64,000 bases of DNA from Borrelia recurrentis A1 (lineage in GTDB: Bacteria; Spirochaetota; Spirochaetia; Borreliales; Borreliaceae): contig NC_011244.1 of assembly GCF_000019705.1 (NCBI RefSeq), forward strand, positions 496,001-560,000, written 5' to 3'. The translations under genes were made by a program, and so were the position numbers. Within the stretch, counting starts at the first letter, position 1. Each line of letters begins with the position of its first letter. Positions 1 to 64,000 of this stretch are shown piece after piece. The notes under the pieces are model-generated. The model had not been told where the DNA came from. It saw nothing but the letters and a program-made list of their open reading frames with translations, and made no database searches.

Positions 1-1101
1 AGCCTTATTTTTTTCATGATTATATGTTATTAATGCAAGTTTTGCATTAGAAGTTGCCATTTCAATTATTTTAATGTTATCTTTAGTTTCTTTATATATG
101 ATTTCAGTTTTTATATTTTTAAGTTCATTTATTAATTTTGTAATGTTTGAAGTGTCAATTTTTTTAAAAATGTGTATTTTATCTGGTACTATCATGTTTG
201 GAGATGTATAATATTGTGTTATAAATTTTTCTATTAGTTCATCCTCTTCATATATGCTTTCATCAAAATGAATGTCTTTTTCTGTTAATTTACCGTCTTT
301 GTATTTAAGTATTACTATTGTATTTAAGCTATTAGTTTTGTGAATGTATAGATAGTCTTCACTAAGTTTATCTATCTTTGTAATTATTTGAGTTTGACTT
401 ATTTCAATTAATGATTTTTTAGTTTCTTTTAGTTTTATTGCTGCTTCAAAATTTTCCTTCATAATGACTTCTTTCATTTTGATTTCAATGTCATTTAAAA
501 GTTTCGATATGTTTCCATTTAAAATATGTTTGATTTGCTCTATTTCTTTTCTATATTCGTCTTCAAGATCTTCTCTATAACATACTCCTAGACACTGACC
601 CATATGGAAATAAAGACAAGGATTTTTTGATTTTTTTTTGCATTTTTTTGTTTTAAATGTTTTGTTAATAAGATCTAATACTAAATCTAAATTTTTAACA
701 TTAACATATGGTCCAAAATATTCACTTCCATCATTTATTATCTTTCTAGTTTTAAAAATTCTTGGATATTTTTCACAAGTTATTCTTATCATAGGATATC
801 CTTTATCATCTTTTAATTTGATATTATAAGTTGGTTTGTATTTTTTGATTAAGTTACACTCTAATAGTAGCGCTTCATATTCGCTGTTTGTAGTAATTAT
901 TTCTATATTTGTTACGTTATTCATTAATATCTTGGTTTTATGGCTAGTTCGTTTTGAAAAATAGTTTTTTACCCTTGACCTTAAATTTTTAGCTTTTCCA
1001 ATATATAATATTTTGTTGTCTTTCGAGTACATTTTATAGCAACCACTTGTTTTTGGAAATTTTTCTATTTGTTTATATAAATCGTTTAAGTGTTTTCTCA
1101 T
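1..1101 (-). CDS. uvrC: Excinuclease ABC subunit C, 3' part cut by window edge
   Basis: UvrC makes the two incisions flanking a DNA lesion in nucleotide excision repair, working with UvrA and UvrB. The frame is open from an ATG at 1099-1101 to the window edge, giving 367 codons of a protein usually near 600. An N-terminal GIY-YIG nuclease domain is visible (GCYKMY, then [14 protein letters not shown]). The family motif GQCLGVC follows at about residue 170, and then a UVR-type helix pair ([17 protein letters not shown]) that would contact UvrB. The C-terminal nuclease and HhH domains lie outside the window. No clear Shine-Dalgarno precedes the start. The gene diverges from the plus-strand gene at 1212. 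Confidence 0.95.
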
Positions 1102-1146
1102 TTTTATTGTCTATTATTGCTTTTAAATAATCATTATTGTTTTTGT

Positions 1147-1162
1147 GATATAATATTATATC
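1147..1162. promoter_or_regulatory. Palindrome carrying a -10 box on each strand
   Basis: GATATAATATTATATC is a perfect 16-bp palindrome that contains TATAAT on both strands (1149-1154 plus, 1160-1155 minus). It sits in the 110-bp gap between divergent uvrC and the LamG/Fn3-like gene. No good -35 box lies at the usual distance on either strand, so a shared bidirectional promoter core is an inference. Confidence 0.35.
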
Positions 1163-1211
1163 ATATTTAAACATTATGTATTTTTGATTTTTTTATTGAT
1201 AAAGGTCTGTA

Positions 1212-2729
1212 ATGAGATTGATTTTTATATTTTCTCTATTTTGCTTGTATGTCTTTAGTGCTTTTTCTCAAGAGCTTAAGTTGATTCTTGATTATAAGGA
1301 TGGATTTAAGTTTATTCAGGAAGCTCATAATGTTAATTTTGCAAGAGACAATAGAGGTATTCTTGGAATTTATTTGGATAGGTATAAGGGCATTTTGGAT
1401 TATAACAATATTGATTTTCGATTGGAGATAGAAAAGGATAATTTATTAAAAGATGCTGCTTTAAATTATTTTGTTGATTCAAATAATGCAAAAATTTCAA
1501 ATTCTTTTCACAATATTTCAGGAAATTCTTTAATTTTTTATTCAAGTCGCAATACTGTTAAACTTAAACCATTAACAAGGAAGGCTTTTTTTTATTCAGG
1601 TAATGTGATTGCTGATTTTACTATTCAGTTTTGGGTATATCGTTCTACTTCTGTTACTGGAGAAGTTATTGTAAGTTGGAATGGATATAAAAATATTAAA
1701 GGTGTTTGGGTAGATCAAGCAATTCGATTAGAAAGTGAGGGTGGCACTTTTGTTTGGAATTTTAATAATGTGTTTTTAAATGATAATGGTGATCCTGTTA
1801 AAATTAAGCTTAAGAGTGATGATGATTTTGTTCCTAAAGAGTGGCATTTGCATACAGTTAGATATAGGCAAAAAGATGGGTTGTTGGAATATTTGATAGA
1901 TTCCAAACCTCAAGCTATAGAATATGTTACTTTTGATAAAAGAGAAGGTTCTGGATATTTATTAAATATTGGTAATTTTATTGATTTTGCATTGGGACAG
2001 TATTTTACAGGAGCTATTGAAAATTTTGAAATTTACAAAAGTTTTGAGGAAGTACGTAGTGCTTTCTTCTCAAGAGATAAAGGATATATCATTACAAAAC
2101 CAATTGAATTATCTAAAGATTATTCTCAAATTTTGTCTATTGAATTTGATAGTTTAAAACCAAAAGATACAGATATTTTTTATTATTATAGGTTAGATAA
2201 TAAGGTTTTTTATGAAATAGATAAAAATGGAGAGATAAAAAGGAATTTAACAGGAGATTGGATTCATTTTGATTCTAAGAATGGATTACCTAAATTTGAT
2301 ATATCAAAATATATTCAATTTAAGGTTGAATTTTATCCAAGTGGCAATCCTATAGAAAGTCCATCTCTTTATAGCATGGTTGTGACTTATATACCTGAAT
2401 CTGCACCTTTTCCCCCTTTAATTACAAAAGCTGTGCCAGGATCGAGTGAAATATTGATTGAATGGTTTCCTGTAATTAGCAGTAATATTGGTGGCTATTA
2501 TATTTATATTGGTGTTAGTCCTGGAAATTATCATGGCAATGCAGGAAATATTTTAAAATCTCCAATTGATGTTGGTAATCAAACTTCTTTTAAAATTACA
2601 GGACTTGAAAATGGGAGGCTTTATTATATTAGTGTTGCTTCTTATAATCTAGATAAAAGTGTGAATGAAGAGTCTTTTTCAAAAGAAATTTCTGTTAGAC
2701 CTATGGAGTTTTTTAAGCAATATGAATAG
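1212..2729 (+). CDS. Secreted LamG-like / fibronectin type III-like protein
   Basis: This 505-residue protein begins with a signal peptide (MRLIFIFSLFCLYVFSAFSQ), so it is probably exported to the periplasm or envelope. Residues about 110-275 look like a concanavalin A/LamG sandwich (TIQFWVYRS, then EWHLHTVRY, then DFALGQYFTGAIENFEIYK). Residues about 395-495 look like a fibronectin type III domain (PPLITKAVPGSSEILIEWFP, then ITGLENGRLYYISVASYN). Both folds usually bind carbohydrate or protein, but no ligand can be named from the sequence. Its stop overlaps the start of the TPR gene, so the two are probably co-translated. The domain calls come from pattern reading alone. Confidence 0.7.
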   Translation: MRLIFIFSLFCLYVFSAFSQELKLILDYKDGFKFIQEAHNVNFARDNRGILGIYLDRYKGILDYNNIDFRLEIEKDNLLKDAALNYFVDSNNAKISNSFHNISGNSLIFYSSRNTVKLKPLTRKAFFYSGNVIADFTIQFWVYRSTSVTGEVIVSWNGYKNIKGVWVDQAIRLESEGGTFVWNFNNVFLNDNGDPVKIKLKSDDDFVPKEWHLHTVRYRQKDGLLEYLIDSKPQAIEYVTFDKREGSGYLLNIGNFIDFALGQYFTGAIENFEIYKSFEEVRSAFFSRDKGYIITKPIELSKDYSQILSIEFDSLKPKDTDIFYYYRLDNKVFYEIDKNGEIKRNLTGDWIHFDSKNGLPKFDISKYIQFKVEFYPSGNPIESPSLYSMVVTYIPESAPFPPLITKAVPGSSEILIEWFPVISSNIGGYYIYIGVSPGNYHGNAGNILKSPIDVGNQTSFKITGLENGRLYYISVASYNLDKSVNEESFSKEISVRPMEFFKQYE

Positions 2730-4029
2730 TATTAATTTTGAAAAAGCTTTGGAGCTTTATAAAAAGGGTGATTTTAAGAATGCACTTTTGAATTTGGATG
2801 TTTTTGATGATAGTTTTGATTCTTTGTCTCTTAAATCTTTACTTTATTTTAGGTTAAAGGATTATAAAGCACTTTTATATGTATTGGATACTTACCCTGT
2901 TTTAAGTGAATATAGTTTTTTAATTAAGCTTTTGTATGATGGTGAGTTTAAAAGCGATGAAGGTAATTTAAGTTATTTTCAAAATTATAATCTTGGTGTT
3001 TTTTATTTTGGCCTTAAAAATTATGAGAAATCTTTAAATTGTTTTTTAACATCTATTAAGCAATATCCTAATTTAATTCAAGCATTTAATAATGCTGCTG
3101 TTTTGTTTGAAATGTTAGGTAATAGAGATGATGCTTTAGAGATGCTTGTTAAAGCTACAGGTATAGATAAAGACAATGCCCTTATTAAATTGAATACTTG
3201 GTTTTTAAATAATACTTGTGCATTCAAGAGTGTTCGTCCATTTAAACTAGATGGTAGTTTTTTAAATGTTAATCTTTCTCTTATTATAAATTATTTAATG
3301 TATTATTTATATTTTATGGGAGAGATTGATGGTGCAATTAAGCTTTCTGAGAAATTTTTAACAGATTCGAATTATTCAAAATATATTTGGCATAATAGAG
3401 CAACTATTTTGCATAAAATAGGTAATATGACACAGGCTACCAAGTCTTATGTAAAATCTATTTTAAGTTTTCCTAATGTTTATACTATATATAATATGCA
3501 TATTGCGACAATAAAACTTTTAAATTTTGATTCTAAAAAAGCTATTGATAGAATGTTGTTAGATTATCCTGATATGGAATTGGTTTATTTCTATGCATTT
3601 TTATTTTTTTTAAGAAATCGTGAACTTGAAGATGCTTATTTTTACATAAAAAAACTTTGTGTAATGAATATTGATACTTATTCTAGATTTTTAAACTTAC
3701 TTGAATCTAGCGAAGATATTTTCATTGAAGAGTTATTGGATGAATGTGCCCTGATTTTAAAGGGTGAGTGGATATTGGAATATTTGTTTTTTGTTGACAA
3801 TTCTTTAGATTTAAGAGAGCCTGTCTTTGTATTTGATTATTATACTAGAATTTGTCCATATATTTGGAAAGTTAAAGATGAACATATTGAACTTAGAGCT
3901 AGTAATAGTGAGTTTGAGATTACTAAAGAAATTTTATCAGATGAATTTACTCAAGTGCAGTTGAGTGTTACAATTAAGGAGATTAAGGATTTAATTGAGG
4001 CTTATAAAGATTTTAAGATCAATTATTAG
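2722..4029 (+). CDS. TPR-repeat protein
   Basis: The start chosen is ATG 2722, inside the junction ATGAATAG that overlaps the upstream stop. An upstream in-frame start at 2665 would lie deep inside the previous gene. The 435-residue product has helical repeats of TPR type near the N-terminus (FEKALELYKKGDFKNALLNL) and again around residues 85-140 (LGVFYFGLKNYEKSLNCFL, AFNNAAVLFEMLGNRDDAL). There is no signal peptide, so it is probably cytoplasmic. TPRs scaffold protein contacts, and its partner is unknown. Co-translation with the exported LamG/Fn3-like protein suggests a shared process but does not identify it. Confidence 0.75.
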   Translation: MNSINFEKALELYKKGDFKNALLNLDVFDDSFDSLSLKSLLYFRLKDYKALLYVLDTYPVLSEYSFLIKLLYDGEFKSDEGNLSYFQNYNLGVFYFGLKNYEKSLNCFLTSIKQYPNLIQAFNNAAVLFEMLGNRDDALEMLVKATGIDKDNALIKLNTWFLNNTCAFKSVRPFKLDGSFLNVNLSLIINYLMYYLYFMGEIDGAIKLSEKFLTDSNYSKYIWHNRATILHKIGNMTQATKSYVKSILSFPNVYTIYNMHIATIKLLNFDSKKAIDRMLLDYPDMELVYFYAFLFFLRNRELEDAYFYIKKLCVMNIDTYSRFLNLLESSEDIFIEELLDECALILKGEWILEYLFFVDNSLDLREPVFVFDYYTRICPYIWKVKDEHIELRASNSEFEITKEILSDEFTQVQLSVTIKEIKDLIEAYKDFKINY

Positions 4030-4051
4030 ACTTAATAAGTAGTTTCTTTTG

Positions 4052-4079
4052 TTGACAATTGCAATGTCTCTAATATACT
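4052..4079 (+). promoter_or_regulatory. Strong sigma-70 type promoter for tRNA-Ser genes
   Basis: TTGACA at 4052-4057 is followed after 16 bp by TATACT at 4074-4079. Transcription should start near 4086, about 13 bp before the tRNA-Ser(GCU) gene. The second tRNA-Ser 65 bp further on is likely on the same transcript. Confidence 0.75.
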
Positions 4080-4098
4080 ATGTATTAATGTGGATTAA

Positions 4099-4188
4099 GG
4101 AGAGATGCCAGAGTGGTCGAATGGGGCTTCCTGCTAAGAAGTTGTCCTTTTAAAAAGGGGACCATGGGTTCGAATCCCATTCTCTCCG
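4099..4188 (+). tRNA. tRNA-Ser(GCU)
   Basis: Acceptor arms GGAGAGA (4099-4105) and TCTCTCC (4181-4187) pair fully, with discriminator G4188. The anticodon GCT is at 4133-4135. A long variable arm (GTCC and GGAC stem, 4143-4162) and the T loop TTCGAAT confirm a class II serine tRNA. No 3' CCA is encoded. Confidence 0.95.
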
Positions 4189-4253
4189 TAGAGATTTTTA
4201 TTAAAGCTTGTCTTTATAAGGATTTCTTTACTTTATGAATATAATAATCTCTA

Positions 4254-4339
4254 GGAGAGGTGGCAGAGTGGTTTAATGCTACGGTCTTGAAAACCGTCGT
4301 AGGTGTAGCCTACCGTGAGTTCGAATCTCACCCTCTCCG
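4254..4339 (+). tRNA. tRNA-Ser(UGA)
   Basis: Acceptor arms GGAGAGG (4254-4260) and CCTCTCC (4332-4338) pair, with discriminator G4339. The anticodon TGA is at 4288-4290 in the loop CTTGAAA. A long variable arm of class II type (CGTAGGTGTAGCCTACCG region) is present. No CCA is encoded. Confidence 0.95.
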
Positions 4340-4351
4340 TTGTATTTTTTA

Positions 4352-5083
4352 TTATGAACAAATTGGACAGTCGGTTTTTTTCTTTTTAGTAATATCACCT
4401 TCAGAATTATTGTTTATTGGAAATGTAAATTCAATTTTTTCATCTGAGTGTGGACCTATTATTAATGGATTATAGAAAATTACAACTTCATTGTTTTTAA
4501 AATAGTATTGATATTGTTTAAAAATTTTTTCAAATTCTATTTCAAATGTGGATTTATTGTCATAATGAGTTGCAATTTTTTCAAATTTTGTTTTTACTTC
4601 TTCTCTTAATACTTGTATCAAAGAATCCAATTGGTCTTTTGAAATGATGTCTGCAAGTTCTATTTTTTCTTTTCCTCTTAAATTAATGGAATGATATGTT
4701 GTAAGGCCATTTGCAGCGTATTTATCTATTTGAAATTGATTATATAGAATGGATGTTATGTTAAGGTTTAGATTTTTAAATATTTCAAAATCAGAATAAT
4801 AGAAAGATTCATGGGGCTCTTTTTTTTCTTTTATTGTTTTAAAAAGTTCGATTGTATCATTTTTCCATTTTTTTATGAGTTCTTCAAAACCAAATTCTAT
4901 TCCTTCTATAGTAGGAATTTGAGCATCAATGTGAAACATAATGTTGTCTTCATTGGTGGTATCTTCTTTGATAATTTTTGTTTCGATATTGATTTCAGCA
5001 CTTTCTGTTTTTTTGTCGTGTTTGGTGCATGCTATTGTTATTAAAAAAATTATTATTATGCTTATTGAAAATTTAGATGTCAT
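4352..5083 (-). CDS. DUF3298/RsiV-like lipoprotein
   Basis: The 243-residue product starts with a lipoprotein signal (hydrophobic run, then LITIAC at residues 14-19), so lipid attachment at Cys19 is expected. The C-terminal two thirds resemble the DUF3298 domain of RsiV-type proteins. The match includes a polar stretch on structured ligands (YHSINLRGKEKIELADII) and the characteristic ending VVIFYNPLIIGPHSDEKIEF. In other bacteria this domain occurs in anti-sigma factors and peptidoglycan deacetylases. Neither a sigma factor nor a deacetylase domain is adjacent here, so the role is unknown. The gene stands alone, convergent with the tRNA-Ser genes and divergent from tRNA-Arg. Confidence 0.7.
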   Translation of the reverse strand: MTSKFSISIIIIFLITIACTKHDKKTESAEINIETKIIKEDTTNEDNIMFHIDAQIPTIEGIEFGFEELIKKWKNDTIELFKTIKEKKEPHESFYYSDFEIFKNLNLNITSILYNQFQIDKYAANGLTTYHSINLRGKEKIELADIISKDQLDSLIQVLREEVKTKFEKIATHYDNKSTFEIEFEKIFKQYQYYFKNNEVVIFYNPLIIGPHSDEKIEFTFPINNNSEGDITKKKKTDCPICS

Positions 5084-5160
5084 TTATTGCTCCTTTCTTA
5101 TAAATGAATTACTATTAACTTTTAAGAGTATTTTTGATTATTTGTTATAAATTTATTTTT

Positions 5161-5190
5161 ATTGTAATAAATAATAATTTTTATTACAAT
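5161..5190 (+). promoter_or_regulatory. Inverted repeat coinciding with tRNA-Arg promoter
   Basis: ATTGTAATAAA (5161-5171) and TTTATTACAAT (5180-5190) are perfect 11-bp inverted arms around an 8-bp spacer. The left arm contains TTGTAA and the right arm contains TACAAT. These are spaced 17 bp apart, as -35 and -10 boxes should be, and the start would fall near 5197, nine bases before tRNA-Arg. The promoter reading is an inference from spacing. Confidence 0.5.
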
Positions 5191-5205
5191 TGAAGTTAAA
5201 TGTTT

Positions 5206-5279
5206 GTGCCCATAGCTCAGCTGGATAGAGCATCAGATTGCGGTTCTGAAGGTCAGAGGTTCAAGTCCCCTTGGGCACG
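5206..5279 (+). tRNA. tRNA-Arg(GCG)
   Basis: Acceptor arms GTGCCCA (5206-5212) and TGGGCAC (5272-5278) pair, with discriminator G5279. The anticodon loop TTGCGGT is closed by TCAGA and TCTGA, so the anticodon (5240-5242) is GCG. Most bacteria use ACG here. The T stem AGAGG/CCCCT carries one A-C mismatch. It is probably transcribed with the following tRNA-Ser and SRP RNA. Confidence 0.9.
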
Positions 5280-5294
5280 AAAGTATGTAGTTTT

Positions 5295-5381
5295 GGAGAG
5301 ATGGCCGAGTGGCTGAAGGCGCACGCTTGGAAAGCGTGTATACATGAGAATGTATCATGGGTTCGAATCCCATTTTCTCCG
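5295..5381 (+). tRNA. tRNA-Ser(GGA)
   Basis: Acceptor arms GGAGAGA (5295-5301) and TTTCTCC (5374-5380) pair with one G-U, and the discriminator is G5381. The anticodon GGA is at 5329-5331 in the loop TTGGAAA. A class II variable arm (TATACATGAGAATGTAT region) is present. This is the third serine tRNA within 1.3 kb. Confidence 0.95.
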
Positions 5382-5383
5382 GT

Positions 5384-5479
5384 TCCTAGGATCCGCACTA
5401 TTGAGTGTTGCCTAATCCCGTCAGGACTGGAAGGTAGCAGCGGTAAGTGATTACTCAATGAGTGCGTGTAATCTTAGGA
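5384..5479 (+). ncRNA. ffs: Signal recognition particle RNA, small 4.5S type
   Basis: The conserved domain IV core is present: GTTGCCTAATCCCGTCAGG, then GGAAGGTAGCAGCGG. Long flanking helices close it, with ATTGAGT (5400-5406) pairing ACTCAAT (5453-5459) and CCTAGGAT (5385-5392) pairing ATCTTAGG (5471-5478). At about 96 nt it is the single-hairpin form without an Alu domain. The RNA binds Ffh to target membrane proteins. It starts three bases after tRNA-Ser(GGA), so processing from a shared precursor is likely. Confidence 0.93.
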
Positions 5480-5648
5480 TAAATTTATTTTGTTTAGATA
5501 GGTAAGTACGTTTTTATAAAATAATACTTAAATAGGTATTATTGTTATATTATGTATATTGTCATTAATATAAAATAAATTTTTTGTTTTTTAAATTTAG
5601 ATTTAATTTAAGGTTTAAGTAAAATTATTGTTATTTATGGGGGATGGG

Positions 5649-7295
5649 ATGATATCTGCAAGGGGTACTGCCATTAAGAGGCGTCCCAGAGATTTTACTT
5701 CTCTTGAAGGACAAGATTTTGTAGTTGAAACCTTAAAACATTCAATAGAAAGTAATAAGATAGCAAATGCTTATATATTTTCAGGACCACGAGGAGTTGG
5801 CAAAACTTCTTCTGCAAGAGCTTTTTCACGATGTTTAAATTGTCAAACAGGTCCAACAATTATGCCTTGTGGTACATGTTTTAATTGTAAATCTATTGAT
5901 AACGATAATAGTCTTGATGTTATTGAGATTGATGGTGCTTCAAATACGTCTGTTCAAGATGTTAGGCAAATTAAAGAAGAAATAATGTTTCCTCCTGCCA
6001 ATTCTAGGTATAGGGTTTATATTATTGATGAAGTTCATATGCTTTCAAATTCTGCTTTTAATGCTCTTTTGAAAACCGTAGAAGAACCCCCAAATTATAT
6101 TGTTTTTATTTTTGCCACAACAGAGGTACACAAACTACCAGACACGATAAAAAGTAGATGTCAACATTTTAATTTTAGGCTTTTGCCTTTAGATAAAATT
6201 TATGAGATGTTAAAATGTGTTTGTTTAGAAGATGACATTAAGTACGAGGATGAAGCTTTAAAGTGGATTGCTTATAAGAGTGGAGGTAGCGTAAGGGATG
6301 CCTATACTCTCTTTGATCAAATTGTGTCATTGAGTAATTCTGATATAAAATTTGATCAAATCAGATCTAAGATGGGATTAACCAGTGACGAATTCTTGGA
6401 AAAATTAGTATTGAGCATTCTTAATGATGATTTAAAAGAGTTACTTAGTGTTTTAGATACTGTATTTTTAACAGGTATTTCATGTGAACAATTTCTTCTT
6501 GATGCAATTGAATTTTTTAGAGAAATATTATTTTTGAAATTAGACATTAAAAATATTATGTTTATTGGTATTAAATTTGAAAGTTTAAAAGAATCTTTAT
6601 TAAATTTTGATTTACAACATGTTGAGAGAAGTATTAGTGTATTGCTTGAAACTTATAGGGATTTGCAATTTTCGATAAATCCTAAATATGAAATTGAGAT
6701 TAATTTTATTAAGATACTTAGACTTAAAAATTATATCCCTAATCATCTTTTAATTAAACAAATTCAGGATATTGAGACTAAAGCACTAAATGAAATAAAT
6801 TGTGATATAGATAAAATAAATTGTGATGTCAATTTAAAATCAGAGCTAAGTGATGTGCCTTTGATGGAACCAGATAATGCTACTGAAGAAGAGATACCAT
6901 TGAAAGTTAAGATTCAAGAGCCTGATGTGCATTGTGATTCTGAGGATGATGATATTGATAAAATTTTTATAGAAACAAAGGATAATTTTGATAAGATCGA
7001 TGATAATGATAGAATTAAAGAAACTTTTATTTACTTAGTGTCTAAGTATGTTCAAACTTTAGTGTATTCAGGAGAGGTTTTAATTGATGGTGGGGTGCTT
7101 TATTATAAAATTTTTAGTGGATTTGAATATAATCAACTACAGGCTTATCAAAATGAGATAAGGACGGAATTTTGTAAAGAGTTTCCTAGATTAAATGTTA
7201 TATTTCAAAAGCAATTTAAGGATAATGATGATGAGTTTGATAATGAGGTGCTGAGAGTCAAAAACATTTTTGGAGCAAGTGAAGTAAAGGAGTAA
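5649..7295 (+). CDS. dnaX: DNA polymerase III subunit gamma/tau
   Basis: DnaX is the clamp-loader ATPase subunit that puts the sliding clamp on DNA and organises the replisome. ATG 5649 is preferred because GGGGGA at 5639-5644 gives a properly spaced Shine-Dalgarno. In-frame TTG 5628 and ATG 5637 lack one. The 548-residue product has Walker A (GPRGVGKTS, residues about 45-53), a four-cysteine zinc module (CLNC, then CGTCFNC), Walker B (IIDEVHML) and the sensor motif TIKSRCQHF. The acidic C-terminal part is poorly conserved. It lies just upstream of ebfC, a common bacterial pairing. Confidence 0.95.
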   Translation: MISARGTAIKRRPRDFTSLEGQDFVVETLKHSIESNKIANAYIFSGPRGVGKTSSARAFSRCLNCQTGPTIMPCGTCFNCKSIDNDNSLDVIEIDGASNTSVQDVRQIKEEIMFPPANSRYRVYIIDEVHMLSNSAFNALLKTVEEPPNYIVFIFATTEVHKLPDTIKSRCQHFNFRLLPLDKIYEMLKCVCLEDDIKYEDEALKWIAYKSGGSVRDAYTLFDQIVSLSNSDIKFDQIRSKMGLTSDEFLEKLVLSILNDDLKELLSVLDTVFLTGISCEQFLLDAIEFFREILFLKLDIKNIMFIGIKFESLKESLLNFDLQHVERSISVLLETYRDLQFSINPKYEIEINFIKILRLKNYIPNHLLIKQIQDIETKALNEINCDIDKINCDVNLKSELSDVPLMEPDNATEEEIPLKVKIQEPDVHCDSEDDDIDKIFIETKDNFDKIDDNDRIKETFIYLVSKYVQTLVYSGEVLIDGGVLYYKIFSGFEYNQLQAYQNEIRTEFCKEFPRLNVIFQKQFKDNDDEFDNEVLRVKNIFGASEVKE

Positions 7296-7297
7296 AT

Positions 7298-7597
7298 ATG
7301 GCAGTAAATCCATTAGATTTTTTGAAAAATATGTCAAATTTTAAAGATAATATTGATAATATTAAAAAAGAAATATCTCAAATTGTTGTTTGTGGTAGGG
7401 CAGGAAGTGATGTTGTTGTTGTTGAAATGAATGGGGAATTTGTTGTGAAAAAAATTTTAATTAAAGAAGATTTTTTTAATGATTTGGATAATGAAGCACT
7501 TGAACATATGATAAAATCTGCTTTTAATGATGCTGTTTTTAAAGTGAAAGAAGAAATAAAATCAAAAACAATGGGTTCTATTCCATTTGGGATTTAA
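7298..7597 (+). CDS. ebfC: YbaB/EbfC nucleoid-associated DNA-binding protein
   Basis: This is a 99-residue YbaB-family protein. The family forms dimers and binds DNA, and in B. burgdorferi EbfC is a known nucleoid protein that binds near erp promoters. The N-terminal helix (MAVNPLDFLKNMSNFKDNID), a short beta region with a conserved VVVEMNGEF stretch, and a C-terminal helix ending in the family-typical GSIPFGI are all visible. It starts two bases after dnaX and is followed three bases later by recR, so it is expressed with both. Confidence 0.92.
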   Translation: MAVNPLDFLKNMSNFKDNIDNIKKEISQIVVCGRAGSDVVVVEMNGEFVVKKILIKEDFFNDLDNEALEHMIKSAFNDAVFKVKEEIKSKTMGSIPFGI

Positions 7598-7600
7598 AGT

Positions 7601-8185
7601 TTGATTATACAAGATTTAATTGAATTAGTTTCTAAACTTCCAGGTATAGGAAAAAAAACAGCAGCACGAATGGTTTATGATATTTTGTATACCGGTAAAA
7701 ATTTTTCAAGAGCATTGGGACAAATTTTAATTAGACTTCATTTAGAGATACAAAAATGTAAAAATTGTTACAATTTTGCTGAAGAAGAACTTTGTGATAT
7801 TTGTACGAATTTAAATAGAAATAAAGGTATAATTTGCGTTGTAGAAATGCCTCAAGATCTGGAAGTTATTGAGGCTACTAAGGAATATGATGGATTTTAT
7901 TTTGTTCTTCATGGTCATCTTGATCCTTTAAGAAATATTGGACCAGATGAGTTAAATCTTGATAAATTAGAGAATTATATTAAACTGTTAAAAGCAGAAG
8001 AAGTAATTATTGCTACTGAATTTAGTATTGAGGGAGATGTAACTGCAAATTATATCAGTAATCTTTTAAAGGACTTAGATATTAATGTTACAAGAATAGC
8101 ATCTGGTCTTCCTGCTGGGGGTAGTATTAGTAATGCAGATAAAGTGACTACTCTTAGGGCATTACGTTTGAGACTTAAAATGTGA
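7601..8185 (+). CDS. recR: Recombination mediator protein RecR
   Basis: RecR helps load RecA on gapped DNA, normally together with RecO or RecF. The 194-residue protein uses a TTG start at 7601, three bases after ebfC. It has an N-terminal helix-hairpin-helix (LPGIGKKTAARM), a four-cysteine zinc finger (CKNC, then CDIC), a Toprim region (GIICVVEMPQDLEVIEAT, then FYFVLHGHLDPL) and the C-terminal motif ASGLPAGGSISNADKVTTL. All expected domains are intact and the length is normal. recF and recO are not visible in this window. Confidence 0.93.
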   Translation: MIIQDLIELVSKLPGIGKKTAARMVYDILYTGKNFSRALGQILIRLHLEIQKCKNCYNFAEEELCDICTNLNRNKGIICVVEMPQDLEVIEATKEYDGFYFVLHGHLDPLRNIGPDELNLDKLENYIKLLKAEEVIIATEFSIEGDVTANYISNLLKDLDINVTRIASGLPAGGSISNADKVTTLRALRLRLKM

Positions 8186-8511
8186 TTTTATTCTTAAGTC
8201 ATTTTTTGCAAAATAGTTTGTTTTTATAGCTTTTTAAGGAATTTTGTTGAATGCTTTTTTGTATTTGTATTTAGTTTAGAATTTTAATTTATAACCAATA
8301 GTTAAAATTATTTATATAAGGTAATATAAATAGTGTGTTTTTAAATTACTTGAACTTATAATAAAGTGCTTAAGAGATACATTGAGTTTTAATTTTAATT
8401 GCAAAAAATTAGCATTTTAAAATAAGTTGTTTTTAAATGCATATTCATGAATTAAATAAATTATGTCTTATTATTAGTTTGCATTGTATTAAAAACATTG
8501 GGAGGTTGTTT
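8186..8511 (+). other. Intergenic region upstream of ndk with a possible -10 box
   Basis: This 326-bp AT-rich gap holds no supported gene. TATAAT at 8357-8362 is the best -10 candidate for ndk, but no good -35 box precedes it. AATTTTAA (8280-8287) and TTAAAATT (8302-8309) form a weak inverted repeat that may be chance at this base composition. GGGAGG at 8500-8505 is the ndk ribosome binding site. Confidence 0.4.
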
Positions 8512-9018
8512 ATGTCTACATTAATACAAAAAACTTTATGTATTGTTAAACCTGATGGGGTTAGAAGAGGTTTAATTGGTAATGTTGTTTCTAGGTTTGA
8601 GAGGGTAGGATTAAAAATTGTGGCTGCTAAAATGGTTTTGGTTGATCGCAAGATGGCCGAAGAACATTATTTGTATGATGATATTGCTGCAAGGCATGGT
8701 GAGTCTGTTTGGAAGTCTTTAGTTAATTTTTTAATGAGTTCTCCGGTTTTTGCATTTGTTATTGAAGGTGTTGAATCTGTTGAGGTTGTTAGAAAATTTT
8801 GTGGCTCTACAGAGCCTAAGATGTCTGCACCTGGGACAATAAGAGGTGATTTTTCTTATCATAGTTTTAATTATGCAAATGCAAAAAATTTTGCAGTTTA
8901 TAATGTGATTCATTCTTCTGCAAGTCTTATTGATGCAAATCGTGAAATACCTATCTGGTTTACAAAAGATGAAATTTTTACTTATAAAAGAGATGATGAG
9001 TTTGAACATTATTATTAG
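8512..9018 (+). CDS. ndk: Nucleoside diphosphate kinase
   Basis: Ndk moves the gamma phosphate from ATP to other NDPs through a phosphohistidine. ATG 8512 is chosen because a strong GGGAGG sits six bases upstream. An open frame begins earlier (8437) but has no such site. Family motifs are TLCIVKPDGVRRGLIG at the N-terminus and SAPGTIRGDFS. The active-site histidine lies in NVIHSSAS. The 168-residue product is longer than the usual 140-150, with an acidic and aromatic tail (DDEFEHYY). The downstream dam gene starts nine bases after the stop. Confidence 0.95.
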   Translation: MSTLIQKTLCIVKPDGVRRGLIGNVVSRFERVGLKIVAAKMVLVDRKMAEEHYLYDDIAARHGESVWKSLVNFLMSSPVFAFVIEGVESVEVVRKFCGSTEPKMSAPGTIRGDFSYHSFNYANAKNFAVYNVIHSSASLIDANREIPIWFTKDEIFTYKRDDEFEHYY

Positions 9019-9027
9019 TTATTGATT

Positions 9028-9846
9028 ATGAGTGTTGTGATACGGCCTATATTGAAATGGGCTGGTGGTAAGAAAAATTTATTGAACTCTATTTTAAATA
9101 ATATTCCTCTTTCTTTTAATAATTATATTGAGCCTTTTATAGGTGGAGGGGCATTGTTTTTTGCATTAAATTTAAAAAATTCAATTATTAATGATATAAA
9201 TTTTCATTTGATTAATTTTTATATGGAAGTTGCCCATAATTTAAATAATTTTTTATTAAGAATAGAAAAGTATAATAATGTTCCTTTAACTAAGGAGTAT
9301 TATATTGATATAAGGAATAGTTTTAATAATGCAAATTTAACTAATTTGGAAAAGGCATGTATTTTTCTTTATTTAAATAAAACTTGTTATAATGGTCTTT
9401 ACAGAGAAAATGGTAGTGGACAATTTAATACTCCTTTTGGTAAATATAAAAAGATTAATCTTTTTGAAATTGAAAATTTGCGATTAGCTTCTAAACTTTT
9501 GCGAGAAGTTAGGGTTTTAAGTTTAGATTTTTTTTGTTTACTTAATGTTATTAAAAAAGATGATTTTGTTTATCTTGATCCACCTTATATACCCTATTCA
9601 AAAACAAGTAATTTTACAAGTTATAATAAATATGGATTTGATTTTTCAATGCATGAGAGACTATTACGTTTTTGTGACAAGATAGATAAGAAAGGAGCTA
9701 AATTTTTGCTTTCAAATTCTAATACCACATCTAGTCTTGAGCTTTATAAAAATTACAATATTATTTTTGTTGATTCTAAAAGGTTGATTAATGCAAATCC
9801 AATTGGACGTGGCAATATAAGAGAAATTTTAGTGAAAAATTTTTAG
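9028..9846 (+). CDS. dam: DNA adenine methylase, Dam/D12 class
   Basis: The product would transfer methyl from S-adenosylmethionine to adenine N6. The 272-residue protein has the class alpha order: ILKWAGGK near residue 8, the SAM-binding FIGGGALF (residues 37-44) and the catalytic DPPY at 184-187. The family-typical NKTCYNGLYRENGSGQFNTP lies between them. All key motifs are intact. ATG 9028 is preferred over TTG 9022, though neither has a Shine-Dalgarno, so it may be translated by coupling to ndk. No restriction endonuclease is adjacent, so this looks like a solitary methylase. Target specificity (GATC by family) is an inference. Confidence 0.92.
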   Translation: MSVVIRPILKWAGGKKNLLNSILNNIPLSFNNYIEPFIGGGALFFALNLKNSIINDINFHLINFYMEVAHNLNNFLLRIEKYNNVPLTKEYYIDIRNSFNNANLTNLEKACIFLYLNKTCYNGLYRENGSGQFNTPFGKYKKINLFEIENLRLASKLLREVRVLSLDFFCLLNVIKKDDFVYLDPPYIPYSKTSNFTSYNKYGFDFSMHERLLRFCDKIDKKGAKFLLSNSNTTSSLELYKNYNIIFVDSKRLINANPIGRGNIREILVKNF

Positions 9847-9889
9847 TAGTATTGCATAATTATTGTAGTGCTTGTTAATAGCCATAAGG

Positions 9890-9916
9890 TCCTTTAACAA
9901 AAAAAATAAGGATTTT
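9890..9916 (+). terminator. Weak hairpin downstream of dam
   Basis: TCCTT (9890-9894) can pair with AAGGA (9908-9912), followed by TTTT. The stem is only five pairs and the loop is A-rich, so this is a low-confidence terminator. The rest of the 213-bp gap to the LptC-like gene holds no gene. TATAAA at 10038-10043 with TTGAGA 19 bp upstream is a weak promoter candidate for the Lpt cluster. Confidence 0.25.
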
Positions 9917-10059
9917 ATATGTTGTGTCTGTATTGTGAAATTCTTAGGTGTAAGTTTTATTTATGGTGATTATCTCAATTAATGAATAAGAAATATATTG
10001 AGTGTTTGGAATTTGAGATAGTTTAGAGATATTTTTGTATAAATTATTTAGGGACTTGT

Positions 10060-10596
10060 ATGATAGGATATGCTTTGTTTTATTTGTTACCACTTTTTCT
10101 GTTATTTAATTGTACCTTTGATTATGAGGAATATTCTAATAGGACAGGTGCTGCTAAAGAAGCTCCTACAATACAAATATTAAAAATTAGCTATCATAAT
10201 ATTGTGGGCGGTAAGAAACAAACCATATTGGAAGCTTTAAGTTTTAATTATTTTAATTATTATAAACTTTATAAAGTTGAAAATGGGAGATTTTTGTATC
10301 ATGCCTTAGAAAATCGAATTTCGGGTAAGTTTAGTAATTTAGAAGGTTCTCATGTTACTAAAGATTTAGATATGAAAGATTCTGTGGAATTGAAGATAGA
10401 AGATATGAATAATTATTATCTCATTAATACCAATAGACTTTTATGGCGAGATAATGAGAAAAAGTTATTTTCTCCTCCAAATGAGTTAGTATTTATTAGA
10501 TTTGATGAGAGTAATATAACAGGAAAGGGTTTTTCGTATTTTTTCAAGAGTAATAATTTTTATTTTTATTCTGGTATTGAAGGGCTTGTGAAGTGA
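10060..10596 (+). CDS. lptC: LptC-like lipid-transport protein, probable lipoprotein
   Basis: LptC is the inner-membrane-anchored bridge component of the LptB2FGC-A transport machine. The 178-residue product has an N-terminal hydrophobic segment with a cysteine after LLFN (residue 18), consistent with Borrelia's relaxed lipoprotein box. The C-terminal part follows the LptC pattern: DSVELKIEDMNNYYLINTNR, then a TGKGF motif near residue 154. Its neighbours are LptA-like and LptB genes in one operon, which strongly supports the call. Borrelia lacks lipopolysaccharide, so the cargo must differ from that of the classical system. Confidence 0.75.
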   Translation: MIGYALFYLLPLFLLFNCTFDYEEYSNRTGAAKEAPTIQILKISYHNIVGGKKQTILEALSFNYFNYYKLYKVENGRFLYHALENRISGKFSNLEGSHVTKDLDMKDSVELKIEDMNNYYLINTNRLLWRDNEKKLFSPPNELVFIRFDESNITGKGFSYFFKSNNFYFYSGIEGLVK

Positions 10597-11288
10597 AAAG
10601 TTTAATTCTTTGTTTAATTTGTATTTCTTTATTTGGTTATGCACAGAGTAAAAACGGTTTGGATGACCCTTCAAAATTAAAAGAAAAAGACAATTCAAAA
10701 AAAAAGAGTGAGTTTACTTTTAGAGCTGATTTTTCTCATGGTATTTTGTCTCCTCTTTATAGAAGGATTATTTTAAAGGGAAATCCTGAGGTGATTTCTT
10801 CTGATTTTAAGCTTAGGGCTGATGAGATTGAAATTTATGGGGAAGGGAGTTCTTATATTGAGGCACGTGGTAATGTTTATTATGAAGATTATACTAATAA
10901 AATGAATGTGAAATCACAATTTTTATTTGTTAATAGAAAATTAGATAATTTTTATCTTCAAAAAGGTGTTGAACTTGAAGATTTAGAAAATAAACTTGTT
11001 GTTAAGGCTGAAAGGATTGAAGGTAGTCGTAAGACAAGTGTTTATATTATGCAGTATTCTGTTAAGATATATAAAGGTGACATTTTTGCACGAGCTGAAA
11101 ATGGAATTTATAATAAGGAAGAAAAAGAAATTGTTCTTGAGGGTGTTCCCGTTATTTATCAAGATGATAATTATTATTCTGCTTCAAGGATAGTTTTAAA
11201 TACGGAAACAAAAAAATATAATCTTGAGGGTGATGTTGAAGGTAAATTTACTCAAGTGGAGGAAAATGTTCCTCAACAAGAAAAATAG
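10593..11288 (+). CDS. lptA: LptA/OstA-like periplasmic protein
   Basis: LptA forms the periplasmic bridge of the Lpt pathway. The start is GTG 10593, overlapping the TGA of the LptC-like gene, with AGGG eight bases upstream. The 231-residue product has a signal peptide (MKSLILCLICISLFGYAQS) and OstA-type beta repeats: LRADEIEIYGEGSSYIEARG, then VVKAERIEGS, then ARAENGIYNKEEKEIVLEG. These short V/L-x-A-D/E-x-I repeats define the jellyroll family. It has an unusual lysine-rich linker after the signal peptide. It is probably co-expressed with lptC and lptB. Confidence 0.85.
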   Translation: MKSLILCLICISLFGYAQSKNGLDDPSKLKEKDNSKKKSEFTFRADFSHGILSPLYRRIILKGNPEVISSDFKLRADEIEIYGEGSSYIEARGNVYYEDYTNKMNVKSQFLFVNRKLDNFYLQKGVELEDLENKLVVKAERIEGSRKTSVYIMQYSVKIYKGDIFARAENGIYNKEEKEIVLEGVPVIYQDDNYYSASRIVLNTETKKYNLEGDVEGKFTQVEENVPQQEK

Positions 11289-12057
11289 AATAGAATCAAT
11301 TAAAGAAAAACTTAGTCTTAATGCTGTTACTGATATTGTTCTTAAGGCAGATAGTATTGTTAAGAAGTATGGAGAGAAAGTAGTTGTTAATGGTGTGACT
11401 ATTGATGTTCATCGAGGTGAGGTTGTAGGTTTGCTTGGTCCAAATGGTGCAGGGAAAACCACTACATTTTATACTATTGTAGGTTTTATCAAAGCCAATA
11501 GTGGGCGTGTTTTAATCAATAATCATGATGTCTCTAAACTTAATATGTATGAGCGAGCACGATTGGGAATTGTTTATTTGCCCCAAGAGCCATCTATTTT
11601 TAGGGAACTTACAGTTGAAGATAATATTTTAGTTGCTCTTGAGAGACGAGAAGATTTATCTCAAGCCGAACGTAAAATTGAACTTGTAAATCTTCTTAAA
11701 GATTTTGAAATTAAACGAATACAATATCAAAAGGCTTATACACTCTCTGGTGGAGAGAGAAGACGAACTGAGATAGCTAGAGCTTTAGCTGTAAGTCCAT
11801 ATTTTTTGTTGCTTGATGAACCTTTTGCAGGTATTGATCCTATTGCTATTGGAGATATAAAAGATATAATCAGGATTTTAAAGAGTAAGAATATTGGTGT
11901 TTTAATTACGGATCATAATGTAAGAGATGCTTTTGATATAATAGATAGAGCTTATATTATTTATCAAGGACAAGTGCTTGATTCGGGGAATGTTGATTAT
12001 ATTATAAATAGTGAGAAGGCTAAAAAACTTTATCTTGGTGAAGAGTTTAGATTATGA
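11266..12057 (+). CDS. lptB: LptB-type ABC transporter ATPase
   Basis: LptB powers extraction of lipid from the inner membrane. ATG 11266 has a GGAGG close upstream (three-base gap). It lies 23 bp inside the LptA-like gene, and an earlier TTG at 11224 is less likely. The 263-residue product has Walker A (GLLGPNGAGKTTTF), a Q loop (YLPQEPSIFRELT), the signature LSGGERRR, Walker B (FLLLDEPFAGIDP) and an H loop (LITDHNVRD). The FRELTVEDNI and DHNVRD stretches are characteristic of LptB rather than general importers. The permeases LptF and LptG are not in this window. Confidence 0.92.
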   Translation: MFLNKKNRIESIKEKLSLNAVTDIVLKADSIVKKYGEKVVVNGVTIDVHRGEVVGLLGPNGAGKTTTFYTIVGFIKANSGRVLINNHDVSKLNMYERARLGIVYLPQEPSIFRELTVEDNILVALERREDLSQAERKIELVNLLKDFEIKRIQYQKAYTLSGGERRRTEIARALAVSPYFLLLDEPFAGIDPIAIGDIKDIIRILKSKNIGVLITDHNVRDAFDIIDRAYIIYQGQVLDSGNVDYIINSEKAKKLYLGEEFRL

Positions 12058-12743
12058 AGGTATTGGAGAGAGAACTTTATTATGAATTTGAAGTAGATTC
12101 TAGTGTTAAGTTGATTTATACTAAAAAACCTTTTGATTTAGAAATAAAAAATATTAGTAATGATAATTTAAGTTTTATTCCAAAAAATAAAGAAATAAAA
12201 TATTTAAAGCAATTACATACAAATATTGTTTATGAAGTTGCTGATGATTTTGTTAATTTTCAAAGGGGAGATGGGCTTGTGTCCTCTTCTTTTAATGTTG
12301 CTCTTCTTGCTTATTATGCAGATTGTCTTCCTATATATATATTTGACAAATCAAAAAAATATATAGGACTTGCTCATAGTGGGTATAAGGGTAGTTTTCA
12401 GCTTATTCTTTTAAAAATGTTATTTAAATTTCAAGATATGGGTTCAAATTTTGAAGATTTGAGAATTATATTTGGACCTTATAACAGAGGATGTTGTTAT
12501 GAAGTTTCATCAGAATTTGTGTCAAAAATAAATTTACAATTTAGTAAAAAATTGTTGGATATGTCTTTTTGTAAAAAGGATGATAAAATATATTTTGATA
12601 ATGCTAATTTTAATTTAGGTTTAATTTCTAATTTTAATTTAAAAGTTGAGGATTCAGGTCTTTGTACTTATTGCAATTGTAATCTTTATTCTCATAGAAA
12701 ATTTAAAGGCAAAAGGAGTTATGCTGTAATTTGGAGAACTTAG
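12054..12743 (+). CDS. pgeF: PgeF/YfiH-type multicopper polyphenol oxidase domain protein
   Basis: Members of this family act as peptidoglycan editing factors or purine nucleoside phosphorylases. ATG 12054 overlaps the lptB stop (ATGA). The 229-residue protein keeps the metal-binding pattern: a histidine in LKQLHTN, the motif YYADCLPIYIFD, the histidine of GLAHSGYKGS, and FGPYNRGCCYEV near the C-terminus. The product should be cytoplasmic because no signal peptide is present. Its position among envelope genes suits a peptidoglycan role, but the substrate cannot be read from sequence. Confidence 0.88.
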   Translation: MKVLERELYYEFEVDSSVKLIYTKKPFDLEIKNISNDNLSFIPKNKEIKYLKQLHTNIVYEVADDFVNFQRGDGLVSSSFNVALLAYYADCLPIYIFDKSKKYIGLAHSGYKGSFQLILLKMLFKFQDMGSNFEDLRIIFGPYNRGCCYEVSSEFVSKINLQFSKKLLDMSFCKKDDKIYFDNANFNLGLISNFNLKVEDSGLCTYCNCNLYSHRKFKGKRSYAVIWRT

Positions 12744-12744
12744 T

Positions 12745-13491
12745 TTGACTGTTAAAGAATTATCATTGCATTTGGATGAAATATTTAAAGTCAATGATCA
12801 TAAGGATATTGATAAAAGTCTTAATGGACTTCAAGTTGGTAATTTGGAGCTTGAGGTTAAAAAGGTTGCTTTGGCTGTTGATGCAAGTATGGCAACTTTA
12901 AGAGAAGTAAAGGGTTATGATTTTTTAATAACTCATCATGGTATTTTTTGGTCAAAATCAGATAAAATTATTGCTGGTATGTATGATAAAGTGAAATGGC
13001 TTATTAATAATGATTTGTCGCTTTATTGTGTTCATTTACCAATGGATGCTCATACTATTTATTCTCACAGCAGAGTGTTGTCTGATTTTCTTGGATTTCA
13101 TAATCCTATTCCCTTTGCAAATTATAAAGGTATTAATTTGGGTATTATTTCTATTGCTGAATTTGGTTTTTCTGAAATTTTAAAAAGGATTGAAGCCCAT
13201 AATAAACATATTCTTTTTTATAAGAAATTTAAAGAGTACGTATCAAGAGTGGCTATTGTTAGTGGTTCTGGATATTCTTTTTTTGAAGAAGCATTAGAAT
13301 ATGATATTGATTTGTTTATAACTGGAGATACTTCTCATCAGATATATTCTTTGGCTGAAGAGAGGGGTGTAAATTTGATATTTGCTGGTCATTATTTTAC
13401 CGAAACGTTTGGTTTGTTAAAATTAATGGAATATTTAAAAAATCAACGAGGATTAGAAGTTGATTTTATTTTACAAGATACTAATTTATAA
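12745..13491 (+). CDS. Nif3-like dinuclear metal-centre protein
   Basis: The start is TTG 12745, with GGAG eight bases upstream, one base after the previous stop. The 248-residue product matches the short form of the Nif3/YbgI family. Metal ligands are visible in FLITHHGIFW, in CVHLPMDAH, and in the C-terminal FAGHYFTETFG with its His and Glu. Some members are described as GTP cyclohydrolase type 2, but the biological role of most is unsettled. It lies between pgeF and lspA in a tight operon. Confidence 0.88.
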   Translation: MTVKELSLHLDEIFKVNDHKDIDKSLNGLQVGNLELEVKKVALAVDASMATLREVKGYDFLITHHGIFWSKSDKIIAGMYDKVKWLINNDLSLYCVHLPMDAHTIYSHSRVLSDFLGFHNPIPFANYKGINLGIISIAEFGFSEILKRIEAHNKHILFYKKFKEYVSRVAIVSGSGYSFFEEALEYDIDLFITGDTSHQIYSLAEERGVNLIFAGHYFTETFGLLKLMEYLKNQRGLEVDFILQDTNL

Positions 13492-13500
13492 GGATTTAAT

Positions 13501-14013
13501 ATGAATATAAATAGAAACAGATTAGTTAGTAATTTGATCTTTATCTCTATTTTAGTTTTTTTTGATCAATGGTCTAAATATTTAGTTGTTACTTATGTTA
13601 GGCTTGGAACCGAATATCTATCTTTTTTTGGGGATCTTTTTAAGATAATACATGTAAGAAATACTGGTGTTTTATTTTCATTAGGTTCGAATATTGATTC
13701 TAGCTTGAAAAATTTATTTTTTCTTATAATTCCTATTATTATTTTAGTTTTTGTTTTTTCTTTTTCATTAAAAGAAAATAACAAAGTATCGAGGTTTGCT
13801 CTTATTTTGATTTTATCTGGTGGTATTGGGAATATTATTGATAGACTTTTTAGGCCTTTGGGTGTTGTGGATTTTTTGGATGTGAAGTTTTTTGGTATTT
13901 TTGGACTTCAGAGATGGCCAACCTTTAATTTTGCAGACAGTTATGTTGTTGTTGGAATGATCGTGTTTATAATTTATGATTTATTTACTAAAGATAAAAG
14001 TACTAATTTATGA
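13501..14013 (+). CDS. lspA: Lipoprotein signal peptidase II
   Basis: LspA cleaves the signal peptide of prolipoproteins after lipid is added to the cysteine, which matters in a lipoprotein-rich genus. The 170-residue protein has four predicted membrane segments. The family motifs are intact: FDQWSKYLV near the N-terminus, RNTGVLFSL, and the aspartate-bearing GGIGNIIDRL and FNFADSYV, which hold the two catalytic aspartates. AAGGAT precedes the ATG. The small membrane gene downstream overlaps its stop. Confidence 0.96.
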   Translation: MNINRNRLVSNLIFISILVFFDQWSKYLVVTYVRLGTEYLSFFGDLFKIIHVRNTGVLFSLGSNIDSSLKNLFFLIIPIIILVFVFSFSLKENNKVSRFALILILSGGIGNIIDRLFRPLGVVDFLDVKFFGIFGLQRWPTFNFADSYVVVGMIVFIIYDLFTKDKSTNL

Positions 14014-14234
14014 ATTTTTTATATTTTGTTTTATGTTCATTAATTAATTTATCTTTAATGTTTTTTATTTTTTTTCTTGAATTTCTTTTTGTTTCAAGAT
14101 TGAATATTATAGTTTCTCCTATTTTTCAGTATGTTTTAATTATTGTGATGATTTTTATTTCAATTGCAATAAGCTATTTTTTGTCAAGTGTTATTTTTAG
14201 GAATATTATTTCTAAGTTTTTTGATCTGGATTAA
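14010..14234 (+). CDS. Small two-helix membrane protein, unknown function
   Basis: This 74-residue product starts at ATG 14010, overlapping the lspA stop (ATGA). It consists almost entirely of two hydrophobic helices (residues about 3-30 and 36-65) and ends in a short polar tail. I recognise no family. Translational coupling to lspA and to the following YmdB-like gene suggests a real gene rather than a chance frame. Confidence 0.65.
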   Translation: MNFLYFVLCSLINLSLMFFIFFLEFLFVSRLNIIVSPIFQYVLIIVMIFISIAISYFLSSVIFRNIISKFFDLD

Positions 14235-14248
14235 TAGGAGAAGATTTT

Positions 14249-15067
14249 GTGAGTTTGCGGATTTTGGTTTCTGGAGAGATTGTAGGTAAGCCTGGCGTTT
14301 TTGTGGTAAAAAATTTTTTACATTCTTTTAAAGAAAAAAATAAAATTGATTTTGTTATATCTGGCAATAATTTTACTACAGGATTTAGAGGATTATGTAA
14401 GAGACATGCATTTTTGTTAAAGAAATATGGTGTTGATGTTTTAACTTTAGGAGAAAATGCATTTGTAAGGGCTGGGCTTAGTGACGAACTTGATAGGTAT
14501 AATTTTATTTTAAAACCTTTAAATTGCCCTGCTAGGTTAAAAGGTTATTCTTATTTTATTTATAGTATAAATGGAATTAAACTTGCTGTGCTAAGACTTG
14601 TGGGACAGACAGGAATTACGAAATATAATTTTAATAATCCTTTTCTTACTTTTGATTATTTTTATGAAAGAATTAAGTCAATTACCAATAATATAATCGT
14701 ACTTTTTGATTCTAATACCACAGCTGAAGTTAATGCTATGTTTTTTTATCTCAAATCTAGAGTTAGTGCTTGTTTGGGTATTGGTAAGAGAATATTAACA
14801 GCAGATCTTAGAATTTTTGATAATACTGCAGTTATTACCGATCTTGGTAGAGTTGGAAGTTTAGATAGTGTTGTTGGATATTCTACTGTATTTGAAATAG
14901 ATAAATTTTTAAAAGGTTTTTTAAATAATAAATTTACTGAATCGTGGGATGGGCTTGGTTTTAATGGCATTATAGTTGATATTGATGATGGTAAGGCTGT
15001 GTTTGTTGAGGCTATAAGGGAATATATTGATTTTGACAGTAGTATTGCAAATAGTACTGATATTTAG
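14249..15067 (+). CDS. YmdB-family paralogue lacking catalytic metal ligands
   Basis: The start is GTG 14249, eight bases after TAGGAG. The 272-residue product aligns along its length with YmdB-type metallophosphoesterases, including the copy at 34586 in this window. The fold-defining ending TAVITDLGRVGSLDSVVGY is kept. The metal ligands are replaced: Asp to Glu10 in SGEIVG, NGEN to SGNN (38-41), GNH to GEN (68-70), DFHAE to FDSNT (153-157), and the paired histidines of GTHTH to GIGKR (177-181). It is likely an inactive or repurposed member. It sits between lspA's partner and murA. Confidence 0.8.
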   Translation: MSLRILVSGEIVGKPGVFVVKNFLHSFKEKNKIDFVISGNNFTTGFRGLCKRHAFLLKKYGVDVLTLGENAFVRAGLSDELDRYNFILKPLNCPARLKGYSYFIYSINGIKLAVLRLVGQTGITKYNFNNPFLTFDYFYERIKSITNNIIVLFDSNTTAEVNAMFFYLKSRVSACLGIGKRILTADLRIFDNTAVITDLGRVGSLDSVVGYSTVFEIDKFLKGFLNNKFTESWDGLGFNGIIVDIDDGKAVFVEAIREYIDFDSSIANSTDI

Positions 15068-15125
15068 GTGTTACTTTAATTTTTAAGTGTTTTTTACATA
15101 AATTTTATTTGGTTGGGAGGTAATA

Positions 15126-16406
15126 ATGTATAGCTATCTTGTGGAAGGTGGTTTTAAAATAGGTGGAAAAATAACGGCGAGTGGAAATAAAAATGCGGCT
15201 TTACCTTGCATGATAGCAGCATTGCTTACAGATGAAGAAGTGATTTTGGAAAATGTTCCAAATATTAGAGATGTAGAGGTTATTTTAAAAATTTTAGAAG
15301 ACATAGGCGTTGATGTTGTAAGGGATGGTAATATCCTTAAAATTAAGGCCTTAAATATTGCGAAAACAGAAATAGATTCTTCTTTAACGGATTTAATTCG
15401 AGCTTCAATTTTATTTGTAGGACCTATGCTTGCTAGGTGTGGGCGAATTGATATTGCTCCTCCGGGTGGAGATGTTATTGGTAAAAGGCGTCTTGATACT
15501 CATTTTTATGGTCTTGGTAAGCTTGGTGCTAAGTTGATAGAGAATGAACGTATTGTTTTAGAGGTAGATAATTTAATTGGTGCTGAGATGTTTTTGGATG
15601 AGGCATCAGTTACGGCTACTGAGAATATTATTATGGCTTCTGTTCTTGCTTTTGGAGAAACTGTGATAATGAATGCTGCATGTGAACCACATGTGCAAGA
15701 TTTGTGTAATATGTTGAATTTGATGGGAGCTGACATTTCTGGAATTGGTTCTAATTTGCTTAAAATAAGAGGTGTTAAGAAATTAAGAGGGGCTAAATTT
15801 AGGATAGGTGCTGATTTTATGCAGATAGGTTCATTAATTAGCCTTGCTGCATTAACGGGAGGTGAGCTTGAAATTAATAAGGCTGATCCTGGTAATTTTA
15901 TTTTAATAAAGCATGTATATTCAAAATTTGGTATTGATTTTGAATATGATAATGAAAATATATATGTTAAAGAAAAACAGTATTTAAAAGTAAGGTTGGA
16001 TTTTGGAGGACATATTCCTAAAATTGATGATGGTCCTTGGCCATCTTTTCCAACAGATCTTATGAGTATTATGATAGTAACTGCGACTCAAGTTCAAGGT
16101 ACTGTGCTTATTTTTGAAAAAATGTTTGAATCAAGGATGTTTTTTGTAGATAAACTTATTAAAATGGGAGCTCAAATTGTTCTTTGTGATCCTCATCGTG
16201 TGGTAGTTACAGGGAAAACTATTCTTAAGGGAAATGATGTATCTTCTCCTGATGTTAGAGCAGGTATGTCTTTACTTATTGCAGCTCTTTGTGCTGAGGG
16301 TAAGAGTCGTATTCATAATATTTATCAAATTGAGAGGGGATATGAAGATGTTGTTTCTAAGTTGAGCTTTCTTGGTGCAAGAATTAAAAGAGTGAGAGAT
16401 GAATAA
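15126..16406 (+). CDS. murA: UDP-N-acetylglucosamine 1-carboxyvinyltransferase
   Basis: MurA adds enolpyruvate to UDP-GlcNAc, the first committed step of peptidoglycan synthesis. The 426-residue protein has the two-lobed EPT pattern, with SGNKNAALP at the N-terminus, LIRASILFVGP, and PSFPTDLMS followed by DVRAGMSLLIAAL. The residue at the usual catalytic cysteine is Asp116 (APPGGDVIGKRRLDTH). This substitution is known from B. burgdorferi MurA and gives intrinsic fosfomycin resistance. GGGAGG lies seven bases before the ATG. Confidence 0.97.
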   Translation: MYSYLVEGGFKIGGKITASGNKNAALPCMIAALLTDEEVILENVPNIRDVEVILKILEDIGVDVVRDGNILKIKALNIAKTEIDSSLTDLIRASILFVGPMLARCGRIDIAPPGGDVIGKRRLDTHFYGLGKLGAKLIENERIVLEVDNLIGAEMFLDEASVTATENIIMASVLAFGETVIMNAACEPHVQDLCNMLNLMGADISGIGSNLLKIRGVKKLRGAKFRIGADFMQIGSLISLAALTGGELEINKADPGNFILIKHVYSKFGIDFEYDNENIYVKEKQYLKVRLDFGGHIPKIDDGPWPSFPTDLMSIMIVTATQVQGTVLIFEKMFESRMFFVDKLIKMGAQIVLCDPHRVVVTGKTILKGNDVSSPDVRAGMSLLIAALCAEGKSRIHNIYQIERGYEDVVSKLSFLGARIKRVRDE

Positions 16407-16593
16407 AGACTTCATTTTATATATTTAAATTTTGCTTATAAATTGGTTTTTATCTTTTAAATAATTTTTAGTTATCATTATAATATTAAATTATTTTTAA
16501 CAATTATGATGTGTTGCTTTTGTATGAAAAAATTTTTTGTGGGTTGTATAATTTATTTTATTAATTTTATAAGGTAAGATATAGATATTTAAC

Positions 16594-16623
16594 TTCATAA
16601 AATTAATAATTTGCCAGTATAAT
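16594..16623 (+). promoter_or_regulatory. Candidate promoter for MATE transporter
   Basis: TATAAT at 16618-16623 lies 18 bp after TTCATA (16594-16599), a four-of-six -35 match. Transcription would start near 16630, giving a short leader with AAAAGG before the ATG at 16643. The rest of the 236-bp gap after murA shows nothing clear. Confidence 0.4.
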
Positions 16624-16642
16624 AGGATAAAAGGTATTTTTT

Positions 16643-18001
16643 ATGTCAACAAGTAAAACAAAAATTAGAAAATTAATATTAGAAGGTAATTTGTACTTAG
16701 TATTTTTGTTTATAAGTTTTCCTATTATGGTAACCAATCTTCTTCAGTCTTGTTATGAACTTGTAGATATGTTTTATGTTGGGAAACTTGGTGCTATGCC
16801 TCTTGCAGCATTGTCTCTTACTGGTCCTATTAATTTCCTTATTATGGTTTTTGCCATGGGGATGGCTACAGGAAGTGTGTCATTAATGTCTAGATCTATT
16901 GGAGAGAAGACCTTTTCTAAATTTTCAAAATATGCTGGGCAGTTAATTTTTTTAAATTTTATATTTTCTTTATTTGTTGCAATTTTAATTTTTATATTTA
17001 TAGATTCTATTTTAGAACTTGTGGGTGTAAGGGGTGAGCTTAAAGAACTTACAAGGTCGTATTTTTATGTTATAGTTTATGGAATACCCGTTATGTTTCT
17101 CAGTATTTCCGTTGTGTATATATTGAATTCTCAAGGAGAAACTGTTGTTGCGATGTTTTTGATTTTAGTCGCAAATATTATTAATTTTTTTCTTAACCCA
17201 ATCTTAATGTTTACTTTGGGTTTAGGTATTGCTGGTGCTGCTTGGTCTACGCTTTTATCTAAATTAATTACAGTTTTGTCCTATCTTTTTTTTACATATA
17301 GATTAAATTGTGGACTTAAAGTGCATTTTAAAGATATTATTCCAGATATTAATGTAATAAGAAAAATTATTAGTTTGGGATTGCCGGCAGCTTTTGGTCA
17401 AGTTATGGCCTCTTTATCTTTTTTGATTTTTAATCATATTGTAATTCAAATTAGTTCCAAATTTTTAGCTGCTTATGGCATGGTAAATAATATTATTTCT
17501 TTTTTACTTCTTCCTGGAATGAGTATTGGTACTGGAATTATTTCAATTGTTGGACAAAATCTTGGTGCAAAAAATATAATGAGAGTAAGAGATATTTTAA
17601 AAAAAGGGTTTTTTGTTACTCTAGTAATAATGCTTACCGTTGCATCTTTTATCATGTCTTTTAAAGATGTTATAATAGCTCTTTTTACATTTGATTTAGA
17701 AGTTATTAAGTATGCTAATGGTTATTTATCATTGGCAGTTATTGGAACTGTTGGATTTGGTTTGCAACAAGTTTTTTTAGGTGTATTAGTAGGTTCAGGG
17801 CTGACAAAGCTGGTTATGATTGTTGTTTGTATTCGTCTCTGGATTATTCGTTTACCAACTGTTTTTATATTGCAATATTTTGGGATTGTGGAAGATTCAT
17901 TAGGTTATGCTTTTATAATTTCAAACTATTTGGCTTTAATTATTTTATTATTTGTAACTTTAACTAGATATGGACAGATATGCAATAAGAGTAATATGTG
18001 A
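16643..18001 (+). CDS. MATE family efflux transporter
   Basis: This 452-residue integral membrane protein has about 12 hydrophobic segments in two similar halves. It shows the MATE signature early in the first half (FPIMVTNLLQSCYELVDMFY, then GAMPLAALSLTGP) and a matching one in the second half (LGLPAAFGQVMASLSF, then GIISIVGQNLGAKN). MATE proteins export cationic drugs or metabolites using Na+ or H+ gradients. The substrate is unknown. It is a single-gene unit, convergent with a small lipoprotein gene. Confidence 0.92.
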   Translation: MSTSKTKIRKLILEGNLYLVFLFISFPIMVTNLLQSCYELVDMFYVGKLGAMPLAALSLTGPINFLIMVFAMGMATGSVSLMSRSIGEKTFSKFSKYAGQLIFLNFIFSLFVAILIFIFIDSILELVGVRGELKELTRSYFYVIVYGIPVMFLSISVVYILNSQGETVVAMFLILVANIINFFLNPILMFTLGLGIAGAAWSTLLSKLITVLSYLFFTYRLNCGLKVHFKDIIPDINVIRKIISLGLPAAFGQVMASLSFLIFNHIVIQISSKFLAAYGMVNNIISFLLLPGMSIGTGIISIVGQNLGAKNIMRVRDILKKGFFVTLVIMLTVASFIMSFKDVIIALFTFDLEVIKYANGYLSLAVIGTVGFGLQQVFLGVLVGSGLTKLVMIVVCIRLWIIRLPTVFILQYFGIVEDSLGYAFIISNYLALIILLFVTLTRYGQICNKSNM

Positions 18002-18147
18002 AGTTGTATCGTTGTTTTTGTGAGGCAGTATTTTATACATACTTTTATTTAATTGAATATTCATAAAAGTGATCTTTTGAATATTAATCTTCTTTTAGAA
18101 AGATATAAAATATGTTTTTTTGTTGCTTATTGACATTGATATTTAAG

Positions 18148-18471
18148 TTAAATGTTTTTTTCTCCTGCTTTAATGCCTTCTTGAATTATATGCCCGGTTT
18201 TATTTCCTTTTTTAAAGATTGCTAGTGAGTTTTGCTTTATATCTATTTTTTTGTTGTTTTTAAGAGTGATAATTAATTTGTTTTTTTTATTAGTCTTAAA
18301 TCTTATAATTTCAATTTTTTCTGTATTTTTCTTTATATTAACAATATAAGTAATTTCTCTGCCTGTTTCTTTTGATTTGACATCATTATTTTTGATGCAT
18401 GAGATATTTATGAAAATAATAAGTATGATGCTATTCTTTAATAGTTTGTATTTTAACTTAAATTGTGACAT
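18148..18471 (-). CDS. Small lipoprotein, unknown function
   Basis: This 107-residue product has a basic N-terminus, a hydrophobic run and the lipobox-like INISC (residues 21-25), so lipid attachment is likely. The mature part is lysine-rich (KKNTEKIEIIRFKTNKKNK) with short beta-type stretches. I recognise no family. It stands alone on the minus strand between a MATE transporter and the tuf promoter region. Confidence 0.6.
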   Translation of the reverse strand: MSQFKLKYKLLKNSIILIIFINISCIKNNDVKSKETGREITYIVNIKKNTEKIEIIRFKTNKKNKLIITLKNNKKIDIKQNSLAIFKKGNKTGHIIQEGIKAGEKNI

Positions 18472-18564
18472 AGTGTTATATTATCTTAGCCTTTAATATT
18501 AATCTTAGATATATTTTGAATTTTAATAATTTAGTTATAGCATTGATTGCTCAATTCTTTTTTA

Positions 18565-18625
18565 TTGACTAATATTTAATATTAATATATTATATATTGA
18601 CTATATTTTGAATAATGTGTATACT
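18565..18625 (+). promoter_or_regulatory. Tandem promoters of the tuf/ribosomal protein cluster
   Basis: Two well-spaced sets are visible. P1 has TTGACT (18565-18570) and TATTAT (18588-18593), 17 bp apart. P2 has TTGACT (18597-18602) and TATACT (18620-18625), also 17 bp apart, preceded by TGTG. P2 is the better match, and its start would fall near 18632. No other promoter of similar quality is seen before rplQ. Confidence 0.75.
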
Positions 18626-18631
18626 AATGGA

Positions 18632-18818
18632 GTTGTTAAGAATTCTTTTAGAAAAACACGGTAATCGGGTCAATTTCTAAGAAAATGTGTTTTTTTAATA
18701 ATGGTTTTATTTTATATAATGTTATTATCCTTTAGTAAAGGAACAAATTGGAATTCTTAAGTTAAGAATTTTGAAGAATAGATGAAGATTTAGAGTGCAA
18801 ATTTTTGGGAGGTGATTC
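18632..18818 (+). promoter_or_regulatory. Long structured leader of tuf mRNA
   Basis: About 187 nt separate the P2 start from the tuf ATG. AAAAACAC (18652-18659) pairs GTGTTTTT (18687-18694) and the T run continues, as in an attenuator. TCCTTT (18728-18733) pairs AAAGGA (18737-18742). AATTCTTAA and TTAAGAATT (18752-18770) are nearly palindromic. TTAAGAATTC near 18637 could instead pair GAATTCTTAA at 18751-18760, giving mutually exclusive folds. The regulatory reading is an inference. Confidence 0.4.
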
Positions 18819-20003
18819 ATGGCTAAGGAAATTTTTCAAAGAACAAAGCCACATATGAATGTTGGTACAATAGGGCATGTTGACCATGGTAAGACAACAT
18901 TAACAGCGGCTATTAGTATTTATTGTTCAAAGGTAAATAAAGATGCTAAAGCTCTTAAGTATGAAGATATTGATAATGCGCCTGAAGAGAAGGCAAGAGG
19001 AATAACAATTAATGCTAGACATATTGAATATGAAACTGCAAATCGACATTATGCCCATGTTGATTGTCCTGGGCATGCTGACTATATTAAAAACATGATT
19101 ACAGGTGCAGCTCAGATGGATGCTGCAATATTATTGGTTGCTGCTGATAGTGGTGCAGAACCTCAAACAAAAGAGCATTTGCTCCTTGCACAAAGAATGG
19201 GAATAAAGAAAATAATAGTGTTTCTAAACAAACTAGATTTGGCAGATCCTGAACTTGTGGAGCTTGTTGAAGTTGAGGTTTTGGAACTTGTTGAGAAATA
19301 TGGATTTCCTAGTGATACACCAATAGTAAAAGGTTCAGCTTTTGGAGCTATGTCAAATCCTGATGATCCAGAAGCTACAAAATGCATAAAAGAACTTCTT
19401 GAAACTATGGATAATTATTTTGATCTTCCAGAAAGAGATATTGATAAACCATTTTTGCTTGCTATTGAAGATGTTTTCTCTATTTCTGGACGTGGTACAG
19501 TTGCTACTGGTCGTATTGAGAGAGGTGTTATTAAGGTTGGACAAGAAGTTGAGATTGTTGGAATTAGAGAAACCAGAAAGACAACCGTTACTGGTGTTGA
19601 AATGTTTCAAAAGATTCTTGAACAAGGTGAAGCAGGGGATAATGTTGGTCTTTTATTAAGAGGTGTTGATAAAAAAGATATTGAGAGAGGTCAGGTTATT
19701 GCTGCTCTTGGTACAATTACTCCTCACAAAAAATTTAAGGCTTCTATATATTGTTTAACTAAAGAAGAAGGTGGAAGACATAAACCGTTCTTTTCAGGAT
19801 ATAGACCTCAATTTTTCTTTAGAACAACAGATGTTACAGGTATGGTTAGTCTTGAGGGTAAAGAGATGGTTATGCCTGGAGATAATGTTGATATTGTTGT
19901 TGAGCTTATATCTTCAATAGCGATGGATAAAAATGTTGAATTTGCTGTTAGAGAGGGCGGTAGAACAGTTGCTTCAGGAAGAATTCTGGAAATATTGGAA
20001 TAG
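18819..20003 (+). CDS. tuf: Elongation factor Tu
   Basis: EF-Tu delivers aminoacyl-tRNA to the ribosome as a GTP complex. The 394-residue protein shows G1 [11 protein letters not shown]3 [13 protein letters not shown]4 NKLD (rather than the more common NKCD or NKVD) and the domain 2 and 3 motifs [13 protein letters not shown] and [21 protein letters not shown] lies seven bases before the ATG. It opens the large ribosomal operon, with rpsJ following after a 45-bp gap that holds a hairpin. Confidence 0.98.
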
Positions 20004-20010
20004 TGTAGGG

Positions 20011-20033
20011 TTTAGAGATTTTTTGTCTCTAAA
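20011..20033 (+). other. Perfect hairpin between tuf and rpsJ
   Basis: TTTAGAGA (20011-20018) and TCTCTAAA (20026-20033) form an eight-pair stem with loop TTTTTTG. No T run follows, so it is not a typical intrinsic terminator. It may be a processing site, an mRNA-stabilising end for tuf, or a partial attenuator that sets a tuf excess over the ribosomal genes. The rpsJ Shine-Dalgarno AGGAG begins four bases after the stem. Confidence 0.55.
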
Positions 20034-20048
20034 GTTTAGGAGAATAAA

Positions 20049-20360
20049 TTGATTACTAAAGATAAGATACGGGTAAGGCTTTTTAGTTTTGATGTTAAGA
20101 TATTAGATCAGAGTGCTGAGTCTATTGTTAGGGCTGTTCAAAAGTCTAAAACACAGATTAAAGGTCCAATTCCTTTGCCGACAAAAATAAAGAAGTATAC
20201 TGTTTTGCGTTCTCCTCATGTTAATAAAAAATCAAGAGAACAGTTTGAAATGAGAACCCATAAGAGGCTTATTGATATTTTAGAGCCTACTTCTGCTTTG
20301 ATGGACTCTTTGATGAAATTGGAGCTTCCTGCAGGAGTGGAGGTTGATATTAAACAGTAA
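20049..20360 (+). CDS. rpsJ: 30S ribosomal protein S10
   Basis: S10 sits in the small subunit head and also serves as NusE in antitermination. The start is TTG 20049 with AGGAG seven bases upstream. The 103-residue product is full length, with [20 protein letters not shown] at the N-terminus and the diagnostic [20 protein letters not shown] and RTHKRLIDI. It is the first ribosomal protein gene of the S10 block. Confidence 0.97.
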
Positions 20361-20393
20361 TAGATTTTTAAGTTATGAATTTGAGGTGTTTTA

Positions 20394-21023
20394 ATGTTCG
20401 GATTGATTGGAAAAAAAGTTGGCATGACGCAGGTCTTTCAAAGCAATGGAATTGTGGTACCTGTGACGGTGATAGAGTTTGAACCCAATTATGTTATAGG
20501 CAAAAAAACAATGGAGAGAGATGGGTATGATGCCCTTATAATGGGTTCTGTCGATCTTAAGGGTTCTAAAGTTTCAAGACCTATAAAAGGTCAATATAAA
20601 AAATTAGAAAATATTGAACCTAAAAGATATGTGATAGAATTTAAAGGTCTTAAAGGTTATGATGCTGGTGATGAGGTTGGACTTGATGCTTTTAGAGAGA
20701 TTAAATATGTAGATATTACTGGTACTACCAAGGGTAAAGGTTTTCAGGGAGCTATGAAAAGACATAATTTTAGTGGTGGTCCATCTTCTCATGGTTCTAA
20801 ATTTCATAGGCATCTTGGTGGTACAGGTCAAGCTACTACACCTGCTAGAACTTTTAAGGGAACTAAAATGGCTGGCAGAATGGGTGGTGAACAACAAACT
20901 ATTCAAAATCTTGAAATTGTTTTTATTGATGAGGAAAAAAGAGCCATTTTGGTTAAAGGAGCTGTACCAGGAGTTAAGGGTTCTTTTGTTATTGTTAAAA
21001 AGGCAAAAAAAGTAGGTATTTAG
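20394..21023 (+). CDS. rplC: 50S ribosomal protein L3
   Basis: L3 is an early 23S rRNA-binding protein near the peptidyl transferase centre. The 209-residue product starts IGKKVGMTQVF and carries the conserved loop KGKGFQGAMKRHNFSGG and the C-terminal MAGRMGGEQQTIQNLEI. Length is normal. It follows rpsJ by 33 bp, and rplD begins one base after its stop. Confidence 0.97.
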   Translation: MFGLIGKKVGMTQVFQSNGIVVPVTVIEFEPNYVIGKKTMERDGYDALIMGSVDLKGSKVSRPIKGQYKKLENIEPKRYVIEFKGLKGYDAGDEVGLDAFREIKYVDITGTTKGKGFQGAMKRHNFSGGPSSHGSKFHRHLGGTGQATTPARTFKGTKMAGRMGGEQQTIQNLEIVFIDEEKRAILVKGAVPGVKGSFVIVKKAKKVGI

Positions 21024-21024
21024 T

Positions 21025-21654
21025 ATGGAAAGAAAAGTTTTTTCTAAAGATGGACAAGAACTTAGAACTATAGATTTGGATGATGGAGTTTTCAATATAG
21101 ATGTTAGTTATGGTTCTATATATAATGCTATTAATAATGAGCTAGCTAATCTTAGAGTTGGTACAGCTTCAACTAAGACTAGAGCTGAGGTTAGAGGTAG
21201 TTCAAAAAAGCCTTGGAAACAAAAAGGTACGGGACGTGCTAGAGTTGGAACTAGAAGGAATCCAGTTTGGGTTGGTGGAGGTATAGCTTTGGGTCCAAAG
21301 CCAAGGGATTATAGTTATAAGCTTCCAAAAAAAGTTAAACGACTTGCTTTTAAATCTGTTTTAAGTCTATGTGCATCTGTGGATGATAGACTTAAAGTTG
21401 TTGAAAATTTTACTATTGACTCAGGAAAGACAAAAGAGCTTGCTTTAATAATAAAGAATTTTATAAAACATAATGGAAGAACAGTTATTTTATTGGGTAA
21501 TGACGATCAGATGATCAAGAGAGCAGGAAAGAATATAAGGGATTTGAAGATTTTATCTTTTAATAGACTTAGGGTTGTTGATTTATTTTATACTAAAAAT
21601 TTAATAGCTCTTGAATCTGCTATTAATGGGCTTAATGAGCTTTATGTTAAATAA
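21025..21654 (+). CDS. rplD: 50S ribosomal protein L4
   Basis: L4 lines the polypeptide exit tunnel. In enteric bacteria it also represses the S10 operon, but no such site can be shown here. The 209-residue product carries the extended loop with the motif KPWKQKGTGRARVGTRRNPV and the C-terminal Rossmann-like part VILLGNDD. It lies between rplC and rplW with short gaps. Confidence 0.97.
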   Translation: MERKVFSKDGQELRTIDLDDGVFNIDVSYGSIYNAINNELANLRVGTASTKTRAEVRGSSKKPWKQKGTGRARVGTRRNPVWVGGGIALGPKPRDYSYKLPKKVKRLAFKSVLSLCASVDDRLKVVENFTIDSGKTKELALIIKNFIKHNGRTVILLGNDDQMIKRAGKNIRDLKILSFNRLRVVDLFYTKNLIALESAINGLNELYVK

Positions 21655-21675
21655 AATGGATAGTAAGGATGATTT

Positions 21676-21972
21676 ATGAAAGTTTATGATATAATAATTT
21701 CGCCTATGCTTACTGAGAAGACTAATATTCAAAGAGAAAATATGAATGTTTATGCTTTTAAAGTTAAAAAACAGGCAAATAAGAAGGAAATTGGTGCTGC
21801 AATTAAAGAGCTTTTTAATGTTACTCCAATATCATGTAATTTGCTTAATGTTAAGAGCAAGGTTAAAACAGTTGTCTCAAGAAAAGGTTATCCTATTGGC
21901 AGAGGGAAAACTTCTTCATGGAAAAAAGCGTATGTTTATCTTAAAAAAGAAGATAAGATAGATATTTTTTAG
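21676..21972 (+). CDS. rplW: 50S ribosomal protein L23
   Basis: L23 sits at the tunnel exit and docks SRP and trigger factor. The 98-residue product shows the N-terminal DIIISPMLTEKTN and the family core YAFKVKKQANKKEIGAAIKE, with a basic loop (RKGYPIGRGKTSSWKKAYV). AAGGAT precedes the ATG. Length and position in the S10 order are normal. Confidence 0.97.
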   Translation: MKVYDIIISPMLTEKTNIQRENMNVYAFKVKKQANKKEIGAAIKELFNVTPISCNLLNVKSKVKTVVSRKGYPIGRGKTSSWKKAYVYLKKEDKIDIF

Positions 21973-21990
21973 TGGTTTTGGAGAAAAAAT

Positions 21991-22824
21991 ATGGGGATTA
22001 AGATTTATAGGCCAAAAACTTCGTCTTTACGTTATAAGACAACTTTATCTTTTGATGAGTTAAGTAAGGGTAATGACCCTTTGAAGTCTTTAACTAAAGG
22101 GAAGGTATCTAGGGCTGGGAGAGATTCTTCTGGAAGAATTAGTGTTAGGAGAAGAGGTGGAGGACATAAGAGACGTTATAGGGAAATTGATTTTGCCAGA
22201 AGGGATAAATTTGGTATACCTGCTAGAGTTGCAGCTATTGAGTACGACCCAAATAGAAGCCCTAATATAGCTTTGCTTGTATATAGAGATGGAGATAAAA
22301 GGTATATTATTGCTCCAAAAGGAGTTAAGGTTGGTGATATTTTGGAGAGTGGTCCAAATGCCCCAATAAAGATTGGTAATGCATTGCCGCTTGAAAATAT
22401 TCCTGTTGGTAAGATGGTTCACAACATTGAACTTAATATTGGAAAGGGTGGACAGCTTGTAAGAGGTGCTGGTGGATATGCTATGATTATTGCTTCTGAT
22501 GGAGATTATGTAACAGTTAAGCTTCCATCAGGTGAAATGAGAATGATTTTTAAGAAGTGCATAGCGACTCTTGGAGAAGTTGGTAATGAAGATTATATGA
22601 ATGTTTCTATTGGTAAAGCTGGTAAGAGTAGGTGGCTTGGTAGAAGACCTAAAGTTAGAGGTGTTGCCATGAATCCTATAGATCATCCACATGGAGGTGG
22701 AGAAGGTAAAACTTCTGGTGGTCGACATCCTGTATCTCCTTGGGGGCAGCCAGCTAAGGGATATAAGACTCGAAAAAAGAATAAGTATTCAGATAAATTT
22801 ATCGTCAAAAGAAGAAATAATTAG
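21991..22824 (+). CDS. rplB: 50S ribosomal protein L2
   Basis: L2 is needed for subunit joining and peptidyl transferase activity. The 277-residue product has the N-terminal [11 protein letters not shown], the OB-fold core [20 protein letters not shown] and the C-terminal loop [19 protein letters not shown] that reaches the catalytic centre, with its conserved histidine present. GGAG lies seven bases before the ATG. Confidence 0.98.
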
Positions 22825-22833
22825 GAGTGTGTA

Positions 22834-23112
22834 GTGGCAAGATCTATTAAAAAAGGACCTTTTATAGAAAAGAGTCTTTATCAGAAAGTTTTAGCTTCTT
22901 CTGGTAAGGAGAAAAGGGTTGTAATTAAAACCTATTCTAGGGCCTCAACAATAATTCCTGAAATGGTAAGTCTTACTATATCTGTTTACAATGGGAAATC
23001 TTTTATTCCTGTGTATATTACTGAGGATCTTGTTGGGCATAAGCTTGGAGAATTTTCACCTACAAGAATTTTTAGAGGGCATGCTAAATCAGATAAGAAG
23101 GGGAGGAAATAG
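22834..23112 (+). CDS. rpsS: 30S ribosomal protein S19
   Basis: S19 binds 16S rRNA in the head with S13 and contacts the A-site finger. The start is GTG 22834 with AGGAG six bases upstream. The 92-residue product shows [30 protein letters not shown] and the diagnostic [10 protein letters not shown] near the C-terminus. It is full length. Confidence 0.97.
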
Positions 23113-23118
23113 AGGTTT

Positions 23119-23481
23119 ATGTTTGTGAATAAAAAATATACTGCTAAGGGCAAAAATTTGCCATCTTCTCCAAAAAAGGTGAGACCTATAGCTAATAATA
23201 TACGAGGCAAGCCTTATAACGAAGCTATTGCAATATTGTGCTCTATGCCTAATAAAGGAGCTAAACTTTTGGGAAAAGTAGTTAAATCGGCAGCGTCAAA
23301 TGCTATGTATCATAATAGAAATCTTTCTGAAGATATGATATTTGTAAAGACAGTTATGGTAGATGATGGGAGAAAGCGTAGAAGCATTTGGCCTAGAGCT
23401 AGAGGTAGAGCAGATAGGCTTATTAATAGAAGTTGTCATATTTTTGTTGAAGTTTATGAAAAGATGTATGGTGGAGAATAG
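23119..23481 (+). CDS. rplV: 50S ribosomal protein L22
   Basis: L22 lines the exit tunnel, and its beta hairpin is a known macrolide-resistance site. The 120-residue product shows AKGKNLPSSPKKVRPIANNI, then VVKSAASNAMYH, and the tunnel hairpin RKRRSIWPRARGRADRL. ATG 23119 is kept, but in-frame GTG 23125 has better spacing to AGAGG and remains possible. Confidence 0.96.
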   Translation: MFVNKKYTAKGKNLPSSPKKVRPIANNIRGKPYNEAIAILCSMPNKGAKLLGKVVKSAASNAMYHNRNLSEDMIFVKTVMVDDGRKRRSIWPRARGRADRLINRSCHIFVEVYEKMYGGE

Positions 23482-23484
23482 GAT

Positions 23485-24315
23485 ATGGGTCAAAAAGTAC
23501 ATCCTTACAGTTTAAGAATTAAAATTAATAGGGATTGGAAATCAAAGTGGTATTTTGATAAGAAATTATATTCTGAAATTCTTCACGAGGATTTCTTAAT
23601 AAGACGAGAAACTATGAAATTTCTTAAAGGAATTAAATTTGATATTTCTGATATAGAAATCATTAGAAATAATCTTCAAAGAGTGACTGTAGTAATTTCT
23701 ACTCCAAGACCCGGTTCTGTTATTGGTGTTAAAGGTGCTAATCTTGAAAAAATTGGTCAATTGTTAACTAGAAAAGTATCTAAAAAAATTAATATTAAAA
23801 TAAAAGAGATTAAGAAGCCAGAGTTTGATGCACAAATTGTTGCTAATGGCATAGCAAAACAGTTGGAAAATAGAGCTTCTTATAGGAAACTTTTAAAATC
23901 TTCACTCTTGTCTTCTATTTCTAAAGGTATTCAAGGTATAAAAATTAAAGTTTCAGGTAGACTTGGTGGGGCTGAGATTGCTAGAAGTTTTGAAGTTAAA
24001 GAAGGACGAATTCCTTTGCATACTCTTAGAGCAAATATAGATTATGGTTTTGCCGAAGCTTATACAACTTATGGTGTTATTGGTGTTAAAGTTTGGTTAT
24101 TTAAGGGCGAAATTTTAGGAAAGCAAATCAATTCAGATGCGGGACAAGTAATTAATAGGAAACCTTCAAAAGATAAGGTTGAGCGTTTTGATAAGGGTAA
24201 AATCGATGATAAGGGTAGAAAGGTTGTAAATGACGATAAATTTTCTAGAGAGAAATTAGAAATTGGATCTAGATCTAAGAATGATTTTAAAAATAAAAAT
24301 GATTCTGATATCTAG
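23485..24315 (+). CDS. rpsC: 30S ribosomal protein S3 with charged C-terminal tail
   Basis: S3 forms part of the mRNA entry tunnel. The 276-residue product starts GQKVHPYSLRI, contains a KH domain with PGSVIGVKGANLEKIG, and has the core ending YGVIGVKVWLFKGEILG. About 60 extra residues follow, rich in Lys, Asp and Arg and without hydrophobic core positions, so the tail is probably disordered. Typical bacterial S3 is 210-235 residues. Confidence 0.97.
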   Translation: MGQKVHPYSLRIKINRDWKSKWYFDKKLYSEILHEDFLIRRETMKFLKGIKFDISDIEIIRNNLQRVTVVISTPRPGSVIGVKGANLEKIGQLLTRKVSKKINIKIKEIKKPEFDAQIVANGIAKQLENRASYRKLLKSSLLSSISKGIQGIKIKVSGRLGGAEIARSFEVKEGRIPLHTLRANIDYGFAEAYTTYGVIGVKVWLFKGEILGKQINSDAGQVINRKPSKDKVERFDKGKIDDKGRKVVNDDKFSREKLEIGSRSKNDFKNKNDSDI

Positions 24316-24333
24316 AATTTTAAGGAGCGTTAG

Positions 24334-24750
24334 ATGTTAAGTCCTAGAAAGGTTAAATATAGGAAAAAACAAAGGGGAAGACTTTCTGGAGAGGCTCAGA
24401 AGGGTAATAAAATATCTTTTGGGGAATATGGGCTAGTTTCTCTTGAGGCAGATTTTATTACTGCAAGACAAATTGAAGCAGCTCGTGTTGCTATGACTCG
24501 TAGGGTTAAGAGGGGAGGTAAGGTTTGGATTAGAATATTTCCAGATATACCTTATACTAAAAAGCCAGCTGAAACTAGGATGGGGAAAGGTAAGGGAGGA
24601 GTTGATCATTGGAATGCTCCTGTAAAACTTGGTACTGTTATGTTTGAAATCTCTGGTGTACCTAGAGAACTTGCTGAATCAGCTATGATGCTTGCTAGTT
24701 CTAAACTTCCAGTTAAGACTACATTTGTGGTAAGACGAGATTTGAGGTGA
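24334..24750 (+). CDS. rplP: 50S ribosomal protein L16
   Basis: L16 helps shape the A site of the large subunit and organises 5S rRNA contacts. The 138-residue product shows [39 protein letters not shown] and the conserved arginine loop in [13 protein letters not shown]. Length is normal. rpmC begins three bases after its stop. Confidence 0.97.
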
Positions 24751-24753
24751 GTT

Positions 24754-24954
24754 ATGTTAAAAAATTTAAAAGATCTTACTCTTGAAGATATGAAAGTAAA
24801 AAGATTAACTTTAAAGAAAGAATATATGGATTTAAGATTTAAGACTGTGGTTGGGCATGTTGAGAATCCTTTAAAAAAAAGAGAGCTGAGGCGAGATATT
24901 GCAAGGCTTAATACGATAATTCATGAGTATGCAATAGGTATTAGGAAGGTTTAA
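24754..24954 (+). CDS. rpmC: 50S ribosomal protein L29
   Basis: L29 is a small two-helix protein near the tunnel exit, next to L23. The 66-residue product shows the N-terminal [20 protein letters not shown] and the second helix [14 protein letters not shown], as expected. TGAGGTGA overlapping the rplP stop supplies the ribosome binding site, so the two are translationally coupled. Confidence 0.95.
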
Positions 24955-24959
24955 GTGTT

Positions 24960-25214
24960 ATGGCAAGGGAAAATAAGAAAGAACTGATTGGAAAGGTTGT
25001 TAGTGATAAAATGAGCAAAACAGTAGTTGTTGAGATTGTTCAAAGAAAAATGCATCCTATCTATCATAAGTACTTAAAAGTTAGTAGAAGAGTTAAGGCT
25101 CATGATGAGAGAGAGGAATCGAAACTTGGTGATAAGGTGAAAATTGTTGAATCCCGACCTATTAGTAAAGAGAAAAGATGGAGACTTGTTGAAATTTTAG
25201 AGAGATCAAAATAA
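24960..25214 (+). CDS. rpsQ: 30S ribosomal protein S17
   Basis: S17 is an OB-fold primary binder of 16S rRNA in the small subunit body. The 84-residue product has [18 protein letters not shown], then [19 protein letters not shown] and the C-terminal [17 protein letters not shown]. Length is normal. A 47-bp gap to rplN follows and holds only a weak five-pair hairpin. Confidence 0.97.
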
Positions 25215-25261
25215 TTTCGATTATTTTTATATTAGAAATACAGAGATAGAGGAGATTAATT

Positions 25262-25630
25262 ATGGTACAGATGCAGACATATTTAACTGTTGCTGATAAT
25301 ACAGGTGGCAAAATAGCACAATGCATAAAAGTTCTTGGTGGAAGCAAGAGGCGATATGCTAAGGTTGGAGACATAATAGTTATTGCTGTAAAGCAAGCAA
25401 TTCCTAACTCTCCTGTTAAGAAAGGAGATGTGCATAAAGCCGTAATTATTAGAACGTCTAAAGAGATAAGACGCAAGAATGGCACTTATGTTCGATTTGA
25501 TGACAATGCATGTGTTATACTTGATGCTAATTTAAATCCAAGGGGTAAGAGAGTTTTTGGACCCGTTGCAAGAGAGCTAAGGGATGCTAATTTTATGAAA
25601 GTTGTCTCTTTGGCGTCAGAGGTGATATAA
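25262..25630 (+). CDS. rplN: 50S ribosomal protein L14
   Basis: L14 lies at the subunit interface and forms a bridge to 16S rRNA helix 14. The 122-residue product has [19 protein letters not shown], then [20 protein letters not shown] and [20 protein letters not shown] lies well placed before the ATG. It opens the spc-type half of the cluster. Confidence 0.97.
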
Positions 25631-25640
25631 GGGGCTATTT

Positions 25641-25946
25641 ATGAAAACAAAGTTGAGAGTTGGTGATAAAGTAAAGATCCTTTGTGGTAAAGATAGAGGT
25701 AAAGTTGGTGAAATTGCTAGCATAGATAGAAAAAAGTTTAAAGTTACTGTTAAATCTTGTAATATGATTAAGAAGGTTATAAAGGCAAGAACTCCTCAAG
25801 AGAAAGGAAAAATAATTGATAAGGAAGCACCTATGGATATTTCAAATGTGATGTTATTTTCTAATGGTGTGATTTCAAGAGTAGGAATTAAATTTGAGAA
25901 TAATGAGAAAAAGAGATATCTTAAAAAAAGTGGAGAGAATGTTTAG
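25641..25946 (+). CDS. rplX: 50S ribosomal protein L24
   Basis: L24 is an assembly initiator of the large subunit. The 101-residue product shows the KOW motif [20 protein letters not shown] and the downstream family stretch [18 protein letters not shown]. Length is normal. It starts ten bases after rplN, and rplE follows three bases after its stop. Confidence 0.97.
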
Positions 25947-25949
25947 ATT

Positions 25950-26498
25950 ATGAGTTATATTCCTGAGTTGAAGAGGCGTTATAGAGATAATATTGTAAAA
26001 GAACTTGTTAGTGAATTTCAATATAAATCTATTATGCAAGCTCCAAAAATAGAAAAAATTGTTGTTTCTATGGGTGTAGGTGATGCTGTTAAGAATAAAA
26101 AGCTTTTAGATTCAGCTGTTATGGAACTTAGTCAGATTACTGGACAGAAAGCTGTAAAGACAAAGGCTAAAAAAGCTATTTCTGGATTTAAGATTAGACA
26201 AGGTCAAGAAATAGGTGCTAAAGTTACACTTCGTGGTAACATGATGTATGAATTTTTATATAAGCTTGTTAATTTAGCATTGCCTCGTGTTAAAGATTTT
26301 AGAGGTATAAATGGCAATGCTTTTGATGGGAATGGCAATTGTTCTTTTGGAATAGCAGAGCAAATAATATTTTCTGAGATAGATTATGATAAAATAGAGA
26401 GGATATCTGGGTTGAATGTTACAATAGTAACCACGGCTTTAAACGATAAGGAAGGTAAAGCTTTGCTTGCTAAGTTTGGTATGCCATTTAGTAATTAA
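25950..26498 (+). CDS. rplE: 50S ribosomal protein L5
   Basis: L5 binds 5S rRNA and contacts P-site tRNA in the central protuberance. The 182-residue product has [20 protein letters not shown], the [18 protein letters not shown] segment and [18 protein letters not shown]. The ending [16 protein letters not shown] is family-typical. Length is normal. Confidence 0.97.
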
Positions 26499-26512
26499 AG
26501 GAGTTTTTATTT

Positions 26513-26698
26513 ATGGCTAAAAAATCAATGATAGTTAAGGCCTTACGAAAGCCAAAGTATAAAACGAGACAAAAAAATAGGTGTAAGTTATGTGGACGTC
26601 CTAAGGGTTATATGAGAGATTTTAGTATGTGTCGTATATGTTTTAGGAATCATGCATCTGCAGGATTGATTCCTGGTGTCTCAAAGTCAAGTTGGTAA
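26513..26698 (+). CDS. rpsN: 30S ribosomal protein S14, zinc-binding short form
   Basis: S14 sits in the small subunit head. This 61-residue copy is the short type with a zinc ribbon: CKLC at about residues 23-26 and CRIC near 39-42. The longer zinc-free type is about 100 residues. The ending [14 protein letters not shown] is typical. AAAGGAG lies before the ATG. Confidence 0.97.
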
Positions 26699-26707
26699 GG
26701 AGAATTT

Positions 26708-27106
26708 ATGGCTGTTACACATTCAGTGGGAGATATGTTAACTAAGATAAGAAATGCGAGCAGGGTGAAACATGAGTCTGTAGATTTAAAGATGTCTAAA
26801 ATAAATAGGTCTATATTAGATATTCTTAAGGAAGAAGGATATATTAAAAATTATAATATTTTTGATAAAAAAGGTATTCCTTTTATTAAGGCAATGTTGA
26901 ATTATGATGGTAAGAGAAATCCGGCTATAAATAGAATAGATGCTATTTCAACTCCTGGGAGAAAAGTTTATTCTTCATATAAAAATATGCCAAGAATCAA
27001 AAATGGATATGGCATATTAATAGTGTCGTCTTCAAAAGGTGTTATTACTGGCAAGCAAGCCAAAGATAATAAAGTAGGTGGTGAGCTAATCTGCTCAGTT
27101 TGGTAA
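26708..27106 (+). CDS. rpsH: 30S ribosomal protein S8
   Basis: S8 is a primary 16S rRNA binder in the central domain and in enteric bacteria represses the spc operon. The 132-residue product has GDMLTKIRNASRVKHESVD, LKEEGYIKNYNIF and the C-terminal GYGILIVSSSKGVITGKQA. Length is normal. AAGGAG precedes the ATG. Confidence 0.97.
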   Translation: MAVTHSVGDMLTKIRNASRVKHESVDLKMSKINRSILDILKEEGYIKNYNIFDKKGIPFIKAMLNYDGKRNPAINRIDAISTPGRKVYSSYKNMPRIKNGYGILIVSSSKGVITGKQAKDNKVGGELICSVW

Positions 27107-27125
27107 GGTTAAGAGGTAGGTAAAT

Positions 27126-27668
27126 ATGTCACGTATTGGTAAACTCCCTATAAAGATCGCTGATTCTGTTAAAGTTGATATTAAGGATAATTTTATAACA
27201 GTTGAAGGTAAAAGGGGTAAATTAAGTCAAGAGATAAATAGTAGCATTCGGGTTAAAATTGAAGACAACAATATTATTGTTGAGAGAGCTTTTAATAATA
27301 AACAGACAAGAGCTTTTCATGGACTTTATAGAAGCTTGATTTTTAATATGGTTAAGGGAGTATCAGATGGGTTTTCAAAATCTCTTACTATTAATGGTAT
27401 AGGATATAGGGTTGAACAACAAGGTAATAGTCTATTTTTTAATTTGGGATACTCAACTCAGTTTGAATATGTAATTCCTGAAGGAATTAATATTCGCCTT
27501 GATGGTAATACTAAAATTGCTGTTGAAGGTATAGATAAATGTAGGGTTGGCCAGGTTGCTGCAGAGATTAGAAGCTTAAAAGTTCCAGAGCCTTATAAAG
27601 GTAAGGGAATTAAATATGATAATGAAGTAATCAGACGAAAAGTAGGAAAATCAGGAGTAAAGAAGTAG
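27126..27668 (+). CDS. rplF: 50S ribosomal protein L6
   Basis: L6 lies near the factor-binding site next to L7/L12. The 180-residue product has the two L6 domains, starting MSRIGKLPIKIADSVKVDI, with LTINGIGYRV midway and the conserved ending EPYKGKGIKYDNEVIRRKVG. Length is normal, and rplR begins 17 bp on. Confidence 0.97.
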   Translation: MSRIGKLPIKIADSVKVDIKDNFITVEGKRGKLSQEINSSIRVKIEDNNIIVERAFNNKQTRAFHGLYRSLIFNMVKGVSDGFSKSLTINGIGYRVEQQGNSLFFNLGYSTQFEYVIPEGINIRLDGNTKIAVEGIDKCRVGQVAAEIRSLKVPEPYKGKGIKYDNEVIRRKVGKSGVKK

Positions 27669-27685
27669 GTTTTAGGTGAATTTTT

Positions 27686-28045
27686 ATGAAAAAAGTGAAA
27701 GAAGCTGAAAAAAAAAATATAAAGCGTAAAAAAAGAATAAGAGATAGAATTGGATTTGGTGTCGCAGAGAGACCTAGAGTTACAATTTTCAAATCTAATA
27801 AATATTTTTATGCTCAAGTCATTGATGATATAGTAGGTCGTACTCTTGCAAGTGTTTCTACTATTGAAAAGGAGCTTAGTTTGAACAAAAATATTAGTGA
27901 TGTAAAGAAACTAGGTGAAGTTCTTGCAAAAAGACTAAAAGATAAAAATATCAGTAAGCTTATATTCGATAGAAATGGTTATAAATATCATGGGCTTATT
28001 GCAGGTTTTGCAACTGCTTTGCGTGAAGCTGGTATTGATGTTTAG
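27686..28045 (+). CDS. rplR: 50S ribosomal protein L18
   Basis: L18 brings 5S rRNA into the large subunit together with L5. The 119-residue product has a very basic N-terminus, then [20 protein letters not shown], and the family ending [20 protein letters not shown] with EAGIDV at the terminus. Length is normal. Confidence 0.97.
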
Positions 28046-28056
28046 GGGGAATTATA

Positions 28057-28551
28057 GTGGAATCTCAAGTTCATAAAAAGCAAATAGAAAAATTAATATC
28101 ACTAAATAGAGTTACTAAAGTTGTAAAGGGTGGGAGAAGATTTTCTTTTTCTGCATTTATGGTTGTTGGTGATGGTGAGGGTAAGGTTGGCTGGGGTTTT
28201 GGAAAGGCTAATGATGCTAGTGATGCAATAAAGAAAAGTTTAACGAATGCTAGGAAGAATTTAAAAACCGTTCCTATTAAAAAAGGTACTCTTCCTAATA
28301 TGGTCATTGGAAATTTTAAGAAGGCTAAGGTTTTAATTAAGCCTGCAACTCAAGGTACTGGTATTATTGCGGGTGGGCCTGTTCGTGCTGTCATGGAAGC
28401 TTTGGGAGTACATGATATTTTAAGTAAATCTCTTGGTTCAAATAATTCTATGAATGTAGTAAAAGCAACTTTTAAAGCATTTGAGTTAGTGTTAGATGCT
28501 AGGAAAATAGCTCATATAAGAGGTAAGACTTTAAGAACGTTATGGAGTTAA
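28057..28551 (+). CDS. rpsE: 30S ribosomal protein S5
   Basis: S5 contributes to mRNA entry and decoding fidelity. The start is GTG 28057 after AGGGGGAA. The 164-residue product has the double-stranded RNA-binding part [20 protein letters not shown] and [14 protein letters not shown], and the C-terminal [21 protein letters not shown]. Length is normal. Confidence 0.97.
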
Positions 28552-28554
28552 TAT

Positions 28555-28866
28555 ATGATTAAGAGAAAATTGCGACTTCAGCTTAAGAAAATTAGATTTA
28601 AAGCTGCAAGGTCTAGATTTAAAAATAAGGCTTTTATTAAAAGAATGGAATATAATAGAGAAGTTATTGCTAAAAGTGATATTAAGGTTGAAGTTGAACT
28701 TAGGAGAAGTCTTATTGGAAAATCGGATAGTAAAGTGAAGACATTAAAGGCTTTAGGTCTAAAGAGAATAGGAGATAAAAGAATTCATATTTTAAATAAA
28801 TCTCTTCAGGGAATGCTTAATAGTGTAATTAGCATGGTTTTTATAAGTGAGGTGACAGATGATTAA
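28555..28866 (+). CDS. rpmD: 50S ribosomal protein L30 with N-terminal extension
   Basis: L30 is a small protein of the large subunit, usually about 60 residues. This 103-residue frame contains the standard core in its last 60 residues: VEVELRRSLIGKSDSKVKTL, then GLKRIGDKRIH. A Lys/Arg-rich N-terminal extension of about 40 residues precedes it. It follows rpsE by three bases, and no internal start with a good ribosome site was found. Its stop overlaps the rplO start by eight bases. Confidence 0.88.
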   Translation: MIKRKLRLQLKKIRFKAARSRFKNKAFIKRMEYNREVIAKSDIKVEVELRRSLIGKSDSKVKTLKALGLKRIGDKRIHILNKSLQGMLNSVISMVFISEVTDD

Positions 28867-29296
28867 GCTAAAGAGACCTTTAGGGGCTAATAAATCTAAA
28901 AAAATTGTTGGTAGAGGTCAAGGATCTGGTCTTGGTAAAACTTCTGGTAGAGGACAGAAAGGACAAAAAGCTAGAAATAGTTCACCAAGAGTTGGCTTTG
29001 AAGGAGGTCAAACTCCTCTTTATAGAAGACTGCCAAGGCGAGGCTTTTCTAATCATGATTATAAGATAAGATATGAGATTGTAGGACTTGGTGATATAGA
29101 TAGAAAGTTTGAAACCGGTGATTTAGTAAATTATGATACTTTATTTCAAAAAGGGCTTGTAAATAAAAATAAAAAAAATATTAAGATTTTAGCTAATGGT
29201 GAACTTACTAAAAAGGTAAATTTTGAAATTTCTCGTATTTCAAAATCTGCTGAAGAGTTGGCAACAAAAATTGGCTGCAGTATAAAATTGATCTAG
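28859..29296 (+). CDS. rplO: 50S ribosomal protein L15
   Basis: L15 is a late assembly protein of the large subunit. The 145-residue product has the glycine and arginine-rich N-terminus (GRGQGSGLGKTSGRGQKGQK), then FEGGQTPLYRRLPRRGF, and the C-terminal globular part ISKSAEELATKIGC. Its ATG overlaps the rpmD stop. The upstream GTGAGGTGA supplies the ribosome site. Confidence 0.97.
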   Translation: MIKLKRPLGANKSKKIVGRGQGSGLGKTSGRGQKGQKARNSSPRVGFEGGQTPLYRRLPRRGFSNHDYKIRYEIVGLGDIDRKFETGDLVNYDTLFQKGLVNKNKKNIKILANGELTKKVNFEISRISKSAEELATKIGCSIKLI

Positions 29297-29308
29297 AATG
29301 GTAATAAA

Positions 29309-30613
29309 ATGAAAGGTTTGTTTTTAAATTTATTGACGATTAAAGATTTAAGGAGCAAATTTTTATTTACTCTATTTATTCTTTTTATTTTTAGAGTGGG
29401 TTCATATTTGCCAATTCCAGGAATAGATCCTGTGGCTCTTAGAAGTTATTTTAAATTTCAATCGGATTTTTCAATTACTAATTATTTTGATTTTTTCTCA
29501 GGTGGTGCTTTTAGTAATTTTTCCATATTTATGCTTAGCATAGGTCCTTATATTTCAGCATCAATTATTATCCAACTTCTTGTTTATTCTTTCCCTTCTT
29601 TAAAAAAAATGCAAGAAGGGGATAATGGACGGAAGAAAATAAAAAAATATACGAAATATTTAACTATTGTTGCAGCAATGGCTCAAGGATATGCTACTAG
29701 TCTTTATGCTAAGAGTATTCCAGGGGCATTGAATATACCTTTTTATAGATATATTTTTGTTGCTATTTTAACAGTTACTACTGGTACTTTTGTTCTTTTA
29801 TGGCTTGGAGAACAAATTAATCAGAGAGGAATTGGAAATGGTGTGTCTTTAATAATATTCTCAGGGATAGTAGTGAGATTGCAGGCAGCTTTGTTTAATT
29901 TATTTCAAAGTATGAGAGATCCATCTCAAAATATCAATCCTGTTTTTGTAATATTAGTGTTAAGTATTTTTATTTTGGTTGTTATATTAATTATATATGA
30001 ATACAAAGCACAAAGACGTATTTCTATTCATTATGCGAGGGCAAATTCAAAAAATACTGTTAGTTCATATTTGCCAATTAAGCTTAATCCTTCAGGTGTT
30101 TTGCCTGTTATTTTTGCATCTGTACTTATTACTTTACCTTTGCAAATTTTAAGTGGATTTGCTGGTACTTCTGTTCTATCAAGACAAATTTTATCTTATT
30201 TAAGACCTAATGGGCTTTATTATACGTTGTTGAACGTATGTTTAATAATAGGATTTACATATTTTTATTCTAAAATACAATTAAGTCCAAAAGATATAAG
30301 TAATAATATTCTAAAGAATGGTGGTACTATTCCGGGTATCAAGGCAGATGAAATGGAAACTTATTTGGATAAAATTATGAATAGAACATTATTTTCAGGC
30401 TCTATTTTTTTATCCATGATTGCAATTATTCCTTTTTTAGTGCAAAATATTTTTAGATTTCCTTATGATGTCTCAAGGATTATGGGTAGTTCTTCGTTGC
30501 TTATCATGGTAGGAGTAGCGCTTGATACATTAATTCAGATTGATGCATATTTAAAGACTCAAGGATTGTCACGTGGGCCTGGTAAGAAATATGCATTTTT
30601 ACAGAAAATTTAG
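29309..30613 (+). CDS. secY: Preprotein translocase subunit SecY
   Basis: SecY forms the protein-conducting channel of the Sec system. The 434-residue protein has ten predicted membrane segments. Diagnostic stretches are FRVGSYLPIPGIDP near residue 28, LGEQINQRGIGNGVSLIIF and the C-terminal RPGKK-like GLSRGPGKKYAF. Only a weak Shine-Dalgarno precedes the ATG, so coupling to rplO is likely. adk and map, which often follow secY, are absent here. Confidence 0.97.
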   Translation: MKGLFLNLLTIKDLRSKFLFTLFILFIFRVGSYLPIPGIDPVALRSYFKFQSDFSITNYFDFFSGGAFSNFSIFMLSIGPYISASIIIQLLVYSFPSLKKMQEGDNGRKKIKKYTKYLTIVAAMAQGYATSLYAKSIPGALNIPFYRYIFVAILTVTTGTFVLLWLGEQINQRGIGNGVSLIIFSGIVVRLQAALFNLFQSMRDPSQNINPVFVILVLSIFILVVILIIYEYKAQRRISIHYARANSKNTVSSYLPIKLNPSGVLPVIFASVLITLPLQILSGFAGTSVLSRQILSYLRPNGLYYTLLNVCLIIGFTYFYSKIQLSPKDISNNILKNGGTIPGIKADEMETYLDKIMNRTLFSGSIFLSMIAIIPFLVQNIFRFPYDVSRIMGSSSLLIMVGVALDTLIQIDAYLKTQGLSRGPGKKYAFLQKI

Positions 30614-30622
30614 GAGTGATTT

Positions 30623-30736
30623 ATGAAAGTTAGGGTTAGTGTCAAGCCAATTTGTGAAAAATGTAAAGTAATAAAGAGAAAAGGTGTTTTAAGAATTATT
30701 TGTGATAATCTTAAACATAAGCAAAGACAAAAATAA
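30623..30736 (+). CDS. rpmJ: 50S ribosomal protein L36, zinc-binding form
   Basis: This 37-residue gene lies directly after secY. The product starts [20 protein letters not shown] and ends [11 protein letters not shown]. Three cysteines (residues 11, 14 and 27) and a following histidine give the zinc ribbon of the C+ type of L36. TAGGAG precedes the ATG by seven bases. infA, which often precedes rpmJ, is absent. Confidence 0.96.
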
Positions 30737-30745
30737 GGGGAAAAA

Positions 30746-31123
30746 ATGGCTAGAATAGCAGGAATAGATTTGCCAAATAATAAGCAACTTCAAATTGCTC
30801 TTACTTCTATCTATGGAATAGGAAGATCTAGAGCTTTAGAAATTTGCAAAAAAACAGGTATTTTGCCAGAAAAGAGAGCTAAAGATTTAGACAATGAAGA
30901 AGTTAATAAGCTTAGAAAGATAATTGAGAGTGACTATGTTGTTGAAGGAAAGCTTAGAAGTGAATTAGCTATGTCTATTAAAAGGCTTATGGATATTGCA
31001 TGTTATAGAGGACTTCGGCATAGAAAAGGGTTGCCCTTAAGAGGTCAGAGAACCAAAACTAATGCAAGAACTAGGAAAGGAAAGAGAAAAACTGTGGCTA
31101 ATAAAAAGATAGCTGCTAAATAA
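30746..31123 (+). CDS. rpsM: 30S ribosomal protein S13
   Basis: S13 sits at the top of the small subunit head and contacts tRNA and L5. The 125-residue product has [19 protein letters not shown], the helix-two-turns-helix stretch [19 protein letters not shown] and the basic tail with [20 protein letters not shown]. Length is normal. AAGGGG precedes the start. Confidence 0.97.
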
Positions 31124-31153
31124 GGTTGTTTTATTGATGGAGGAGGGAGAAAT

Positions 31154-31543
31154 TTGAGTGCGAAAGTATCAACTAATAAAAGAAAGGTAAAAAGAAGTAT
31201 TGGTGAGGGTAATGTTTATATACAGGCTACTTTTAATAATACAATTGTAACTGTGTCAGACATAAGAGGAAATACTTTAGCTTGGGCAAGTGCAGGTGGA
31301 ATGGGCTTTAAAGGTGCTAAAAAGTCAACCCCTTATGCTGCTCAAATGACAGCAGAGGCAGCTTTAGGAAAGGTAAAGGATTTTGGTATTAATTATGTTC
31401 ATGTTTTTGTTAAAGGTCCAGGAATTGGTAGAGAATCTGCCATACGAGCTGTTGGATCATCAGGTATCATTGTTAAGTCAATCTCAGATGTTACTCCAAT
31501 ACCACATAATGGGTGTAGACCAAAAAAAACCAGACGAGTTTAG
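31154..31543 (+). CDS. rpsK: 30S ribosomal protein S11
   Basis: S11 lines the E-site cleft on the platform. The start is TTG 31154 with GGAGGGAG about five bases upstream. The 129-residue product has [18 protein letters not shown], the motif [17 protein letters not shown] and the ending [17 protein letters not shown]. rpsD, often found between rpsK and rpoA, is not here. Confidence 0.97.
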
Positions 31544-31558
31544 TTAGAGGAGCTATTA

Positions 31559-32590
31559 ATGTCTTTAGGAAAGCTTTTAAAAGATTTTACTATACCTGAT
31601 AGGATTGAATTTGTGAGGGGAGAGGATGATGGCTCTTATGGAAAATTTGTAATATATCCTTTTGAGAAAGGTTTTGGTGTTACTATTGGAAATACTTTAA
31701 GACGTGTATTATTGTCTTCTATTGAAGGATATGCTATTTCGGCTATGAGAATTCAATCTAATCAAGAAGAGTCTTTAAAGATTGTTTCAAGTGAATTTGA
31801 TTTAATCCCTGGAGTTATGGAAGATACTCTTGAAGTAATTGCTAATATTAAAAATGTTCATTTAAAGTTGGATGAAGGAGTTACAAATACAACAATAAAT
31901 CTTTCTGTTAATGGGAAGGATAATAATGTTTTAAAAGCAGGTCATCTTGAGAGAGAAGGTGTTGAAGTTTTTAATAAAGATTTAGTTATTGCCACACTTT
32001 CAAGTGATGCAAATTTAGATTTTGAATTTCAAGTTAATTATGGAAGAGGATATGTTTCTTCTGAACAAAATGCAAAATATTTAGAAGAAGTTAATACTAT
32101 TGCTCTTGATTCTATATTCTCTCCAATAGAAAAAGTAACATATTCTGTTGAGGATACTAGAGTTGGACAGAGATCTGATTATGATAAACTTGTTATGGAA
32201 ATTTGGACAACAGGTGTAATTAGTGCTAAGGATGCAATTAAAAAGGCAGCTTCTGTAGTAAGAGAGTTTTTACTTCCATTAGTTAATTTTGAAGATAAAG
32301 TTATTCATTCTGTTGATTATGCTGAATTTAGAGATTCTGACATACTTAGTATGAATGTTGAAAAATTAAATTTGTCTGTTAGATCTCTTAACTGTTTAAT
32401 TAAGGAAAATGTTAAGACTTTAGGGGAACTTATTAGCAAAAGTCCTGTAGAGCTTTCAAAGGCAAGAAATTTTGGGAAAAAGAGTTTAGAAGAGATAGTT
32501 GAAAAGCTTAATGCTTATGGGTTATTTTTGGGAATGTCTAAGGTAGAAGCTCTTAAAGTATTAAGTAAACACGATAAAATATCTCATTAA
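31559..32590 (+). CDS. rpoA: DNA-directed RNA polymerase subunit alpha
   Basis: Alpha dimerises to start RNA polymerase assembly, and its C-terminal domain reads upstream promoter DNA and activators. The 343-residue protein has the N-terminal domain motif PFEKGFGVTIGNTLRRVLLS and the conserved DTRVGQRSDYDKL. The C-terminal HhH-type domain (LNLSVRSLNCLIKENVKTLG, then FGKKSLEEIVEKL) is intact. It lies in the usual rpsM-rpsK-rpoA-rplQ order without rpsD. Confidence 0.98.
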   Translation: MSLGKLLKDFTIPDRIEFVRGEDDGSYGKFVIYPFEKGFGVTIGNTLRRVLLSSIEGYAISAMRIQSNQEESLKIVSSEFDLIPGVMEDTLEVIANIKNVHLKLDEGVTNTTINLSVNGKDNNVLKAGHLEREGVEVFNKDLVIATLSSDANLDFEFQVNYGRGYVSSEQNAKYLEEVNTIALDSIFSPIEKVTYSVEDTRVGQRSDYDKLVMEIWTTGVISAKDAIKKAASVVREFLLPLVNFEDKVIHSVDYAEFRDSDILSMNVEKLNLSVRSLNCLIKENVKTLGELISKSPVELSKARNFGKKSLEEIVEKLNAYGLFLGMSKVEALKVLSKHDKISH

Positions 32591-32608
32591 AAGGGAGATC
32601 ATTTTTAT

Positions 32609-32980
32609 ATGAAGACTAAGGTAGGATTTAATAGATTAGATAGAAAATCAAGTCATAGAAAGGCGCTTTTAAAAAATATGGTAATTTCTCTTTTTAGGCA
32701 TGAGAGAATAACTTCTACTAAGGCAAAATTAAGTGAAGTTAGAAGATTTGCTGAAAAGTTAATTACGAGAGCCAAAGTTGATAGCGTGCATAATAGGAGA
32801 GAAATATCAAAATTTATACATGATAAGTATATCCTTAATAAATTATTTACTAAAATTTCCCCTATCTTTAAAGAAAGAAAGGGTGGTTATACTAGGGTTA
32901 TTAAGCTAGGACAAAGGTATGGAGATGCAGCTGAAATGGCAATTCTGGAACTAGTGGATAAAACCTTAGGAGAAAAGTAA
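32609..32980 (+). CDS. rplQ: 50S ribosomal protein L17
   Basis: L17 sits near the tunnel exit. The 123-residue product has [19 protein letters not shown], then [20 protein letters not shown] and the ending [16 protein letters not shown]. Length is normal. It is the last gene of the long ribosomal block that starts at the tuf promoters. Confidence 0.97.
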
Positions 32981-33000
32981 TATTCTTTACATATTAAGTT

Positions 33001-33018
33001 AATCCTTTTAAAGGGTTT
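33001..33018 (+). terminator. Possible hairpin after the ribosomal cluster
   Basis: AATCC (33001-33005) can pair with GGGTT (33013-33017, one G-U), extended inward by TT-AA. No T run follows directly, so this is a weak terminator candidate in the 74-bp gap before rny. No clear rny promoter was identified. Confidence 0.3.
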
Positions 33019-33054
33019 ATACTTATTTGTTTGTTGGAATAGGGGGGTAATTGT

Positions 33055-34596
33055 ATGTCATATATTACTTTTTCTTCTATTCTTGCTGGTGTCCTAGGTG
33101 TTATATTAGGTTTTATAATAAGAATTATTTTAGGTAGATTTTCTTTATTAAATTTAGATAAAAAACTAAAGAAGGTACAAGAAGAAGCAATCTTAGAAAT
33201 AGAAAATGAAAGAAAACGAGTTATTTCACATGCAAAATCTCAGATGCTTAAAGATAAAAACCAGCAAGATAGGGAAATAAGAGAGAGAAAAAATGAGGTT
33301 TTTAATTTAGAAAAAAGGTTATTACAGAGGGAAGAAACCTTAGATAAAAGAATAGCAGCCCTTGATAAACAGCAAAGTAGAATTGATTTTAAACTTAAAG
33401 AATTTGAACAGAAAGAAAAAATAATACGTGAGAAAGAATTATCTCTTGTTAAAAAAATTGAAAATATTGCTGGTCTTACAAAAGATGAAGCAAGAAAGAT
33501 TGTAATTGAAAAGGTTGAAAATGAATCTAAAAGGGATGCTCAAATTATTATTAATAAGTCTGAACAAGAGGCTCAGCTCTTAGCAGATAAAGTGGCTAAA
33601 GATATATTAGTGTCTACTATGCAACGCATAGTAACAGAAGTTAGTTCTGAGTTTACAGTAACTTCTGTTGAACTTCCTAATGATGAGATGAAAGGTAGAA
33701 TCATTGGTAAAGAAGGGCGTAATATTAGGGTTCTTGAAACATTAATAGGTGCAGATATTATTATTGATGATACTCCAGAGGCTGTTGTGATATCTTGTTT
33801 TGATCCAGTAAGAAAAGAAGTAGCAAAAAGAACTCTTGAGAGGCTGATTTCAGATGGGAGAATTCACCCTGCAAGAATTGAGGAGATTGTTTATAGTGTT
33901 ACTAATGAGATTAACAATATTATTCTTGAGGAAGGTGAAAGGGCAGTATTTGATTTAAATATACATGGATTTGATAAAAGACTGATTAGGGGTCTTGGAA
34001 GACTTTATTTTAGAAGCAGTTATGGTCAGAATGTTTTAAGTCATTCAAAAGAAACAGCTATAATTGGAGAAATTTTAGCTAAAGAGATGAAGTTGGATCC
34101 TGTTGTTGTCAAAAGGGCATGTCTTTTGCATGATATTGGAAAAGGAATGGAAAGTATTTCTGAGAATAGTGAGGGACATGCTATTACAGGTGCTGAACTT
34201 GCTCAGAGCTGTGGTGAGAGTGATATTGTTGTTAATGCTATTGCTGCACATCATAATGAAATAAAACCTGAGAGCTTTGAGGCTATAGTTGTTCAAATAG
34301 CCGATGCTATTTCTGCATCGCGTCCTGGTGCAAGACGTGAGAGTTTAAATAATTATATAACAAGACTTAAGAGACTTGAAGAGATTGCTTATGGATTTGC
34401 AGGTGTTCAAAAATGTTATGCAATTCAGGCGGGTCGTGAAGTTAGAATCATTGTTGACAATTTGTTGGTTAATGATGAGAAAGCTACTATGCTTGCAAGA
34501 GATATTGCAAAGAAGATAGAAGTTGAAATGCGATATCCTGGAAAGATAAAAGTTACTATTATTCGTGAGACCCGGGTTATTGAATATGCAAGATAG
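33055..34596 (+). CDS. rny: Ribonuclease Y
   Basis: RNase Y is a membrane-anchored endoribonuclease that starts mRNA decay in bacteria without RNase E. The 513-residue protein has an N-terminal membrane helix (about residues 5-27), a coiled coil to about 180, a KH domain with GRIIGKEGRNIRVLE near 220, and an HD domain with the metal-binding LLHDIGKGM near 355 and AHHNE after it. All parts are intact. The stop overlaps the canonical ymdB gene, a pairing conserved in many bacteria. Confidence 0.97.
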   Translation: MSYITFSSILAGVLGVILGFIIRIILGRFSLLNLDKKLKKVQEEAILEIENERKRVISHAKSQMLKDKNQQDREIRERKNEVFNLEKRLLQREETLDKRIAALDKQQSRIDFKLKEFEQKEKIIREKELSLVKKIENIAGLTKDEARKIVIEKVENESKRDAQIIINKSEQEAQLLADKVAKDILVSTMQRIVTEVSSEFTVTSVELPNDEMKGRIIGKEGRNIRVLETLIGADIIIDDTPEAVVISCFDPVRKEVAKRTLERLISDGRIHPARIEEIVYSVTNEINNIILEEGERAVFDLNIHGFDKRLIRGLGRLYFRSSYGQNVLSHSKETAIIGEILAKEMKLDPVVVKRACLLHDIGKGMESISENSEGHAITGAELAQSCGESDIVVNAIAAHHNEIKPESFEAIVVQIADAISASRPGARRESLNNYITRLKRLEEIAYGFAGVQKCYAIQAGREVRIIVDNLLVNDEKATMLARDIAKKIEVEMRYPGKIKVTIIRETRVIEYAR

Positions 34597-35377
34597 TGAT
34601 GTTATTAGGACTTTAATAGTTGGAGATATTGTAGGCAATGGAGGACTTAAGAAGATTTTCTTCCATCTTAAGAGTCTTAAGGATAAGTATAATATAGATT
34701 TGACAATTGTTAATGGAGAAAATTCTTCTGGTGGTTTTGGGATTACTCCAGAGATAGCTGAAAATCTTTTTAAAACAGGTGTGAATGTGATTACTACGGG
34801 TAATCACATTTATGCTGATCCGAGTATAAGGGAGTATTTAAATAAACAGGAATATATATTAAGGCCAAATAATTTTTCAGATTTACTTGAAGGACATGGT
34901 CATTGCATTTTAAATGTCAAGGGTGAAAAAGTTGCTGTTATAAATATTCAAGGATTTTTGGGAATGACTTTTATTGTGAAAAATCCTTTTGAAAATGTAA
35001 AAAAAGTTATAAATATGATTAAGAATAAGGTTAAGACGATTTTTGTTGATTTTCATGCTGAGAGTAATTATGAAAAGGAAAGTTTTGGATATTTTTTAAA
35101 TGGATTGGTAACGGGAGTTGTTGGTACTCATACACATATAATGACTTGCGATGAGAGAATCTTGGATAAGGGTACTGCTTATATTACTGATCTTGGTATG
35201 ACTGGTAGTTTAAACTCTGTAATAGGCTTTAACCCTGAAATTTCTCTTAAAGGGTTACTTGAATATATTTCTTTGCGAACAGAAACTGTTGAGGAAGATG
35301 TGATTATACAGGGAGTTGTTATTACTTCTCATTTATACACAGGACGTGCTTTGAAAATTGAGAGAATACAAAAATAG
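34586..35377 (+). CDS. ymdB: YmdB-type metallophosphoesterase, canonical
   Basis: YmdB-type enzymes hydrolyse 2',3'-cyclic nucleotides. ATG 34586 is chosen, overlapping the rny stop, because the earlier GTG 34565 lies inside rny. The 263-residue product keeps every metal ligand: VGDIVGNGG (Asp14), VNGENSSGG, TGNHIYAD, VDFHAESNYEK and VGTHTHIMTCDERIL. The ending TAYITDLGMTGSLNSVIGF is also intact. This contrasts with the degenerate copy at 14249. It overlaps the tlyA start by 20 bp. Confidence 0.94.
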   Translation: MQDSDVIRTLIVGDIVGNGGLKKIFFHLKSLKDKYNIDLTIVNGENSSGGFGITPEIAENLFKTGVNVITTGNHIYADPSIREYLNKQEYILRPNNFSDLLEGHGHCILNVKGEKVAVINIQGFLGMTFIVKNPFENVKKVINMIKNKVKTIFVDFHAESNYEKESFGYFLNGLVTGVVGTHTHIMTCDERILDKGTAYITDLGMTGSLNSVIGFNPEISLKGLLEYISLRTETVEEDVIIQGVVITSHLYTGRALKIERIQK

Positions 35378-36149
35378 CTTGCTTAATGTTCTTTGTAGGA
35401 ATTATCCAAGTTTAACAAGAGATGAATTGAGAATCTTAATTGTAACAGGTAGAGTCTATGTTAATTCTCACAAGGAAAAAAATCCTAAAGTTTTAGTATT
35501 AAAAAATAGTAAGATAGAGCTGGTTGAGAGCAAATCTAAACAGTTTGTTTCAAGGGGGGGAGATAAACTTTTTGAAGCTTTAGAGATATTTAAAATTGTG
35601 GTTAAAGATAAAATTTGTGTTGATGTTGGTGCTTCAACCGGTGGTTTTACGGATTGTCTTTTGCAGGAAGGTGCAAAATTAATTTATGCAGTTGATGTTG
35701 GATTGAATCAACTTTCTTATAAATTAAGAATTGATCCAAGAGTTAAAGTTTTTGAGAAAACTAATATTTTTAATATTAAAAAATTTGACATTCAACCTAA
35801 TTTAGCCGTTATTGATGTGTCTTTTAGATCTGTGATTAGCATATGTGCAAATTTAATTGATAAGCTTTCTGATAAACTTATTATTGCGCTTGTTAAGCCT
35901 CAATTTGAGCTTAAAGATTTAGATTTAAATATTAAGGATTTTAATGGTATAGTTGAACATAAATATTTAAATGAAATACTAAATAAGGTTATTAAAAAGT
36001 TTTATGATAATTATTTACAAATTAAGGGCATATTAAAACTTACAACCAAAGGTCACAAAGGAAATCAAGAATTTATGTTTTTAGTTTCTAAAAATAGTGG
36101 AGTGAATTTGATGCAATCATTGGCATTTCTTGATGATATTGATTTTTAA
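35358..36149 (+). CDS. tlyA: TlyA family rRNA 2'-O-methyltransferase
   Basis: TlyA enzymes methylate ribose in 16S and/or 23S rRNA and were first named as haemolysins. The start is probably TTG 35358, inside the end of ymdB, with another TTG at 35379 possible. The 263-residue product has an S4 RNA-binding part (LTRDELRILIVTGRVYVN), then the FtsJ-like SAM site DVGASTGGFTDCLLQEGAK and the catalytic-region motif LVKPQFE. It converges with the GerMN gene and overlaps it by four bases. Confidence 0.92.
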   Translation: MREYKNSLLNVLCRNYPSLTRDELRILIVTGRVYVNSHKEKNPKVLVLKNSKIELVESKSKQFVSRGGDKLFEALEIFKIVVKDKICVDVGASTGGFTDCLLQEGAKLIYAVDVGLNQLSYKLRIDPRVKVFEKTNIFNIKKFDIQPNLAVIDVSFRSVISICANLIDKLSDKLIIALVKPQFELKDLDLNIKDFNGIVEHKYLNEILNKVIKKFYDNYLQIKGILKLTTKGHKGNQEFMFLVSKNSGVNLMQSLAFLDDIDF

Positions 36150-36925
36150 TATTTAGCAAGTTTTGTATTATCTAGTACTCCTGAGAAGTTTAAATTTAGA
36201 TCTTCAAGTATTATTGGATTGTTTTCAATGTTTAAAGTTATTCCTTTGATACCTTGAATTTCAAGACATGTTGAAATAATTTGTTTTACTTGGTTAATTA
36301 TTCCTTCTATTCCAAAACTATTTTCATAAAATTCCTTTGATAAATTAATATGAGCAATACCCTCATTAACACTCAAATTTAATATTTGAGTGTTAATAGG
36401 AATTAGGCTTAGAAAATTATTTTTAAGTTCATATTCATTTGGTCCATTAAATAGTGCTTTTAATGTTTTCTCAAGAATATTTTTATCGTAATGAATATTT
36501 CTTTTGACACCTTGTTTTAAGAAATGTCCTTCAGAAGTGACTTTAATAAAGTGTAGTTTAACTTCTTTTTGATTTTGTAAATGTTTGTGTTCTTGCTCTT
36601 GAAGCTCTTCTTTGATTTTTTTTATTTCGGGTGGTTTTATTAAAAATTTTTCATTATTAAGCATTTTTATAGTTTCGCTTTTTGTATTGTCTATCTTTAC
36701 TTCTATTTCCTTAGGTTTTGCTTTGAGAAGTTCAAAATTGTTGTTAATTTGTTCATTGTTGAATATATTGTTAAGTAGCGAACTTTTAATTATTAGCAAC
36801 AAGCATATTGCTGTTAAAAATATGGCAAATAATATTAAAAATATATCTACTTGATTAAAGCTGCTTGTTTTGCGCCTGCTGTTTTTTTTTTTCTTATCAA
36901 TTGAATATCCGCTTGTAATTGGCAT
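36146..36925 (-). CDS. Membrane-anchored GerMN-domain protein
   Basis: The 259-residue product has a basic N-terminus, a single membrane helix (about residues 28-50) and a charged linker. A C-terminal GerMN domain spans about residues 125-245 (LEKTLKALFNGPNEYELKNN, then GIAHINLSKEFYEN). GerMN occurs in spore germination and sporulation proteins, and more widely in envelope proteins of non-sporulating bacteria. The role here is unknown. The protein is probably anchored in the inner membrane with the domain in the periplasm. Confidence 0.8.
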   Translation of the reverse strand: MPITSGYSIDKKKKNSRRKTSSFNQVDIFLILFAIFLTAICLLLIIKSSLLNNIFNNEQINNNFELLKAKPKEIEVKIDNTKSETIKMLNNEKFLIKPPEIKKIKEELQEQEHKHLQNQKEVKLHFIKVTSEGHFLKQGVKRNIHYDKNILEKTLKALFNGPNEYELKNNFLSLIPINTQILNLSVNEGIAHINLSKEFYENSFGIEGIINQVKQIISTCLEIQGIKGITLNIENNPIILEDLNLNFSGVLDNTKLAKY

Positions 36926-36980
36926 AAAACTATAATATTTGCTATTATAATATAAATGTCCACATAAAGGAAGAGGTAGA

Positions 36981-38303
36981 TTGACTTTGATTGGTTCTAA
37001 AATTCAAAATTATAGCAGTGTTCTTATTGTTGGCAGACCAAATGTTGGCAAGTCTACTTTGTTTAATAAACTTTTAAGTTCAAATAGAAGTATTACGAAT
37101 GAAGTTTATGGAGTTACTAGAGATTTAGTAAGAGAAATCTGTAAAATAAATTCTTATAAGTTTTATTTGATTGATGCTGGTGGATTTACCCTTTTAAAGG
37201 ATGAACTTAGTCAGGTTGTGGTTAATAAAGTTATAGGATTGCTTGATAGTGTGGATTTAATTTTACTTGTTTTAGATGTGAATGAGATATTGTTAGAAGA
37301 TTATGAACTTATTGATAGATTGAGGAAATATAGTGATAAAGTAGTTTTAATATTAAATAAAGTGGATAGTAGTCATAAGGAAGTTTTAGCTTATGAATTT
37401 CAAAAATTGGGTTTTAGAAAGAGTTTTTTAGTTAGTGCAACTCATGGAAAGGGAATTAATGATTTAAGGATTTTTTTAAGAGATTCAGTAGGTAAATTAT
37501 CAGATGATGAGCATATTGATGTTAAAATTGGTATTATAGGTAAGCCAAATTCAGGAAAGTCTACTCTTGTTAATTTTTTGTCAGGAGATGAAGTTTCTAT
37601 TGTGTCTTCTATGGCTGGTACCACAAGAGATTTTATTAAAGCAAAATTTCAGAGGAATTCTAAGACATTTGAACTTATTGACACGGCTGGAATAAGAAGA
37701 CGTGCAAGAATAAATGAAATTATTGAACATTATTCTGTAAGTAGGGCTTTAAGAGTAATTGATATGGTGGATGTTGTCTTTTTATTAGTTGATGTTAATG
37801 AAGATTTAACATCTCAAGATAAAAAAATTGCTCATTATGCAGCTAAGCGGGGTAAAGGAATTATTATTGTATTTACAAAATGGGATCTTGTAAAATATAG
37901 AAGCGGTTATTTTGAGGCTGTAAAGAATCGTGTTAAATTTTTCTTTCCAGTTTTAAATTTTTCTCCTATATTAAAAATATCTGTTCATAATAGAATGGGG
38001 TTAGATAATCTGTTTAAGGAGACAATTAAATTAAAAGAGCAACTTGATCTTAAAATAAATACTTCTGATTTAAATAAGATGTTAAATTTGTGGGTTAAGG
38101 ATTATCATTTGAATTCTTCATATAAAGTTAAATATATAACTCAGATTAGTGTTAATCCTATTAAGTTTATTTTATTTGCAAATAAGATAACCAATTTTCC
38201 GAATTCTTATTATAATTATTTAGTAAATAATATTCGTAAAATTGGTTACTATAATGTTCCAATTTTAATAGAACTTAGAGAGAAAACAAGAGAATTAAAG
38301 TGA
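36981..38303 (+). CDS. der: Ribosome biogenesis GTPase Der (EngA)
   Basis: Der matures the 50S subunit. It has two GTPase domains in tandem: GRPNVGKSTLFNK with LNKVD, then GKPNSGKSTLVNF with DTAGIRRRAR and FTKWDLV. The first G3 is DAGG rather than the usual DTGG or DTAG. A KH-like C-terminal domain (ending RKIGYYNVPILIELR) completes the 440-residue protein. The start is TTG 36981 after GGAAGAGG. TATAAT at 36946-36951 in the divergent gap is a possible -10 box without a good -35. Confidence 0.95.
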   Translation: MTLIGSKIQNYSSVLIVGRPNVGKSTLFNKLLSSNRSITNEVYGVTRDLVREICKINSYKFYLIDAGGFTLLKDELSQVVVNKVIGLLDSVDLILLVLDVNEILLEDYELIDRLRKYSDKVVLILNKVDSSHKEVLAYEFQKLGFRKSFLVSATHGKGINDLRIFLRDSVGKLSDDEHIDVKIGIIGKPNSGKSTLVNFLSGDEVSIVSSMAGTTRDFIKAKFQRNSKTFELIDTAGIRRRARINEIIEHYSVSRALRVIDMVDVVFLLVDVNEDLTSQDKKIAHYAAKRGKGIIIVFTKWDLVKYRSGYFEAVKNRVKFFFPVLNFSPILKISVHNRMGLDNLFKETIKLKEQLDLKINTSDLNKMLNLWVKDYHLNSSYKVKYITQISVNPIKFILFANKITNFPNSYYNYLVNNIRKIGYYNVPILIELREKTRELK

Positions 38304-39553
38304 GATATATATTTTTATTTTTAATAGTTGGGAATCTAGGTCTTTTTGCATTTGAAAATTTTTTCTATGATTTTAGTGTTAGATCAAGTTATTCAAACTA
38401 TTTTAGTTCAAGTGATGATGCTATTAAGATAGAGACAACAAAATATCATATTTTAGATAATTATTATATTGAAGTATCAAATTCAATAGTGGGAGATTAT
38501 GTTTACTATTCTTTTTTTAATCGAAAAAATGGCGTATCTTATATTTTTCCAGGTTCTTATGTAATTAAAGTTGGAAAACATGGCATTGAACAAGTGAAAA
38601 TATTTTTTCTAAATAGATCAGATACTTTTATTAGAATAAAAGCAGGTGATGTGCATTCCAATGCTGATTTTTATTTAATTAATACTTTGATTCATAAAGA
38701 TATTAAATTGCCTTTTAAAATTAGTGATATTGCTACTGGTTCTTTTATAGAAGTAGTTAGATATATTGATAATTTTATTGATTTTGAGCTTTTTAATCCT
38801 AAATATCTTGAAGTTTATGATAATGTTTCTAATATGGTTGATAGTCTGAAGTCATTTTTAAAAATTTCTCCTTTAATGTTTGAAGTACATGATGGGGCGA
38901 TGAATGAGTTTGGAGAGATGGTATATATTAAAACGGGTGAACCTCAAAGAGAGCCTATAGGGTTTAATTGTTCTGGATTTAGTAAGTGGGTTGCAGATTC
39001 AATTTATAAGGTAAAAACAGAAAAACTGTTGAAAATAAAGGATCTGAAAGTGAGGCATATTGGGGTTAGAGGTAATGCTTTTACAAAATATCATGAATTT
39101 AGTAGGGATCCTTTTTTTGGGCTTGATTGGACGCGTAATATTGCATATAAGCTTCATAATGTTAATGTTAATTTGGATTTATCTAAGATTAAGGAGTTTG
39201 ATGTAAATAATATTGGATTTTTAAAGTATATTGAAAATCGTGGATATGAGATTGATAATTTAGAGTTTATTTTATATTATTTAGCTGTAAAAGATCCCGG
39301 TCATATATATTTAGGATCTCTTAACACGACAATTGATGGATTTCCAGGTAAGATTTTTCATAAACATATTGTGGTGTTGTTTCCTTTTATTGATCAAAAT
39401 TCTATCTTTAGAGTATCTTTAATGGAGATTAATGATGAAACTTCAATTAAGTCATTGAAGGATAGATATCCAAATTCGTATATTCATTTAGTTAAAGTCA
39501 AAGTTCCTAAGCATATATCTGTAGTTTCAATACCAAGAAGGATCAAGAATTAA
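38300..39553 (+). CDS. Exported protein with NlpC/P60-like cysteine motif
   Basis: The start is GTG 38300, overlapping the der stop. The 417-residue product has an N-terminal signal (MRYIFLFLIVGNLGLFAF). Its C-terminal half carries FNCSGFSKW (Cys224), similar to the DCSGF motif of NlpC/P60 peptidases, and later DPGHIYLGSLN (His335) and HKHIVVLFPF. The order Cys, His, His fits a papain-like peptidoglycan hydrolase, but the spacing is long and the match rests on short motifs. The first 190 residues show no recognisable domain. Confidence 0.6.
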   Translation: MRYIFLFLIVGNLGLFAFENFFYDFSVRSSYSNYFSSSDDAIKIETTKYHILDNYYIEVSNSIVGDYVYYSFFNRKNGVSYIFPGSYVIKVGKHGIEQVKIFFLNRSDTFIRIKAGDVHSNADFYLINTLIHKDIKLPFKISDIATGSFIEVVRYIDNFIDFELFNPKYLEVYDNVSNMVDSLKSFLKISPLMFEVHDGAMNEFGEMVYIKTGEPQREPIGFNCSGFSKWVADSIYKVKTEKLLKIKDLKVRHIGVRGNAFTKYHEFSRDPFFGLDWTRNIAYKLHNVNVNLDLSKIKEFDVNNIGFLKYIENRGYEIDNLEFILYYLAVKDPGHIYLGSLNTTIDGFPGKIFHKHIVVLFPFIDQNSIFRVSLMEINDETSIKSLKDRYPNSYIHLVKVKVPKHISVVSIPRRIKN

Positions 39554-39558
39554 ATATT

Positions 39559-40245
39559 ATGATAAAAGCTGTAGTATTTGATCTTGACGGAACTCTTTAT
39601 CCTGAGAGAAGTATTAATTTAATAATGTTTCCTGAATTTTTAAAGAATATTAGATTTTTTTTGGCTTTTAAGAAGGTAAGAAAAGAAATAAGAATTTTAC
39701 AGAGAGGGAAAAGTGTTCCTTCAAGTAGAGATGAATTGATTTCTAGACAAGTTAATATGCTTGCCAACCGTTTAGGTTTTAATGAAAATAAATGTGAATT
39801 TTTATTGAATAAAATATATTATGGTACATCTTTTAGTGATAAATTTAGGAAGATTAAACCATATTCTGGTGTTCATGATTTGATTTATTCTCTTAAATCT
39901 AATGGAATAAAATTAGGAGTAATGTCAGATTTTCCGATTGCAACCCGTGTAAGTAATTTATTAAATATTGATGATAGTTTTTGGGATATTCTCTATTCAT
40001 CAGAAGATACTGGTTATTTAAAACCAAATAAAGTAGCTTTTTTAAGAATTTTAGATGAACTAGGTTTAGATAATAAGCATGTTTTATATGTTGGAAATTC
40101 TTATGAGTATGATATTTTAGGAGCTAATAGCTTGTATATGCAAACAGCTTATCTTTCTAAGAAAAAATTACTTAAAGATATGAATTGTGATTTTATTTTT
40201 AGTGATTATAAAGACTTGCAAAGATATATACTTTTAAATATATAA
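39559..40245 (+). CDS. HAD family hydrolase
   Basis: The 228-residue product carries the HAD motifs in order: VFDLDGTLYP (motif I with the nucleophile Asp), GVMSDFP (motif II), the lysine of GYLKPNKVAFLRIL (motif III) and YVGNSYEYDILGANSL (motif IV). A helical cap of about 80 residues lies between motifs I and II. These enzymes dephosphorylate small molecules. The substrate cannot be inferred. It is the last small gene before the giant coiled-coil gene. Confidence 0.9.
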   Translation: MIKAVVFDLDGTLYPERSINLIMFPEFLKNIRFFLAFKKVRKEIRILQRGKSVPSSRDELISRQVNMLANRLGFNENKCEFLLNKIYYGTSFSDKFRKIKPYSGVHDLIYSLKSNGIKLGVMSDFPIATRVSNLLNIDDSFWDILYSSEDTGYLKPNKVAFLRILDELGLDNKHVLYVGNSYEYDILGANSLYMQTAYLSKKKLLKDMNCDFIFSDYKDLQRYILLNI

Positions 40246-40263
40246 GTATGGGTAAAAGATTTT

Positions 40264-43200
40264 ATGATAGATTTTGTAACCATTTTGGTTAATCTTTTAA
40301 CGGTTTTTTTAATTTTATTTATTTATAGACAGTATGATAGACGTTCAAGAGCTTTAGATAAGATTAAAAAATTTGTTGATCTTGCTAAAGATAATCTTGA
40401 AGATTTTATTGATGAGAAGACAAAAGAGATCAATAATCTTGCTGTTGATATGGAAGCATATCAACGTTCTAGTATAGAAATTATAAAAAAGATAGATGAA
40501 GTTCAACAAAAGATTAAAAATAAGAGTGATGATTTTGCAGAAGTTGAAAAAAAAATTGCTTACCATGATTCTATGCTTAAAGATTTAGATGATATGGCTC
40601 TTAAAGTGCAGGATAATATACAACGACTTCAAGTAGATGGCAAAGTAGTAGATAAACTTGCAAAGACTTTAAAAAATTTTAATACTCAGATTGATTCTGT
40701 TGATTCTAAATTAAATACTATTTTTGAAAAATTTGCTAAAACAAATAAGGAAAATCTTGAATCTATCAAGATTGAGAGTTGGGAAAAATTTGATAATACT
40801 ATTAGAGATTTTAGTGTTAGAATGGATAATCTTGATAAAAATCTTATGTCTTATCAAGAGTCTTTATTAATGGTTGAGGAAAAAAAGAGAGACCTTTTGG
40901 ATAAAGGTAATGAAAAACTTGAAAATGAGTTTAAGGACTTTTTGCTTAAAATTGAATCTAATATAGATAATTATAATAGAGGAATGGAAAAATCTTTTGA
41001 TATTTACGAGTCTAAGTCTAAATCGATTGAAAATTCTCTTGATCTTATTGTAGAGCAGGCTAAAATTAAAATTAATGATAAGGAAGATTTTATTTTAACT
41101 AAGTTAAATGAAGAGTTGCAGCGAAAGTTTAATGAAGTTTTTATATATGTTGATGATCGTTCTAATCGGATAAAAAATGAACTTGAAGGTAAATTGGTAT
41201 TAGTAGACAATGAGGTATTGTCTTTAAGTTCTGTTTTTAAGGACAATACTTATTCTAGATTGAATTCTCTTGAAGAAACTATCAGACAAGAAATGAGGCA
41301 ATATGAGGAGCAATTTGCAGATATTTTAGAGCAATTTAGGGTGCAAATTGAGTCTAATGTGGGTGATATTTATAGGGAGTATGATAGTAAAATAAATCAA
41401 TTTGACAAAGAGATAAGAGAGAGAATAGATTATAGCTTGGAGGATGCCAATTCTAAAATAGAAAGTGTTCAGAGTGGAGTTAAGAGCTTACTTGATGATC
41501 TTGAAGATGGTTCGAATAATATATATCTTGAATTTAAGAAAAAAGTTAAAGGGGATATTGATAGTTTTAATGAAGATGTATTTTCAAGAATGAATAATAT
41601 TGGAAATGATTTAGATTTAAAACTTTTAAATATTAATACAAATATTCAAGATGAAGTTTCCAAGTTAGATAATGTTTTATATTTAAAACTTAAAGAGCTT
41701 AATGAAAAATTTGTTAATGAATATTCAGATTTATATGAAAATGTTAATTCGAAGTATGTAATGCTTTTGGAATCTTTAAATTTAAAAAGTAATGAATTGG
41801 AAATTCAGTTAGGGAGTAAATATAAAGGTATTGCAGATAAATTTGAGCGTAGTATTAATGATTTTACTGTTGAATGTGATGAAAGATTTAGTAATATTGC
41901 TGAAAAATCAGATTATGATTATCAAAATTTTGAAACTATTAGTAAAAGGGTAAATGAAGGTATAAATTCGCTGAATGTTTTGTTAGAGCAAAACTTTGAG
42001 ACTTTAAAAAGAAATTTTGAATCTAAATTACATGGTATCAATTCTGATATTGATAATGAGGTTTTAAATTTAAAAAATCACTATGGAGAAGAGATAGGCA
42101 ACTTTGTAAGGGCAATGGAAGCTAATAAATTGCAATATGAAAATTGGCAAAAAGAAGTTGAACTTAATTTAAAAGAGGTGAAATCTAATTTAAATTCAGC
42201 TAATGAAGAATTTTTAAATTTAATTGAAACTCAAAGAATTAAGGGAACAGAGCTTAGTGAGAATATTTTTAATGAACTCTCAGAACATATTCATAAAAAA
42301 GCAATGGATATGCATACTAACTGGAAAGATGAACTTATTATTTTAAATAAATCTTTGCTTGATATTAAGATTTCGAGTGAAGAATTATTATCGTCAACTT
42401 CTTCTAAAATCGACTCTTTTGAAAAAGATGTTAATGAGAGACTTGAATATGTTGTATCTAAAACAGAGACTTTTGAAGGTTCAGTATTAGATAGATATAG
42501 AGAATTAAAGGATATGTCAAGTAAGAATAGTGAAGAAGTTTTATTGGGAATTAAAGAATTTATTGATAATCAAGCCGAAATAATTCATGACAAGGTTATT
42601 ATGATGCTTAATGGTTTTAATGATGACTTTTCTAATAGAGAGGAAGTGATTAAAAACAAGATAGAGGAACTTAATTATAGTCTTAAGGACTTTAAGATTG
42701 AATGTGAAGATGTTTTAAACAATTTAAGATCAGATCTTGATGCATTTATTGAAACAAGAGTTCAAAAGATTTCTGCAATTAAGATGGATAATCAAAAACA
42801 AATAGATGATTTTTTAACTCAAATCTCGGAGGATATCTTGAGTAAAAAAGATATGCTTGATAATGAAATAGATAGCAAACTTAATACTTGGCAAGATAAA
42901 TTGGGTGAGATATCAGTTAATATTGAAAATGTGCTCTCTTCAGGAAAGATGGATATAAATTCTATTGATTCAGAAATGGCATTAAAAATTAATGATCTAA
43001 AGACTACTTTTAAGGGACTTGAGAGTTATTATCTTGAAAAAATAGATGAATTTAGAAATCAAGGAAATGTATATGCAGATGAGCTTTTACAAAATATTAT
43101 GAGTCATTTTGATACGAATACTAAAGAACTTGAAGAGAGTTTGTCTAAAAAATTTGCTATTGTTTTAGATAAATCAGAAGAATTTGTTAAGGAAGTTGAT

Positions 43201-46200
43201 AGTTTGCTTAAGGATAAAAGGACAGACATTGCTTCATTCCAAGCAAATATTGATATTACTATTGATTCTCTTAATTCAAGATTTAATGATCTAAATAGAG
43301 AGATTAATGAAAAATATAGTAAAGTCATATCTGATTCTAGAGAGTATTCAGAGACTCTTGCTAATAAATTGGAAAATGAAATAGGATATGAAATAGAAAA
43401 TGTAAATAGAAGGTTAACAGATAAAATAGATGTTCTTAGTAAAAATATGGATGAAAATATAGAAAAATTTAAAGAATCTTTTGATATATCTAGATATCAA
43501 GTTGAAAACTTTGAAATTAGAATTAAGGATATAGTAGAAAAAGAAGAGGTAAGGATTGGTGAACTTCTTAGAGAAATTGAATATCAATATAAAATGAGAC
43601 GTGAAGAGGCAATTGATTATAGAAAAGTTATGGATAATGATGTTATTCAATTAAAAGAAAGGTTTATAGGAGTGATAAATGAGCTTAAGAATAATATTGA
43701 GGATAAGTCTGAATTTTTAAATGAGCTTTATAAAGAGAGATTTAAAATTGTTGAGAATAATTTTGATGAGAGATATTCAACGTTTTTTGTTGAGAGTGAA
43801 GGGGCTATTTCAAGAATTAGAGATGAGATATATAAGATCCTTACAGATAATGATGATCGTTTAAGAGCAAAAATTGCTGAAATGGATCGTAATTTTGAAA
43901 TAGTAGATGCAAGATCAAAAGAAATTTTAGAGTTTGAAGAAGGTTTAAGAAAAAAAATAGAAGAGAATAATAATAGCATTTATGAGCAATTTGATATTGT
44001 GAAATTTGATATTGAAAAAGAAATGAAAATTCAATTTAATGCATATATGATGAAGGTTACCTCTGCAATTAATGATGAAATTGAAAAGTATGAGTATGGA
44101 ATTAATAAAAAAATAGATGTTCTTAAATCTATTGAAAATAACTGTGAAATTATAGAACAAAATTTAAAAGAAAAAATGGAGAAATATAATAATGATTGCG
44201 ACAAAGTTTTTGATTTGAAGTATGCTGAACTTGAAGACAAATATAATGAGAAACATTCACTTATAGAGAGGAAGATAGATGATAAGACTAATGTGGTTGA
44301 AGAGTTAATATCAAATAAATATGCTGAGCTTGAAGGCAAATATAATGAGAAACATTCACTTATAGAGAGGAAGATAGATGATAAGACTAATGTGGTTGAG
44401 GAGCTAATATCAAATAAATATGCTGAACTTGAAGACAAATATAATGAGAAATATTCACTTATAGAGAGGAAGATAGATGATAAGACTAATGTGGTTGAAG
44501 AGTTAATATCAAATAAATATGTTGAACTTGAAGACAAATATAATAAGAAACATTCACTTATAGAGAGGAAGATAGATGATAAGACTGATGTGGTTGAGGA
44601 GTTAATGTCAAATAAATATGCTGAACTTGAAGACAAATATAATGAGAAATATTCACTTATAGAGAGGAAGATAGATGATAAGACTAATGTGGTTGAAGAG
44701 TTAATATCAAATAAATATACTGAACTTGAAGACAAATATAATGAGAAACATTCACTTATAGAGAGGAAGATAGATGATAAGACTAATGTGGTTGAGGAGT
44801 TAATATCAAATAAGTATGTTGAGATTGATAATAAATATTCAAGTATGCATTTTGATGTAGAAAATAAATTAAATACGTTTATTTCTGAGTTAAATTTAAA
44901 ACTTGCAAATTCAAGTGAAAAGATGGATAGAGATATTAAGGAACAGTTAGATAATCTTACTAAACTTAAATTAAATTTAAGTAATATTGAAGGGGATGTG
45001 TTAAAACTTAAAGAAGATTCATATCATAATGTTTCATCTCATCTTAAACTTCTGGAGGAAGATTTTTTTAGAGACTTAAAGGAGAGAGGTGATAACTTAA
45101 GAAGTTCTTTAGAGAATTTTGTGACATCTTCAGATCAAAGGATTGAAAACTTAGAAAGGGAAATAATTAAAAACCTGGAAGATAAAGAAAATCTTATAAA
45201 GGATTTTAGAAGAGAAATTGAACAAAAATTTATTTTGAATAAGGAAAATTTTTATTTAGAATTTAGTAAAGAGTTTGATGTTAAAAAAAGAGATATAGAG
45301 AGTAAAATAGTTTTGATGGAAACCAATTTTACAAATAGGGTAGATGAATTTATTGGATTTATAGATAATCGTCAAAGTAATGTTGATTCTTGGTTTGTAA
45401 AAGTTAAGGATGATATGTTAAATTGGCAAAAGAATGCTTATAAAGAATTTGAAGAGAGATCGGGTATTACAAAAGAAAGTTTAAATCAGATTAAGAATGA
45501 TATTGATATTATTGAGAATGATTTAGCAATTGTTAAAAGTAATGTAACTCAACAAACTAAAGAAACTTTTGAAAATTTGCATACCGATATTAAGGATTTT
45601 GAAGATCGAACTTATTTTAATTTAAAAAATATTTCAAATGAGGTTCAAGGTAAAGTTTTAAATATTGAAAATAACATGAATTTTAAGATTAGTTCTATCA
45701 ATGAAAAGATAAATTTGAGTACCGAAGAGCTTGCAACACAAATTGAGATTAAGTTTTTAAGTCAACAAAAAGATCTTGAAGATAAAATTTTTGAGATTAA
45801 TGAAAAATTGAAATATGAGTACGATTTAGTAACTTCTAAAATTGAGAGAGAAAAACAAAGTGTTGTGGATAATTTTTTGAATGGTAAAGATAGCTTTGAA
45901 TCTCAAATTAAATTGATACAGAATGATGTTTCAAAGCTTTCTGAGCAAGTGAATACGTATAGATCTGACATTGAGGGTACTATTAAAGAGAGTTATGATT
46001 CTTTTTCTAGTATTATGAAAGAAGAATATAGTGTTTTTGAAAATGAAATTAAGGATAATTTAAACTATTCAGAAGAAGAAATAAGAACTTTGAAAAATAA
46101 TTTGCAGATTCAAGTTAGTAATATAGAAACTGAATTTAAGGATAGATATAATTTGATAACTAAAAGTGTTGATGAAAATATATCAGAACTTAAACTTAAA

Positions 46201-47250
46201 GCTCTAAACTATGATAATGAATTTAATAATTTTGTAAGTGAAATTAAGAATAATTTAATTGCATATAAAACTAATTTGATGAAAGAACTTGATGATCGTT
46301 ACAATGTTATTAATACTAAGATTGAAAATTTTGAAAGACTTGAAGCAGAGCTTGAAAAAAATTATGAATTAATTAAGGAAGTCTATCATTTTAAGAATAA
46401 ATTAGAAGATTTACGAAAAACTTTAATAGATGAAATAGATCTTGTAAAAAAATATAAGGGTGATTTTGAAAGTGTTACTAGAGAAATTGAAGATGTTAAA
46501 ATTAGAACATCAGATATTATTGAAGTATTTAATGATTTAAAGACGCATCAAATGGATATTAAAGGAATTAAAAAGGATTTTGTTGAATTCCTTGATTTTT
46601 ATTCTTCTTTTAAAGAAAGGTATAAGAAATTTACAGAATCTTATGATGAGATTCAGATTTATAAAACTAAACTGAAGGAAATAAAGGACGATCAAAATAC
46701 TATTCTTGATAATTATGATAGGATTGGTAATAAGGATACTATATTAAAGTCTACGCTAGAATCTGTTGATAGAAATTTTGATTTAATAAGTGAAATAGAA
46801 AGCAAAATGAATGTGTTATTTAAGGAAAGTTCTGGACTTACACATAATATTGGAGAATTAAAAGACATTGTGTCAGAATTATTAGCCAATAAAGATTTAT
46901 CACAGGAAGCGTTAAATAATGTTCAAAATCTTAAAGAGATGTTGTTGGAGATTGAGGATAAATTAGGATACATTCAAAATGTAAGAGAAAAAGTTGCAAA
47001 ATCTGAAACTAGATTAGAAAATTTAAATGTTGCTGCTGAAGAGAGAATTAAGACTCTTGGTATTCTTGTTAAAACAGAATCTAAGTATAAAGATAATATT
47101 GGTCTTAATAATGCAACAGTTAGGGATTCTGTTATTAAACTTATGCGACAGGGATGGAGTGCATTAGAAATTTCAAGAGCTACTAAATTATCTGTTGGAG
47201 AAGTTGAGCTTATTTTAGAACTTGGGATTGTTAGCAAAAGTGATGATTAA
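40264..47250 (+). CDS. Giant membrane-anchored coiled-coil protein, SpiroCoCo type
   Basis: The 2328-residue product has one N-terminal membrane helix (FVTILVNLLTVFLILFIY) followed by about 2200 residues of near-continuous alpha-helical coiled coil. The coil is rich in Glu, Lys, Asn, Asp and Ile and has almost no Pro or Cys. Residues 1320-1517 are six near-identical 33-residue repeats. The last 40 residues form a separate compact unit (LMRQGWSALEISRATKLSVG, then EVELILELG) resembling a helix-turn-helix like that of DUF6115 proteins. The architecture matches the spirochaete SpiroCoCo family, whose function is not settled. A structural or cell-organising role is likely. Confidence 0.88.
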   Translation: MIDFVTILVNLLTVFLILFIYRQYDRRSRALDKIKKFVDLAKDNLEDFIDEKTKEINNLAVDMEAYQRSSIEIIKKIDEVQQKIKNKSDDFAEVEKKIAYHDSMLKDLDDMALKVQDNIQRLQVDGKVVDKLAKTLKNFNTQIDSVDSKLNTIFEKFAKTNKENLESIKIESWEKFDNTIRDFSVRMDNLDKNLMSYQESLLMVEEKKRDLLDKGNEKLENEFKDFLLKIESNIDNYNRGMEKSFDIYESKSKSIENSLDLIVEQAKIKINDKEDFILTKLNEELQRKFNEVFIYVDDRSNRIKNELEGKLVLVDNEVLSLSSVFKDNTYSRLNSLEETIRQEMRQYEEQFADILEQFRVQIESNVGDIYREYDSKINQFDKEIRERIDYSLEDANSKIESVQSGVKSLLDDLEDGSNNIYLEFKKKVKGDIDSFNEDVFSRMNNIGNDLDLKLLNINTNIQDEVSKLDNVLYLKLKELNEKFVNEYSDLYENVNSKYVMLLESLNLKSNELEIQLGSKYKGIADKFERSINDFTVECDERFSNIAEKSDYDYQNFETISKRVNEGINSLNVLLEQNFETLKRNFESKLHGINSDIDNEVLNLKNHYGEEIGNFVRAMEANKLQYENWQKEVELNLKEVKSNLNSANEEFLNLIETQRIKGTELSENIFNELSEHIHKKAMDMHTNWKDELIILNKSLLDIKISSEELLSSTSSKIDSFEKDVNERLEYVVSKTETFEGSVLDRYRELKDMSSKNSEEVLLGIKEFIDNQAEIIHDKVIMMLNGFNDDFSNREEVIKNKIEELNYSLKDFKIECEDVLNNLRSDLDAFIETRVQKISAIKMDNQKQIDDFLTQISEDILSKKDMLDNEIDSKLNTWQDKLGEISVNIENVLSSGKMDINSIDSEMALKINDLKTTFKGLESYYLEKIDEFRNQGNVYADELLQNIMSHFDTNTKELEESLSKKFAIVLDKSEEFVKEVDSLLKDKRTDIASFQANIDITIDSLNSRFNDLNREINEKYSKVISDSREYSETLANKLENEIGYEIENVNRRLTDKIDVLSKNMDENIEKFKESFDISRYQVENFEIRIKDIVEKEEVRIGELLREIEYQYKMRREEAIDYRKVMDNDVIQLKERFIGVINELKNNIEDKSEFLNELYKERFKIVENNFDERYSTFFVESEGAISRIRDEIYKILTDNDDRLRAKIAEMDRNFEIVDARSKEILEFEEGLRKKIEENNNSIYEQFDIVKFDIEKEMKIQFNAYMMKVTSAINDEIEKYEYGINKKIDVLKSIENNCEIIEQNLKEKMEKYNNDCDKVFDLKYAELEDKYNEKHSLIERKIDDKTNVVEELISNKYAELEGKYNEKHSLIERKIDDKTNVVEELISNKYAELEDKYNEKYSLIERKIDDKTNVVEELISNKYVELEDKYNKKHSLIERKIDDKTDVVEELMSNKYAELEDKYNEKYSLIERKIDDKTNVVEELISNKYTELEDKYNEKHSLIERKIDDKTNVVEELISNKYVEIDNKYSSMHFDVENKLNTFISELNLKLANSSEKMDRDIKEQLDNLTKLKLNLSNIEGDVLKLKEDSYHNVSSHLKLLEEDFFRDLKERGDNLRSSLENFVTSSDQRIENLEREIIKNLEDKENLIKDFRREIEQKFILNKENFYLEFSKEFDVKKRDIESKIVLMETNFTNRVDEFIGFIDNRQSNVDSWFVKVKDDMLNWQKNAYKEFEERSGITKESLNQIKNDIDIIENDLAIVKSNVTQQTKETFENLHTDIKDFEDRTYFNLKNISNEVQGKVLNIENNMNFKISSINEKINLSTEELATQIEIKFLSQQKDLEDKIFEINEKLKYEYDLVTSKIEREKQSVVDNFLNGKDSFESQIKLIQNDVSKLSEQVNTYRSDIEGTIKESYDSFSSIMKEEYSVFENEIKDNLNYSEEEIRTLKNNLQIQVSNIETEFKDRYNLITKSVDENISELKLKALNYDNEFNNFVSEIKNNLIAYKTNLMKELDDRYNVINTKIENFERLEAELEKNYELIKEVYHFKNKLEDLRKTLIDEIDLVKKYKGDFESVTREIEDVKIRTSDIIEVFNDLKTHQMDIKGIKKDFVEFLDFYSSFKERYKKFTESYDEIQIYKTKLKEIKDDQNTILDNYDRIGNKDTILKSTLESVDRNFDLISEIESKMNVLFKESSGLTHNIGELKDIVSELLANKDLSQEALNNVQNLKEMLLEIEDKLGYIQNVREKVAKSETRLENLNVAAEERIKTLGILVKTESKYKDNIGLNNATVRDSVIKLMRQGWSALEISRATKLSVGEVELILELGIVSKSDD
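44221..44814 (+). repeat. Six tandem 99-bp repeats inside the giant coiled-coil gene
   Basis: Six in-frame 99-bp units start at 44221, 44320, 44419, 44518, 44617 and 44716 and differ by only a few bases. A degenerate seventh begins at 44815. Each encodes YAELEDKYNEKHSLIERKID then DKTNVVEELISNK with small changes. Near identity at DNA level means recent expansion or ongoing homogenisation. Confidence 0.95.
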
Positions 47251-47260
47251 GGAATAGTTT

Positions 47261-48808
47261 GTGGGGAATATATTTGATATAGCTAAAACATTGCATCCTC
47301 TTGAAGTGAGAGTGATTTTGAATTATAAAGAGGAAGATTCGGTTTTTGCATTGAGACTTTCTAAGGATTTAAATTATAATGAAGGGCAGTCAAATAAAGT
47401 GGTTGAATGGCTCTTGTCTAAAGGCATCCTTAAGGAAACTTTTAGAAAACTTAATGTTTTTTATCGTTTAACTGAGAAAGGTGTTGATGCTTTCAATAAT
47501 GGTTTGATCGAAGAGAGAATAGTTACTCTTGTATCTCAAAAAATGGTTTTGGTTTCCAATTTGGCATCAGAGTTAAAAATTGATTTTAGGGATGTGGGTA
47601 AGGCATTTGGTAATTTATCTAGAGAGGGTGTTTTATCTTTAGGATCAAATAAAGAAATTATTATTAAAAATTTAGAGTGTGCTAGTTATAAAATGGTTAA
47701 GATATTGGTTGAGAGAGCTAGAGATCAAGATTTATTGGAAGATGCTTTATCGCAGGATGAATTATTAATTATTTCCAATTACTCAAAAAAGAAAGGCGCT
47801 AGTGACGTGCTCTTTAAAATCATAGAAAAATTGGACTTAAGATTTGAATTTACTAAGTTTGGATTAGAAATAAAATCTTATCTTGAAAAAAATGATTTAA
47901 AGGGTAATGAAATTGTAAAATTAACACCTGAAATGCTCAAAAATAAGTCTTATGAGAATAAAAATTTTCGGGCTTATAACATTCATGTGTCATCAAATAA
48001 AACTTTTATTGGACGTGCAAATCCTTATTCAGAGTATATATCTAAAGTTAAGGATAAGCTTGTAAGTCTTGGTTTTGAAGAGTTTGATGGTCCTTTGGTT
48101 GAGAGTGAATTTTTTAATAATGATGCTCTTTTTATGCCACAATTTCATCCTGCACGTGATATAAGAGATGTTTATTATATTAAGGAACCAAATTCGTTAA
48201 AGTCTTTGCCTGAGCCTTATTTTTCTAATGTGAAAGCTGTTCATGAAAATGGGTATATTGCAGGCTCAAGAGGTTGGAAATATAATTTTAGTGAGAGTAT
48301 TTCAAAAAGATTAGTTTTAAGAACACAAGGTACAGTTCTCTCGGCAAAACAATTAATTAATGCAAAAAATCCTGGTAAATATTTTGGCATTGTTAGATGT
48401 TTTAGATATGATCAAGTTGATGCTACTCATGGAGCTGATTTTTATCAAACAGAAGGAATTGTTATTGGAGATGTTAATATTAAAACTTTACTAGGTCTTC
48501 TTGAAATTTTTGCTAAGGAGTTGGCTGGAGCTACTGATTTTAAATATGTTCCTGCGTATTTTCCATTTACAGAACCTTCAATTGAAGTTCATGTTAAGCA
48601 TCCTATTCTTGGTTGGTTTGAACTGGGTGGAAGTGGTATTTTTAGACCAGAGGTTACAAAACCTTTTGGAATTGATGTTCCTGTTATTGCTTGGGGTATT
48701 GGAATTGATAGAATGGCGTTGATGCATTTAGGATTAAGTGATTTAAGGGAACTTTTTACTCATAGTATTGGTGATGTTGCGTTAAGGCGAGGAAAGAGCA
48801 ATGCCTAA
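47261..48808 (+). CDS. pheS: Phenylalanyl-tRNA synthetase alpha subunit, archaeal type
   Basis: This class II synthetase subunit charges tRNA-Phe with the beta subunit. The start is GTG 47261 with AAGGA seven bases upstream. At 515 residues it is much longer than the usual bacterial PheS (about 330-350). It has an N-terminal domain of winged-helix type (HPLEVRVILNYKEEDSVFAL) as in archaeal and eukaryotic enzymes. Motif 2 (FGIVRCFRYDQVDATHGADF) and motif 3 (VIAWGIGIDRMAL) are intact. Its stop overlaps pheT by eight bases. Confidence 0.94.
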   Translation: MGNIFDIAKTLHPLEVRVILNYKEEDSVFALRLSKDLNYNEGQSNKVVEWLLSKGILKETFRKLNVFYRLTEKGVDAFNNGLIEERIVTLVSQKMVLVSNLASELKIDFRDVGKAFGNLSREGVLSLGSNKEIIIKNLECASYKMVKILVERARDQDLLEDALSQDELLIISNYSKKKGASDVLFKIIEKLDLRFEFTKFGLEIKSYLEKNDLKGNEIVKLTPEMLKNKSYENKNFRAYNIHVSSNKTFIGRANPYSEYISKVKDKLVSLGFEEFDGPLVESEFFNNDALFMPQFHPARDIRDVYYIKEPNSLKSLPEPYFSNVKAVHENGYIAGSRGWKYNFSESISKRLVLRTQGTVLSAKQLINAKNPGKYFGIVRCFRYDQVDATHGADFYQTEGIVIGDVNIKTLLGLLEIFAKELAGATDFKYVPAYFPFTEPSIEVHVKHPILGWFELGGSGIFRPEVTKPFGIDVPVIAWGIGIDRMALMHLGLSDLRELFTHSIGDVALRRGKSNA

Positions 48809-50495
48809 GGTTGAAATTTATAAAAGTATTTTATTAGAAAAAATAGGAAAAAATTTGACGAATTATGAGCTTGAATCTATTATTGAGACTGCTAAAGCTG
48901 AGATTTGTGAAATTGATATAGTTAATGATAAGATCAAAATTGAATTTAATGATACAAATAGACCTGATTTGTGGTCTTCTGCAGGACTTGCACGTCATAT
49001 TAAGACATATCTTTCTGGTAACGTACCTTCATTTGATTTTTTTTCAATGACAGATAATTTGCAAAAATTTTATGGTGAAATTTTTGTCAGTCCTGAAGTG
49101 TTTGGGATTAGACCTTTTATTTTTGGATTTTTAGCAAAAGGGATGATTTGTGATGAGCGTATGCTTGAGAGTTTAATTCAGTTACAAGAAAAGCTTTCTC
49201 ATAATTATGGGCAAAAACGAAAAAGAATTGCAATGGGAATGTATTCATCAAATTTGATTCATTTTCCTATAAATTATGTTACATGTAGTTCTGATTATAA
49301 GTTTGTTCCTTTAGGTATGGATATTGAGATGTCCATTAAAGAAATAAATGAAAGACATCCAAAAGGAATAGAATATTCGTCAATTTTTGAAAATGTTGAT
49401 CAATATTCTTTATTGTTAGATTATAAGAACAATGTACTCTCTTATCCTCCTATAATTAATTCACGTGATATTGGAACTTTAAAAGTAGGTGATACTAATT
49501 TATTTATTGAGGTTACAGGAACTGATCTTGAAGCTACTTTGTTGTCTTTATCAATTGTTGCTTGTGATTTGTATGATATGGGTTTTAAAATTTTGCCAGT
49601 AAAGACTGTTTTTCCTAGGGAAACTTTATTTGGGAAGGAGATAATTTGTCCTTATTATTTTCAAAATAGTTTAAAAATTAATGTTGATAGTGTTAATAAA
49701 CTACTTGGAAGTAATTTTACGGCAAATGATATGTGCCTTGATTTAAAAAAATTAGGAATTTCAGCTTATTTTGAAGAATCAGATACATTTTATATTATGC
49801 CTCCTGTTTATAGGAATGATTTTCTGCATGAAGTAGATGTTATCGAAGAGGTAATGATAGGAAAAGGATTGGATAATTTTAAGTCAGAGCTTCCCAAAGA
49901 TTTTACTATAGGAAAATTAAGTCCAATAGAAGAATTTTCAAGAAGTGTTAGAAATTTGATGATAGGAATGGGATTTCAGGAGATGATTTATAATTATCTG
50001 GGTTCTAAGGTAGATTTTATTGAAAAGATGAATATTAAAGGTTCTGAACTTTTAAGTGTCTCTAATCCAATGACTGAAAGTTATGAGTATATTAGAGGTT
50101 CAATAATACCTGATTTGCTTAAATCTGAAAGCATTAGTTCAAATTTCCCTTATCCCCATAAAATTTTTGAGATTGGTAAGGTAGCTTTAAAAGATTTAGT
50201 TAGTGATGAGGGTACTGTTACTTATGATAATTTGGCTTTTTTAATGGCTGATAAGGAATTTTCATTTAATGAAATTAATTCTTTAGTTTCATCTCTTTTT
50301 TATTATTTAAATATTGGATTTAAAGTAAAAGAGTCAAGTAAAAATCTTTATATAGATGGCAGAGGCGCTGATATTTTAGTAAATGATATTGTTTTAGGCT
50401 GTTTTGGAGAAGTGTCACCTTACATATTAAACAATTTTGGAATTATGGTCCCATGTTGTGTCTTAGAGATTAATATTAATGGTCTTTTAAATTAG
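48801..50495 (+). CDS. pheT: Phenylalanyl-tRNA synthetase beta subunit, archaeal type
   Basis: The 564-residue beta subunit is short compared with the bacterial form (about 800 residues). It lacks the N-terminal EMAP-like and C-terminal anticodon-binding extensions of that form, which matches the archaeal type of its partner PheS. B3/B4-type editing-domain sequence (IKINERHPKGIEYSSIF region) and B5 (YRNDFLHEVDVIEEVMIG) are visible. The C-terminal catalytic-like fold contains SVSNPMTESYEYIRGSIIP. Confidence 0.92.
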   Translation: MPKVEIYKSILLEKIGKNLTNYELESIIETAKAEICEIDIVNDKIKIEFNDTNRPDLWSSAGLARHIKTYLSGNVPSFDFFSMTDNLQKFYGEIFVSPEVFGIRPFIFGFLAKGMICDERMLESLIQLQEKLSHNYGQKRKRIAMGMYSSNLIHFPINYVTCSSDYKFVPLGMDIEMSIKEINERHPKGIEYSSIFENVDQYSLLLDYKNNVLSYPPIINSRDIGTLKVGDTNLFIEVTGTDLEATLLSLSIVACDLYDMGFKILPVKTVFPRETLFGKEIICPYYFQNSLKINVDSVNKLLGSNFTANDMCLDLKKLGISAYFEESDTFYIMPPVYRNDFLHEVDVIEEVMIGKGLDNFKSELPKDFTIGKLSPIEEFSRSVRNLMIGMGFQEMIYNYLGSKVDFIEKMNIKGSELLSVSNPMTESYEYIRGSIIPDLLKSESISSNFPYPHKIFEIGKVALKDLVSDEGTVTYDNLAFLMADKEFSFNEINSLVSSLFYYLNIGFKVKESSKNLYIDGRGADILVNDIVLGCFGEVSPYILNNFGIMVPCCVLEININGLLN

Positions 50496-50583
50496 TGTCA
50501 GCATATTTTGATGTGAGTGAATTAGTTAGTATATTTAAGAATTTTTTTATATCGTTTAAAGTTAAATTGAGTTAAGAGGTTTT

Positions 50584-51561
50584 ATGTTAAATTTTGAGGT
50601 ATTAGATATAAAGAAATGTAATAGAGAGATTATAAGAACAGAGGTAGATTTTGTTGAAGATGTGATTATTGTTGGATCAGGCCCTGCAGGACTTACTGCT
50701 GGAATTTATACTGTTATGAGTGGATATAAGACAAGTATTTTGGAAGGACCTGAACCTGGAGGACAGCTTACAACAACCACAGAAGTTTATAATTATCCGG
50801 GATTTAAAAATGGTATAAATGGAAGAGAGTTGATGTTAAATATGAAGGAGCAAGCTATCAATTTAGGTGCTACTACTTATTTTGAAACTGTGAGATCTAT
50901 AAAAAAAAGAGGTGATATTTTTTGTCTTTATACGGATAATTATATCTATAAGAGCAAATCTATTGTTATTGCATCAGGCTCTATACCTAAAAAATTAGAT
51001 ACTCTTAAGAATTTAGATTTATTTTGGAATAGAGGTATTTCTGTTTGTGCGATTTGTGATGGTCATCTGTTTAAGGGAAAAACTGTTGCTGTAATTGGTG
51101 GAGGTAATACGGCGATTTCAGAGGCTATTTATTTAAGTAAACTAGCAGAAAAGGTGTATGTTATTGTAAGAAAGAATTATATGAAAGCTATTGATATGTT
51201 ACAAAAAAGTATTAAAACATTATCTAATGTTAATATTTTATATAACTGTGAGGCTAGAGAGGTTAGTGGGGAGAATATTGTCTCCAAAATTCATATTATG
51301 GATAATAAGCATAATTCTGCTTTTGAATTAAATGTAGATGGAATATTTATAGCTATTGGTTATAAACCAAATACAGAGTTTGTAAAAGGATTTTTGGAAT
51401 TAGATGATGATGGATATATTTCTACTCAAGATATTGTGAAAACTAGTGTTAATGGAGTATTCTCATGCGGTGATGTTAGCAATAAGCTTTATGCACAAGC
51501 CATTACGGCTGCTGCTGAAGGGTTTTTGGCTTCTGTGGAAGTTAGAAATTTTTTGGGATAA
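50584..51561 (+). CDS. trxB: Thioredoxin reductase
   Basis: TrxB passes electrons from NADPH through FAD to thioredoxin. The 325-residue protein has the FAD site IIVGSGPAGLTAGIYT, the redox pair CAIC (in SVCAICDGHLFKGK), the NADPH site AVIGGGNTAISEAIYL and the C-terminal FSCGDVSNKLYAQAITAAAEG. About 25 residues precede the usual start, a short N-terminal extension. AAGAGG lies before the ATG. It converges with rlmB. Confidence 0.96.
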   Translation: MLNFEVLDIKKCNREIIRTEVDFVEDVIIVGSGPAGLTAGIYTVMSGYKTSILEGPEPGGQLTTTTEVYNYPGFKNGINGRELMLNMKEQAINLGATTYFETVRSIKKRGDIFCLYTDNYIYKSKSIVIASGSIPKKLDTLKNLDLFWNRGISVCAICDGHLFKGKTVAVIGGGNTAISEAIYLSKLAEKVYVIVRKNYMKAIDMLQKSIKTLSNVNILYNCEAREVSGENIVSKIHIMDNKHNSAFELNVDGIFIAIGYKPNTEFVKGFLELDDDGYISTQDIVKTSVNGVFSCGDVSNKLYAQAITAAAEGFLASVEVRNFLG

Positions 51562-51564
51562 GTG

Positions 51565-51591
51565 AGTTTATTTAATTGGATAGAATAAACT
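51565..51591. terminator. Bidirectional hairpin between trxB and rlmB
   Basis: AGTTTATT (51565-51572) and AATAAACT (51584-51591) form an eight-pair perfect stem with an 11-base loop, four bases after the trxB stop and overlapping the rlmB stop. Its place between convergent genes suits a shared terminator, though no T run of length follows. Confidence 0.5.
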
Positions 51592-52324
51592 AAAGCAAGT
51601 TAAGTTGCCTTTTTATTTCAAATATTAAAATTCCTGTTGAGACTGATACGTTAAGAGAATCTATTTTTCCCTTAGTTGGTATTTTAATTAAAAAATCAGA
51701 ATTATTTTTTAGTAGGTTATGTATTCCTTTGCCTTCATTGCCCATAATTAATGCAATTTTGTTGTCAGTTATTTTAGTGTTATTTATTGCTTGTCCTTTT
51801 ATATCACTGGCATATATCCAAAATCCCTGTTTTTTTAAATATCTAATTACATTGTTTATATTTGGAACTGTTAATTTGTTTACATATTGACTTGCTCCAG
51901 AGCTTGTGCGTAAGACAGTTGCATTGTCTTTTACGCTTTTTCTCTGGTTAGTAATTACAAGATCAATATTGAATTGTTCTGCTGTTCTAAGAATTGCTCC
52001 AAAATTTTGAGGATCTTCTATACTATCAAGTATTAAAATAAGTATATTATTTTTATGTTGAAATTCTTTTAAGTATTCTTCTAAGTTTTTATTTTTATTT
52101 ATTGTATTATAATCTTTTAAATTTTGTAATTTTAATGCAAAACCCCTATGATTGTTATTGCCAAGTATTTTTGTGAGATCATTTATTTTGATAATCTTAA
52201 TGTTATGTTGTCTTGCTAATTGTTCAATACTTATGGCTTTTGGACTTGTTTTTGAAATATATAGTTCAAGTCCTTTATTATTTTTGATGCTTTCAATTAT
52301 TGAATTAGCGTGTGTAATGTACAT
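51590..52324 (-). CDS. rlmB: SpoU-type 23S rRNA 2'-O-methyltransferase
   Basis: RlmB-type enzymes methylate the ribose of a guanosine in domain V of 23S rRNA. The 244-residue product has an N-terminal substrate-binding part (YITHANSIIESIKNNKGLEL). The SPOUT motifs are ILDSIEDPQNFGAILRTAEQ, LIMGNEGKGIHNLL and the ending LNVSVSTGILIFEI. It begins one base after the dnaJ stop, so it is probably read as the last gene of the grpE-dnaK-dnaJ operon. The exact rRNA target is inferred from family. Confidence 0.88.
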   Translation of the reverse strand: MYITHANSIIESIKNNKGLELYISKTSPKAISIEQLARQHNIKIIKINDLTKILGNNNHRGFALKLQNLKDYNTINKNKNLEEYLKEFQHKNNILILILDSIEDPQNFGAILRTAEQFNIDLVITNQRKSVKDNATVLRTSSGASQYVNKLTVPNINNVIRYLKKQGFWIYASDIKGQAINNTKITDNKIALIMGNEGKGIHNLLKNNSDFLIKIPTKGKIDSLNVSVSTGILIFEIKRQLNLL

Positions 52325-52325
52325 A

Positions 52326-53426
52326 TTAAATTTTATTTAAGGTAACTTCATCAATGTCTTTGATTTCCTTGCTTAGAGTTTCTAGTAGTTTGATAGCATT
52401 ATTATTTAGATTTTTAGGAGTTTTGACCTTAATGATTAAAATAAGATTTCCAAATTTTTCTGTATGTAATATTGGCATTCCTTCGTTTTTGACAATGATT
52501 TGTTCATCATTTTCTGTTCCTTTTGGAATTTTTATTGAAATTTTTTTATTTGCTATTGTTTGTATTTTAATTTCTTTTCCAAGTGCTGCTTGAGTAAAGC
52601 TTATTGGTAGAGTTGCGTATAGGTCTTTTCCATTTCTTTTAAAAATTTTATGAGGTTTTATTAATATTTTTATATAGAGGTCTCCGTATTGTTGACTATC
52701 AGGATTTATGCTTCCTTTTGCTCTCATTTTAATTTGTTGGGCGTCATCAATTCCTGCTGGAATTTTGAGTTCAAGCGTTTCTTTATGTTTAACCCCTCCA
52801 GCTCCTTTGCATGATTTGCAAGGATTTGATATTATTTTTCCATTTCCATAACATTTTGGACATGTGGTTGTTACTCTAAAAAATCCTCCTCCTTGCATTA
52901 CTCGGCCATTACCATTACACATGTTACATACCGAAGGAGATGTTCCTTTTTCAGATTTCTTACCTAAACATGATTCACATAATATGTTTCTTGATATGTT
53001 AATGTTATTTTTATATCCTAAGTAAGCATCCTCAAGAGATATTTCAATTTGATATGTTAAGTCTTGACCTCTCTCTTGATATCTATTTTTGTCTTGTCCA
53101 CGTTTTCCAGTAAAAAATGAATCAAAAATATCTCCAAAATCTTCAAAAATGTCAGAAAATCCACTAAATCCACTAGAAAATCCACTAAATCCTGATGCTC
53201 CTCCTTCAAATGCTGTATGTCCAAATCGATCATATTGTGCACGCTTATTGTCATCGCTTAAAACCTCATAAGCTTCTGTTGCTTCTTTAAATATGGATTC
53301 AGCTTCTTTATTATCTTTATTTTTATCAGGATGATATTTAATTGCTATTTTTCTATATGCTTTTTTTATTTCATCTTTTGAGGCTCCTTTTGAGAGCCCC
53401 AAAATTTCATAGTAATCTCTTTTCAC
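52326..53426 (-). CDS. dnaJ: Chaperone DnaJ
   Basis: DnaJ delivers unfolded proteins to DnaK and stimulates its ATPase. The start is GTG overlapping the dnaK stop by one base. The 366-residue product has a J domain with the HPD tripeptide near residue 32, a Gly/Phe region ([15 protein letters not shown]), and a zinc domain with four Cys pairs (CESC, CNMC, CPKC, CKSC). The first lacks the usual GxG. The C-terminal substrate-binding beta domains are present. Confidence 0.97.
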
Positions 53427-55324
53427 TATTTTTTATCCTCATCAACAACTTCGTAATCAGCTTCTTTGCTTTCACTACCTGCATTGTTTTGAGCATTGTT
53501 TTGAGCTGGTGAACTTGCTTGAGCATCCTTGTACATCATTTCAGCTATTTTATAAGAAGCTTGTTGTAGTTCTTCTGTTTTTGATTTTAGTAAAGATATG
53601 TCTGAACCTTCTAATGTATCTTTAAGTTCCTTTATTTTGTTTTCAATAGCTTCTTTATCTTGATTTGTTATTTTCTCTCCATATTCTTTTAAAGATTTTT
53701 CTGTTTGATAGATTAATGAGTTAGCTATGTTTTTTGCTTCTATGCCTTCTTTTAATTTTTTATCTTCCTCAGCATGACTTTCAGCATCTTTGACCATTCT
53801 TTCAATTTCTTCTTCAGATAGTCCTGATGATGATTCAATTCTAATTTTTTGTTCTTTACCAGTTCCCATATCTTTAGCAGAAACATGAACTATTCCATTA
53901 GCATCAATGTCAAAGCTAACTTCTATTTGTGGAACACCTCTTGGAGCTGCTGGTATTCCATCAAGAATAAAGTTGCCCAGTACTCTGTTTTGTGATGCCA
54001 TTTCTCGTTCACCTTGTAAAACTTTGATATCTACAGAAGTTTGATTATCTGCTGCTGTTGAGAATACTTGACTTTTTTTTGTAGGAATTGTGGTGTTTCT
54101 TTCGATTAATTTTGTCATGACACCACCAAGTGTTTCAATTCCTAGTGATAGAGGTGTAACATCAAGAAGTACCATATCTTTGGCTTCTCCTGTAAGTATT
54201 CCACCTTGAATAGCAGCACCTATTGCCACAGCTTCATCAGGATTTACACCTTTATTTGGTTCTTGTCCAAATATTTCTTTTACGATTTTTTGAATAGCTG
54301 GTATTCTTGTAGAACCTCCAACAAGTATTACCTCATTAATATCAGAAGCTTTAAGCCCAGCGTCTTTAATGGCTTTTAGGCATGGTTCTTTTGTTTTTTG
54401 AACCAAGTGATCTACCATTTGTTCAAATTTTGCTCTTGTAAGAGTATATTGTAAATGTTTAGGACCATTTGCATCGGCTGTGATAAATGGAAGATTTATT
54501 GATGCTTCTTGGGCACCTGAGAGTTCTATTTTTGCTTTTTCTGCTGCTTCTTTAAGTCTTTGAAGTGCCATTTTATCGTTTGATAAATCAATAGCACTAT
54601 CTTTTTTAAATTCAGTAATTAGATATTTAATGATTTCATCATCAAAGTTATCTCCTCCAAGATGGGTATCTCCATTTGTTGATTTAACTTCAAAAACGCC
54701 ATCTCCAAGCTCAAGAATTGAGATATCAAATGTTCCACCACCTAGGTCATAAACAGCAACGATTTCTTCGTGTTTTTTTTCAATTCCATAAGCAAGAGCT
54801 GCAGCTGTTGGTTCATTGACAATTCTCTTAACATCAAGTCCTGCAATTTTTCCAGCATCTTTTGTTGCTTGTCTTTGTGCATCATTGAAATATGCTGGTA
54901 CAGTAATTACAGCTTCAGTAACTTTTTCTCCCAAATAGGCCTCGGCTGTTTCTTTCATTTTTGTGAGAGTTGCTGCTGATATTTCTGGTGGTGACATTTG
55001 TTTTTTGATATTGGAGATATTTACACGTGCATCACCATTTTGTCCTTTTTCGACTTTATAAGGAACCATTTTGATTTCGCTTGCAACTTCTTCAAATCTT
55101 CTTCCCATAAATCTTTTTATTGAATATATGGTATTTTCAGGGTTTGTAACCATTTGGTTTTTTGCTACTTGTCCTACAAGTCGCTCACCTTTGTTTGTAT
55201 AAGCTACAATTGATGGAGTAGTTCTTCCTCCTTCTGAATTTTGTATAACAACAGGTTTTCCATGTTCCATTATGGCTACACATGAATTTGTTGTTCCAAG
55301 ATCAATTCCTATAATCTTTCCCAT
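53426..55324 (-). CDS. dnaK: Chaperone DnaK (Hsp70)
   Basis: DnaK is the ATP-dependent Hsp70 chaperone. The 632-residue protein has the three Hsp70 signatures: [13 protein letters not shown] at the N-terminus, [14 protein letters not shown] and [14 protein letters not shown]. The C-terminal lid ends in a Gln/Asn/Ala-rich tail followed by [18 protein letters not shown] before the ATG is a strong ribosome site. It is the middle gene of grpE-dnaK-dnaJ. Confidence 0.98.
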
Positions 55325-55367
55325 ATAAGGCCTCCTTTTGTTATTTTTTGATTTCTAATTATTCTAA

Positions 55368-55916
55368 TTAATTTTTACTTTGTGCAACTTTAACTTTTGC
55401 AGTTCTTAATACTCGATTATTGTAGCAGTATCCTTTTTGATATACTTCTACAATTTGAGGATTTATAATTTGTTCTTTTTCTTCTATACTTATTGCTTCA
55501 TGTTGACTTGGATCAAATTCATCTCCTAGTTTTCCAAATTTTTTTAGATTATATTTTTTGTCAAAGCTTGAGAGTATTTCATTTTCAATCATACTAATTC
55601 CTGATAATAGGGTATCAAAATCTTTTGACTGCTTTGATGAATCTATTGCTCTCTCTAAATTGTCAAGGAAAGTAATTATATCTTTCATTATGTTTTCATT
55701 TGCAAATTTAATAAAGTTTTCTTTATCTTTTTCAAGTCTTTTTCTAAAATTTTCAAATTCTGCTTGTTTTCTTAAATATAAATCTTTTAGATTGGAAATT
55801 TCATTTTCAAGTTCAATAATCTTTTTCTCCATGTTAGGGTTATCTTCGTTTTGGAATGTTTCATTTTCATTTTCTTTAATTTTTTCGGGGTCTTTACATT
55901 TTTCCTTTTCGTCCAC
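55368..55916 (-). CDS. grpE: Nucleotide exchange factor GrpE
   Basis: GrpE releases ADP from DnaK. The start is GTG with GGAGG (55920-55925) upstream. The 182-residue product has a highly acidic and lysine-rich N-terminus, a long coiled coil ([20 protein letters not shown]) and a C-terminal beta wing containing [13 protein letters not shown] and [20 protein letters not shown]. It is the first gene of the heat-shock operon. The usual HrcA/CIRCE sequence was not found upstream. Confidence 0.96.
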
Positions 55917-56297
55917 TTTAGCCTCCTTTTATAAAGCATTTTATCTATAAAAAAAATATTTTACAAATTTTTTCTTTATGAAAATTTTTTTAAATTTGAT
56001 TCATTTTAATTATCTTTAAAAGGGTTTATGTTGACTATAAAACTATACTAGTATAATATTGACACATATTTTAAGCTTAATAAATTCTTATGTGTATTTT
56101 TTTGTCAAAATAAAAAAATGTTTTAATTTTTTCTTAAAAATGCAATTGACGTTAATACTAGGAAATATGTATTGTTTAATGGATTATTATAATTTTAATT
56201 TAGTTTTTCTATATTAAAGATTAATTTTTATATAATTTATTTCATGTGTTTTGGGGTTTTCTTGTAATTTTTTCTGTTATTGCTTATTATTTACTTT
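55917..56297. promoter_or_regulatory. Divergent grpE/nadE regulatory region
   Basis: This 381-bp AT-rich gap contains no supported gene. TATACTAGTATA at 56044-56055 is a perfect 12-bp palindrome. TTGACT (56031-56036) followed by TATAAT (56052-56057), with a short 15-bp spacer, would read toward nadE. TTGACA (56059-56064) and TTGACG (56146-56151) are further -35-like boxes without good partners. No CIRCE-type GCACTC repeat is present. The start used for grpE on the minus strand could not be fixed. Confidence 0.45.
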
Positions 56298-57848
56298 GTG
56301 AAAATATGTGTAGCTCAGATAAAGTGTCGAATTTTTAGGTTTAATGAAATTTTAAATGAATTTAAGGTAAATTGTGAGTATGCTATTCAAAATAAGGTTG
56401 ATATTTTAGTTTTTCCTTTTATTTTTATTGAGGGTATTGAATATGAAAATTTGTTTTATAGGCCCGAATACGTTAAAAAGATTTTGTATTGTATTGATTT
56501 TATAAAAGGACAAGTTGATGCTGGACTTTGTGTTGTATTTGGACATTATAATTTTTATGATGGCAAATTATTTGATTGTATATCTGTGGTAAGTGATCAT
56601 CAGTATATTTTGACAACTAGAGAAGTTAATGTCCCAGTATTATTTAGTTATAAAGGTCAAAGTATTGCTGTTTTAAATTTAGATGATGAACTCTTGTTTC
56701 ATAAGTCTCAGTACAAATTTCATGATTCTTTTAGTAAAATTGATTATCTTGTAATTCCATCAAAATCTTATTTTACTTGTGAAAAAAATAATTTAAGACT
56801 TGAGTTTTTTAAAGATGTAGCTATAAAAAATAATTTGGAAATTGCTTATGCCAATTTATATGGCATTTATGATTCTATCGTATTTGATGGTTTGAGTTTT
56901 TTTATTAATAAATATGGAAAAATAAAACAAGCCAAAGAATTTGAATATGATATTTTATTTAATGAAGAATTTTATGATTTAGAGTTTGATTGTGAATCCA
57001 AAATTTTTGATAAACTTCTTGGAGCATTGGTTATTAGCTTGAGAGAGTATGTTGCTCTTGCAGGCTTTGAAAAAGTTCATTTGGGTGTTTCTGGTGGTAT
57101 TGATTCTGCTCTTGTTGCTTATATTGCATGTACAGCTTTAGGTGCTAATAGAGTTATAGGTATTTTTATGCCTAGTAGATTTTCATCAAAAGGTTCTGTT
57201 TTGGATGCAGAAAGACTTGCTAATGAATTGGGATTTGAATTGATTCATATGCCAATTGAGAGCATGTTTCAATTTTCTTTGGATTATCTTGATGGGTATT
57301 TAAATACAAAGGGAGTTACTGAAGAGAATCTTCAAGCTAGACTTAGAGGATTGTTTTTAATGTCTTATAGTAATGCAAATAGATCTTTACTTTTGAATAC
57401 TGGTAATAAGAGTGAAATTGCTGTTGGTTATTGTACGCTTTATGGTGATTCTTGTGGTGGAATTTCTTTGATTGGAGATTTATTTAAGCTAGATGTTTAT
57501 AATCTTGCAAGATATGTAAATAAAAAAGAAGGTAGGGAAGTTATTTTTAGTAATATCCTTTTAAAAGAACCTTCTGCAGAACTTAGAGCTGATCAAAAAG
57601 ATAGTGATTCTCTTCCTACGTATGAAGTTCTTGATGGTATATTAAATAGGTATCTACTTGAAAATGAGCCTTTGGAATTGCTTTACAAATCTTTTGGGAA
57701 AGAAGTGGTTGTAAGAGTGTTAGATCTTTATTCTGGGAGTGAGTATAAGAGAAGGAAAGGTCCTATGATAGTTAAAGTTTCCAAAAAGGCGTTTGGTAGC
57801 GATATTTTTCTTCCTATTTCAAGAGTTGCGTTGATTGAGGATGAATAG
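56298..57848 (+). CDS. nadE: NAD+ synthetase with degenerate glutaminase domain
   Basis: NadE makes NAD+ from deamido-NAD+, and the two-domain form normally takes ammonia from glutamine. GTG 56298 is preferred because MKICVAQIK matches the usual domain start. TTG 56280 is an alternative, and neither has a ribosome site. The synthetase half is intact (LGVSGGIDSALVAYI, then NTGNKSEIAVGYCTLYGD). In the N-terminal nitrilase-like half the catalytic triad seems lost: FPFIF where FPE is expected (Phe41), no Lys before NVPV near residue 107, and Leu128 in VLNLDD where the CED cysteine belongs. It is probably ammonia-dependent. Confidence 0.88.
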   Translation: MKICVAQIKCRIFRFNEILNEFKVNCEYAIQNKVDILVFPFIFIEGIEYENLFYRPEYVKKILYCIDFIKGQVDAGLCVVFGHYNFYDGKLFDCISVVSDHQYILTTREVNVPVLFSYKGQSIAVLNLDDELLFHKSQYKFHDSFSKIDYLVIPSKSYFTCEKNNLRLEFFKDVAIKNNLEIAYANLYGIYDSIVFDGLSFFINKYGKIKQAKEFEYDILFNEEFYDLEFDCESKIFDKLLGALVISLREYVALAGFEKVHLGVSGGIDSALVAYIACTALGANRVIGIFMPSRFSSKGSVLDAERLANELGFELIHMPIESMFQFSLDYLDGYLNTKGVTEENLQARLRGLFLMSYSNANRSLLLNTGNKSEIAVGYCTLYGDSCGGISLIGDLFKLDVYNLARYVNKKEGREVIFSNILLKEPSAELRADQKDSDSLPTYEVLDGILNRYLLENEPLELLYKSFGKEVVVRVLDLYSGSEYKRRKGPMIVKVSKKAFGSDIFLPISRVALIEDE

Positions 57849-59424
57849 TAATAATGTTATTAATGTATTAAATGAATTTGGTTTAAAAATAGAAGAGATT
57901 TTTTTACTTATCAATACTTATTCTTATGCACTCTATAAAGAAACTCCTAGATATTTTTATGATGATATTACTAATTACCTTGAATTAACTTTAGATATTG
58001 CTAATAAATTTCAGGGAGAGTTTGCAGATTCTAAAGATTTGAAGTTGGGTAAATTTATGCTTAGAAGCATGAAGTGCGATTTAATGTCTTATTTATATTT
58101 GTCTTTGGAATTAATAGATAATTCTATGCATTATAGTGGAATTGGAGATGCTGGTATTGCCTTTTTTAAGGCCATTTCGTGTAAAATTTTATCGGTAGTA
58201 TCTTATATAGAGATTGAGTTTGAGAATATGGTTTTCTCTTCTGCTCTTAAGAATAGAAAAGATGCAAATAAGGGTGGTAATCAGTTATTGATTTTTTCTT
58301 GTGAGAGTGCTTATAGTACAAAACTTGTCAATTATTTGATTTTAAAAGACTATATTGTTATATCTGCAAATACTGTAGATTTGTTTAGTCAGTTACTCTG
58401 TGATAATTTTTATGATTTGATTATTCTTGATTTAAATTCGGATGAAAATATTCAGATGATTTTAGATTTACTTAGAAATATTAAGAGTAATAGTCTTTAT
58501 GAAATGGTTCCTGTTATTGTTATTTCTCAGATAACCAGAAAAGATATTATTCAAACTTTTATTGAAGAACAAGTTGATGATTATTTCTTTAAAAGTTTGG
58601 ATTTATTGGTATTGGATATTAGAATAACTAGTTTTCTTAAAAAGAAAAAGGTGATAGAACAGGGACAAAAATATTTAGATCTTGTTTTGCATGGTAGAGA
58701 ATGTGTTGAGAGTGAGCTTATTGAGGCTGGAAATTATATTGAAAATTTATTACCCAAGAAGATCCGAAACGAATTTTTTCATTCTAATTGGATCTTTGTT
58801 CCATCAAAAAGAATAGGGGGTGATTTTTTTAATTATTATTTTGTTAATGATGATAATTTAATAATTTATTTAATAGATATTTCTGGGCATGGAGTGGATT
58901 CTGCACTCTTATCCCTTAATGTTTCAAGTGTTATTAATTCTTATGTTATGAATAATAATGACATTAGTCCTTATAAGGTATTAAATTATGTTAATACTTA
59001 TTTTGTAAAATTCAGAAGTGATATGTTTATTACGCTATGGTATGGTGTTTTAAATGTAAAGACTAAACATTTAAGATTTGCATCAGCAGGGGCACCTCCT
59101 GCTGTTGTTTTGAGTGAAAAAGGTAATGTTTATCTTAAGACTAAAGGTGCCATTCTTGGAATTGAAGAAATGTATCCTTGCAAGGAGAGTGAATGTTATT
59201 TGAATAAATTTTCACATCTGTTACTTTTTAGTGATGGTGTTTATGAGATTGAAAATAATCAGGATATAATAATGTCTATTGATGATTTTTATAAAATATT
59301 AAAAAAAAATACATTAAATCTAGATAGCTTTGTTTTAGAGCGTTTGTATAATAAAATGTTAAATTTGTCAAAATATAATGTATTTAGAGATGATTTTTCT
59401 ATTTTAGAGTTTATTATTTATTAG
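57841..59424 (+). CDS. Receiver-like domain fused to PP2C (SpoIIE) phosphatase
   Basis: ATG 57841 overlaps the nadE stop in the junction ATGAATAG. TTG 57835 is an alternative. The 527-residue product has a helical N-terminal part, then a receiver-like domain (about residues 148-266) that keeps LIILDLN (Asp197), IVISQ and DDYFFKS but lacks the acidic pair near LLIFSCES. The last 210 residues are a PP2C domain of SpoIIE/RsbU type with the metal motifs IGGDFFNYY, IDISGHGVDSALLS, ASAGAPPAVV and LLFSDGVYE. It probably dephosphorylates a Ser/Thr-phosphorylated regulator, with no partner seen nearby. Confidence 0.88.
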   Translation: MNSNNVINVLNEFGLKIEEIFLLINTYSYALYKETPRYFYDDITNYLELTLDIANKFQGEFADSKDLKLGKFMLRSMKCDLMSYLYLSLELIDNSMHYSGIGDAGIAFFKAISCKILSVVSYIEIEFENMVFSSALKNRKDANKGGNQLLIFSCESAYSTKLVNYLILKDYIVISANTVDLFSQLLCDNFYDLIILDLNSDENIQMILDLLRNIKSNSLYEMVPVIVISQITRKDIIQTFIEEQVDDYFFKSLDLLVLDIRITSFLKKKKVIEQGQKYLDLVLHGRECVESELIEAGNYIENLLPKKIRNEFFHSNWIFVPSKRIGGDFFNYYFVNDDNLIIYLIDISGHGVDSALLSLNVSSVINSYVMNNNDISPYKVLNYVNTYFVKFRSDMFITLWYGVLNVKTKHLRFASAGAPPAVVLSEKGNVYLKTKGAILGIEEMYPCKESECYLNKFSHLLLFSDGVYEIENNQDIIMSIDDFYKILKKNTLNLDSFVLERLYNKMLNLSKYNVFRDDFSILEFIIY

Positions 59425-59513
59425 TAGCTGTTTTGGTCTTCTTATATAATTAAATATAGCACATGTTTTTGATTGTTGTTTTGTATTAAACTTTAATCAT
59501 TAAATGGGATGAT

Positions 59514-59539
59514 ATAATTTCTATTTTTATAGAAATTAT
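59514..59539. terminator. Strong bidirectional hairpin between convergent genes
   Basis: ATAATTTCTAT (59514-59524) and ATAGAAATTAT (59529-59539) form an 11-pair perfect stem with a TTTT loop, followed on the plus strand by a T-rich stretch. It lies in the 151-bp gap between the convergent PP2C gene and the hypothetical gene at 59576, where a shared terminator is expected. Confidence 0.6.
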
Positions 59540-59575
59540 GTGTATTTTTCTTTAAGTTATTTATAAAAAGATTTA

Positions 59576-60031
59576 TTATTTGTTTTTGGTTTTCTGTTTT
59601 TGTGTATTTTTTATAGATGTTTTTTTGTCTTGTTTGATGCTTGAATTGTCGATAGATTTTAAAAGTTTATTTAATGTCCAGCTTGAAAATTTAATATAAA
59701 GTTTTTTTATAGGGTTTTTTGTATTTTTAAGTAATATCTTGAAAGATTCTATATTCATTATAGTTATTATTTCTTTTAAGGTTTTTGGCAAATTGTTAAA
59801 AATTTTAGACCCAACTTTATGTCCTTCTACAATGAAGGTTTGAAGCATCATTTGTTCTTTCTTTTGTAGTCTTCTCATGTATAATTTTAGTATTTTTTCT
59901 TGTGAATTCATTATTTCTGCATTAATTTGTTCTTGTTTTTTTGATATTTTTTTTGTTGATTCTATAATAGGCTTTTTAGGAAGAGATTTGTAAGGGTTTG
60001 TTCCTGGAATATAATTTTTTGGAATTTTCAT
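59576..60031 (-). CDS. Small basic protein, unknown function
   Basis: This 151-residue product is strongly basic, with a Lys-rich N-terminal third containing proline (IPGTNPYKSLPKKPI), a predicted central helix (QEKILKLYMRRLQKKEQMML) and a lysine tail (KNTQKQKTKNK). It has no signal peptide or membrane helix. I recognise no family. Base use is like its neighbours, and the gene is bounded by a strong terminator hairpin, so it looks real. Confidence 0.6.
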   Translation of the reverse strand: MKIPKNYIPGTNPYKSLPKKPIIESTKKISKKQEQINAEIMNSQEKILKLYMRRLQKKEQMMLQTFIVEGHKVGSKIFNNLPKTLKEIITIMNIESFKILLKNTKNPIKKLYIKFSSWTLNKLLKSIDNSSIKQDKKTSIKNTQKQKTKNK

Positions 60032-60147
60032 CTATCTTGTTACTCCTATTTTATATTTGCTGTGTGCTTTTATTAATTTTATTAAGTTTTTTGCTTTTAT
60101 ACAACCAATATTGATATTTTAATTCTTTATTATTAATATTGAATGAT

Positions 60148-61947
60148 ATGAAGAGATATTTGAGTTTGAGTTTTTTTTACTTGTTAATTGGTATTTTATT
60201 TTTATTTATAATCATATTGATTCAATTTAGAAACTTGAGTTTAAATATATTTTTATTAAATGATTTAAAATTTTTCGTTAATAATAAAGTTGAAGATAGT
60301 CATTATGTTTTAGATAATCTTGTTCTTAATATAAGAGGTATTAAGATAAATTTATCTAAAACTTATCCTATTATTATTCCTGAAAATAGTCTTAAGCTAT
60401 ATCCAATTTCTTATAAAGTACAAGATAATTCAATTTATGTTTATTTTGAAAATAATATTTTTTTATTATTTGTATTTGATTTAAATAATAATTTTCAGAT
60501 TAGTTCCAATCTTTCTAAAAAATTTTTAATAAGTTATGAAATTGAGAGCGATTATAAAATTTTATTTGACAAAAATATTATTGTGAATGATTCTACAAAT
60601 AACTATTTCGATGTTTCTTTAGGCAAACATAGTAAACTAAAAGAGAGGGAAATTTTAATTAGTCCTCAAGAAGTTTTTCAAATTGGAAATTTAGTTGCAA
60701 AACCTCAAATCGCAAATGAAGTAGTATCTAGAGATATTCCTTTGAATATGAATTTTTCTGCTGTTTATTCATTAATTAAGAAGATAAGTAAAAAAAATTT
60801 TGATTCAGTCTTAATGAAATTTAGAGATAAAGTTTATGATGCATGGAGTAGCAGTTCAAATTTTAGCATTAAAAAGGGTGGATGGCGTAAGGGTAATGTA
60901 TATTCTTTTGATGAGGATATATTTATTTATTATTTGGCAGAATCTTTAACAAGGCATAACTATGAGGATATATTTCCAAAACTTAAACCTTTAATCAGTC
61001 TTAATGAAGATAGTTTAACTTATTTAAGTTCAAGTTATTATGTTGATGCTGAAAAAATAGATATGTTTTTTCATTATCTCTCTGTAAATAAAACTTTTAT
61101 TAATTCTCTTGAACCAGATAAAATTTTGAAATATTTAAAGGAAGATGCGTATCTTTTAGAAAAGATTTTTTTATCTGAAAATGTTTCTATTTTAAATGAA
61201 TCGTTAAATATTTTAAGGACTCCAGAAGTAATATTAAGCTCTGGGTTTGATTTAACACAAGCCTATAATATTCTCTCTAATTATATTATATTCTTGCAGT
61301 TTGATAATGATAGTTTTATATTGGATAAGTTGAGAGAAGAGTTAATAAAATTTATTTCTACATTGTTTTTTGTAACTAATAATGGAGAGGCTTATGTTTC
61401 TGAGAATAAAAAGGATTTGTCTTGGGATATTGAGTATACACTTAAAATTGCTGGATTACTTAAAAGACTTGCTTCTAAGTTAAATTCTAATTTAATATTG
61501 GAGTTTGCTTGTAATGCTATTTACTATTCTTTGATGAACTCTGATGGTAATAGTATTCCATATGAGAATTATTATGCTGATATTGTTGATAATGATTATA
61601 TTCCAAAATTTAATTTATTTCCCAATCTTGGAATTGGACATTGGATATATAGTTCGTCAAAGATTGTAAATTTTAATTTTTCTCAGTCTTTTTATTCTAT
61701 TGAATTTGATCGTGATTTAAATTCTCCTGGATATTTCTTTTTTAAAGGTGTTGAACGTCCTACTTTAGTTAGATTTAGAAATATTAATTGGTTTACAGAT
61801 ATTCAATTTTATATATATTCTGATGGGTGGAGATATTATGCTGGAGATAAAACATTGGTTTTAAAAATAACACCTAAAAAACTCGATGATACAAAAATTT
61901 TTTTAAGATTTGATAATATAATGGGATTTAGGGATATTGATGAGTAA
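60148..61947 (+). CDS. Membrane-anchored protein of unknown function
   Basis: ATG 60148 is preferred over TTG 60139, and neither has a clear ribosome site. The 599-residue product begins with one hydrophobic helix (YLLIGILFLFIIILIQF), so most of it is probably periplasmic. The rest alternates beta-rich stretches (residues about 60-190) with a helical middle and a beta-rich end (GYFFFKGVERPTLVRFRNIN). I recognise no family. Its stop overlaps the coaX start, so it is co-translated with a CoA-pathway gene. Confidence 0.65.
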   Translation: MKRYLSLSFFYLLIGILFLFIIILIQFRNLSLNIFLLNDLKFFVNNKVEDSHYVLDNLVLNIRGIKINLSKTYPIIIPENSLKLYPISYKVQDNSIYVYFENNIFLLFVFDLNNNFQISSNLSKKFLISYEIESDYKILFDKNIIVNDSTNNYFDVSLGKHSKLKEREILISPQEVFQIGNLVAKPQIANEVVSRDIPLNMNFSAVYSLIKKISKKNFDSVLMKFRDKVYDAWSSSSNFSIKKGGWRKGNVYSFDEDIFIYYLAESLTRHNYEDIFPKLKPLISLNEDSLTYLSSSYYVDAEKIDMFFHYLSVNKTFINSLEPDKILKYLKEDAYLLEKIFLSENVSILNESLNILRTPEVILSSGFDLTQAYNILSNYIIFLQFDNDSFILDKLREELIKFISTLFFVTNNGEAYVSENKKDLSWDIEYTLKIAGLLKRLASKLNSNLILEFACNAIYYSLMNSDGNSIPYENYYADIVDNDYIPKFNLFPNLGIGHWIYSSSKIVNFNFSQSFYSIEFDRDLNSPGYFFFKGVERPTLVRFRNINWFTDIQFYIYSDGWRYYAGDKTLVLKITPKKLDDTKIFLRFDNIMGFRDIDE

Positions 61948-62731
61948 AATTGTTGATTCAACTCAGTTAATTGTTGATATTGGAAATACAAGTATATCTT
62001 TTGCGTTATATGATGTTGGAGGCATGCAAATATTTTGTAAACTTAAAACAAAACTTGATTTAAGTTTTAGAGAGCTTTGTAACTTTCTTAAACTCAAATT
62101 TAACTTTAAAGTTAGTAAAGTATTTGTAAGTAGTGTTGTACCAGTTATCGATAAAGTGCTTATTGATGCAATTATTTTTCTTTATAATGTGACTCCTTTA
62201 TTTATTGGTTATGATTTAAGTTATGATTTAAGTTTTGAATTTTATAATGGTCGTAAGTTTATTTTAGGATCAGATGTTTTTGCAAATCTTATTGGAGCTA
62301 TTGAATATTATAATATTAATGATGCTTTGATTGCAGATATTGGTACAGCTTGTACTATTTTTGCAGTTAGTAGAAAAGATGGCATACTTGGAGGTTTAAT
62401 TAATGGTGGACCTTTCACAAGTTTGACTGCATTAGTTGAAAATGCATATCTTTTAAAGGATTTTAATCTTGTAGTGCCTCAAAATTTATTGGGTTTGTCA
62501 ACTATTGATAGTGTCAATAGCGGTGTAATTTATCAGTATAAGTATTTAATAGAAGGTGTTTATCATGATCTTATTCGTAATTATGATAGAGAATTTAAAT
62601 TAATAATTACGGGGGGAAATTCTAATTTGATTTTACCTTTAATAAGTGTAGATTTTATATTTAATTTATATTTGACGCTTGAAGGCATTAGAATTTTGGG
62701 AAATGCTTTTAAAGAAAATCATTTGTCTTAA
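61940..62731 (+). CDS. coaX: Type III pantothenate kinase
   Basis: CoaX phosphorylates pantothenate, the first step of coenzyme A synthesis. ATG 61940 has AGGGAT about four bases upstream and overlaps the previous stop (ATGAGTAA). The 263-residue product has the N-terminal VDIGNTSISFALYD phosphate-binding motif, the central IADIGTACTIFAVS and GGLINGGPFTSLTALVENA, and ITGGNSNLI near the C-terminus. These define the type III family. Its end overlaps the convergent DUF2400 gene by 23 bp. Confidence 0.95.
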   Translation: MSKIVDSTQLIVDIGNTSISFALYDVGGMQIFCKLKTKLDLSFRELCNFLKLKFNFKVSKVFVSSVVPVIDKVLIDAIIFLYNVTPLFIGYDLSYDLSFEFYNGRKFILGSDVFANLIGAIEYYNINDALIADIGTACTIFAVSRKDGILGGLINGGPFTSLTALVENAYLLKDFNLVVPQNLLGLSTIDSVNSGVIYQYKYLIEGVYHDLIRNYDREFKLIITGGNSNLILPLISVDFIFNLYLTLEGIRILGNAFKENHLS

Positions 62732-63533
62732 AATTAAAAATGTTTGTAAATAGTTCTTTTTTGTTGAAGCTTTTGTTTATTCCAAATCTAGTTAATGAAA
62801 AATCATATTTTACAGGATCATCTTTGTTTTGTTCTAAAAAATATTTTGTAACTTCTATTGCTCTTTTGAGACTTACATTCTTTGTATTTTGAAGATTAAA
62901 TAGTTTTGCTGAAATATCTCTCATATGAGTATCCATTGGAATTATTAAATTTGATGGATTAATTTTATTCCAAATTCCCAAATCAACATTGTCTTTTCTT
63001 ATCATCCATCTTAAGAATAAAAATAGTCTTTTACAAGCGCTTCCTTTTGATGGTTTGGGGAGTATCATTCCAAATGGCTTTTTATTAACATTTTCCATTT
63101 GTGTTATAAGCTCGTCTAAACTTGCTATAAAGTTTTTGTTTTTTTTGTAGATGTTATGAAATAAATTTTCAATTGATAGATATTTTTCTTTTATTGTTTT
63201 AATAGACATTAATAATTTAACAATGTCTTCTGTTGTAAAAAACCTGTATGTAAAGTCTTTATATATTTCATTTAAATCTTTTCTTGTAAATGTTTTGAGT
63301 GTTTTTGAAGGTTGTTTTCCAAGTGGTTTTAAAATGTACTCAATTGCTGATAATATTCTCTCAACTCTTCCTAATGCTAGTGATGAGCTAATTAAACCTA
63401 CAAGTTCAATGTCTTCTTTTTCTGTATATTTATATAAAAATTCTAATGGGTCTGGATGAACAAATTCTCGTTTATTATATTTACTGTATATAAATTCTAA
63501 TATTTCTGATATTTTATCCTTATTTTTTTGCAT
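62709..63533 (-). CDS. DUF2400 / TIGR02757 family protein
   Basis: The 274-residue product matches the conserved family known as DUF2400 or TIGR02757. Visible stretches are HPDPLEFLYKYTEKEDIELV, ALGRVERIL near residue 55, RLFLFLRWMIRKDNVDLGIW and the histidine-bearing IPMDTHMRDISAKLF. The MDTH element resembles part of DNA glycosylase-like folds, but no activity is established that I can name. ATG 63533 is used, with TTG 63539 an alternative. It overlaps the end of the upstream glucosaminidase gene. Confidence 0.85.
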   Translation of the reverse strand: MQKNKDKISEILEFIYSKYNKREFVHPDPLEFLYKYTEKEDIELVGLISSSLALGRVERILSAIEYILKPLGKQPSKTLKTFTRKDLNEIYKDFTYRFFTTEDIVKLLMSIKTIKEKYLSIENLFHNIYKKNKNFIASLDELITQMENVNKKPFGMILPKPSKGSACKRLFLFLRWMIRKDNVDLGIWNKINPSNLIIPMDTHMRDISAKLFNLQNTKNVSLKRAIEVTKYFLEQNKDDPVKYDFSLTRFGINKSFNKKELFTNIFNFKTNDFL

Positions 63534-64000
63534 TCTCAAATTCTAACAACCCTAACAATATTTTTTTTAATTTTTTATCATAAAGTTTGTCTGTTGCCCA
63601 TTTTCCAGTGAGATCATATATTGTTGGGGCAGATCCTCTTTTGACGAAATAAAATCTAGGATCAACCATATTTGAGTTTATATCTTGGCTTGAGGCATAG
63701 GCTTTTAAATGTTGAATGTGTGCTCTTATTCCTTCTTGCATATTAGAAAAAGAATTTCCCTTTGTAAAATTGTCAGTGGCTCCTAATCCTGAAAAATTAT
63801 GTTGTTCTTTTGATACTATCCCATTAAATTTTAAAATGCCTGTTTCAAGTAACATTTGGGCATAGGCAATATCATAATTTATTCCTTCAATTATAGCTTC
63901 TTCTATGTAAATTTGTGCAATTGTTTTGACATATTCTGCTTCAAGATAAGGATTCATTTTTAATGTATATTTTACAATATCCTCTACTTGACTTTTTCCT
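63520..64000 (-). CDS. Glucosaminidase-domain protein, 5' end beyond window
   Basis: The frame is open to the right window edge, so the start lies outside. An internal ATG at 63955-63957 is unlikely to be the true one because conserved-looking sequence (SQVEDIVKYTLK) precedes it. The visible 159 residues match the glucosaminidase domain of FlgJ/LytD-type enzymes: IEEAIIEGINYDIAYAQMLL, the catalytic Glu of LETGILKF, then NFSGLGATDN and the ending WATDKLYDKKLKKIL. Such enzymes cut N-acetylglucosamine bonds in peptidoglycan. It overlaps the DUF2400 gene by 14 bp. Confidence 0.9.
   Translation of the reverse strand, partial: GKSQVEDIVKYTLKMNPYLEAEYVKTIAQIYIEEAIIEGINYDIAYAQMLLETGILKFNGIVSKEQHNFSGLGATDNFTKGNSFSNMQEGIRAHIQHLKAYASSQDINSNMVDPRFYFVKRGSAPTIYDLTGKWATDKLYDKKLKKILLGLLEFENAKK

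Follow-up and report, generated by a model that had tools for sequence, protein, structure and literature searches.

A YmdB paralogue without standard metal ligands in Borrelia recurrentis belongs to an ancient Spirochaetota subfamily

In Bacillus subtilis, YmdB controls a lifestyle switch, and we know of no account of how its phosphodiesterase activity drives that switch. The DNA analyzed here, a 64,000-nucleotide window of Borrelia recurrentis A1 (contig NC_011244.1, positions 496,001 to 560,000), carries two genes of this family about 20 kb apart, one of which encodes a protein that has replaced the residues at every standard metal-binding position. We asked what this second protein is, how it came to lose its site, and why it has been kept. 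A preliminary description of the locus had suggested a retained pseudoenzyme, perhaps a regulator or partner of the active copy. Below, YmdB1 denotes canonical YmdB, while YmdB2 is the name that we define here for the Spirochaetota paralogue that groups apart from it.

Family, fold and residues of YmdB2

The ymdB2 gene (14249..15067; all features described lie on the + strand) encodes 272 amino acids, opens with GTG, contains no stop inside its reading frame, and is preceded by AGGAG, a ribosome-binding-like site read from the sequence (14236..14240). We take it to be BB_0471 of B. burgdorferi B31. Its upstream neighbors are lspA, encoding signal peptidase II (13501..14013; PF01252, E=1.1e-31), and a strongly hydrophobic 74-residue open reading frame that overlaps lspA (14010..14234), and the gene on its 3' side, named murA from its sequence, occupies 15126..16406. 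Only 14 bases separate the hydrophobic frame from ymdB2 and 58 bases separate ymdB2 from murA, and no terminator-like site was found within 13300-15300. The order lptC-lptA-lptB-yfiH-nif3-lspA-74-residue frame-ymdB2-murA was identical in all five of the Borreliaceae loci that we examined completely. The hydrophobic frame has a homologue in 34 of 34 other Borreliaceae loci; its product, which had no match in profile searches of Pfam or NCBIfam, looks like a protein with two membrane helices. A PHROG search for a phage origin of ymdB2 returned no match.

Searching the whole genome with PF13277 recovered two YmdB genes only. The first, ymdB1, adjoins rny at 34586..35377 (coordinates given as 34586/34604-35377); its product matches PF13277 with E=5.6e-87, also matches Metallophos in the profile search, and scores 360.3 bits against TIGR00282, the canonical YmdB equivalog, above the cut-off of 254.15. 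YmdB2 matches PF13277 over profile positions 1-252 of 253 (199.4 bits against a cut-off of 27, E=7.9e-59) and shares 30% identity with the ymdB1 product (BLASTP E=5e-32), but it falls below the TIGR00282 cut-off at 147.8 bits. An AlphaFold2 model of YmdB2 built from 54 sequences (pLDDT 91.9, pTM 0.90) superimposes in Foldseek on B. subtilis YmdB (4b2o) with TM scores of 0.88/0.91 and an rmsd of 1.8 A, and its top PDB matches are four YmdB-family structures. The structure prediction that the preliminary description had proposed as a check thus yields a confident YmdB fold, and YmdB2 is predicted to retain the calcineurin-like architecture of its family.

The Fe(II) site of YmdB is formed by D8, E39, N40, N67, H150, H175, and H177, with H68/D71 as the catalytic pair (PMC10406935). 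All eight of the B. subtilis residues D8, E39, N40, N67, H68, H150, H175, and H177 are present in the ymdB1 product, whereas in YmdB2 these positions read E N F E N D G R. In an ungapped orthologue alignment, the metal-1 ligand D8 is replaced by E10 (codon 14276..14278), the bridging ligand E39 and metal-1 ligand N40 by N41 and F42 (14369..14374), the metal-2 ligand N67 and catalytic H68 by E69 and N70 (14453..14458), the metal-2 ligand H150 by D154 (14708..14710), and H175 and H177 by G179 and R181 of the G179-K180-R181 stretch (14783..14791). E10 may be paired with R181. Since the same eight residues are common to all 35 Borreliaceae genomes examined, their replacement is not due to chance.

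These searches and alignments bear out the earlier claim of a ligand-less YmdB paralogue with a canonical copy 20 kb away, together with the replacements of D by E10, GNH by GEN, and GTHTH by GIGKR. Two motif comparisons needed correction. The change of H150 to D154 stands, but the segment that aligns with DFHAE is LFDSN, which starts one position before the proposed FDSNT; and although the ligands in NGEN are indeed lost, an asparagine lies over N40, as the proposed SGNN would have it, only in a gapped pairwise alignment. The exchange of D8 for glutamate is conservative, and an acid or amide is retained at N41, E69, and D154, so that the absence of metal ligands means the absence of standard ligands only and cation binding is possible. 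Standard phosphodiesterase catalysis is very probably missing from YmdB2.

Purifying selection accompanies these replacements in Borreliaceae. Pairwise Nei-Gojobori estimates of dN/dS for YmdB2 are ~0.16-0.18 (a median of 0.16, or 0.18 when restricted to pairs also available for YmdB1), compared with 0.11 for YmdB1, 0.25 for lspA, and 0.08 for murA. Across the 35 genomes, 121 of 272 columns are invariant, including all eight former ligand positions, and invariant residues are enriched in the pocket and the two residues on either side (21/29, p=0.001), a test that placed E39 and N40 at residues 40 and 41 rather than at N41 and F42 as in the ungapped alignment; F42 is identical in every Borreliaceae row of the latter. 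The pocket of YmdB2 is maintained, not eroding. That YmdB2 is a decaying duplicate without function is accordingly very hard to credit: the long stem branch leading to Borreliaceae (1.52 changes per column) could be read this way, but the protein is intact in 35/35 Borreliaceae with a dN/dS of ~0.17 and an invariant pocket, and it is present across Spirochaetia families. Neither relaxed selection nor stop codons, which the preliminary description had named as evidence against a kept pseudoenzyme, were seen in these 35 genomes.

Ancient paralogy and stepwise change of the metal site

The preliminary description implied that a Borrelia paralogue had simply lost its ligands, a history that the wider distribution does not support. 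Every one of the 35 Borreliaceae genomes has a YmdB2 orthologue (74-96% identity, no stops), nearly every other sampled family of Spirochaetia has both a YmdB2 (29-42% identity) and a canonical copy, and a YmdB2-type copy also occurs in other classes of Spirochaetota (EDGD, HHR and similar). In a tree of 83 rows, YmdB2 forms a single clade of 54 rows with support of 100/99.9, within which the sequences from other classes are basal and which stands apart from YmdB1 and from the YmdB of B. subtilis, Deinococcus, and Mycoplasma. The five single-copy Spirochaetota genomes that we checked have the canonical type only, four beside rny and the fifth with another usual neighbor. YmdB2 is thus the product of one ancient duplication in Spirochaetota, not of an event in Borrelia, and the loss of catalysis predates Borreliaceae.

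The best 80 matches in the genome collection were all from spirochaetes except for one record labeled Cloacimonadota. This contig (L128, Candidatus Cloacimonadota) has the order YmdB2-RseC-lptC-lptA-lptB and falls within a spirochaete clade, pointing to a misbinned contig or a transfer. Separately, the YmdB2 match of one metagenome-assembled genome (L091) contains an in-frame stop codon; similar-looking stops are a TAA in G227 and, within YmdB1, a TGA in G049, and all three are probably assembly errors.

The order in which the site changed can be followed in a census of 104 YmdB2 proteins from outside Borreliaceae. In all of them N67 is replaced by glutamate or aspartate, H68 is lost, and H177 is replaced by lysine or arginine; D8 has become glutamate in 100 and N40 glycine in 96, while position 39 is acidic in 94, H150 is kept in 99, and H175 is kept in 82. 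From these residues, a mononuclear site made of E/D39, E/D67, H150, and H175 is possible in most YmdB2 outside Borreliaceae. In the scheme that we propose, the ancestor of YmdB2 would have lost the catalytic histidine together with the metal-1 site through the changes of H177 to Lys/Arg, D8 to Glu, and N40 to Gly, with Lys/Arg177 facing Glu8 and a salt bridge between them probably standing in place of metal 1, and the exchange of N67 for an acid would have left room for at most one metal on E/D39, E/D67, H150, and H175. The remaining metal-2 residues are also gone from Borreliaceae (E39N, H150D, H175G), where loss of this second site would have produced a folded pseudoenzyme with no standard metal site and a conserved pocket.

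A comparable end point occurs in Treponemataceae, where one genus shows full ligand loss (E G M D, S G G in G311, G368, and G383; E N S E, A G K in G304). The ymdB2 gene is still kept in the Treponemataceae with full loss (EGMD.SGG), and further lineages (G057 and G040) have lost the site in part. Borreliaceae and the Treponemataceae genome G057 stand apart in the YmdB2 tree, which indicates separate losses in the two families; the genus with full loss (g29) is represented only in the RNase Y tree, where it joins G057. Four Treponemataceae YmdB2 with total ligand loss (L219-L221 and L232) also carry an insertion of a few dozen residues before the TDAGRTGS motif.

The acids and amides that persist in Borreliaceae raise the question of whether the pocket has been remodeled rather than disabled, with N41, E69, and D154 forming an all-oxygen Mg2+/Ca2+ site that serves another catalysis or binding, as in the epimerase MslH. 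The positions of these three residues are invariant in the 35 Borreliaceae, and an acid occupies position 67 in all 104 other YmdB2. MslH itself, having lost the second metal, works with one Ca(II) on the counterparts of E39, N67, H150, and H175 (PMC10406935), and this comparison implies that typical YmdB2 lost the metal that MslH is missing plus the catalytic histidine, leaving one metal on two acids and two histidines conceivable. However, MslH requires the pairs His88/Asp91 and His295/Asp11 (PMC10406935), while YmdB2 has no general acid/base histidine at position 68, and the single-metal set of MslH is not found in Borreliaceae YmdB2, which have N41/E69/D154/G179 and N70 instead. Some Treponemataceae YmdB2 moreover retain only the acid at 67 of the metal-2 set, so YmdB2 does not need a metal site as a rule. 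We therefore consider a remodeled, cation-dependent pocket unlikely.

Genomic neighbors and co-occurrence with YmdB1

Outside Borreliaceae, a gene for RseC/MucC (PF04246) lies directly 3' of ymdB2, usually overlapping it, in 71 of the 101 loci with enough sequence, and is often followed by lptC-lptA-lptB and an apparent rpoN. In E. coli, RseC is a membrane protein of two helices whose cysteine-rich N-domain can bind an Fe-S cluster (PMC11729352), and its recurrence beside ymdB2 in these spirochaetes suggests a link to a membrane redox system. The lspA/murA setting is confined to Borreliaceae: none of the five Borreliaceae genomes tested has RseC, and murA is on the 3' side of ymdB2 instead. 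The hydrophobic 74-residue frame was considered as a degenerate RseC and rejected (profile comparison probability 2.9%).

These neighborhoods could mean that YmdB2 serves the envelope or membrane redox (RseC/Rnf, Lpt, lspA-murA) in a structural or adaptor role and does not act through YmdB1, a possibility for which both the frequent RseC-lptC-lptA-lptB order and the position of the Borreliaceae gene between lspA with its hydrophobic frame and murA could be cited. RseC is nevertheless missing from the five Borreliaceae that have YmdB2, and it persists in several Treponemataceae that have lost YmdB2, so it is no strict partner. The neighbors also change completely among lineages while the link to YmdB1 persists. 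On balance, an envelope adaptor independent of YmdB1 seems unlikely to us. Two genomes without RseC (G040 and G048) have degenerate YmdB2 sites as well, whereas in two Treponemataceae loci (L231 and L232) RseC adjoins a ligand-less YmdB2, indicating that the metal site is not required for the adjacency; with a Fisher p of 0.08, we do not claim that loci with RseC alongside differ in the completeness of their metal-2 site.

The link to YmdB1 was evident in a survey of 391 genomes of the class Spirochaetia with completeness of at least 90%, among which 89 had no YmdB and 302 had one or more. Single matches were found in 22 genomes, and in two of these a relaxed search recovered a fragment of the second copy, leaving 9 with YmdB1 only and 11 with YmdB2 only. 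All 20 are drafts of at least 20 contigs, and no listed assembly with 10 contigs or fewer had exactly one YmdB. On the RNase Y tree, the pattern of both or none takes four changes on the best tree, at least three of which are forced by well-supported branches, a count that depends on a single marker tree whose branches are long, with most of the listed YmdB-less genomes coming from one family. One joint loss falls within a genus of Treponemataceae, in which the 1.1-Mb single contig of G114 has neither gene, and also lacks RseC, while G304, G311, G368, and G548 have both genes. Outside Borreliaceae the two genes are usually hundreds of kb apart (4.37 and 3.44 Mb in G058; 2.40 and 1.41 Mb in G041), and joint loss is therefore not a single deletion. 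Joint loss by way of the loss of RNase Y was ruled out, as RNase Y is present throughout the genomes that lost both YmdBs.

We also compared evolutionary rates. Given RNase Y, the rates of YmdB1 and YmdB2 covary (partial r 0.53, p 0.0055), and the correlation is 0.67 after removal of the three lineages whose RNase Y branches are long but 0.18 (p 0.16) after removal of five (G046 and G057 also out); this mirror-tree covariation is suggestive and not robust. An apparent acceleration of YmdB1 where YmdB2 has lost H175 (raw p=1e-4) reflected general acceleration, with p=0.6 after division by RNase Y.

Because YmdB1 and YmdB2 were lost jointly in independent lineages, our preferred reading is that YmdB2 is a retained pseudoenzyme that partners or regulates YmdB1 without catalyzing a reaction itself, a reading to which we assign about an even chance. 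YmdB2 would bind to YmdB1, either as a subunit that is not catalytic or as a regulator, and tune the phosphodiesterase; a small ligand or cation held in the altered pocket may mediate this effect. The earlier suggestion of a partner for the active copy is thus strengthened in part: at least three joint losses favor it, but the 20 single-copy draft genomes and the RseC neighbor outside Borreliaceae do not.

A possible two-part system and its known relatives

Extended to the phylum, partnership would make YmdB an obligate two-part system in Spirochaetota, in which YmdB1 supplies catalysis, a dedicated YmdB2 does not, and the two are kept or lost together, the pocket of YmdB2 passing from a two-metal to a possible one-metal site and then, at least twice independently (in Borreliaceae and in some Treponemataceae), to no standard site, so that its retained function never depended on catalysis. 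We offer this broader proposal tentatively, as somewhat less probable than its opposite. If spirochaetes, among them the pathogens that cause Lyme disease and relapsing fever, need both catalytic and non-catalytic YmdB, this would suggest a complex and open an easy route to the role of YmdB. The YmdB2 subfamily also provides a natural gradation between a two-metal enzyme and a site-less relative, useful for studying how pseudoenzymes originate.

The family and fold of the protein are known, while a phylum-wide, catalytically dead paralogue and its site-less Borreliaceae form are not described in the literature that we searched. That search found no paper on the function of YmdB2 and none of relevance on YmdB with Borrelia, and BB0471 appears in one paper, solely as a conserved-indel marker.

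Among characterized structures, B. subtilis YmdB (PDB 4b2o) has in common with YmdB2 its fold, length, order of motifs, and the TAD.RI and TD.G motifs, but YmdB2 differs in having no standard metal or catalytic residue, in scoring below the TIGR00282 cut-off, and in not lying beside rny. DR1281, MPN349, and TTHA0625 (PDB 1t70, 1t71, and 2cv9) belong to the same family and fold, and in DR1281 and MPN349, unlike YmdB2, the eight standard positions read D E N N H H H H. The lasso-peptide epimerase MslH (PDB 8gq9) is a calcineurin-like relative of YmdB in which the second metal has been lost and the site rebuilt for another purpose (PMC10406935). It resembles YmdB2 more distantly (TMq 0.64, 11% identity), and it retains E44, N87, H259, H261, and the His88/Asp91 pair and possesses an additional domain, whereas Borreliaceae YmdB2 lack those histidines; the likeness to MslH is closer for the HHK-type YmdB2 of spirochaetes outside Borreliaceae.
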